DNA of 28,564 bases. Origin: a virus. The stretch is from IMG/VR virus record IMGVR_UViG_3300020202_000466, positions 1 to 28,564 of that record, one strand, 5' to 3'. Every line of letters begins with the position of its first letter. Within the stretch, counting starts at the first letter, position 1. Shown piece after piece: positions 1 through 28,564 of the stretch. Both the position numbers and the translations under genes were made by a program. A model generated the notes under the pieces. It did no database searches and had not been told where the DNA came from. It saw nothing but the letters and a program-made list of their open reading frames with translations.

Positions 1-47
1 ACATCGAAGATGCGCGAGTACATGGATCGGTACACGCCTCGGCTCAC
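1..47 (-). CDS. Partial CDS, N-terminus only, unknown
   Basis: A GTG start at 47 overlaps the stop of the upstream gene as GTGA. Fifteen codons (MSRGVYRSMYSRIFD) remain open to the left edge of the window. The start is chosen because this overlap is the standard junction in the operon. Too little is visible to name it. Confidence 0.5.
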   Translation of the reverse strand, partial: MSRGVYRSMYSRIFD

Positions 48-127
48 ACCGTCTCCGGTGGCGTCTGTGGAGATGGATGGACAAATCGGGAAAAATCCTC
101 CGAGGCCAAAACAAAAAGGGGGGTCAC
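44..127 (-). CDS. Small hypothetical protein, 27 aa
   Basis: Short ORF starting GTG at 127, overlapping the stop of the HNH gene (GTGA) and ending in a GTGA overlap with the next gene. It has a hydrophobic N-terminus (TPLFVLASEDF) and a Pro-rich C-terminus (SPQTPPETV). No family is recognised. It is supported only by its exact fit in the chain of overlapping genes; it could be a translated spacer. Confidence 0.4.
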   Translation of the reverse strand: MTPLFVLASEDFSRFVHPSPQTPPETV

Positions 128-540
128 TGCGCCTCCCGGTAAGCGAACTTCGATGGCGCGGTCACGATGTCGCAGCGAAATGTCCCGTCTCCGTTCGGGT
201 GAATGAGCAGCCGTCCTTTCGCGTAGGGGGCGTCGCACATCTCGTGATGCCGCCGACAGAGCGCCACGATCCAGCGCGGGTCGTGAAAACTTCGGCGGGG
301 TTTCTTTGTGTGGTGCCGGTCGGGCGCCGGCTTCCAGCACGGCAGCCACGTGTACTCCCCTACGCGCAGGACGACTTCGCACCGCTTCCCGGAGCGGGCG
401 TCCACGGCGTCGTAGACGGCCCGGAACGCCGTTCTTCCCTTGGTGACCTTGCGGGACACCGACTTGATGCGTGTCGTGGCCGTGAGCGTCCCCGAGCGCG
501 TCAGCGGGCGCCCTCGACGGGCGGGCGCTGCGCGCCTCAC
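124..540 (-). CDS. HNH-type endonuclease-like protein
   Basis: A 138-aa protein with a Cys/His pattern typical of HNH nucleases. C54 and C68 precede a histidine pair (H76-H77), followed by a helix region ending C95-x2-H98-H99-x2-C102 in the sequence ALCRRHHEMCD. In this family a beta-beta-alpha metal site cuts DNA, with His as general base and metal ligand. The basic N-terminus (residues 1-40) may bind DNA. It follows the methyltransferase gene with a GTGA overlap, so the two are probably co-translated. Whether it is a restriction partner, a packaging-related nuclease or a free-standing endonuclease cannot be told. GTG at 540 is chosen because of the overlap. Confidence 0.65.
   Translation of the reverse strand: MRRAAPARRGRPLTRSGTLTATTRIKSVSRKVTKGRTAFRAVYDAVDARSGKRCEVVLRVGEYTWLPCWKPAPDRHHTKKPRRSFHDPRWIVALCRRHHEMCDAPYAKGRLLIHPNGDGTFRCDIVTAPSKFAYREAQ
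509..523. repeat. Junction hairpin repeat, copy A
   Basis: CGCCCTCGACGGGCG is a 5-bp stem with a 5-nt loop. The same sequence occurs at 3062-3076 and 5803-5817, and a compensated variant at 6038-6052. This copy lies just inside the start of the HNH gene. Confidence 0.6.
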
Positions 541-1403
541 GGATTCACCGTCAACGGCAAGACTTCCTGCCGGAGTCGTTTCACCGCGATCTCGCAGTAG
601 CGCGGCTCGATCTCGATGCCGATGGCCTCTGCGCACCCGAGATTCTTCGCGGCTTGGAGCGTCGTGCCGCTCCCGCAGAACGGGTCCAGCACGATGTCCT
701 GCCCGCTCGTCTCGATAGCCGTCGTGGCGAGCTTGAGCGGGAACGGCGCGGGGTGCTCAGGGTCCGGCGCTTGCGGGATGTACCACACGTCCCCGGCCCC
801 GGACGCGGCCTTGTCGCGGAGCCGGAAGCCCCGGCGCGCGATGATGACGATGCGCTCGTGCGTCGGGACGTAGAACGCGGGCGAGAAGTTCACGCCGCCA
901 GCCCGCGCCCAGATGATTTCCTGCCGTACAAAACCGGCAAGTTCTTCCGGCACGTAGGTCATCGGCGGTACGAGCATCCCGTCGAGTACGCGCGCCTTGT
1001 GGTTGTAGTAGATCGCGCCCGTGTCAGCGAGCACCGCCCAGCAAGCCCGCAGCGTCTCGTGCTGCCACTTCACGTACTCGGCGTGCGGCATCGCGTCGTC
1101 ATGGGCGCCGTAGCCTCGTGCGAGGGCGCCGCCCGACCACTTGCCAGCCCCGCCGCGCGCGTTCAGGCGAGCGCCGGCCGGATAGTGGCCGCGCACCGCC
1201 GCCGCGATGCGGTCGGTCTTCTTCGCCTCCAGCTTCGCGATGTCTTGGAAGCCGCCACCAGACGACGTGCCGAGGTTGTACGGCGGGCTCGTGAGGATCA
1301 GGCCGACCGGAAATTCCAGCAGCGGGAGAATCGTCCGGTTGTCCCCGCAGTACAGCGTGATCCCCGGCTCCTCGTGGAAGACGTACTCGCGCAGGGTCGT
1401 CAT
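537..1403 (-). CDS. DNA methyltransferase, beta-type (N4-C or N6-A)
   Basis: A 288-aa S-adenosylmethionine-dependent DNA amino-methyltransferase. Catalytic motif IV, TSPPYN, is at residues 38-43. The SAM-binding motif I, DPFCGSGTT, is near residue 240 and is followed by GIEIEPRYCEIA. Motif IV before motif I is the beta-class order, and TSPPY is shared by N4-cytosine and some N6-adenine enzymes. A variable region between about 50 and 110 (Gly/Ala-rich) may hold the target recognition loop. It probably protects phage DNA from host restriction or modifies regulatory sites. ATG at 1403 overlaps the upstream stop (ATGA). The HNH gene lies directly downstream. Confidence 0.9.
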   Translation of the reverse strand: MTTLREYVFHEEPGITLYCGDNRTILPLLEFPVGLILTSPPYNLGTSSGGGFQDIAKLEAKKTDRIAAAVRGHYPAGARLNARGGAGKWSGGALARGYGAHDDAMPHAEYVKWQHETLRACWAVLADTGAIYYNHKARVLDGMLVPPMTYVPEELAGFVRQEIIWARAGGVNFSPAFYVPTHERIVIIARRGFRLRDKAASGAGDVWYIPQAPDPEHPAPFPLKLATTAIETSGQDIVLDPFCGSGTTLQAAKNLGCAEAIGIEIEPRYCEIAVKRLRQEVLPLTVNP

Positions 1404-1486
1404 CGCTGCGCCCCGCGAGGCGCCCCCGCCGAGGCGAGCGCGGCGGCGATCAGGTCAACCAATCGCGCGAAGTCGGAGCCGTACAT
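1400..1486 (-). CDS. Small hypothetical protein, 28 aa
   Basis: ORF from ATG 1486 (TGATG overlap with the gene before it) to a TGA overlapping the methyltransferase start. It reads as a short amphipathic helix (DFARLVDLIAAALASAG) with a basic tail. The DNA near its end forms a 5-bp stem (GCGCC...GGCGC at about 1409-1424). It could be a real micropeptide or a coupling leader for the methyltransferase. Confidence 0.4.
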   Translation of the reverse strand: MYGSDFARLVDLIAAALASAGAPRGAQR

Positions 1487-1683
1487 CAACGGTGGATCAG
1501 CCACGATGGTCCGGTACTTCGCGCGCCGTCTCCGCGCGGCTCGATCGCGCGCAACCGATCTTCCAGCGCGGCGACACGTCGCAGGAGGTCCGCGAGGCAC
1601 GCGCCGCAGACTTCCGTACCGGTCTCCCCGAGTCGGTGACGGTCCACCTCGCCGCGGCGTTGCCAGCAGGTGATGTTCTTCAC
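1486..1683 (-). CDS. Small protein with CxxC and coiled coil, 65 aa
   Basis: GTG start at 1683 in a GTGA overlap. It contains C6 and a CGAC knuckle at about 26-29, followed by a Leu-rich helix (LADLLRRVAALEDRLRAIE), probably a short coiled coil. One CxxC plus a distant Cys could bind zinc on dimerisation. No known family is recognised. Confidence 0.55.
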   Translation of the reverse strand: MKNITCWQRRGEVDRHRLGETGTEVCGACLADLLRRVAALEDRLRAIEPRGDGARSTGPSWLIHR

Positions 1684-1880
1684 GCGGCGCCTCCGCGTGG
1701 AGGCTTCGCCTCGATCTCGTAGCACTCCACGTCGGCGTAGGCGTGTTCGCCCTCAGCCGCCGCCGCCGTCCGCGCCTCGGCCTCCGTCCAGTACAGGCCG
1801 ACGATCCGGTCACTGGTGTAGTCGTTCTGGACGGACACCAGCCACACCGGCCACGCCTCGGGCTTTTTCTTCCGGTTCAC
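1680..1880 (-). CDS. Small hypothetical protein, 66 aa
   Basis: GTG at 1880 overlaps the upstream stop. The N-terminus is basic (NRKKKPEAW), followed by WLVSVQNDYTSDRIVGLYW and TEAEARTAAAAEG. This strand, loop and helix order resembles small phage proteins that describe a field value followed by an 'EAEA' helix. Function unknown. A 6-bp stem (GCCTCC/GGAGGC) lies in the DNA of its last codons near 1687-1702. Confidence 0.6.
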   Translation of the reverse strand: MNRKKKPEAWPVWLVSVQNDYTSDRIVGLYWTEAEARTAAAAEGEHAYADVECYEIEAKPPRGGAA

Positions 1881-1966
1881 GCGCGATCTCCGCGAGTCGT
1901 TCCGGCGCCCTGCGCCGCCCCCTGCGCCGCCCGCCGCTCCCGCTCAAGGAACAGGAGGAAGATCAC
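1877..1966 (-). CDS. 29-aa protein, duplicated tail of a neighbour
   Basis: GTG at 1966 in a GTGA overlap. The whole protein (IFLLFLERERRAAQG followed by AAQGAGTTRGDRA) resembles the C-terminus of the 82-aa protein at 2256-2504 (FFLVFLSKERAAQG followed by AGKARGDQA). The DNA at 1885-1919 matches 2264-2298 at 32 of 35 positions. It may therefore be a remnant or independent copy of that hydrophobic helix plus basic tail. Confidence 0.45.
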   Translation of the reverse strand: MIFLLFLERERRAAQGAAQGAGTTRGDRA

Positions 1967-2259
1967 GAGGGCGTCCCTTCGGGACGGGCGCGCAGACGAC
2001 GCGGCAGGCGATAGCCGTATCGTTTCAGCCCGCTCAGTTCGTGGTCGGTCTCGCTCTCAAGCGCGTCGTTGAGCGACTTGATGCCTGCCGTCTTCACGAT
2101 CTCGCGGTAGATCGTCTCCGCGTCGAACTCGGCCACCACGGCGAGCGCGGCGAGCATCCCGCGATGGAAGCCGAGGCCGCGCTGACACGTGCTGTAGCAC
2201 TGGTTGTGCGTCAGGCAGTAGTCGGCGCCGTAGCCGTCCGCGACGCATTCGCCCTTCAC
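1963..2259 (-). CDS. Cys-rich N-terminus hypothetical protein, 98 aa
   Basis: GTG at 2259 overlaps the previous stop. The N-terminal 30 residues hold four cysteines and a His (C5, C15, H18, C21, C25 in DYCLTHNQCYSTC), suggesting a small metal-binding domain. A helical region with DAETIYREIVKTAG and a basic C-terminus (YRLPRRLRARPEG) follows. It could be a nucleic-acid-binding protein; no family is recognised. Its last codons encode a stem with a TTCG loop at about 1970-1984. Confidence 0.6.
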   Translation of the reverse strand: MKGECVADGYGADYCLTHNQCYSTCQRGLGFHRGMLAALAVVAEFDAETIYREIVKTAGIKSLNDALESETDHELSGLKRYGYRLPRRLRARPEGTPS

Positions 2260-2504
2260 GCCTGATCTCCGCGAGCTTTTCCGGCGCCCTGCGCCGCCCG
2301 CTCTTTGGACAGAAAGACGAGGAAGAAGGCGATCATGTCCGAGACGAGGCCGATGTCATTGGCCGAGCCGTGGACCCGCCGGTACTCCGTCTGGAGCTGG
2401 TCCCACGCTTCTTTGTTCGGGACCGCGTGACGAATGTGGCTGGCGAGGGATTTCGCTTGATACGAGGGCGTCGCTGCGCTCCGGGGCGCCTTCGGCGCGC
2501 TCAC
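2256..2504 (-). CDS. Hypothetical protein with hydrophobic helix, 82 aa
   Basis: GTG at 2504 (GTGA overlap). A Ser/Ala/Pro N-terminus is followed by a helical region (AVPNKEAWDQLQTEYRRVHG), then a hydrophobic segment (IGLVSDMIAFFLVFL, about residues 50-65) and a basic tail. This could be a membrane-anchored or amphipathic protein. The tail is duplicated in the 29-aa gene downstream. Codons 2-12 carry a GCGCC-TTC-GGCGC hairpin and a 17-bp motif found inverted at 7836-7852. Confidence 0.6.
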   Translation of the reverse strand: MSAPKAPRSAATPSYQAKSLASHIRHAVPNKEAWDQLQTEYRRVHGSANDIGLVSDMIAFFLVFLSKERAAQGAGKARGDQA

Positions 2505-2755
2505 CGCAGACTCGCGTAGACGGCGAGGCACAGCGGGCACTCGCAGCCGTAGTGGTGATCTGCTTCCTCGCCGGCCCCGTTGATGAGATCGCCCGTGTGC
2601 AGGCTGGTACACGTCTCGCGGTCGAAACAAACGCGCGGCGTGGCGTCATCGTTCGGATGCGGGCACCGGCACCGCCCGTCGTTGGCCGGCACGAAGACTT
2701 CGCAGCCGCGGTAGTCGTGGTCCCCGGTGGGGTGGCCGCAAGCCGTGCAGGTCAT
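2501..2755 (-). CDS. Cys/His-rich zinc-binding-type protein, 84 aa
   Basis: ATG at 2755 in an ATGA overlap. It has eleven Cys and several His: CTACGH at the start, GCEVF, then CRCPHP, RVCFDRETC and a final CECPLC. The pattern suggests two or three zinc sites. The opening CxxCGHPxGDH block is common in small phage and actinobacterial proteins that bind zinc structurally. Role unknown; binding to DNA or to a host protein is plausible. Confidence 0.65.
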   Translation of the reverse strand: MTCTACGHPTGDHDYRGCEVFVPANDGRCRCPHPNDDATPRVCFDRETCTSLHTGDLINGAGEEADHHYGCECPLCLAVYASLR

Positions 2756-3057
2756 CGCGAGCCTTTCGGAGCGAAGCGACGCCCCTTGAACGAGTCGATA
2801 TGGGCCAAGGCGCACGCCGTCTTCCACGCGAGCCGTTCCCGCCCCGCCTCCTGACGAACCCAATCGAGTACGAGGTCGTCGTCCATCGGGACCGGCCCCT
2901 CGGGAACTTGCGACGAGGGCGCTTCGCGGAAGGCTGAATCCAGCCACCCGAGCGTCCTGTCGAGGCGCGTGCGATCCGTCAGGGGCGGGCTCGCCTGCGG
3001 CGTCCCGAGGGACGTCGCAAACCGGACCTTCGTGGGGACCATCCCCCCGGCCCTCAT
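2752..3057 (-). CDS. Hypothetical protein, 101 aa
   Basis: ATG at 3057, TGATG overlap. Residues 25-50 look folded (LTDRTRLDRTLGWLDSAFRE), then a linker, then MDDDLVLDWVRQEAGRERL and AWKTACALAHIDSFKG. It appears mainly helical. The internal Met near 58 could be a second start. No family recognised. Confidence 0.55.
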   Translation of the reverse strand: MRAGGMVPTKVRFATSLGTPQASPPLTDRTRLDRTLGWLDSAFREAPSSQVPEGPVPMDDDLVLDWVRQEAGRERLAWKTACALAHIDSFKGRRFAPKGSR

Positions 3058-3076
3058 CAGGCGCCCTCGACGGGCG
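3055..3076. repeat. 22-bp junction repeat, copy B
   Basis: A 22-bp segment, CATCAG plus the CGCCC/GGGCG hairpin, is identical to 5796-5817. It spans the stop of the 69-aa gene, coding for its PVEGA end, and the TGATG start of the next gene. Confidence 0.65.
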
Positions 3077-3266
3077 GAACGGCTCGCGCGTTCATCCAGC
3101 AGCCGGCCTCACTTCCGCCGTAGCCGGGCAGCCACCACTGGAGACGCCCGCAGCGCCGACAGGTGCGCGTGGGCCGCTCCCACGCCTGCTCTATCGGCCA
3201 CGTGTCGTACTCCGCGATCTCCCGGCTCTGCCGCCAGTCGTGAAAGCCGAACGTGCAGCGGCTCAC
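3057..3266 (-). CDS. Zinc-ribbon-like small protein, 69 aa
   Basis: GTG at 3266 (GTGA). It begins SRCTFGFHDW and later has RTCRRCGRLQWW, a pattern (C-FGxHxW ... CRRCGRxQ) seen in many short phage proteins and taken as a zinc knuckle. The C-terminus PPVEGA is written by a junction repeat. Function unknown. Confidence 0.6.
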   Translation of the reverse strand: MSRCTFGFHDWRQSREIAEYDTWPIEQAWERPTRTCRRCGRLQWWLPGYGGSEAGCWMNARAVPPVEGA

Positions 3267-3493
3267 GCCGCCCCCTCCGAGTCCCCGGCCACGTTCTGGC
3301 GAGACTTTCGCGCGCGGGGCTCCACATGGAGGACGCGCCCCCCGCCGGGCAGTCGGTGCTCCTCAATGACTGGCGCCGGGTCGTTGAGCGGGCATACCGA
3401 CTCCGGCAGCCGGTGGCTGCCGCACGTACACGAGTACCGCCCGATCGCGTCCAGATACTCACGCACCGTCAGCGCGCGAACACCCCCGCTCAC
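3263..3493 (-). CDS. Small Cys-containing protein, 76 aa
   Basis: GTG at 3493 (GTGA). It carries CTCGSH and a downstream Cys (SVCPL), a possible half zinc site. The C-terminal RKSRQNVAGDSEGAA resembles the tail of the 36-aa gene immediately upstream (RKSRQKSSGDATGAA). The DNA shares 15-bp and 17-bp exact blocks (3261-3275 with 3489-3503; 3294-3310 with 3521-3537), so the ends arose by duplication. Confidence 0.55.
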   Translation of the reverse strand: MSGGVRALTVREYLDAIGRYSCTCGSHRLPESVCPLNDPAPVIEEHRLPGGGRVLHVEPRARKSRQNVAGDSEGAA

Positions 3494-3600
3494 GCCGCCC
3501 CCGTGGCGTCGCCGGATGACTTCTGGCGAGACTTTCGGGCGAAGCCCGCCTCTGCTATTCCCCGACGCGAGATCGTGGCTCCCGGCGTCTCCCAGCCCAT
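3490..3600 (-). CDS. 36-aa protein, duplicated tail
   Basis: ATG at 3600 overlaps the ERF-gene stop (TGATG). It is basic and lacks Cys. Its end, RKSRQKSSGDATGAA, matches the following gene's tail. It is probably a truncated paralogue created by local duplication. Confidence 0.45.
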   Translation of the reverse strand: MGWETPGATISRRGIAEAGFARKSRQKSSGDATGAA

Positions 3601-4640
3601 CAGGACGCCTTCGCCTTCAATTGGTCGCGCCAGTCCTGCATCGTCTGCGCGTCGCCCATCTTGAGATAGAGCGCGTGGACGAGCTTCAGGTCGGCGGTGT
3701 CGTTCGGCTTGTCGTGCAGGAAGTCCCGCCGCAACGCCAGCCGCTCTTCCGTCGTGAGGTTCAGCTCGTTGGCCTTGCGGTTGATCGCCTTGGTGTAGAA
3801 AGCCCGGTCGGCTTCCTTCGGCTCGTCCAGTGGTGGCGCCGTGACCGTCTCCACCCGTCGCCCCGCCGTCGCCAGCGGCGAGACGCCGAGCGCCACGCCC
3901 TCGTACTCAAACGGCGGGTCCGCATCCACGTCGTGCGGAATGTCGCCGTCCGACTCCAGCCCGACGAGGTTCGTGTTCCGCCCGTTCGTTTCGATCGTCG
4001 GCGTCACCGCGACCTTGGCGGCGCACATCTTTTCCGCTCGCCCGGCGAGCGCCAAGTCGAACGTGGAGGCTTTCCGCCCGTCGCTGAACTCCACGTCGAA
4101 GCGTGTCCACGGCTTGCCGGTCTGCTTGCTGACACCCTTGGCGGTGTGGACGGCGGTGATCCGCAGGGCACCGGATGGCTCCGGCACTTCGGCGGGCGCG
4201 CTCACCTTGCGCTGACGGGGCTGGCCGGTCTGCGCGGCGGTCCCGTCGTCGTCGTCTTCGGACGCGACCCCGAGCAGCGCCGAGAGCGTGTAGCGCCGGG
4301 CATACGTAATTTCGCTGCCCATCTCTTGCGGCCGGTCGTGGCTCGCCAGCGGATACCGACCCGTCCGCGTCGCGCCGCTCGTGTGGATCAGCTCGGAGAC
4401 GAGGACGACGTGCCCCTCGGGCGTCACGTCCGTCAGTTGCGTGAACGCCAGCCCGTTGTCCGCCAGCGGCTTGCGTACGGCGTCGATCAGGCTGGCGAGG
4501 TCCGCGTAACGGTAGGAATACTCGCCGCCGCTCTTGAGCGGCACCTTCGCCGTCCGGTCCTTGACGACCTTCGGGAAGGCCGCCTGCGCTTTGGACAGGG
4601 CTTCCGCGAGCAGTCCGAGGTTCGATCCGTTCTCGCTCAT
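3600..4640 (-). CDS. erf: ERF-family single-strand annealing protein
   Basis: A 346-aa recombination protein. The N-terminal ERF domain (about residues 8-130) shows the family signatures YADLASLIDAVRKPLADNGL and SEITYARRYTLSALLGV. An acidic SEDDDDG stretch then closes the domain. ERF proteins form rings on single-stranded DNA and anneal complementary strands, acting in circularisation and recombinational repair of phage DNA. The C-terminal half (about 150-346) has a beta-rich TAVHTAKGV...FDVEFSDGRKASTFD part, then helices. It may be an OB-like or SSB-like extension, since no separate SSB gene is seen. ATG at 4640 sits in a TGATG overlap, which excludes the longer in-frame start at 4673. Confidence 0.9.
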   Translation of the reverse strand: MSENGSNLGLLAEALSKAQAAFPKVVKDRTAKVPLKSGGEYSYRYADLASLIDAVRKPLADNGLAFTQLTDVTPEGHVVLVSELIHTSGATRTGRYPLASHDRPQEMGSEITYARRYTLSALLGVASEDDDDGTAAQTGQPRQRKVSAPAEVPEPSGALRITAVHTAKGVSKQTGKPWTRFDVEFSDGRKASTFDLALAGRAEKMCAAKVAVTPTIETNGRNTNLVGLESDGDIPHDVDADPPFEYEGVALGVSPLATAGRRVETVTAPPLDEPKEADRAFYTKAINRKANELNLTTEERLALRRDFLHDKPNDTADLKLVHALYLKMGDAQTMQDWRDQLKAKAS

Positions 4641-4834
4641 CACACCCTCTCTTTCGTCATGCCCTGCATCCACGTCAGGGACGCGTACTCGTCGGCATCG
4701 GCCTGACTCAGCGACACCCGCAGGCGCAGGGCTTCGCTTCTGAGCGACGCCTTTTTCTTTTCCAGCGCGTGCTGCGTCGCGCTGATCCGCTCCAGCGTCC
4801 GTTCGATGGCGTGGAGCTTCGCGGCGGGGGTCAT
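4640..4834 (-). CDS. Coiled-coil protein, 64 aa
   Basis: ATG at 4834 (ATGA). It is highly charged and helical (LERISATQHALEKKKASLRS, then EALRLRVSLSQADADEY). This is a short two-helix coiled coil preceding the annealing protein. Function unknown; a recombination accessory role is only inferred from its place. Confidence 0.6.
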   Translation of the reverse strand: MTPAAKLHAIERTLERISATQHALEKKKASLRSEALRLRVSLSQADADEYASLTWMQGMTKERV

Positions 4835-5262
4835 CGGGCGTCGCTCCGCGACGTTTCGCCTTCGGCGAGCGCGAGCGCCGCGCGCATCATCGGCACCACC
4901 ACGCTGTCGTCGGCATTCCCGAGCCCGGCCGCCTCGAACAATTCGACGTAGCGCGGGAGCACTTCGCGCAGCGCCGACACGAGCGCCTCGTGCGCGTTCA
5001 CCGCGCGGACGATCAGCTCGGCATCAGCGGGTCTGATGTAGATGTGGTGATTCGGCTCGTAGTACGGCCCGTGCGCGGTCGTCACGACCGGGACCGGCCC
5101 CTTCAACTGCCCGTGATCCCACACCGTCTCAATGCCGATCAGTTCCGGCGGGGGCTCGGCGCGTAAGCCGCGTTCCAGCCCGAGCGGTGACAACTTCAAC
5201 CGCTCACGGACCACGCGCCACGGCCGCGGCGTCGCTTCACCCGGAGCCGCAGGCGACGCCAT
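4831..5262 (-). CDS. Conserved phage protein, 143 aa, paralogue 1
   Basis: ATG at 5262 (TGATG). The architecture is a GEATPRPWRV opening, a variable beta-rich middle, then ADAELIVRAVNAHEALVSAL and a helical tail. This layout is widespread in small phage proteins of unknown function. The 121-aa gene at 6030-6395 has the same opening and the same ADAELIVRAVN core, so they are paralogues. The C-terminal SRSDAR is written by a junction hairpin repeat. Confidence 0.7.
   Translation of the reverse strand: MASPAAPGEATPRPWRVVRERLKLSPLGLERGLRAEPPPELIGIETVWDHGQLKGPVPVVTTAHGPYYEPNHHIYIRPADAELIVRAVNAHEALVSALREVLPRYVELFEAAGLGNADDSVVVPMMRAALALAEGETSRSDAR
4850..4869. repeat. 20-bp hairpin repeat, copy 1
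   Basis: GACGTTTCGCCTTCGGCGAG, containing a TCGCC-TTC-GGCGA stem, is identical to 9370-9389. Here it is coding (the EGETS end of the 143-aa protein); the other copy is intergenic. Confidence 0.65.
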
Positions 5263-5345
5263 CAGAAGCTCACCAACGCGAGCAAGAGGTAGAGCTGCGC
5301 CACGACGCCCAGCGCCACGGCAGCGGACAGGAGCGCGTCACGCAT
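5262..5345 (-). CDS. Single-TM micropeptide, 27 aa
   Basis: ATG at 5345, overlapping the 94-aa gene's stop; it ends in a TGATG overlap. Nearly the whole peptide is hydrophobic (LLSAAVALGVVAQLYLLLAL), one membrane helix with an acidic/basic start MRD. It is too short for automatic callers but fits the overlap chain exactly. It may modulate a host membrane protein. Confidence 0.55.
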   Translation of the reverse strand: MRDALLSAAVALGVVAQLYLLLALVSF

Positions 5346-5622
5346 CAGGGGCGCTCCCTTCGGGAGCGGTCTCCGCGCGCACTTGCGCGACGGCATCCTC
5401 AACCGCGAGCCGCCAATGCAGCGGTTCGGGTTTGAGGTCTCCGTTCTTCACGGGGCGCCGGCCGCGGTCGCACTCCCCGCACCTCCACGTAAAGGTCGGG
5501 TCGTACCACGCGTCGTTCGTGCACCACAGCCAGTGCCGGGTCTCACGGCGACAGTGGAGACACCGGATGTCTTTCGCCTCCGCGAGGCCAAACGAGCGCG
5601 GGCGGCAGATGATTACGGTCAT
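5338..5622 (-). CDS. Zinc-ribbon protein, 94 aa
   Basis: ATG at 5622 overlaps the preceding stop (ATGA). Two knuckles, CLHC (21-24) and CGEC (48-51), with a further Cys at 34, make a probable zinc ribbon with aromatic residues between them. An acidic helical C-terminus follows. Possible roles are binding to nucleic acid or RNA polymerase. Its last codons hold a GCTCC-CTTCG-GGAGC hairpin. Confidence 0.6.
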   Translation of the reverse strand: MTVIICRPRSFGLAEAKDIRCLHCRRETRHWLWCTNDAWYDPTFTWRCGECDRGRRPVKNGDLKPEPLHWRLAVEDAVAQVRAETAPEGSAPDA

Positions 5623-5798
5623 GGTTTGGCCTTTTCGCCCGCAGGGCGCCCGGGACATTCCTTCGTCCACTGGCTCCCCGGGTAGATGCGGTCGCACCGC
5701 GGGCACCAGAACCACGACTCGGGCAGTTCCCCGAGCGGGTGCCGGAACGAGTACGCGTGCGTCATCCGCTCGTCCTCGATCCACACCGCGTCGTCCAT
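5619..5798 (-). CDS. Small zinc-knuckle protein, 59 aa
   Basis: ATG at 5798 in a TGATG overlap. It contains WFWCPRCDRIYPG and a later C48 (KECPG). The motif CPRCxRxYPGxxW is typical of short phage zinc knuckles. Function unknown. Confidence 0.55.
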   Translation of the reverse strand: MDDAVWIEDERMTHAYSFRHPLGELPESWFWCPRCDRIYPGSQWTKECPGRPAGEKAKP

Positions 5799-5817
5799 CA
5801 GGCGCCCTCGACGGGCG
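5796..5817. repeat. 22-bp junction repeat, copy C
   Basis: Identical to 3055-3076. It includes the CGCCC-TCGAC-GGGCG stem and the TGATG stop/start, encoding the PVEGA end of the 60-aa protein. Confidence 0.65.
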
Positions 5818-5980
5818 AAGAGGCGGCATCACACGAGCAGTTGTGCGCGTGGCCCGTGATGGTCGTCCCGCACTCGGCGGTGTGCTCCGCCGACTCGGCC
5901 GCATCCGACGCTTCGGCAGGTTGAAACACGCGCTCGTCCACACGGACGCGGTGACCGGCGAGGTACGGGTAAATCGCCAT
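5798..5980 (-). CDS. Small Cys/His protein, 60 aa
   Basis: ATG at 5980 overlaps the stop of the 17-codon ORF (TGATG); a GTG one codon upstream is an alternative. It opens AIYPYLAGHRVRVDERVFQP, likely a beta hairpin, and has CGTTITGHAHNCSC near the end, a possible metal site. It ends SPVEGA from the junction repeat. Confidence 0.55.
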   Translation of the reverse strand: MAIYPYLAGHRVRVDERVFQPAEASDAAESAEHTAECGTTITGHAHNCSCDAASSPVEGA

Positions 5981-6033
5981 CACGCCACCCCCTGGCGCTC
6001 TGCGCCGCCATCGCTGACGTAGGAGTAGGTCAT
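5980..6033 (-). CDS. 17-codon micro-ORF
   Basis: ATG at 6033 overlaps the stop of the 121-aa gene (ATGA) and its own stop overlaps the next start (TGATG). The peptide is MTYSYVSDGGAERQGVA. It may serve only to carry ribosomes across the junction. Confidence 0.35.
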   Translation of the reverse strand: MTYSYVSDGGAERQGVA

Positions 6034-6395
6034 CGGGCGTCCTCGACGGACGGAGAAGCGCAGTCGTCCACGCACGCGAGCAGGGCTTTCGCGCGCTCGG
6101 CCCAATACTCGTGGTTGAGCCTGACGAAGACCTCGGAGGAGCACGCCGACGCCTGCGACATCAGGTCGTGAATGAACGCCCGCATCGCGTCGTGGTGATT
6201 CACCGCGCGGACGATCAGCTCGGCGTCGGCGCGCGATCGGCCGGGCTCGTGAATCGACGGGATGTAGGCGACGACGCAGCCCGAGTGATATGCGGTATGG
6301 CAGACATCGGCGCGGATCGCGGGGCGGTCCACGTCGTCGCCGGACACTCGCCACGGCCTCGGCGTCGCTTCCCCCGTCGCGTCTCGCGACGCCAT
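6030..6395 (-). CDS. Conserved phage protein, 121 aa, paralogue 2
   Basis: ATG at 6395 (TGATG). It shares the MAS..A.GEATPRPWRV opening and the RADAELIVRAVNHHDAM core with the 143-aa protein at 4831-5262, but its central region is different and shorter. A Cys-containing C-terminal helix (LACVDDCASPS) is unique to this copy. The end SVEDAR comes from the variant junction hairpin at 6038-6052. Role unknown. Confidence 0.7.
   Translation of the reverse strand: MASRDATGEATPRPWRVSGDDVDRPAIRADVCHTAYHSGCVVAYIPSIHEPGRSRADAELIVRAVNHHDAMRAFIHDLMSQASACSSEVFVRLNHEYWAERAKALLACVDDCASPSVEDAR
6038..6052. repeat. Junction hairpin repeat, variant copy D
   Basis: CGTCCTCGACGGACG differs from copies A-C at two paired positions that keep the 5-bp stem intact, a compensatory change suggesting that the fold is preserved. 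Confidence 0.6.
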
Positions 6396-6580
6396 CAGGA
6401 GTCCGTCCTCGGCGGCACCGGAGGATGCGCCCGGTGCGCCTTGGTGGTCCGCGCCCGCCCGCAAATCTCACAAACAGGCCGCGTCTGGTAGGCGTACGGC
6501 GGCCCGAAGGGGCTCACGCCTTTGGCGTCCGACAGGATGCGGTCGAACTTCTTTTGCTGGAGGGCCGAGCGGGACTTCAT
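6395..6580 (-). CDS. Small basic CxxC protein, 61 aa
   Basis: ATG at 6580 (ATGA). A basic N-terminal helix (KSRSALQQKKFDRILSDAKG) is followed by VCEICGRARTTKAHRAH. CEIC with the downstream histidines could form a zinc site, similar to the start of an HNH fold but without the catalytic second half. Confidence 0.55.
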   Translation of the reverse strand: MKSRSALQQKKFDRILSDAKGVSPFGPPYAYQTRPVCEICGRARTTKAHRAHPPVPPRTDS

Positions 6581-6939
6581 CGGGCGCTCGCGTCGCTCGC
6601 GGGCGCTTCGCGCCACGGGCAGTCTTCACCGCACGGCCCCACCTTCGGGATCTCCGAGTTCTTCGCCATGGTGGTCATCGAGCGCGACAACGACGCCGTG
6701 AGGGCCGCCAGCCGCGCCTCGCCCTCCTGCGGGTCCAGCGTGTTCAGTTGCTCGGCCAGCCCGAGCATTTCGCGGCGCAGTCGCTCGACTTCGCCCTCCT
6801 GCGTCTTCAACTGGCCGCCGAGCCTCTGTATCCAGCCGCGCGCGTAGCGGTAGTCGTCGCGGCTCCATCGCCGCTTCGGCAGATGCGCCAGCGCGTGCAT
6901 GCGCGGGTCAGGCCACCGCTCGTCATCGGCGCGCGACAT
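6577..6939 (-). CDS. Coiled-coil protein, 120 aa
   Basis: ATG at 6939, a 17-nt overlap with the upstream gene. The N-terminus has WSRDDYRYARGWIQRLGGQL. Residues 45-95 are a long charged coiled coil with heptad leucines (VERLRREMLGLAEQLNTL). The end has GPCGEDCPWRE, a CxxxC turn. Function unknown. Confidence 0.6.
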   Translation of the reverse strand: MSRADDERWPDPRMHALAHLPKRRWSRDDYRYARGWIQRLGGQLKTQEGEVERLRREMLGLAEQLNTLDPQEGEARLAALTASLSRSMTTMAKNSEIPKVGPCGEDCPWREAPASDASAR

Positions 6940-7822
6940 AGATCCTCGTCGTCTCGGGCTTCAGCGGTTTGTCACCCGGCCCCTTGATGTACGAGTCGAT
7001 GAACACAGGCCGGTGAGTGCCGCTCGCCGGGAACCACTGATTGCGCCAGTGCCCGCCGACGAGCCATTGCCAGTTCCACTCGCGACCCCCCACCGCCGCG
7101 CCCGCCTGTTCGCGTGCCTGCTGCAACCGGCGCAGCGTGATCGCGTGGACGAACGGCGGCGGCGTCATCCCGTCACGCTCGGCGCGGCGTCGGGTCACGC
7201 GATCCGTCGCGTGCTGAACCGTGACCGCGAGCCGCTGGGCCATGAGGTGCAGTGCCGCGTACACCCAGCGGATCTCGTGCATCTGGTCGGCGTCGCGGCC
7301 CTCGATGTAGTGGCCGCCCGTTGACGTGCGCGCGGCGTCCTCAAACTCGCGAATGCGCTCCCCGAGCACGTCGCCGTCACGCAGCAGGAAGCACGACCAC
7401 GGCGCGAACCCCTCGGAGCCCGGCACGTAGTCGCTCGATCGCTGGAACGCGGTCACCTGAATCTGTCCGGCAGCCGTCTCGCGCCAGCCCACGGCGTGGA
7501 TGCGGATCTCGCCGCGGTGCGTGTCCTGCTGATAGACGCGCGGCATGAGGAACGGCGTCTCAAGCCACATCCACCCGCTCGGCGCATGGAGCCACGCCGC
7601 CTCGTAGGGCAGATCGTCGGGGATCGTGGCGCGAGCGTGCTCCACGAGGCCGCAGAACTGCGGCTCCATGTAGAACGTGTCGCCGCGCTCCAGAGCGGCG
7701 CGGAACGCCGGCAAGAGTTTCGGCCCAGACGTCTCGACCAACAGGCGCTCGCCCGGACCCGCCAGCCATTTCAGCCAGCGCATCCGCATCTCGATCGCCG
7801 TCGCGTGCCGGTAACTGGTCAT
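6923..7822 (-). CDS. Conserved phage protein, HWRNQW C-terminus, 299 aa
   Basis: ATG at 7822 overlaps the previous stop (ATGA), which rejects the longer in-frame start at 7924. A helical N-terminus (EMRMRWLKWLAGPGERLL) and a mixed middle rich in Trp lead to a well-formed C-terminal block, WQWLVGGHWRNQWFPASG, then FIDSYIKGPGDKPL and IYVARR. This C-terminal block recurs in proteins of actinobacterial phages and mobile elements, function unknown. It is the largest unknown of the early operon. The basic segment RVTRRRAERDG near 225-235 may be a linker. Confidence 0.75.
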   Translation of the reverse strand: MTSYRHATAIEMRMRWLKWLAGPGERLLVETSGPKLLPAFRAALERGDTFYMEPQFCGLVEHARATIPDDLPYEAAWLHAPSGWMWLETPFLMPRVYQQDTHRGEIRIHAVGWRETAAGQIQVTAFQRSSDYVPGSEGFAPWSCFLLRDGDVLGERIREFEDAARTSTGGHYIEGRDADQMHEIRWVYAALHLMAQRLAVTVQHATDRVTRRRAERDGMTPPPFVHAITLRRLQQAREQAGAAVGGREWNWQWLVGGHWRNQWFPASGTHRPVFIDSYIKGPGDKPLKPETTRIYVARR

Positions 7823-7932
7823 GCCTGCGCCTCTCGGAGCGCAGCGACGCCCGCACATTTCGGACACCGCCCCCCGCACCCCATCCCCGCCGGCATCCGC
7901 TGACAGAGAGAACAGGGCAGCCACGCGAACAC
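7819..7932 (-). CDS. Small zinc-ribbon protein, 37 aa
   Basis: Two knuckles, CSLC and CGGRCPKC, give a compact four-to-five-Cys zinc ribbon, with an ATGA overlap onto the 299-aa gene. I use GTG at 7932 because the frame is open to an ATG at 8070 only by running through the cloverleaf-like repeat. The longer 83-aa form overlapping the integrase stop cannot be excluded. Confidence 0.5.
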   Translation of the reverse strand: MFAWLPCSLCQRMPAGMGCGGRCPKCAGVAALREAQA

Positions 7933-7947
7933 GCGGCGGGGTGCCGC

Positions 7948-8025
7948 ATTACTCTGCCGAACTATGCTGGCAGGGGTCTCCCCGTGCTCCGTAAGCGCGC
8001 GATTTCGTGCGCACGGCTGAGTAAT
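7948..8025. repeat. 78-bp cloverleaf-like inverted repeat; attP candidate
   Basis: ATTACTCTGCCG (7948-7959) and CGGCTGAGTAAT (8014-8025) are 12-bp inverted repeats with one mismatch. Inside are three arms: TGCC/GGCA (7955-7958 with 7969-7972), GGGG/CCCC (7973-7976 with 7980-7983) and GCGCGC/GTGCGC (7995-8000 with 8007-8012). The arm spacings do not fit a tRNA. Its position directly 3' of the integrase is where attP often lies. Confidence 0.5.
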
Positions 8026-8056
8026 CCTCTTCCCTTGCCGCTCCCGGAGCGCGCCG

Positions 8057-9145
8057 CTAGTGCCCGTCATCCCTCACCTTTTCTTCTTCCCCGGCTCTCA
8101 ATTGCTCTGTCCGGGGTTCGTTACCCTGCGTTGCAGTGAAGTCGTTGCCGAGGTACCGATCGAGGCCGACGTGCTGCTGCTGGCGGGCGGCGTGGAGTTC
8201 GTCGGGGACGATGTGGTCGTACGCCTGAATCGAGGTCGGATTGGCGTGCCCCATCATCCGCGAGCGCAGCAGCGGGTCGATCCCGCCACGACGACGGACA
8301 ATCTCCATCGTGTGGCGCAGCGTGTGCGCCCCGACGCGGAAGCGGTCGATGCCGGCCCGCTTCGCGATCGCCGTCGCCAGGTGCGTCAGGCTGGAGGTCG
8401 TCATCGCTTCCCCGCGGCTGTTCGTGAGCAACGGCTGGTCGGGATGGATACGACCTTCGTTGACCATCGTCTTGTGCAGCATCTCGACGACTTCGGCCGA
8501 CACCGGAATGTCGAGCTTGCGGCGATTGCGACCCCGCCCCTTGACGACGACGGACAGGTAGTAGAGCCCGTTGACGTCGTGGAGATCCCCGACCTTCGCG
8601 CGCGTCAGTTCCAGCGACCGCAGGCCGGTGTCCACGAGCAGGGCGCGGGCGTTGCGCTGCCACGGCTCGGACAACTCGACGGCGAGGAACGCCGCCAGTT
8701 CCTTCGGGTAGAGGTATTTCCGCTCCCGCTTGACGGCCTGCGGCCATTCAAAGGCCGCCGTCGGGTTGGTCGCCATGTACGGCTTTCGCGTCTTGGGGTT
8801 CTTGTGCTGCATCCCGTACTTCGCCAGCGTGGACAGGGCGGCGAGCTTCGTGATGATGACGTTGACGCTCACGCCGAGTTTCGCCAGCTCTTCGGCGAAC
8901 CCGAGGCAGGTGTCCTCGTTGAAGCTGCGGACTTCATCGCGGAGCCCCGCCGTCTTCGTCACGTAGTCCACGAACTGGCGCCACGTGCGCTCGTACGAGC
9001 GGATCGTCAGGGGCGAGTAGTCCTTGTAGGTGAGCAGATGGGTGCTGCACGCGTGGTACAGGTCGGTAATCATGGCGTCGGGGGCCTCCAGGCCGTACGG
9101 GATGCGAACCCGCGGCATGGTACCCCCCGCCGTCACGATGCTCAC
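8057..9145 (-). CDS. int: Tyrosine site-specific recombinase (integrase)
   Basis: A 362-aa phage integrase that recombines attP with a host attB through a 3'-phosphotyrosyl link. The N-terminal core-binding domain covers about residues 30-125 (SPLTIRSYERTWRQFVDYV). The catalytic domain follows, with Arg in DTGLRSLEL, Lys in VVKGRGRNRRK, the HxxR box HTLRH, GH in MMGHANP, and the nucleophile Tyr in SIQAYDHI, nine residues after that His. All five core residues are present. A charged tail beyond the Tyr is long. GTG at 9145 gives a GTGA overlap with the 37-aa gene; an ATG at 9118 is another possible start. It lies within the early operon, downstream of the Cro-like gene. Confidence 0.93.
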   Translation of the reverse strand: MSIVTAGGTMPRVRIPYGLEAPDAMITDLYHACSTHLLTYKDYSPLTIRSYERTWRQFVDYVTKTAGLRDEVRSFNEDTCLGFAEELAKLGVSVNVIITKLAALSTLAKYGMQHKNPKTRKPYMATNPTAAFEWPQAVKRERKYLYPKELAAFLAVELSEPWQRNARALLVDTGLRSLELTRAKVGDLHDVNGLYYLSVVVKGRGRNRRKLDIPVSAEVVEMLHKTMVNEGRIHPDQPLLTNSRGEAMTTSSLTHLATAIAKRAGIDRFRVGAHTLRHTMEIVRRRGGIDPLLRSRMMGHANPTSIQAYDHIVPDELHAARQQQHVGLDRYLGNDFTATQGNEPRTEQLRAGEEEKVRDDGH

Positions 9146-9255
9146 CGGCACGCCCTCACCCGCTCCGTGATGGCGTCCAGCAGGTCTGGCGAGCCGGCAC
9201 AGAGCGCGATCAACATGAGCAGGCCGATGTAGAACACCGCTTCGCCAAGGCTCAC
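9142..9255 (-). CDS. Single-TM small protein, 37 aa
   Basis: GTG at 9255 (GTGA). A hydrophobic helix (AVFYIGLLMLIALCAG) is followed by a polar amphipathic tail ending RVRACR. Its stop overlaps the integrase start (GTGA). The junction sequence TGCCGGTGAGC is the same at its start and end. Function unknown. Confidence 0.5.
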   Translation of the reverse strand: MSLGEAVFYIGLLMLIALCAGSPDLLDAITERVRACR

Positions 9256-9356
9256 CGGCACGCCCCGCACGCCTCGTGCGCCAGCGATTTGCCGATCCTC
9301 GCCAGCACCACGAGGGTCAGCGTGGCCCCCAAAAATACGTAGCCAAGCGACTTCAT
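9252..9356 (-). CDS. Single-TM small protein, 34 aa
   Basis: ATG at 9356. One membrane helix (LGYVFLGATLTLVVLARIG) and a short tail HEACGACR containing CxxC. It is co-translated with the 37-aa TM protein and integrase. The pair could be small membrane effectors; this is inference only. Confidence 0.5.
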   Translation of the reverse strand: MKSLGYVFLGATLTLVVLARIGKSLAHEACGACR

Positions 9357-9369
9357 GGCGTCCGAGACG

Positions 9370-9389
9370 GACGTTTCGCCTTCGGCGAG
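9370..9389. repeat. 20-bp hairpin repeat, copy 2
   Basis: Identical to 4850-4869; here it lies in the 34-bp gap between genes. Next to it, GTCCGAGACGGAC is a further 5-bp stem with a 3-nt loop. Confidence 0.65.
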
Positions 9390-9390
9390 A

Positions 9391-9924
9391 TCACGCCCCA
9401 TCCCTCGGCGCCTTGACGCTGAACTCCTCGGCCGTGTTCGTCACCACCAGCGACGGCGCGTAGCCGACGCCGACGAACCGCTCGGCGTTCTCACGACGCC
9501 AGCCGCCCTCTCCGCGCTGCTGGTCCCAGAAGTCGCCGTGGTTCATGAGGTAGTCGATCAGCTCGTCCCTCGTGGCGAAGACCGGCGAGACCGGCGTGCC
9601 TTCGCTGACCGTCTCGTACATCTGGAAGTGCGTCGCCTGCTCGGGCGTCCACGCGTCGGCGCGGTACGAGTCCTTGTCCGGCGGACGTCCGTGCCAGTCC
9701 CAGAAGTAGCGCTCGTAGTATTTGGACCTCTCCGCCTTCGTCCGCTCGCCGGCCTTGTCGGCTTCCCACGCCAGCAGCCCGTCGAGCCATTCGCGGGCGG
9801 CGCTGTCGTAGTCCTGGTCGAACAGCGGGCGGTAGCAGACCGGCCGACACGTCGTGTTGTGCGGGCACCGCTCGTGCGTCGGGTGCTGCCAGTTCGCTGG
9901 TACACGTCGGATCTCACGCCCCAT
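9391..9924 (-). CDS. Conserved phage protein of unknown function, 177 aa
   Basis: ATG at 9924 has a good GGAGG site upstream on the minus strand. It opens MGREIRRVPANWQHP, then CPHNTTCRPVCYRPLFD, a Trp-rich acidic region (EWLDGLLAWEADKAG), and ATRDELIDYLMNHGDFWDQQ. The opening and the 'YRPLFD..YD.AA.EW' run resemble a family found in many phages without known role. The C-terminal third (SLVVTNTAEEFSVKAPRDG) looks beta-rich. Confidence 0.75.
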   Translation of the reverse strand: MGREIRRVPANWQHPTHERCPHNTTCRPVCYRPLFDQDYDSAAREWLDGLLAWEADKAGERTKAERSKYYERYFWDWHGRPPDKDSYRADAWTPEQATHFQMYETVSEGTPVSPVFATRDELIDYLMNHGDFWDQQRGEGGWRRENAERFVGVGYAPSLVVTNTAEEFSVKAPRDGA

Positions 9925-10135
9925 CGGCCTTGCCCTCCTTGCGAACGTGATTCACCGCCACCCACCGCGCGGAGCGCGCCCGCCAGAGGGGCTTTCTCAC
10001 ATCGAGTCGTTTCCAGAGGTCGTACGACGACACGCGTTCGACATTGGGCGTCGCCAGAGGCGACGAACGGCGGGGGCTTTTTCCGCGCTGACCGCCAATG
10101 TCTGCCGCCCCGTCAGCCAATGTCTGCCGCGTCAT
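9914..10135 (-). CDS. Small basic hypothetical protein, 73 aa
   Basis: ATG at 10135 (ATGA overlap). The N-terminus is encoded by a 15-bp DNA repeat read in two frames (RQTLAD, then AADIGG), followed by a basic, Ser/Pro linker and a helical region SSYDLWKRLDVRKPLWRARS. A strong hairpin (CGTCGCC/GGCGACG, 3-nt loop) lies near 10049-10065. Function unknown. Confidence 0.55.
   Translation of the reverse strand: MTRQTLADGAADIGGQRGKSPRRSSPLATPNVERVSSYDLWKRLDVRKPLWRARSARWVAVNHVRKEGKADGA
10094..10130. repeat. Two 15-bp direct repeats
   Basis: GCCAATGTCTGCCGC occurs exactly at 10094-10108 and 10116-10130, a 22-bp period. Because 22 is not a multiple of 3 the two copies are read in different frames, so the constraint is on DNA rather than protein. 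Confidence 0.7.
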
Positions 10136-10344
10136 CCGCCTGTCGCCTCGCTCAGTAAGTTCGCTTCGCGTACCTTCCTTCCGATGGACGCGCACCGCCG
10201 GAAGTACCGCGAGGTTTCCTCCCCAGCCCGGCGCGCTGCCGCCTGCCACTCGGCCATCTCCGTCGCCGTCAGCCGCACCGTCACGCGCTCGTCGCGCGAT
10301 TCCATCGGGACGTGCGCCAGCGGCTTGCGGGATGGGTCGGGCAT
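10132..10344 (-). CDS. Ribbon-helix-helix DNA-binding protein, 70 aa
   Basis: ATG at 10344 (TGATG overlap with the Cro-like gene). The segment DERVTVRLTATEMAEWQAAA, then RRAGEETSRYFRRCA, has the beta-strand, helix, helix order of CopG/Arc/MobC-type ribbon-helix-helix proteins. The strand RVTVRLT would contact the major groove as a dimer. Its place right after the Cro-like gene suggests an early regulator. Confidence 0.65.
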   Translation of the reverse strand: MPDPSRKPLAHVPMESRDERVTVRLTATEMAEWQAAARRAGEETSRYFRRCASIGRKVREANLLSEATGG

Positions 10345-10595
10345 CAGGAGGCGCGCTCGCGGTCCACCAACACCCGCCGCTTGAGGCGCGTCAGCGCGCG
10401 CCGCGCTTTCCGCTCGCAGGGCTCCGATGTAATGACGCCCCGGAGCCAGCGCGAGAACACGGACTCGTCGATCTTGGCGCGGCGGGCGAACTCGTTTTGA
10501 CTGATCCGCAGCGTCGCCCGGAGGACGGGGAGCCACTTGCGCAGGTCGTCCCGAATCGCTAGTGTCTCGTTCGTGTCGTGAACCATTGCAGTCAT
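10344..10595 (-). CDS. Cro-like HTH regulator, 83 aa
   Basis: Small HTH protein; the helix-turn-helix is at about residues 30-55 (RISQNEFARRAKIDESVFSR). A basic C-terminus with many Arg follows. It is first in the early (lytic-direction) operon and divergent from the plus-strand repressor, the position of Cro. ATG at 10595 lies almost at the predicted transcription start, so its mRNA may be leaderless; the ATG three codons later (10586) is another candidate. Confidence 0.75.
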   Translation of the reverse strand: MTAMVHDTNETLAIRDDLRKWLPVLRATLRISQNEFARRAKIDESVFSRWLRGVITSEPCERKARRALTRLKRRVLVDRERAS

Positions 10596-10599
10596 GACG

Positions 10600-10629
10600 C
10601 TTATACAGTTTTCTGTGGGTGCTTGTCAA
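10600..10629 (-). promoter_or_regulatory. Sigma70-type early promoter
   Basis: Read on the minus strand, TTGACA (10629-10624) is followed after 18 bp by TATAAG (10605-10600), matching consensus at 6/6 and 5/6. Predicted start is near 10593, within the Cro-like start codon. The -35 lies inside the palindrome GCTTGTCAAGC (10621-10631), which also gives TTGTCA on the plus strand. Confidence 0.7.
10605..10616. promoter_or_regulatory. Putative operator O1
   Basis: ACAGTTTTCTGT is a perfect 4-4-4 dyad that abuts and overlaps the -10 box of the early promoter, so a bound repressor would block it. A near copy lies at 10640-10651. Confidence 0.6.
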
Positions 10630-10639
10630 GCCTCTAGAC

Positions 10640-10651
10640 ACAGTTTTTTGT
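10640..10651. promoter_or_regulatory. Putative operator O2
   Basis: ACAGTTTTTTGT matches O1 at 11 of 12 positions and sits 35 bp away, inside a wider ACACA/TGTGT dyad. It is on the repressor side of the intergenic region. The repressor's own promoter is not clear. Confidence 0.55.
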
Positions 10652-10688
10652 GTGATGACCGCTCTGCCCGGAGGCAGCGTCCGACAAC

Positions 10689-11186
10689 GTGGCGGAAAGA
10701 AAGAAGGTCCCCGATCTCGGCATGCGGTTGCGGGAGACGCGCACACGGTGGGGTGGGACGCAAGCCGAGTTCGCCAAAGCCATCGGCATCCACGAGAACA
10801 ACGTCGGGAAATACGAGTCTGGACAGCAGGACCCCAAGGCGTGGGTGCTGTACCGGATCGCCATGGTGACGGGGGTGTCCCCCAAATATCTGCTCATGGG
10901 CGACGAGCATCACGGCCAGCCGACGGTGCGCGACCAAGTGCAGACGCTATTGCGGTCACTGCGCGCGGAAATGGAGCAGCAGCGGCTCCCCGACGCGGCA
11001 AAGGCGCGCTACGTCGATCTGCTCCGGTTCATCGGGATTCAGATGCGGCGTCTCGTCTTCGACGCGGAGCGCCTACTTCAAGAACTCCGCTCGCACCATC
11101 AGCAGGAGAGGTTCGACAACGACGAATATCGGCGGCGATGGATTGACGACGCGGACGACGACCGACGATCGGAGGGCGAACGATGA
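10689..11186 (+). CDS. XRE-family HTH repressor (CI-like), 165 aa
   Basis: Divergent from the Cro-like gene. The N-terminal XRE domain (about residues 10-70) contains GGTQAEFAKAIGIHENNVGK, then YESGQQDP and a YLLMG end, the standard five-helix layout. The rest is helical and charged, with no LexA-type Ser/Lys protease domain, so RecA-triggered self-cleavage is not expected. GTG at 10689 has GGAGG 14 nt upstream, a rather long spacing. It overlaps the next gene by 4 nt (ATGA). It is likely the lysogeny repressor acting on O1 and O2. Confidence 0.85.
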   Translation: MAERKKVPDLGMRLRETRTRWGGTQAEFAKAIGIHENNVGKYESGQQDPKAWVLYRIAMVTGVSPKYLLMGDEHHGQPTVRDQVQTLLRSLRAEMEQQRLPDAAKARYVDLLRFIGIQMRRLVFDAERLLQELRSHHQQERFDNDEYRRRWIDDADDDRRSEGER

Positions 11187-11656
11187 AGCTCATGCTCGTC
11201 CTGCTGCTGTCCGCAGGCTGTGCCAGCACGCAAGGACGGACGCCCGCCCAAGAGTGGGTCCACAGCACCGTCAAAGCCTGCGAGGATCAGCTCGGTGCCA
11301 AGGTCTGGCTCTCGCACGTCCAGCCCGATGGTCGCTTCACGCTCGGCGGCTGGACCGTGAGCAGCTCGGACATCGTGGGAGGCGGCGCCGCGCTCGGCGT
11401 TGACGTCACCACGCCGGCCGGCCGTATGGCCGTCAATGCCGCGCTGCCGCCCGGGCTGGCGGTTGGCGGCAGCGGCTACCTGCCGAGTCCGGACCAAGTA
11501 GCCGCCGAGCGCGTCGCTCAGTGCGTCCTGCGCCGGCAGTTCAACGAATGCGAGCGGGCGACGGGCTACAAAATCACACCGCGCGCGTTGGTGCGTCCCG
11601 AACCGGCGACGCGGGCATTCAGCGAGTGCCTGCGTACTCGATACGGAACGCGATGA
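11183..11656 (+). CDS. Putative lipoprotein, 157 aa
   Basis: Starts MKLMLVLLLSAGCAS: a very short signal peptide with a lipobox-like SAGC ending at Cys13, suggesting lipid anchoring. The mature part has paired Cys residues (KACED, AQCVLRRQFNECER, SECLR) and a Gly-rich middle (DIVGGGAALGVD). No family recognised. Directly downstream of the repressor (ATGA), it is probably expressed in the lysogen; surface or superinfection-exclusion functions are common for such genes, but this is inference. Confidence 0.7.
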   Translation: MKLMLVLLLSAGCASTQGRTPAQEWVHSTVKACEDQLGAKVWLSHVQPDGRFTLGGWTVSSSDIVGGGAALGVDVTTPAGRMAVNAALPPGLAVGGSGYLPSPDQVAAERVAQCVLRRQFNECERATGYKITPRALVRPEPATRAFSECLRTRYGTR

Positions 11657-11859
11657 GCGTCCCCGCCCTGCTCCTCTGCCTCATCCTGACGGGCTGTGCC
11701 ACTGGCGCCGTCAGGGACGGCGGGGCGACTGCTCCGTCCGCGAAAGCGGACGCCCCCTCATGCTTTGCCGCTGGATGGAAGGGTGAGCGTCCCCCGAATG
11801 ATTCGACCGCGTGCGCGCTCAAGACATGGTTCGGCTGGGTGTTACAGGTCATCCCCTGA
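11653..11859 (+). CDS. Small lipoprotein, 68 aa
   Basis: ATG at 11653 (ATGA). The signal MSVPALLLCLILTGCATG has a canonical lipobox LTGC with Cys15 as the lipidated residue. The mature part is about 54 residues with two more Cys (SCFAAGW, TACALKTW). It is paired with the preceding lipoprotein. Many small phage lipoproteins block receptors or DNA entry of rivals. Confidence 0.7.
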   Translation: MSVPALLLCLILTGCATGAVRDGGATAPSAKADAPSCFAAGWKGERPPNDSTACALKTWFGWVLQVIP

Positions 11860-11881
11860 AGCCGCGGCCCTGACCCCCTAG

Positions 11882-12304
11882 ATGCCCCTGACGCCCGACC
11901 CGAAAGGGCCGACTGTGAGCGTCGCCGTGCTCTGCGAGGCCATCGTGTCCGACACCGACGGGGCGACCAACCTCGTGCGCGTCGTGGAGGAGATCGTCAC
12001 GACGCTGCCGGCGACCGTCTCCCGGGACGCCGCCGTGCTGCTCAACAGCGGTGACCTGCCGGCTGAATGGCCGGTGACGCTCTCGGTTACCGGACCGGAC
12101 GGCTACGCGGTCGCGGACGACTGGTCAACCATCGCCACGCTCTCGACCACGCGCCCGACGACGTGGCTGTTCGTCCCGCGGCTGCCGCTGCGCCTGTCGG
12201 AGCCGGGGATGCACTGGCTGGCCGTAGTGTTAGCGGGTCGCGTCGTGGCACGTCAGCCATTCGTCGTGAGACGTGCATCGGCTGACGCTGGTACACCGCG
12301 ATGA
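11882..12304 (+). CDS. DUF6941-like beta-rich protein, 140 aa
   Basis: ATG at 11882, 22 bp after the small lipoprotein. The pattern VAVLCEAIVSDTDGATNLVR, then TTLPATV and later LRLSEPGMHWLAVVLAGRVV, resembles the DUF6941 family of bacterial and phage beta-sandwich proteins of unknown function. The family call is from memory of its layout, not a search. It is the last clear gene of the plus block and faces the late operon. Confidence 0.7.
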   Translation: MPLTPDPKGPTVSVAVLCEAIVSDTDGATNLVRVVEEIVTTLPATVSRDAAVLLNSGDLPAEWPVTLSVTGPDGYAVADDWSTIATLSTTRPTTWLFVPRLPLRLSEPGMHWLAVVLAGRVVARQPFVVRRASADAGTPR

Positions 12305-12371
12305 TCGACGTCCTGACGGACTCCAGAGCGTCCAGCCCTTGATCGAGGGATCGAATATCGTCGTTGTTCAT
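12087..12371 (-). CDS. Doubtful ORF, 94 aa, overlaps plus gene
   Basis: ATG at 12371 directly follows the stop of the 97-aa gene (TAGATG). The first 35 residues look like protein (NNDDIRSLDQGLDALESVRT), but from 12304 leftwards it runs antisense to the DUF6941-like gene and becomes Arg/Pro/Ala low complexity. It may be a gene that lost its stop, or have no function. Confidence 0.3.
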   Translation of the reverse strand: MNNDDIRSLDQGLDALESVRTSIIAVYQRQPMHVSRRMADVPRRDPLTLRPASASPAPTGAAAAAGRTATSSGAWSRAWRWLTSRPRPRSRPVR

Positions 12372-12665
12372 CTAGGACGGGATACGGAAGACGGCGGGTT
12401 GCTTGACGAGGCTGAGGTAGTACAGAAAGTCGCGGTAGCCGTTGATCGCGAGCCGCAGCGGCAGCCCGACCTGCTCGTCACAGAACGGGCAGACGAAGCT
12501 GCGCGACTCCGATTTCGGGACGACGCGAAACCGGTCCACCTGCACCTCGTTGCTGAGGTCGATGACGATTTCGGCCCGGCACTTGTCGTTGTCGCAGACG
12601 AACGACACGGCCTTGATCTCGTCGTGCTTGACCCGCCGCTCGGTGATCTCAGTCACGGCCTCCAC
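12372..12665 (-). CDS. Zinc-finger hypothetical protein, 97 aa
   Basis: GTG at 12665, with a second GTG at 12656. Two knuckles, CDNDKC (about 24-29) and CPFC (about 59-62), with beta strands between (AEIVIDLSNEVQVDRFRVV), suggest a four-Cys zinc domain. The C-terminus is hydrophobic/aromatic (GYRDFLYYLSLVKQP). It is the last solid gene of the late operon. Confidence 0.65.
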   Translation of the reverse strand: MEAVTEITERRVKHDEIKAVSFVCDNDKCRAEIVIDLSNEVQVDRFRVVPKSESRSFVCPFCDEQVGLPLRLAINGYRDFLYYLSLVKQPAVFRIPS

Positions 12666-12673
12666 GGTCGCAC

Positions 12674-13009
12674 ATGAAGAAGGCCAGCCGCAAGCCCCGG
12701 AAGTACGCGGCCCCGATCCCGTGGCAGTGGGCCGTCGCCATCGCCGGGACGGTGGCGAAGCTGACGGCGGGGCACCCCTACCCCACCTGGAGCGAATGGC
12801 GCCGGCTGGATCGCGTACCGGCCTACGCTTGGGCGCCCCTCTTACTGCATCAGTGGGCGGGGGTCGCTGGCGTCCGAATCATTCGGGCTCGGTCTGACAC
12901 GCCGCCGAAGACCCCCCGGAAGCTAAGCAGGCGGTCTTCAGCGCCCGCACGAGGGCCGAAAAGTCGTCGGCCAGTACGATCACACAGGCGGCCGGCGAAA
13001 CGTCGCTAG
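12674..13009 (+). CDS. Uncertain ORF, 111 aa, opposite strand
   Basis: The only long frame in the 12666-12878 gap. Residues 1-75 look protein-like (IPWQWAVAIAGTVAKLTAGH, WSEWRRLDRVPAYAWAPLLL). The last 40 are basic low complexity antisense to the spanin gene. No ribosome site is seen and it starts only 8 bp from a divergent gene, so it may be spurious. Confidence 0.35.
   Translation: MKKASRKPRKYAAPIPWQWAVAIAGTVAKLTAGHPYPTWSEWRRLDRVPAYAWAPLLLHQWAGVAGVRIIRARSDTPPKTPRKLSRRSSAPARGPKSRRPVRSHRRPAKRR
12874..12886. promoter_or_regulatory. 13-bp palindrome, copy at cassette end
   Basis: CCGAATCATTCGG, identical to 16088-16100, spans the stop codon of the o-spanin candidate. A related core CGAATGATTCG lies at 11795-11805. 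Confidence 0.55.
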
Positions 13010-13190
13010 GATGCCGCCCCACCGCGCAAGGGACAGCCTTCGGCCGGGCACCCAGCTCCGGGATCTCCACCCGTAAGGTGGATCTCGGCATCCCCGCGCA
13101 CCCGGAGCTGACCACCGCCAGCGCCAACACGAGCCAGCCACGCCAGCGCCCGGCGTTCGGCTTCGCGGCCCGGTTTGTCCGCGTCCGCAA
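12879..13190 (-). CDS. Putative o-spanin lipoprotein, nested
   Basis: A 103-aa ORF in another frame that starts inside the upstream spanin-like gene and runs past its end. From TTG 13190 it has a basic start (RTRTNRAAKPNAGRWRG), a hydrophobic core LVLALAVVSSGCAG with a lipobox-like SSGC, and a periplasmic part with four Cys (VPCAVG, AACVIV, TACLAS, AACQTE). The layout matches Rz1-type outer-membrane lipoproteins, which pair with an inner-membrane partner to fuse the membranes at lysis. The frame is open to GTG 13286, so the start is uncertain. Confidence 0.55.
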   Translation of the reverse strand: MRTRTNRAAKPNAGRWRGWLVLALAVVSSGCAGMPRSTLRVEIPELGARPKAVPCAVGRHPSDVSPAACVIVLADDFSALVRALKTACLASGGSSAACQTEPE

Positions 13191-13281
13191 GGACGCGCCC
13201 CCGGAAGTCCTCCCGGGCAAGGAACAGGTTGACGAGGGCGACGAGGAGCGATCCGAGGATCGCCCCGAGCGTGCCGCCCAC
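13006..13281 (-). CDS. Putative i-spanin, 91 aa
   Basis: GTG at 13281, two bases after the holin-like gene's stop. A single N-terminal membrane helix (GGTLGAILGSLLVALVNLFL) is followed by a charged helix (AREDFRGRVLADADKPGREA, then ERRALAWLARV) and a Gly-rich tail. N-in, C-out topology with a helical periplasmic part suits an Rz-type spanin, and the lipoprotein gene nested in another frame supports this. The helix is short for a spanin, so the call is tentative. Confidence 0.5.
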   Translation of the reverse strand: MGGTLGAILGSLLVALVNLFLAREDFRGRVLADADKPGREAERRALAWLARVGAGGGQLRVRGDAEIHLTGGDPGAGCPAEGCPLRGGAAS

Positions 13282-13282
13282 G

Positions 13283-13462
13283 TCACCGCTTGTCGCGGGT
13301 GAGGATGCCGACGAGCGCCGGCACCGCCAGCAGGAACCAGTCCCCCCAGCTCGCGGGCGCCTGACACCCAAAGGAGTTCCAGAGCCACACGGCGACCGCC
13401 GTCCCCGTGATCCCGATGGTGGTCGTGCGCCAGCCCGTCAGACGTGCCATGAATGCGGTCAT
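13283..13462 (-). CDS. Two-TM holin candidate, 59 aa
   Basis: ATG at 13462 preceded by a purine-rich site. Two hydrophobic segments (TTTIGITGTAVAVWLWNSF and DWFLLAVPALVGIL) flank a short turn with a Cys, and the end TRDKR is strongly basic. This is the form of small class II-type holins, which permeabilise the inner membrane to release endolysin. It sits immediately before the spanin-like pair. Confidence 0.6.
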   Translation of the reverse strand: MTAFMARLTGWRTTTIGITGTAVAVWLWNSFGCQAPASWGDWFLLAVPALVGILTRDKR

Positions 13463-13465
13463 CCT

Positions 13466-13699
13466 TCAGTCCCCTTTCGATTGGCGGTCGGACGCCAGTT
13501 CTCGCGACGCTTCCCCGACCCCGAAGATTTCGATGACGGGGGTCGTCTTGTGTTCCTTCTTGCGGTACTCCACCGCCATGACGCTGATCGTCGTGGCGAG
13601 GTCGTCCAGCGAGCGGGCGATCCCCTCGGCGTTGTCCTCCGTCAAGGGAAGAAACGCCGGGTTGAACTCGAAGCGCATCAGCCACTCGGGGACGGGCAT
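13466..13699 (-). CDS. Hypothetical protein, 77 aa
   Basis: ATG at 13699 (TGATG). PVPEWLMRFEFNPAFLPLT, then NAEGIARSLDDLATTISV and a basic YRKKEHKTT. It looks like an alpha/beta single domain. Many phages carry a similar short protein near lysis genes; function unknown. Confidence 0.6.
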   Translation of the reverse strand: MPVPEWLMRFEFNPAFLPLTEDNAEGIARSLDDLATTISVMAVEYRKKEHKTTPVIEIFGVGEASRELASDRQSKGD

Positions 13700-13854
13700 C
13701 AGAGGGCGTCCACGATGGCGCTCGCGTTCGGGTGTTCTTCCCAATACGCCACGAGCGCCGTTATCACGGCGTCGACCGCCTTGGCGTCGAGCCCCGTCCG
13801 TTCCGCGACGATCATGAGCATCTGGCCGTACACCCGGTCCTCGGGATCCGTCAT
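13699..13854 (-). CDS. Small helical protein, 51 aa
   Basis: ATG at 13854 (ATGA after the phosphoesterase). TDPEDRVYGQMLMIVAERTG, then DAKAVDAVITALVAYWEEH: two or three helices, acidic. No family recognised. Confidence 0.55.
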   Translation of the reverse strand: MTDPEDRVYGQMLMIVAERTGLDAKAVDAVITALVAYWEEHPNASAIVDAL

Positions 13855-14738
13855 ATCTCCACCGAGATGTCCGGCGCCCACGTGTTGCCCTTGCCGGGCT
13901 TGCTCCGTCCGGTGCAGTCCATCCGCGGCGTAATCCGAATCAGCGGCGCCCCGAGCGTGGCCGGGCGCATCATCCCCTGCTCGACGTACCCGCCCATCGG
14001 CACGTTGCCCTGCTTGGACTGGTGCATCCATCCGCGGGAGAATCCTCCGGTGTTCACGAGATAGACCCGCTTGTGAATCAGGCCCGGCCCCCCGTGGCCC
14101 TTCCAGCGCGCCATGACCCGCTCGATCGGCGCGACGGGAGACTTCGTGGTGTGGCCCATCAGGTAGATGTCGGCCGAGGGAAACGAGGCCGCCATGTCCT
14201 CGATCTTCCCGAGCGGCCCGCCGGCTTTCTGGCCCCCGCCCATCCCGTGATGCGCCCACAGCGTCACCGGCATCCGCGCGCCCGCGACGAGGAACTGCAA
14301 CCGGATGTAGGCGCTGGTCCCGAGGAACGGCGCATTGAGCAACTGACACAGCCGTTGATCGGTCGTCTCCCCGGTCTTCATCAGCGCGTAGTGGTGGCCG
14401 TGGAGCAGGCCGAGCCACCGCCCTTTCGTCGGCTTCAGGTACAGCTCGAAGAGTTCCAGCACGAGGTCGAGCGCCTTGTCGTCGATGACGTCCTCGGCGG
14501 TGTCGTACAGAGCGGCCGATCGAAGACGTTGCCGGTTGGACGGGCTGGCGAAGTCGATGTAGTCGCCGAGGCCGACGAACCACGCGCCGAGTTCCATGCA
14601 GCGGTCGATGTGACGCTTCAGGAGGTCTTTCGCCGTCGCCCCACGTGGCCCCGCCCACTGAATGTCGCCGACGGGTGCGATGACGACGGGCGCGTGATCC
14701 CCCTGCTTGCGCTTGATGTCGAAGGACGCAAGCTCCAC
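13851..14738 (-). CDS. Calcineurin-like metallophosphoesterase, 295 aa
   Basis: The dimetal motifs occur in order: PVGDIQ (D25), GLGDYID (D59), LLHGHHY (113-116, the GNH block), WAHHGMGGG (H163-H164) and LMGHTT (H196). The usual first motif is DxH; here Q27 replaces His, so metal site 1 may be altered. The family hydrolyses phosphomono- or diesters, including nucleic acids and cyclic nucleotides. Substrate is unknown. GTG at 14738 directly follows a TAG. It lies inside the lysis cassette, which is unusual. Confidence 0.8.
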   Translation of the reverse strand: MELASFDIKRKQGDHAPVVIAPVGDIQWAGPRGATAKDLLKRHIDRCMELGAWFVGLGDYIDFASPSNRQRLRSAALYDTAEDVIDDKALDLVLELFELYLKPTKGRWLGLLHGHHYALMKTGETTDQRLCQLLNAPFLGTSAYIRLQFLVAGARMPVTLWAHHGMGGGQKAGGPLGKIEDMAASFPSADIYLMGHTTKSPVAPIERVMARWKGHGGPGLIHKRVYLVNTGGFSRGWMHQSKQGNVPMGGYVEQGMMRPATLGAPLIRITPRMDCTGRSKPGKGNTWAPDISVEI

Positions 14739-14876
14739 CTACTTCTGCTTTTTCTTGTGCCGGCGGCAATGGCAGTAATCCGGCTCGCCCTGGTGGATGC
14801 AGCGATCGTCGGTCGTGTCGCCCTCGGCCATCGTGTTGAGGTCGTTCGGCAGTTGCGTCGGTGGACGTGTCGCCAT
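14739..14876 (-). CDS. Small Cys/His basic protein, 45 aa
   Basis: ATG at 14876 with a strong GGAGG site seven bases upstream, rare in this genome. The C-terminal half reads DRCIHQGEPDYCHCRRHKKK: three Cys and three His in a short span, a probable zinc knuckle with a basic tail. Fourth member of a run of Cys-rich microproteins. Confidence 0.65.
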   Translation of the reverse strand: MATRPPTQLPNDLNTMAEGDTTDDRCIHQGEPDYCHCRRHKKKQK

Positions 14877-14887
14877 CTGACCCTCCG

Positions 14888-15061
14888 TTAGAATTCCGGG
14901 GCGCAGCGCACTTCGACTTCGAGACCCTTATCGCCACCGAGCCATCGCATAGACATCCGCACGCGGTCTTCCGGGCACCCCGCCGTGACGGCGGCCTGCT
15001 TGAGCAGCTTGGTCGCTTCCTGAATGTTGTCGTTGATCGGCAGCGTGGCCGTGATGGTCAC
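14888..15061 (-). CDS. Hypothetical protein, 57 aa
   Basis: TITATLPINDNIQEATKLLK, then a helix and a final strand GGDKGLEVEVRCAPEF: beta-alpha-beta, no family. GTG 15061 is preferred (six bases after the upstream stop); TTG 15088 would give 66 aa with a hydrophobic start. Confidence 0.55.
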   Translation of the reverse strand: MTITATLPINDNIQEATKLLKQAAVTAGCPEDRVRMSMRWLGGDKGLEVEVRCAPEF

Positions 15062-15066
15062 GAGGA

Positions 15067-15162
15067 TCAGCGGGTACAGTGGGCGCAACGGCCCGTCTCA
15101 CATTTCGTGCAGAGAATCCCCCGCCGGCACCCGCACGTAAGACAGCGCGCCCGGAGCGTCAA
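15067..15162 (-). CDS. 31-aa Cys-rich microprotein
   Basis: TTG at 15162 overlaps the previous stop as TTGA. Seven Cys in 31 residues (CLTCGC, then CTKC and CAHC), enough for a zinc ribbon or two-metal cluster. Too short for automatic callers; the Cys density and overlap argue that it is real. Confidence 0.6.
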   Translation of the reverse strand: MTLRARCLTCGCRRGILCTKCETGRCAHCTR

Positions 15163-15359
15163 AACATCCCGTCCGGGGTATGGATGACGTCTTCGGCGCG
15201 CTCGGCTGCCGTCAGGCGCGGCGGGATCTTTCCCCGGTGGAACAGGTCGCACATGATGCGATTGGCGACCGCCCAATCGTCGCCGTACACCGTGTGGTGG
15301 TACGTGCAGAGATCGACGTCGCCGGGCAGCGCGCAGCCACACTGCGAACAGATGCTCAC
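15159..15359 (-). CDS. 66-aa Cys/His zinc-binding protein
   Basis: GTG at 15359 (GTGA). CSQCGC (4-9), C18, H21-H22, then GDDWAVANRIMCDLFHRGKI with a further Cys and His. It looks like one treble-clef-type zinc site followed by a helix. An upstream ATG at 15389 would lengthen it, but the GTGA overlap is favoured. Confidence 0.65.
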   Translation of the reverse strand: MSICSQCGCALPGDVDLCTYHHTVYGDDWAVANRIMCDLFHRGKIPPRLTAAERAEDVIHTPDGMF

Positions 15360-15457
15360 CGCCGGTCCTTCCACGAACAGTTCGTGCATTGCCAGCAGGC
15401 CAGAGGACGGGCGTAGGCCAGCGTGTCCTCGCCGCAGTTCGGGCAGCGGCGGGTCAC
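15356..15457 (-). CDS. 33-aa zinc-ribbon microprotein
   Basis: GTG at 15457 overlaps the lysozyme stop (GTGA) and its stop overlaps the next GTG. TRRCPNCGEDTLAY, then CWQCTNCSWK: CPNC and CTNC knuckles as in a minimal zinc ribbon, plus C24. Role unknown. Confidence 0.65.
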   Translation of the reverse strand: MTRRCPNCGEDTLAYARPLACWQCTNCSWKDRR

Positions 15458-15864
15458 TGCCAGATCCCGGTCTGCATCTGGCGCGCGAGACGCGCGGCGC
15501 GCTCACCCACCTGTCCAGCCCACTGCGAATCCATCATCTCGTCGGCGGCGCGGTCGTACTGCCCTGCCTCCACCGCCGCGAGCATGTTCCGGAACCCGAG
15601 CAGGCCGCGAACCCCGAGGTTGAACGCCATGTTGACGAGGACGGCGCGACGCGCTTCGTCCAGCCGCAGGGACCACGGCAGATTCGCGATGACCGCCGCC
15701 GAGTATTCGAGGATGTCGGCGTCGAGCAGCATGTCGGCCTCGTGCTGGCTGATCCCCTTGTCGCGGAGGTTCCGCCCGACGCCGATCGTCTCGATGCCGC
15801 GGCTGTCCTTGTACACGCGGAGCTTGCAGCCCTCGTCGCGAATCAGTTGCTCACGGAGCGTCAT
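15454..15864 (-). CDS. Endolysin, T4-type lysozyme (GH24)
   Basis: A 136-aa muramidase that cleaves the MurNAc-GlcNAc bond of peptidoglycan. The catalytic triad has the same numbers as T4 lysozyme: Glu11 (RDEG), Asp20 (YKD), Thr26 (ETIGVG). The C-terminal lobe has DEARRAVLVNMAFNLGV and RAARLARQMQTGIW, also like T4. There is no signal peptide or SAR segment at the N-terminus, so it needs a holin. ATG at 15864 overlaps the upstream TM gene (ATGA), which is a likely holin or lysis partner. Confidence 0.93.
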   Translation of the reverse strand: MTLREQLIRDEGCKLRVYKDSRGIETIGVGRNLRDKGISQHEADMLLDADILEYSAAVIANLPWSLRLDEARRAVLVNMAFNLGVRGLLGFRNMLAAVEAGQYDRAADEMMDSQWAGQVGERAARLARQMQTGIWQ

Positions 15865-16085
15865 CGCCGCGGCCCGAGGAAGTGATTGCGGAGGTCGCGG
15901 ACGTCCTGCTGGATCTCTTTCACGGCGTCCTTGTCGGCCTTCGCGTCCACCGCCCGCCCAAGGGCCTCCACGCTCGTACGATCCGCTTTCGCCCCCGCGA
16001 GGTACAGAAACCCGCCGCCGAACAACGTCAGCAGGAAACTCACCAGCAGGATCAGCGGCACGCGGATCGCGGGACGGTCGCTCAT
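15861..16085 (-). CDS. Single-TM protein with helical tail, 74 aa
   Basis: A short basic N-terminus, a membrane helix at about 8-29 (RVPLILLVSFLLTLFGGGFL), then a charged helical tail (AVDAKADKDAVKEIQQDVRD). N-in topology is expected. Next to the lysozyme, it could be a holin, an antiholin or an inner-membrane spanin-like protein. The palindrome at 16088-16100 lies just upstream of its ATG. Confidence 0.6.
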   Translation of the reverse strand: MSDRPAIRVPLILLVSFLLTLFGGGFLYLAGAKADRTSVEALGRAVDAKADKDAVKEIQQDVRDLRNHFLGPRR

Positions 16086-16087
16086 CC

Positions 16088-16100
16088 CCGAATCATTCGG
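16088..16100. promoter_or_regulatory. 13-bp palindrome, copy at cassette start
   Basis: CCGAATCATTCGG in the 31-bp gap between the last virion gene and the first lysis gene, ending two bases before the ATG codon. The same 13-mer ends the lysis block at 12874-12886. The one-base centre makes it a protein-binding dyad rather than a hairpin. Confidence 0.6.
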
Positions 16101-16116
16101 TGTTCGGCGTGGAACG

Positions 16117-17610
16117 TCATTCCGTCCTCGTGGCGCGGTCGGTCCCCACGCCCAGCAGAATGTCCATGAGCATCCGGTTCCCGGGGGTGCCCCCGACGTC
16201 CGGGACGTTGCCGATGTAGCGGGACGAGGCGTTGGGGGCGAGCAGGCGGCCTGGGAGTGACGCGAGTTTCGGTGACCCGCCGCTTTTCTCGAACAGCAGA
16301 TCCATCAGGACGCGGTACGGGCTCTGAGGGCCGGACGCGAGCGCGTCGCGCCCGCCGATGCCGGCGCCGCGCGTGATCGTCTGCACGAGTTTCTGGTAGT
16401 CCGCCGAGCCGAGACGCGCTTCAAGGTTCCGCGCGATCTTCGGATCGGTGAGCATCTGTTGAAGCTGGCCCATGTTCAGAGCCTCGTCGCCGTCTCTCGG
16501 ACGGAACACGCCGGAACGGTCGAGCACACCCTTCTTGCCGGCTCCGCCGACGAGCGTCAGCCCCTTTGAAAACTGCTCCTGCATCTTCTCGAAGATGCCG
16601 CGCGAGTAGCCGGTAGGGTCGGCGGCGTCGAGACCGTCAAGGATTTCCTGCCTGACCTTCCCGTAGAGCTGGCGCTGATCGACCCCGTTGAAGTTCCGCT
16701 CCATCGGGTCGCGCGAAAACGCCCGCGCGCCGATCTTCGACAACTCGTCGTTGGCTTCCTGCAACGTCATCGGCTTGGGGGCGGTGCCGGCCGTATACCC
16801 GCCGGTCGGCGGCACGAGCACCTTCGTCGGCACCGTCTGGCCGAGCGAGGGGACCGTCACATGCGTCCCCATCATGTCGAGTCCGGCGTCGATCTCGCGG
16901 TTCACCGAATCTTTCGCCGCGCCGAGCGTCTTTTGCCCGCCTCCAGCCGCCATCTCGCGGAGGTCGCGGATCGTGCTCGCACCCTTCAGCGGGGGGCTGA
17001 TCTCCCCGACCGTCTTCGCGACGTTCGCGGCGTCCTTGCGGTTGATCGCCTTCATCCCGCCTGGCGCCATCTGGTTCACCTTGGACGAGCCGAGGATTTC
17101 CCCGAGCGTCCCCGCGAAGGCGCCTGTGGCGGCCCCGGAGAGCCCTGAGCCGCCTTCGGCCACGTCGCCCGCGGCTCCACCCGTCGTCACGCCGAGCGCA
17201 CGCCCCACAGCCGGCGCCGCCTTCGCCATCTTCGGCACGCGCGCGAGGTACGCGCCGAGCGGCCCGCCGAGCGCCAGCCCGCCGATGGTGATACCCGCTT
17301 CGGTCGGCGTCTGCGGGACGAGCACCTTCGCGGCATCCGTCGGGGCGGGCGTCGAAGAAAGCTCCGGGTAGCGCGCAACCTGGCTGATCGGTTCGCCCTG
17401 TGCGACGCGGGCCGCCGTGACGAACGGAGACGTCACGGAGCGCATCCCCTGCGCGACGACATCGGTCACCGGCTTCGCGACGTACTCCTGATAGCCGCGC
17501 GTCAGGGCGTTGCGCGTGTCGGGTGACGCAGCCTCGAAATCCGGTGGCGGCGGAATTACCGCGTCAGGCGGCGAGGGAATTAGCGGGGCTGCCACTGCCC
17601 ACCGCGCCAC
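16117..17610 (-). CDS. Probable internal virion/ejection protein, 497 aa
   Basis: Pro-rich start, then ALTRGYQEYVAKPVTDVVAQ, a Gly/Ala-rich hydrophobic stretch at about 105-170 (GITIGGLALGGPLGAYLARV and GLSGAATGAFAGTLGEILG) able to insert in membranes, then long helical regions (MTLQEANDELSKIGARAFSR). This is typical of podovirus proteins packed in the head that form the DNA ejection channel. GTG at 17610 overlaps the upstream gene by 31 nt; GTG 17595 is possible. Confidence 0.6.
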   Translation of the reverse strand: MARWAVAAPLIPSPPDAVIPPPPDFEAASPDTRNALTRGYQEYVAKPVTDVVAQGMRSVTSPFVTAARVAQGEPISQVARYPELSSTPAPTDAAKVLVPQTPTEAGITIGGLALGGPLGAYLARVPKMAKAAPAVGRALGVTTGGAAGDVAEGGSGLSGAATGAFAGTLGEILGSSKVNQMAPGGMKAINRKDAANVAKTVGEISPPLKGASTIRDLREMAAGGGQKTLGAAKDSVNREIDAGLDMMGTHVTVPSLGQTVPTKVLVPPTGGYTAGTAPKPMTLQEANDELSKIGARAFSRDPMERNFNGVDQRQLYGKVRQEILDGLDAADPTGYSRGIFEKMQEQFSKGLTLVGGAGKKGVLDRSGVFRPRDGDEALNMGQLQQMLTDPKIARNLEARLGSADYQKLVQTITRGAGIGGRDALASGPQSPYRVLMDLLFEKSGGSPKLASLPGRLLAPNASSRYIGNVPDVGGTPGNRMLMDILLGVGTDRATRTE

Positions 17611-18836
17611 ACGTATTTACCGGACTGCGAGACGATCTCGCCGTTCTCCATCTTCGTGCCGGCTGGCAATTGCGGCGCGGCCGGAGCAGGAGCAGCCGGC
17701 GCGGCCGGCACGCCCCCACGGAAGCCGCGCTGATCGAACTCCGCAGCGCGGTTCGCCAGCTTGTCCTGAATGAGCTTCCGCGCCGCGGCAAGCTTCGCCT
17801 TGAAGACGACCGGCGGGTCCGTGGGCTGCGGCAGTTCCTGTTTGATGCGCTCGTACTCTTGCGGCGTCACGGCCATACCCGACTGCGCCCGGAGCAGCGC
17901 GTTCGACACTTCCGCCAGCCGCGCCCGATGCGTGGATTCCGCGCTCGTGGCGCCGATGCCCGTCACATTCCGCAGCGCACCGAGACGCCCGGCCACCGGG
18001 CCGATGTACCCGGGCTGGAGCCCCCGGTCGATCTCACCGAGGAGATTGTCGGCGGTGCGGAGGTCGGCGTTCGTCGCGGCTTCGCCCGCCGGCAGCGGCT
18101 GCGTCTTCGGCGGCCCCTGCGCCTGCGTCTGTCCCGTGCCGCCACCGACAAGGTTCGCGCCCTCGGGCAGCGAATACTGCTTGAGCTTGTCGAGACGCGC
18201 GAGGAGCACGCCGGCCGTCGCCTTGTCACCGCGCGCCTGTGCTTCCTCAAGCGCGCGTACCGTGTTGACGATCTCGGCGCCGACCGTGGGCTGTTTTGGC
18301 TCTCTCGGTTCCTTCGGCTCGCGGAACTTCACTGCATCGAACGCTGCCGATTCCGTGCGCGGCGTGACGCCGAGATGCCGCAGGAGTTGCGCCGTCCCGC
18401 TGATGTGCTTCGGCGGCTGGACGGGGCCGTAGCCGGCGCCGGGGTCGGGGACGGCGTGATCGCGCTCCATCTGATCCGCGAGCGTGCGGCCCTGCTCCAT
18501 CGAGCGCGTGCGCTCGGCCTGTTCCTTTTCGGCCTGCCGTTTCTGGTCGGCTTGCCGATAGACCCATTGCAGCGCGGCGTTCGCCGTGCGCGGGTCTTGC
18601 GTCGGACTGCCGCCGTAGGGGCTGAGGTCGACGGGCGCGTTCGCGCGTTCGTGCTGCGCCTGCGTCTCCGCGAACTGTCGTTCCTGCAACCCGAGGGACG
18701 CTTCGCGGTGCGCCTTCAGCTCGTCCAGTTGCTGCTGGCGCTGGCGCGCGTCGTCCGCGGCTTCCATCCCTTTCGGGATGCCGGTGGCGCTCTGGCCGAG
18801 GATGGCGGCGAGCATCGCGGGCAGGGAGCCGGCCAT
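17580..18836 (-). CDS. Probable internal virion protein, 418 aa
   Basis: ATG at 18836 (TAATG overlap) excludes the longer in-frame start at 18950. Residues 20-110 form a charged coiled coil (RQRQQQLDELKAHREASLGL). A later helical core (SNALLRAQSGMAVTPQEYER, then VFKAKLAAARKLIQDKLAN) resembles a block seen in many phage virion proteins. The end is Ala/Pro-rich (PAAPAAPAPAAPQLPAG), then a small strand motif GKYVWRGGQWQP. Role in ejection is inferred from its place. Confidence 0.6.
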   Translation of the reverse strand: MAGSLPAMLAAILGQSATGIPKGMEAADDARQRQQQLDELKAHREASLGLQERQFAETQAQHERANAPVDLSPYGGSPTQDPRTANAALQWVYRQADQKRQAEKEQAERTRSMEQGRTLADQMERDHAVPDPGAGYGPVQPPKHISGTAQLLRHLGVTPRTESAAFDAVKFREPKEPREPKQPTVGAEIVNTVRALEEAQARGDKATAGVLLARLDKLKQYSLPEGANLVGGGTGQTQAQGPPKTQPLPAGEAATNADLRTADNLLGEIDRGLQPGYIGPVAGRLGALRNVTGIGATSAESTHRARLAEVSNALLRAQSGMAVTPQEYERIKQELPQPTDPPVVFKAKLAAARKLIQDKLANRAAEFDQRGFRGGVPAAPAAPAPAAPQLPAGTKMENGEIVSQSGKYVWRGGQWQPR

Positions 18837-19729
18837 TACCAGCCCGTCCAGTCCGCGAGGCCGCTGGTCCAGTCCCACATGCCGGCGCCGTCGACCCCGA
18901 ACGACAGCAGGTCGAGCCCGGAGAGCGCATCCCCGCCCCCAAAGTCCCACCCCTCGGAGAGTTGCGGCAGGAAGTCGGTGACGCCGCTATCGAAGCCGCC
19001 GTAGTCCAACCCACCGAGCGATTCCAGCCCGAAGTCGGCACCGCCCGAGCCGAAGGCGGCACCTTCCATGTCGAAATCGCTCGTGGCCGGCGACGCTGAG
19101 AACGACGTGGAATAGTCCCCACGCTCCCCGAGCCGCTGCGCGTCGAAGCCGGGACTCGCCGCCCCGCCGCCATTACTGGCGAACAGCCCTCTGGCGCCCG
19201 AGGCGATCGAATCTCCGAGACCCTTGAACGCCCCGCTCCGCATCCCGCCGTACAACCCGGCGGCGCCGAGGGAGCCAAGGCCGCCGACGAGCATCTGGCG
19301 GTTCGCGATGCCTTCCTGACGGTCGAGCGCCTTCGCCTGCATCTGGCGGTTCGCGTCCGCGTTCGTGGCGCCCGCCTGTCGGCTGAGGTCCGTCTGGGCG
19401 GCACTCGCGGCCTGCCCGAGCGCGGCGAGCGTCGCTGAGCGCGCGGCAAGGTCCGCTTCGCGGCGCGCCCGGATGAGGGCTTCGGCGCGCGAGTCCTCCA
19501 GCTTCTTCATCCGGTCGTTGAGGTACGTGTTCAGCCCGAGTCCGGCGCCGCCGTAGAGGCCGCGCGCGTTCAGGTTCTCGCGCTGCGCTTGGATGTCCTC
19601 TTCGTACTGACGCAGGATCGGATCGACCGTCCGCTGGTACATCGCGTCCGCGTAGGCGCGTTCGTCGGTGTTCGCGAGCGATTCCAGTCCCGAGAGGGAT
19701 GCTTTCCGCAGCGATTCAGCGTCGGCCAT
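18836..19729 (-). CDS. Probable internal virion protein, 297 aa
   Basis: ATG at 19729 has a GAGAGG site. N-terminal half helical (VDPILRQYEEDIQAQRENLN, then MKKLEDSRAEALIRARREAD) with a GLYGGAGLGLNTYLNDRM turn. The C-terminal third is acidic, aromatic and Gly-rich with no Lys (DFGLESLGGLDYGGFDS). It carries DFDMEGAAFG, matched by DFDTEGAAFG in the next protein upstream. Confidence 0.6.
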   Translation of the reverse strand: MADAESLRKASLSGLESLANTDERAYADAMYQRTVDPILRQYEEDIQAQRENLNARGLYGGAGLGLNTYLNDRMKKLEDSRAEALIRARREADLAARSATLAALGQAASAAQTDLSRQAGATNADANRQMQAKALDRQEGIANRQMLVGGLGSLGAAGLYGGMRSGAFKGLGDSIASGARGLFASNGGGAASPGFDAQRLGERGDYSTSFSASPATSDFDMEGAAFGSGGADFGLESLGGLDYGGFDSGVTDFLPQLSEGWDFGGGDALSGLDLLSFGVDGAGMWDWTSGLADWTGW

Positions 19730-20879
19730 GACGTCCTCTCGCGAGCCGTTCCAGTCCTCGCGGCTCCTCGCGGTTCATGCGTTCCAGTACCGGGCGATAC
19801 TTCCGCGTCGAATCCCGGTCCACGACGAACTCGCCCTCTTGCAGCGTGGCCGCTTCTTCGCCTCTCGGGCGCTTCTGGCGATCTCTCACCATCCCACCCT
19901 TGTGGTACGCCGCGGCGTCGCCGGAACTGCCCGTGCCGCCCGCCCCAGGACCGGCGGTGCCGTCACCGGAGGAGTTGCCGGAGCCGTCCGAGAGCCCGAA
20001 CGCGGCGCCTTCGGTGTCGAAGTCCGGCGGTGGGGCCGGGGTCGGGTCGGGCGCATCGGGGCCGCGCGTACCGAAGTTCGTCGTCGGTCCGCTGCGGCCC
20101 ATCGTGAGTCCCAGTGGCGCAAGGTTCGCTTCGTTCAGCGCGAGGTCTGCGAGCGTCGCGTCGAAGTCGCCGGAGGGGATACCGGAGTTGCCGGTGGCCA
20201 CGCCCACCGACGTGCCGAGTCCGTGGCGCGCGAGCCCGAGCAGGCTGGTGGGCACGCCGAGCAGGCCAAGCAGGCTGGCCATTGGGGCGTTAGGGAATCC
20301 GAGCGCGTTGAGGCCGAAGTTCGCCGCCGTCGTACCAAGTCGGCCGCCGAAGCCGCCGAGCGCGCTCGCGAGTCCCTGCGCAGTCGCCAGTCCCTCGCTC
20401 GTATCCGTCAAGGCGACCCCCGACGTCGGGGAATCGCCCGTCTCGCCATGTCCCCCGAGCGAGTTCACGAAATTGCTATTGCGCGCGTTCACTCGCTCCC
20501 AGCCCGCTTCCGCCGCTTCCCGCGTCAGCCCCGGCAGCCGCCGGAGCGCGTTGAAATCGCCCGCATCGAACAGCGCGTCGATCTGCTCCGGCGTCGGGGA
20601 AGTGACGGGGGCGGACAGCCGCGCGAGTCCTCGCGGAGCGGCACTCTCTGCCGGCCCGAAGTTCAGGCGCGTGAAATCGAGATCGGCCCCGTCATCGTCC
20701 ACGACGTCCTTCTGGACGGGAAACGTCGGCAGCGCCTGCATCGCCCGCACGGCCTTGACGTCGCCGCCGAGTTCAGGGGGACGTGACGACGACGACGGCC
20801 GAAGCGCCGTCGAGCGCCGCACGGGCTGATCGGTGGGGGGCACCGACGGGGGACCGAACGCACGCGGGTCCAGTGGCAT
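19716..20879 (-). CDS. Probable internal virion protein, 387 aa
   Basis: Starts MPLDPRAFGP, as does the 172-aa neighbour. The central part is Gly/Leu-rich and hydrophobic (LGALASALGG-type runs at about 165-225). DFDTEGAAFG near 290 is followed by a Gly/Ser linker. The C-terminal block HKGGMVRDRQKRPRGEEAAT, then LQEGEFVVDRDSTRKY, is a motif I associate with phage virion proteins of podovirus type. Only the two-nt gap CT separates it from the upstream stop region. Confidence 0.6.
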   Translation of the reverse strand: MPLDPRAFGPPSVPPTDQPVRRSTALRPSSSSRPPELGGDVKAVRAMQALPTFPVQKDVVDDDGADLDFTRLNFGPAESAAPRGLARLSAPVTSPTPEQIDALFDAGDFNALRRLPGLTREAAEAGWERVNARNSNFVNSLGGHGETGDSPTSGVALTDTSEGLATAQGLASALGGFGGRLGTTAANFGLNALGFPNAPMASLLGLLGVPTSLLGLARHGLGTSVGVATGNSGIPSGDFDATLADLALNEANLAPLGLTMGRSGPTTNFGTRGPDAPDPTPAPPPDFDTEGAAFGLSDGSGNSSGDGTAGPGAGGTGSSGDAAAYHKGGMVRDRQKRPRGEEAATLQEGEFVVDRDSTRKYRPVLERMNREEPRGLERLARGRHGRR

Positions 20880-21398
20880 CTATCGCACGCGGCGCAACCG
20901 CGACGAGAGATCGCCGCCGGTCAGGCTTTCGAGCCCCAGCAGCCCACTCGGCGGGAACACGGGGCCGGCGACGAAATCCGGCGGCTGCGGTCCCCGCGGC
21001 ATCCCGGGGTTCGCAAACATACGGTCATCGGGAGCGCCCGGTTTCAGGGGGCGCCAGAGTTCGTCGTCGGGCATGTCGGGTCGGGCGTATCGGCGCATCC
21101 CCGGGTTGGCGAACATCCGATCGTCCAGCGGGTTCCGGGGCCACGGCGTCGGGCTCGCAGGCGAGTCCAGCGGCCGCTTCGGCATTCCCGGGTTCGCGAA
21201 CATGCGATCGTCCACCCCGCGCGGCATGCCAGGGTTCGCGTACATGCGGTCATCACCCTGCGGGCCGCGGGGCATGCCCGGGTTCGCGAACATGCGATCG
21301 CCGCCGTCGAGAGCGGGCGGACGGAAGCGCCCGAGACGGGCGAGGCCCGTGAGCGGACGCGGAGACGACGTGGGACCGAACGCGCGAGGGTCGAGCAT
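20880..21398 (-). CDS. Pro-rich repeat protein, 172 aa
   Basis: ATG at 21398 (TAATG). It opens MLDPRAFGPT, then carries five copies of DRM[FY]ANPGM (at about residues 34, 50, 64, 93 and 125), most followed by PRG or PKR. It ends VFPPSGLLGLESLTGG and a basic tail. The sequence is disordered-looking, without predicted helices in the repeat zone. It is probably a virion-associated linker or docking protein; no homologue is recognised. Confidence 0.65.
   Translation of the reverse strand: MLDPRAFGPTSSPRPLTGLARLGRFRPPALDGGDRMFANPGMPRGPQGDDRMYANPGMPRGVDDRMFANPGMPKRPLDSPASPTPWPRNPLDDRMFANPGMRRYARPDMPDDELWRPLKPGAPDDRMFANPGMPRGPQPPDFVAGPVFPPSGLLGLESLTGGDLSSRLRRVR
20998..21302 (-). repeat. Five coding repeats of about 30 bp
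   Basis: Copies near 20998, 21094, 21181, 21223 and 21271 (plus-strand GGCATGCCCGGGTTCGCGAA-type) encode the ANPGM peptide repeats. Irregular spacing (42-96 bp) shows that it is not a simple tandem array. Confidence 0.75.
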
Positions 21399-22096
21399 TA
21401 GCGGACAACCTCCACCGTGACGTGATCCATCGTGAACGTGGCGCTCGCGCTCGCGGTATCCAGTTGCATCGAGAGCACGAGGTTCAGCGCGGTCGTCGAG
21501 TCTTCGGCTGCCGTCCCACGCGTCGGACCGCCGCCGAAGGCGGCGCTCTGGATCTCCCAGATGTGCGCCTGCTGGCTATTCGTCGCCCCGAGGTTCATCA
21601 GCGAGCCGTGCCACTGCTGGGCGAGATTCGTGGCCCCGGTCGTGACGTTGATCGACGGGGAGACGAGCGTGGTCGCGCCGTACTTGAGCCGCATCTGGTA
21701 GGCGACCGTCCCGCCCGTGGTGTTGGTCGCGCGGCTGTAGACCGTCACCCGCAGCAGGTGCTTCGTGCTGAGCAGATTGGCCGGCACCGACACCGTGAGC
21801 AGCGTCGTTTCAGCCGCCGAGTTGCTGATCGTGACGCCCGTCCCGGAGTTCGTCAGTACGTAGGGGTAGCTGACCCACGCGGGCACGCCGGCCGCGATGC
21901 CGAGTGTCTGCCCGCTCCCCGTCCCGATCGGCAGGGCCAACAGCTTGTTCGTCGCGCTCGCGTACAGCATGTCGCCGGTCGTGTACGACGTGATCGTGGT
22001 CGACGTGCCGATCGCCTGATTGAGCGCCGTGTAGTTGCCGTTAAAGTCGGCGGCGACCGGGATCGTACCGTCCACGAGGGTGGTCATCGTCGGCAT
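21398..22096 (-). CDS. Tail fibre-like structural protein, 232 aa
   Basis: ATG at 22096 (TGATG). The N-terminal DGTIPVAADFNGNYTALNQA and TTGDMLYASATNKLLALPIG are standard openings of phage tail fibre and receptor-binding proteins. The C-terminal domain is beta-rich (TLLTVSVPANLLSTKHLLRV, FTMDHVTVEVV), probably a trimeric jelly-roll head. It likely binds the host surface. Confidence 0.75.
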   Translation of the reverse strand: MPTMTTLVDGTIPVAADFNGNYTALNQAIGTSTTITSYTTGDMLYASATNKLLALPIGTGSGQTLGIAAGVPAWVSYPYVLTNSGTGVTISNSAAETTLLTVSVPANLLSTKHLLRVTVYSRATNTTGGTVAYQMRLKYGATTLVSPSINVTTGATNLAQQWHGSLMNLGATNSQQAHIWEIQSAAFGGGPTRGTAAEDSTTALNLVLSMQLDTASASATFTMDHVTVEVVR

Positions 22097-23649
22097 CAGG
22101 CGGCCGTTCCGCGGCGAATCTGCCGCACGGGTCGCGCGAACGCCTGATAGCCGTAACAGGTGTACGGCTCCCCGGCATTCGCATTGCGGACCCCAAACTC
22201 CACAAATTCACCAAAGCCACGGACGTCGATGCGCTTGACGATCTGCTCTTTCGAGCCGAGCGGATCGGTGCCGAGCGTCCAGTTCACGCCGAGCGTTTTC
22301 GAGCCGCCGAGAAGCGACGCCGTGTACGTCTGGCCGCCCGTGGCCCCGAAGTCGTACTTCGTGTCGATCGTGACGGAGTAGTTGCCCTCTTCCTTGAGAT
22401 AGAAGTAGGCGTAGCGGACCTTCTTCTCCCATCCCGGCAAGCCGAGGTCGGAGAGATGGCGAAAATGGCCGTCGATAGCGTTCGTGGACACGTCGCGATT
22501 CAACGCGCGCACGTGGCCCGTGTACGTCCCCGCGTAGATTTCCGTGACGCCCGTCGAGGAGTTGTAGACCGGCCACATCGACGCGATGGACTGGTTCGTC
22601 CACACCGACCACGAGCCGAGGCGCAGGTCGTACGCGAGCACGAGATCGTTTTTCCCGTCGGCATTGGAGTCGACCGCGACATACAGGCGATTGTTCTGCT
22701 CGTCGTACGCCGTGACGGCGTTGGCGAGGTTCTGGAGCGACAGCGTGTAGCCGGACCCCGCCTCGAAATAGGGGCTGATCCGGTCGCTGGCGAACTTCGC
22801 CTTGATGTCGCCGAAGTTGAAGACGGTCGAGAGCGAGACGACGCCCGGGGCCGCGAGATACCACACGTCGTTGAGCGCGAACACCGCGCCGAGGTGACTG
22901 ACGCTCCCGACCGATCCCGTCGTGGGCACGAGGTTCGTCAGCGCGAACGTGCTGGGGCTCGTGCCCTGCAAGCGATACGGACGGCGCCCCTTGACGATGA
23001 CGAGTTCATTGATCGACGCGATGAGGTTCATGGCGTTGGAGCCGTCGTTCTCGCTCACGAGGAGTGACCCGGCGTTGTTCGCCGTCGTCCAGTCCTCTTC
23101 GTCGTTCAGCGCGCACCACGACAGGCGCGATTTCTGCGTAGCGTCGAGCGCGAACACGCGGTTACCGTGAACCGCCCACGGCCCCGCGGTCGAGGGCGGC
23201 GAGCCGCCGAGGTTGCCCCACGTCGTGCCGTCGTACTTCTTCGGCGTGTCCGCCCGGTTACCCCAGATCGCGAGGTCGTTGTACGTCGTGAAGTAGTGCT
23301 TGGTGGAGTTCGTCAGGCCCGTCGCCAGCTCGGTCGTCGTGCCGTCCGAGTTGAGGAGATAGACCTTGCCGTTGTCGGTGCCGAACAGGACGTAATCGTT
23401 CCCGTTGGACCGGCGAAGCTGATGGCCGCCCGTGATCGCCACGGACGCGCCGACCGACGAAGTAGTGAGCGTCGTCTGGTCAAAGCGTTTCGTGACGCCG
23501 CCCGACGACGTGTAGACCATGTTGTCGGCCCTGCGGACGGCGTTCTGCCCCTTCGTCAGCGAGAGCGTGAGGGGCGACGTCTTGATGTCGAGCCCCTTGC
23601 GGAAGTCGAACACCTGGTACGAGAACAGGTCACTGCGCTGGCGGGCCAT
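22096..23649 (-). CDS. Beta-propeller tail/stabilisation protein, 517 aa
   Basis: Repeated beta blades with aromatic-Asp turns (YVLFGTDNGKVYLLNSDG, HYFTTYNDLAIWGN, RLYVAVDSNADGKND, EIYAGTYTGHVRALNRD). The opening YQVFDFRKGLDIKTSPLTL resembles podovirus tail proteins that cap the head-tail channel (P22 gp10 or T7 gp12 type). The C-terminal domain (KYDFGATGGQTYTASLLGG) is a beta-sandwich-like region. It follows the adaptor gene, the usual order. Confidence 0.75.
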   Translation of the reverse strand: MARQRSDLFSYQVFDFRKGLDIKTSPLTLSLTKGQNAVRRADNMVYTSSGGVTKRFDQTTLTTSSVGASVAITGGHQLRRSNGNDYVLFGTDNGKVYLLNSDGTTTELATGLTNSTKHYFTTYNDLAIWGNRADTPKKYDGTTWGNLGGSPPSTAGPWAVHGNRVFALDATQKSRLSWCALNDEEDWTTANNAGSLLVSENDGSNAMNLIASINELVIVKGRRPYRLQGTSPSTFALTNLVPTTGSVGSVSHLGAVFALNDVWYLAAPGVVSLSTVFNFGDIKAKFASDRISPYFEAGSGYTLSLQNLANAVTAYDEQNNRLYVAVDSNADGKNDLVLAYDLRLGSWSVWTNQSIASMWPVYNSSTGVTEIYAGTYTGHVRALNRDVSTNAIDGHFRHLSDLGLPGWEKKVRYAYFYLKEEGNYSVTIDTKYDFGATGGQTYTASLLGGSKTLGVNWTLGTDPLGSKEQIVKRIDVRGFGEFVEFGVRNANAGEPYTCYGYQAFARPVRQIRRGTAA

Positions 23650-24363
23650 TTACCAGCCCTCGAACGCGCCGACGGCAGTCTCTTGCGCGCCGAGTTGGCG
23701 AGCATGAGAGCCGAAGAAGTTGGCGATGATCTGGCGGGCGCGGGCTTCGTGGGCGGCGGCATTCGGGTTGCCGTCCTGCATCATGGCCGTGGAGATCGCG
23801 TATTCCTCGACGGCCTGATAGAGCGGGTGCGGCAGTTCCAGGTCCGACGAGTCGCCGGACATCTCCGCGAGGATCTTCACGTACCAGAGGCGAAGGTCGA
23901 GCGCGGTGTCCGAGCCGACGTCGAGGACGAGCGTGCGCTGATCCACGATGTCCCACCGGAAGACCGACGGGGAGACGTTCGTGGTCAGCATCCGGTTGCC
24001 GACGAACCACGGGTCATTGAGATCCGAGGGCTCGAAGACAACGTGCTCGTACCCGGAGGTGATGCATTCGATCAGCTTCACCTCGGCCACGTCCGGGGGA
24101 AGCGTGCGAGTCTTCACGCCCACGGAGATGGCAAAGTCCGACGTGGCGTAACTCGTGCCGAGGATCGTGGCTGTACCGTCGAGCGACGTACGGGACGTGA
24201 GGAAGAAATCGTCCTTGAGCGCCCGGCACTCCATCCACACGCGCTGAGCGGCCTTGTTGATCGCGCGGTTGAGCTTGGCGTCGCTCCAGTTGGACGCGGT
24301 ATCTTCGTCCACCCCGTCGCGAACGAGCGTCCGCATGTCGCCCAGCGTCTTGTAGAGCGCCAC
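23650..24363 (-). CDS. Head-tail adaptor protein, 237 aa
   Basis: GTG at 24363 directly after a TAA. The N-terminus LGDMRTLVRDGVDEDTASNW, then SDAKLNRAINKAAQRVW, is the helical start typical of phage adaptor (SU10 adaptor-type) proteins that sit under the portal. A beta-rich middle and the C-terminal helix pair (PLYQAVEEYAISTAMMQDGN) complete the pattern. It connects the portal to the tail. Confidence 0.8.
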   Translation of the reverse strand: MALYKTLGDMRTLVRDGVDEDTASNWSDAKLNRAINKAAQRVWMECRALKDDFFLTSRTSLDGTATILGTSYATSDFAISVGVKTRTLPPDVAEVKLIECITSGYEHVVFEPSDLNDPWFVGNRMLTTNVSPSVFRWDIVDQRTLVLDVGSDTALDLRLWYVKILAEMSGDSSDLELPHPLYQAVEEYAISTAMMQDGNPNAAAHEARARQIIANFFGSHARQLGAQETAVGAFEGW

Positions 24364-24579
24364 TTACCGCGCCCCCTTGGACCGCTCGATCGCCTTCCGC
24401 GCCTTGTCCTCGGGCACCCGCCCGCTCGCGATGGCTTCCTGCACGACGTCCCGCAGATAGATGGCCGACGCCAGCACGTTCCACTCCTCGGCCGTGATGA
24501 ACGCGCGGGTGACGGGCTGGTCGGCCTGCTCCGGCGTGAACCGGGCGCGCATCTCGGCCGCCACGGTGTCGAGGGTCAC
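24364..24579 (-). CDS. Small helical protein, 71 aa
   Basis: GTG at 24579 (GTGA). All-helical and charged: TAEEWNVLASAIYLRDVVQE, then DKARKAIERSKGAR. It lies between two virion genes; structural accessory or chaperone roles are possible. Confidence 0.6.
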   Translation of the reverse strand: MTLDTVAAEMRARFTPEQADQPVTRAFITAEEWNVLASAIYLRDVVQEAIASGRVPEDKARKAIERSKGAR

Positions 24580-25094
24580 GCGAGGACTCTGCGATCGACG
24601 ATCACAAAGCCGTCCTCATGGCGCTGGGCTTTCGCCAGCGGGTCCGGGGTCGTGATCGCGACGCGGTTCCCCAATCCCCACTGGAGGCGGTCGTACGCCT
24701 CGGACGCTGCCGCTTCCGTGAAGTGCGCGATGGCGCGGTTCGCCTCGCGCTCCTTCTGCTCGTCGAGTTCATCGAGGCGGCGATTGAGGGCTTCGCGTCC
24801 GCCGGCCCGCTGGAGGTCCGCTTCCGCGATGCGATCCATGACGAGGCCGGTGAGCTGGATCAGCGACGGGTCGATGAACAGCACGTCGTCGTACCCGTCT
24901 CGCCAGACGTCGTAGCGGTCGTGACCCTTGAGGGATTTGTATGGGTTCGGGCGCTCCTTCAGGAGCCGTCCCACCCGGTCATCGACCTTCTTGACGACGA
25001 TCCACCGCTCGCAGCGCACGCCCCAGCGAAGGGACAGCGTGGGGTCGTAGGCTTTGAGCGCGCGAACCAGCTCAGCGGGCGGCGAGGGCGTCAT
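24576..25094 (-). CDS. Conserved virion-operon protein, 172 aa
   Basis: An alpha/beta N-terminus with LSLRWGVRCERWIVVKKVDD and DVWRDGYDDVLFIDPS, then a coiled-coil (LNRRLDELDEQKEREANRAI) and a C-terminal strand. Similar proteins sit near adaptor genes in other phages as minor structural or head-completion proteins; not assigned further. Confidence 0.6.
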   Translation of the reverse strand: MTPSPPAELVRALKAYDPTLSLRWGVRCERWIVVKKVDDRVGRLLKERPNPYKSLKGHDRYDVWRDGYDDVLFIDPSLIQLTGLVMDRIAEADLQRAGGREALNRRLDELDEQKEREANRAIAHFTEAAASEAYDRLQWGLGNRVAITTPDPLAKAQRHEDGFVIVDRRVLA

Positions 25095-25107
25095 GGGCGT
25101 CCACCGC

Positions 25108-25983
25108 TCAGATCGCCCGCACTTGCACGGTGCCGCGGTTTTGATCGTTCGCGGTCCCGAACAGCGCCACCAGCGCGTCGCCGTAGATCAGGCCCGACCC
25201 GCCCCGGTCGTCCTGCGCCATCACGAACTCCCGCCCCGAGAACTCCTCGACCAGCGTTGAGTTGTCCGCGACGGCTTCCTGGAGGAAGTACAGGCGATAC
25301 ACTTCGATCGCCTTCGCGAGCCCGGCAGTCGTTCCCGGGGCGTCCGTCGCGCGGACGTTCATCGCGTAATGGCCGTCGGGCAGGCCGGTCGCCAGCGACG
25401 AGGACTTGCCCCAGTCGATCGGCGGGGCGAAGACGACGACGTTTTCGCCCGTCGCGTAGTTGGTGGCCGAGGCCGTCTGCTGGAACAGGTTGGCGTCGGC
25501 GGTCTGCCACCCCGTTCCCGCTGAATCCGAGAACCGGACAGCGCGGGCGACGGACACCGCGTCCACGGAGGCCGTCGAGACGTTGATGCTGACGGCGTTG
25601 AACGGCACCCGGCAGGCGATCACATAGCCGTCGTTGTTGGTGGTCGTCTCCAGCGCAAAGTCGTTCGTGTCGGCGTCCTGCGCGTCCGTGGTGTCATCCG
25701 TGAACGTCGTCGTGGCGTCCGTCCACTGCCCGGCGATCCACAGATAGTTCGGGATGCGCACGCCGATCCCGATGACGGAGGCCGACCCGCTGCGGTTGTG
25801 GAGCGCGAAGTAGCCGAGCCCCATCCCCGGCAGACGGAGGGTGGCGGACGCCACCGGCCCCGCTCCGAACGCCTTGTAGGTGGGGGGCTGCCAGATGAGG
25901 TTATCGTTCGTCTGCTGGTTCGTCCCCCGCAGGATGTACGGCTGCGAGAAGTCGATGGAGTTGTAGGCGACGCCGTGGATCAT
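25108..25983 (-). CDS. Structural protein, beta-rich, 291 aa
   Basis: ATG at 25983 (ATGA). Short beta-strand patterns throughout (SATLRLPGMGLGYFALHN, SASVIGIGVRIPNYLWIAGQ) and an ALVALFG turn near the end. Contains LVEEFSGREFVMAQDD, a run recalling virion proteins. Probable baseplate, tail or head decoration protein. Confidence 0.55.
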   Translation of the reverse strand: MIHGVAYNSIDFSQPYILRGTNQQTNDNLIWQPPTYKAFGAGPVASATLRLPGMGLGYFALHNRSGSASVIGIGVRIPNYLWIAGQWTDATTTFTDDTTDAQDADTNDFALETTTNNDGYVIACRVPFNAVSINVSTASVDAVSVARAVRFSDSAGTGWQTADANLFQQTASATNYATGENVVVFAPPIDWGKSSSLATGLPDGHYAMNVRATDAPGTTAGLAKAIEVYRLYFLQEAVADNSTLVEEFSGREFVMAQDDRGGSGLIYGDALVALFGTANDQNRGTVQVRAI

Positions 25984-26201
25984 GCGCGGCTCCAGTCCAC
26001 GGCGTCATACCCACGCCGGTAGTTGTCGTTGGCGTCTCGCGAGCCTTCGCCCACAACGGCGAAACGGAACCGCTCGAACTTCGCGGGGCGGTCCTGCGCC
26101 TGGAGATCGAACGCCGCGTGGCGCTCGCGCAGGACGGAATCCTGCGCGGCGCGACGCGCCGTCCTCGTGTCGTCCGCCGCGTACTTGGCGTACGTCGGCA
26201 A
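25980..26201 (-). CDS. Small basic protein, 73 aa
   Basis: TTG at 26201 directly after the TAA of the upstream gene. Helical and charged (DDTRTARRAAQDSVLRERHA), then FERFRFAVVGEGSRDANDNY. Function unknown. Confidence 0.5.
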   Translation of the reverse strand: MPTYAKYAADDTRTARRAAQDSVLRERHAAFDLQAQDRPAKFERFRFAVVGEGSRDANDNYRRGYDAVDWSRA

Positions 26202-27188
26202 TTACGTGGTCCCGACCAGTGCGGCCCGTCCGGCGCCGCCCGCGATCGTCGCCACCCACGAGTTCACGATGTCGCCTTCCGCCGCGACCCCCGTCGTCGC
26301 TTCCCAGCCGAGGGCCGTGGTCGCACCACCCACCGACGTGGTGATGTTGACCAGCGTCGCGTTCGTGGCGTTCGCCGTCATGTTGATCATGGCGCCGAGG
26401 TTCGTCACCGCGCCGCCGCCGCCGACCTGCACGTGGCCGGGACCGATCTGCCAGCACGTCGCCCCCGCGCCGCCGGTGATCGTCTCGAACAGCAGCGTCA
26501 CGAGCGTGTTGCCCGAGTGCAGCCACGAGAAGTTCTTGATGATCCCCTGAACGGACGAGGCGGCCGTCTGGTAGAGCGGCCCGAGGGCGGTGTTCGTCTG
26601 CCCGATGAAGTCCTCGATGATCGTATTCAGGCAGGCCCCGGTGTCCTTCATGAAGATCGTGCCGACGTCGGCCGTGATGCCGCGCGCGTCGTACACGAAG
26701 TCGTGCAGCCACCAGTTGTCGCTGCCCGCGCCGCGGGAGATCATCACGCCTGCCGTCAGCGGCACGAACCGCAGATAGGCGAACTCCATGCTGTCGGCTG
26801 CGGTGACGCTGCCGAGGGCATCCGCCACGCCGGCCGTGATCGTCGCGGACTGGCCGCGACGCCTCCGCGAGCCCATCCACCGCGCATCCGGCACGTCGAG
26901 CACGAGGGCCGCGGCGGGGGTGTAGTTGCCGGGCGTGAAGTACAGCATGTCGCCGCGGAAATCGACCTGCGCGTTGATGGCCGCCTGCATGCACGCGGCG
27001 TCGGACGCATAATCGCCCGTGCGGAAGACGTAGCCCGGATTCCGCTCCTCGTACAGATCCAGCGGGCCGGTGTGATCCGCCTTCGTCCAGCCCTGCGCCT
27101 GCGTGCGGTAGTCGCTGTCGACGAGGTAGAACGCTTCGCCGAAATCGTCCTTGGCGAGCAGCTGCTTGATCTTGTTCGCTCCGGGCAT
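26202..27188 (-). CDS. Putative beta-helix tail protein, 328 aa
   Basis: ATG at 27188 with AGGAG eight bases upstream. Contains DAACMQAAINAQVDFRGDML, then YFTPGNYTPAAALVLDVPDA, the 'index, width, FPPGxY' opening of pectate-lyase-type beta-helix tailspikes and fibres. Repeated short strands follow (AYLRFVPLTAGVMISRGAGS, NTIIEDFIGQTNTALGPLY). It probably forms a trimeric spike; no enzyme residues can be pointed to. Confidence 0.65.
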   Translation of the reverse strand: MPGANKIKQLLAKDDFGEAFYLVDSDYRTQAQGWTKADHTGPLDLYEERNPGYVFRTGDYASDAACMQAAINAQVDFRGDMLYFTPGNYTPAAALVLDVPDARWMGSRRRRGQSATITAGVADALGSVTAADSMEFAYLRFVPLTAGVMISRGAGSDNWWLHDFVYDARGITADVGTIFMKDTGACLNTIIEDFIGQTNTALGPLYQTAASSVQGIIKNFSWLHSGNTLVTLLFETITGGAGATCWQIGPGHVQVGGGGAVTNLGAMINMTANATNATLVNITTSVGGATTALGWEATTGVAAEGDIVNSWVATIAGGAGRAALVGTT

Positions 27189-27264
27189 GTCGAGTCTCCT
27201 AGACGGCCTTTAGGCGTCGATGCGCCAGCGAGCCCATACCTCGCACTTGACCCGATGAGAAGCA

Positions 27265-27339
27265 GTGCCCGGCGGGGGTGGCGTGAGCAGTCACGTGGGG
27301 GTCAAGGACCACGTGAGGGAGGAGTTCCCCGCCGGGCAC
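27265..27339. repeat. Long two-tier hairpin between late genes
   Basis: A perfect 13-bp outer stem (GTGCCCGGCGGGG at 27265-27277 with its complement at 27327-27339) encloses an 8-bp inner stem (TCACGTGG 27291-27298 with 27309-27316, 10-nt loop). No T-tract follows on the minus strand, so a simple terminator is unlikely; attenuation or mRNA processing is possible. Confidence 0.65.
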
Positions 27340-27344
27340 AGGCA

Positions 27345-27809
27345 TTACGCGTTGTGGTAGAGCACGTACACCGTGGGATCGTTCGCGACCGCGCCCGTGC
27401 CGACCGTGGTGGCCGGCGCCGCGATGCCGATGCCCGAGCCATCGGTGAGACCGAGGCGGAACGGGCCCGCGCCGAGCAGGATGGCCGCCGAGATTTCCCC
27501 GGAGGTGCCCGACACCTTCACGGAGATGAGCGAGTCGGTCGTGCCGACCGTCGCCGTGTCGTCCGCGTACAGATGGACCGTGCAGGCCGTGCCGTTGCTC
27601 TTGGCGATCAGCGCCAGCGGGTACGAGCCCGTGCCGGCGTCGAGCGCGACGATCGTGTGGACGGCATCAGCCACGTACAGCGAGAGCGAGTCCGCCGCCT
27701 TGATGTGCTCCGGCAGGCTCTTGAGGACCGCGTTCAGGACGGGCCAGACGCCCTCTCCGAGATACGGCGCCTCGTTCTGAATGTTCGCCAGCGAAATGAC
27801 GTTCGCCAT
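27345..27809 (-). CDS. Putative virion decoration protein, 154 aa
   Basis: ATG at 27809 with an AGGAG-type site. Helical start (IQNEAPYLGEGVWPVLNAVL), then a beta-rich Ala/Thr/Gly domain (LYADDTATVGTTDSLISVKV). Second gene after the capsid protein; a decoration, stabiliser or fibre role is plausible. Confidence 0.55.
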   Translation of the reverse strand: MANVISLANIQNEAPYLGEGVWPVLNAVLKSLPEHIKAADSLSLYVADAVHTIVALDAGTGSYPLALIAKSNGTACTVHLYADDTATVGTTDSLISVKVSGTSGEISAAILLGAGPFRLGLTDGSGIGIAAPATTVGTGAVANDPTVYVLYHNA

Positions 27810-27815
27810 GACGGC

Positions 27816-28247
27816 TTACCTCTCCTGGAATGCGAGGCGAGCCCCGCGGTTGCCGACGTTCTCGCGCAGTTCGCTGAGCGGCACGCGGACGTCCACGTAC
27901 TCACGGCCCGAGAGGTCCACGTCCCGGGTGTCCCAGCCTTCGCGCTTGGTGACGATCTCGATGGGCGACTGATCCAGCACCTCGTCGCCGTACTCCGTGA
28001 CGAGCTGCTGGAGATCCTTGTCGGAGGTGCCCGCGGTCGGCTTCACCGCCACGCGATGGACGAAATCGCCGTCCTTCGTATGCACCTTCGTGTGGTCGTG
28101 AGAGAAGATGTGCGGGAGCAGATCGCCCCACACGGTGGCTTCGATCTGGCCCTTCTTGAACACGACGGCCGGATAGCCGTCGTGCCAGATCTCGAAGCCG
28201 CCGAGCGCGGCGCGATCCACGAGGATGAACGGAGCGCGGGGGTTCAT
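27816..28247 (-). CDS. Structural-operon protein, 143 aa
   Basis: ATG at 28247 overlaps the capsid gene's stop (TGATG); the longer in-frame start at 28418 is rejected. Contains FEIWHDGYPAVVFKKGQIEA, then WGDLLPHIFSHDHTKVHTKD and a helix LQQLVTEYGDEVL. Mixed alpha/beta. Immediately after the capsid protein, head completion or accessory function is likely. Confidence 0.6.
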   Translation of the reverse strand: MNPRAPFILVDRAALGGFEIWHDGYPAVVFKKGQIEATVWGDLLPHIFSHDHTKVHTKDGDFVHRVAVKPTAGTSDKDLQQLVTEYGDEVLDQSPIEIVTKREGWDTRDVDLSGREYVDVRVPLSELRENVGNRGARLAFQER

Positions 28248-28564
28248 CAGTCGACGTGGACCACGGCCACGGTCGCCGTCACGTTGTCCAGCCGCCAGTT
28301 CGCGGCCGGCTTGTCGCACGCGAAGTTGTCCCAAATGCGGTAAAACGCCTCGTAGGCGTCCACCAGCGACGTGCCCGAGCCGACCTGCTTGAGCACCGCG
28401 CCGGACTCGTCGGCCCACTCGCCGCCGATCTCGACGTACCGCTGGAACGTGGACTTGTCGCAGCCGAACACCATCCCGTACGGCGCCCGCTTGTCCACCT
28501 TGATCGGGATGCCGCCGAACGAGAGCGAACCGCCCTTCGCCGCCTTCGTGCCGGCGTCGAGCGA
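28247..28564 (-). CDS. Probable major capsid protein, C-terminal part
   Basis: The last 105 residues of a protein open to the right window edge. The segment LSFGGIPIKVDKRAPYGMVF, then GCDKSTFQRYVE, fits the 'x-GIP-x-x-x-D ... P-x-G-x-x-F-x-L' block of HK97-fold capsid proteins, where a strand in the A-domain leads to a loop and helix. The end (ANWRLDNVTATVAVVHV) is beta-rich. Gene order downstream also suits a capsid gene. Confidence 0.6.
   Translation of the reverse strand, partial: SLDAGTKAAKGGSLSFGGIPIKVDKRAPYGMVFGCDKSTFQRYVEIGGEWADESGAVLKQVGSGTSLVDAYEAFYRIWDNFACDKPAANWRLDNVTATVAVVHVD

Follow-up and report, generated by a model that had tools for sequence, protein, structure and literature searches.

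The Ogr/Delta proteins of P2/P4 phages are small phage zinc-finger activators of late genes, and the TraR/DksA-like small proteins are zinc proteins as well. Members of the latter group are encoded by phages and plasmids, e.g., Orf73 of lambda (reviewed in PMC11323111). On the cellular side, C(P)XCG zinc-finger micro-proteins such as HVO_2753 and HVO_0758 were described in Haloferax volcanii (PMC11241148, PMC10716476, PMC6562870). Zinc was bound by only 9 of the 14 purified Haloferax C(P)XCG microproteins, and therefore metal binding of microproteins cannot be assumed (PMC11241148). The locus considered here lies in the window, i.e., the whole analyzed stretch of 28,564 bases (virus record IMGVR_UViG_3300020202_000466, 67.7% G+C), whose gene content includes an integrase, an Erf-like annealing protein, a DNA methyltransferase, and structural genes. 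The window probably represents a temperate phage of Rokubacteria (Methylomirabilota), the host being assigned from gene kinship. No prophage or spacer match to the window was obtained in a DNA search of 95 genomes of this phylum; at 1e-30, the phylum yielded nothing for the window integrase, in a search that was run without a positive control and is hence uninformative.

Table 1. Predicted genes between the holin-like p74 and the metallophosphoesterase-like protein in the window.
Feature	Length (aa)	Coordinates	Strand	Characteristics
p74	74	15861..16085	-	N-terminal hydrophobic stretch; directly upstream of lysozyme; from the ORF list
GH24 phage lysozyme (endolysin)	136	15454..15864	-	PF00959, 8e-16; phrog_7 endolysin, 6.5e-23
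p33	33	15356..15457	-	5 Cys, zinc-ribbon-like; GTGA overlap with lysozyme stop
p66a	66	15159..15359	-	5 Cys; GTGA overlap with p33; Rokubacteria/phage family
p31	31	15067..15162	-	7 Cys; TTGA overlap with p66a
p66b	66	14888..15088	-	TTG start, 2 Cys, hydrophobic N-terminus; between p31 and p45, overlaps p31 end
p45	45	14739..14876	-	3 Cys, His, basic tail; GGAGG ribosome-binding site; GGAGGGTCAG upstream
Metallophosphoesterase-like protein	295	13851..14738	-	phrog_7339, 6.8e-8; directly after p45; downstream end of microprotein stretch

The microprotein genes occupy a late-gene stretch of the minus strand in the order lysozyme, p33, p66a, p31, p66b, p45, and phosphoesterase, and the lysozyme/p33, p33/p66a, and p66a/p31 junctions are 4-nt overlaps. 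All four Cys-rich ORFs (33, 66, 31, and 45 aa) that a sequence-only reading had placed after the lysozyme are present, together with their GTGA/GTGA/TTGA overlaps and the GGAGG site; its estimate of about 20 Cys agrees with the total of 20 across p33, p66a, p31, and p45. Its description of a chain of four is nonetheless incomplete, as the fifth ORF, p66b, was overlooked. Inspection of the p33, p66a, p31, and p45 sequences revealed neither a membrane stretch nor a lipobox. Profile searches with p74 yielded no convincing family match, and this protein is called holin-like from its position and shape. A comparable Cys-rich cluster (three ORFs of 25-70 aa with at least 5 Cys and at least 7% Cys within 720 nt) was observed in none of 500 simulated 28.5-kb strands generated by a first-order Markov model.

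Stronger evidence that these ORFs are genes is provided by conservation. The viral contig L082, which carries a relative of the phosphoesterase that is 87% identical to that of the window, keeps the window order between the gene in the endolysin position and the phosphoesterase, namely p66a, a 24-aa hydrophobic ORF, p31, p66b, and a p45-like ORF. The hydrophobic ORF (L082:3542-3616), absent from the window, has a TTG start that overlaps the p66a stop. The gene in the endolysin position of L082 encodes a DUF5675 protein (PF18925, 4e-34) unrelated to lysozyme, and a 96-aa protein with a shape like that of p74 is found in the same place. Between the window and L082, p66a has 55% identity and retains four of its five Cys, p31 retains all seven Cys, and p66b is 69% identical; p45 shows 28% identity with one aligned Cys and a dS that is not estimable, and p33 has no counterpart in L082. 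The dN/dS ratios for this pair (Nei-Gojobori) are 0.41 for p66a, 0.28 for p31, 0.23 for p66b, and 0.10 for the phosphoesterase, these figures being rough since dS is high (near saturation for p31). As gene order, Cys or sequence conservation, and dN/dS below 1 coincide, p66a, p31, and p66b are, on comparative grounds, real genes. The same probably applies to p45, and p33 is supported as a gene by its overlaps and zinc-ribbon pattern. The frameshifts, Cys loss, or lack of codon-level conservation by which the sequence-only reading was to be judged did not emerge for p66a and p31. Three further contigs (L083-L085) have the phosphoesterase in common with the window and lack the microproteins; no viral relative of p66b was detected besides L082, and a DNA search of the phage collection gave no match.

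The p66a family is defined here as proteins of about 66 aa with C4-x2-C7-G, C18-x2-H21, W29, N33, C37, and R42; the window protein displays all of these features. In the alignment of 37 sequences, C4, C7, H21, W29, N33, C37, and R42 are invariant and C18 is conserved in 36. A scan of 84,980 species revealed 16 close genome relatives with up to 70% identity, nearly all of them in Rokubacteria/Methylomirabilota metagenome-assembled genomes (MAGs); one ortholog (L097) is filed under a Sungiibacteriota MAG, and MAG contigs can be mis-binned. Within the phylum, p66a is present in 20 of 95 genomes, some of which have up to six copies. Aligning the window and L082 proteins gave a query that retrieved five further viral relatives; it was needed because p66a alone found none in the viral contigs. 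For p66a and p31, tblastn in phages gave weak, chance-like matches only; run with all window ORFs and no composition correction, tblastn produced noise, and its use was restricted to the microproteins and their neighbors. At the DNA level, only the p66a part of the window matches Rokubacteria chromosomes strongly, with up to 82% identity and a best E of 8.6e-31 in 95 genomes, and the other short matches to these genomes resemble composition noise.

Host p66a orthologs are located in a conserved neighborhood (PLDc, Transgly_assoc, p66a, radical SAM/DUF4070, SDR, ABC-F), where the gene after p66a is on the opposite strand. Since this neighborhood is cellular, the chromosomal orthologs are not of prophage origin; no phage genes were observed around the Rokubacteria p66a orthologs or around three p31 copies. 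In the tree, p66a proteins of the window, L082, L086, L088, and L089 cluster with the syntenic host orthologs, apart from the paralogs, which suggests that p66a moved from host to phage, as far as a weak tree of 66-residue proteins can tell. The host orthologs are under strong purifying selection, with a median dN/dS of 0.058. The window-L082 value is much higher, so that constraint on the phage copy may be relaxed or altered. At L120:6153-8011 and L129:4670-6552, in Rokubacteria-phylum genomes, a proteasomal ATPase (Mpa/ARC) gene has its start codon overlapped by a p66a paralog; these copies belong to a paralog branch separate from that of the phage copies. On L131, a p66a paralog and a similar ATPase gene flank a DksA-type zinc-finger gene. 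The p66a gene of L088 is overlapped at its start by a 34-aa CxxC/CxxCG ORF that differs from p33. On L089 (4001-5038; IMGVR_UViG_3300027819_000008), an intein-like domain interrupts a viral p66a relative in frame before Cys37 (NRIM^C...THN^CDFFHRG; PF14890, E 8e-5, below the cut-off). Inteins would be highly unusual in host proteins of only 66 aa, and the insert hints at functional constraint on the C37 site.

The p31 family is characterized by the pattern CxxCGCxRxxLCxxCxxxRCxxC in about 27-33 aa, which the window protein displays; one of the last two Cys is missing in two relatives. Of the 95 genomes of the phylum, 6 carry members; those inspected are chromosomal ORFs of 27-33 aa with the pattern MKCxVCGCDRRMLCxRCRxGRCxxC, to which p31 of L082 is 50-76% identical. 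Three chromosomal p31 loci adjoin PlsC-like and MltG-like genes, as identified by reading the sequences by eye. In hosts, p31 and p66a are mostly unlinked, being adjacent on one contig (L147) and about 6 kb apart on another (L153). Two more viral contigs encode p31, one among structural-looking genes (L155) and one near a Ku-like gene (L156), where the p31 relative (4001-4078) is just upstream of a bacterial Ku lookalike (4819-5676; judged by sequence). Small 7-Cys ORFs (CRCECGC...ICEYCEEGKC) are located about 1.2-2.6 kb downstream of related lysozymes on L060 (5604-5795) and L031 (7034-7174); considered as p31 relatives (E 0.004), they were rejected for their different Cys pattern and not counted.

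Neither the p66a nor the p31 family is represented by a Pfam, PHROG, or NCBIfam model, PDB profile searches with both gave nothing convincing, and a PDB fold search with p66a yielded no match, its AlphaFold model being mediocre (pLDDT 73, pTM 0.37). No description of p66a/p31-type proteins, or of phages carrying them, was found in the literature. With respect to C(P)XCG motifs, two of which would mark a C(P)XCG micro-protein, p33 has one CPNCG plus CWQC/CTNC, p66a one CxxCG plus CxxH, and p31 one CxxCG plus further Cys. The CxxC pairs of p33, the conserved C4-C7-C18-H21 of p66a, and the seven conserved Cys of p31 support, at the sequence level, the zinc-ribbon-like character proposed in the sequence-only reading. 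Both p66a and p31 are probably metal-binding, with p66a predicted to fold round the metal via C4/C7/C18/H21 and p31 via its Cys cluster. The matches of p33 to the ribosomal zinc ribbons L37Ae/S27ae are weak (phmmer E about 1e-3; PF01667, 0.0024, below the cut-off); it is called zinc-ribbon-like by pattern, and neither p33 nor p45 is assigned to a family here.

In the phylum survey, the box TGGCAYGNNNTTCGC preceded all host p66a orthologs that were full-length and matched closely; it was located 12-13 nt before the start codon in all 12 orthologs inspected first and 11-15 nt before ATG across p66a orthologs and DUF6335 genes. The box was observed at loci L092-L104 (upstream of p66a), L172, L175, L185, and L188. 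The pattern with its spacing has 25 matches in the 95 genomes, compared with 3 for the reversed pattern; 14 of the 25 belong to p66a and four resemble DUF6335 genes, two of these profile-tested. GG-N10-GC is the spacing of sigma54 promoters, and the host p66a box may be a sigma54-like promoter giving a nearly leaderless mRNA. p66a and the DUF6335 genes constitute a candidate small sigma54-like host regulon. A GGCACG-like sequence is found ahead of three chromosomal p31 genes, with the strict pattern in only one of nine genomes, and a regulon shared by p31 and p66a is not claimed. In the window, no TGGCAYGNNNTTCGC-type site occurs above chance.

The location of the microproteins directly after the lysozyme, with 4-nt overlaps, would suit accessory factors that tune holin/endolysin timing, e.g., lysozyme regulators that sense metal or redox state, and the sequence-only reading had envisaged lysis-timing factors in a lysis cassette. 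This role is very unlikely in view of the comparative data: L082 retains p66a-p31-p66b-p45 beside the unrelated DUF5675 gene that replaces the lysozyme, other viral relatives have structural-looking genes around them (L155, L091) or HNH genes next to them (L089) and lie away from recognized lysis genes, and the window p66a and p31 are devoid of a membrane stretch. As linkage with the endolysin is not maintained and stand-alone genes on Rokubacteria chromosomes are the nearest relatives, a lysis function is disfavored. The p31 relative on L155 and the p66a relative on L091, both between structural-looking genes, could point to zinc-stabilized virion or head-tail accessory proteins; with the closest relatives being cellular chromosomal genes, such a structural role is the least likely of the explanations weighed here.

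If the Cys-rich ORFs were regulatory leader peptides, acting in cis to attenuate the downstream genes in response to cysteine or metal, with irrelevant products, their very small size, Cys density, and overlaps would be expected, as would the two host p66a paralogs that overlap a proteasome-type ATPase gene at its start. Several observations make this distinctly unlikely, however: the non-Cys residues W29, N33, and R42 are invariant, conserved like the Cys, dN/dS in host p66a is low, the gene after the syntenic host orthologs is on the other strand, and the in-frame intein-like domain in one viral copy is expected only for a protein-producing gene. It is also unlikely, although slightly less so, that the microproteins are neutral cargo, i.e., captured host genes decaying without a role for the phage. 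The excess of p66a dN/dS between phages (0.41) over that among hosts (0.058) is in line with decay, whereas, at a dS of around 1 or more, two phages have both retained the p66a and p31 frames and most Cys, and these genes, mostly unlinked in hosts, stand together in both phages.

Host takeover or modulation, which the sequence-only reading had offered beside lysis timing, is favored. On the whole, we consider it probable, by no great measure, that the microproteins are phage copies of host microproteins acting as host-directed late accessory factors. They would be encoded by small, mostly overlapping late accessory genes, probably translationally coupled, which probably share a late transcription unit with the lysozyme and would not be needed for lysis. 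p66a and p31 are phage counterparts of two host microprotein families whose genes are mostly apart on host chromosomes; according to this explanation, the late operon would supply them as adaptors free of host control. The adaptors would occupy or reprogramme the cytoplasmic partner served by the host versions, with RNA polymerase, a nucleic acid, or, for one paralog branch, a proteasome-type ATPase as candidates. p33 would contribute a generic zinc ribbon, and p66b and p45 would be further small accessory genes. The family assignment is well supported; as to molecular action, we infer a cytoplasmic adaptor or competitor function, along with late transcription and release from host control. 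A bolder proposal, which we hold to be doubtful, is that phages of an uncultured phylum pair mimics of two separate host microproteins, one of them from a sigma54-like regulon, and free them from host control to seize a regulatory hub of the host, e.g., RNA polymerase or a proteasome-type ATPase.

Two microprotein families common to Rokubacteria and soil phages are defined that have no Pfam, PHROGs, or NCBIfam model, gene-level host evidence is obtained for phages of a group that has no cultured members, and one promoter motif points to a small host regulon of p66a and DUF6335 genes. If it is to steer the host that phages carry p66a and p31, the target of p66a is worth steering.

Among known proteins, the ribosomal L37Ae/S27ae share a zinc-ribbon pattern with p33, which is only 33 aa long and has a Pfam match below the cut-off. 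Neither Ogr/Delta (PF04606) in Pfam searches with p33, p66a, p31, and p45 nor DksA/TraR (PF01258) in Pfam searches with the microproteins gave a match, and no hits by these names were obtained in PHROGs and NCBIfam. Elsewhere in the window (12372-12665, minus strand), a 97-aa protein has a weak Ogr/Delta match (PF04606, E 0.0012, below the cut-off). The DksA-type gene beside the host p66a paralog on L131 encodes a protein separate from p66a. Like the Haloferax C(P)XCG micro-proteins, some of which are stress-linked and whose metal binding varies, p66a and p31 are single-domain, Cys-rich proteins of less than 70 aa with chromosomal genes. The Haloferax proteins are archaeal, however, and p66a and p31 have no HVO_2753-family profile match; moreover, p66a combines CxxC and CxxH with the WAxxNRxMCDxxHRG part, and both p66a and p31 are also phage-borne. 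The likeness to the TraR/DksA-like proteins would consist in small phage proteins mimicking a host regulator and reprogramming the host; p66a and p31 look like borrowed host regulators rather than lysis machinery.
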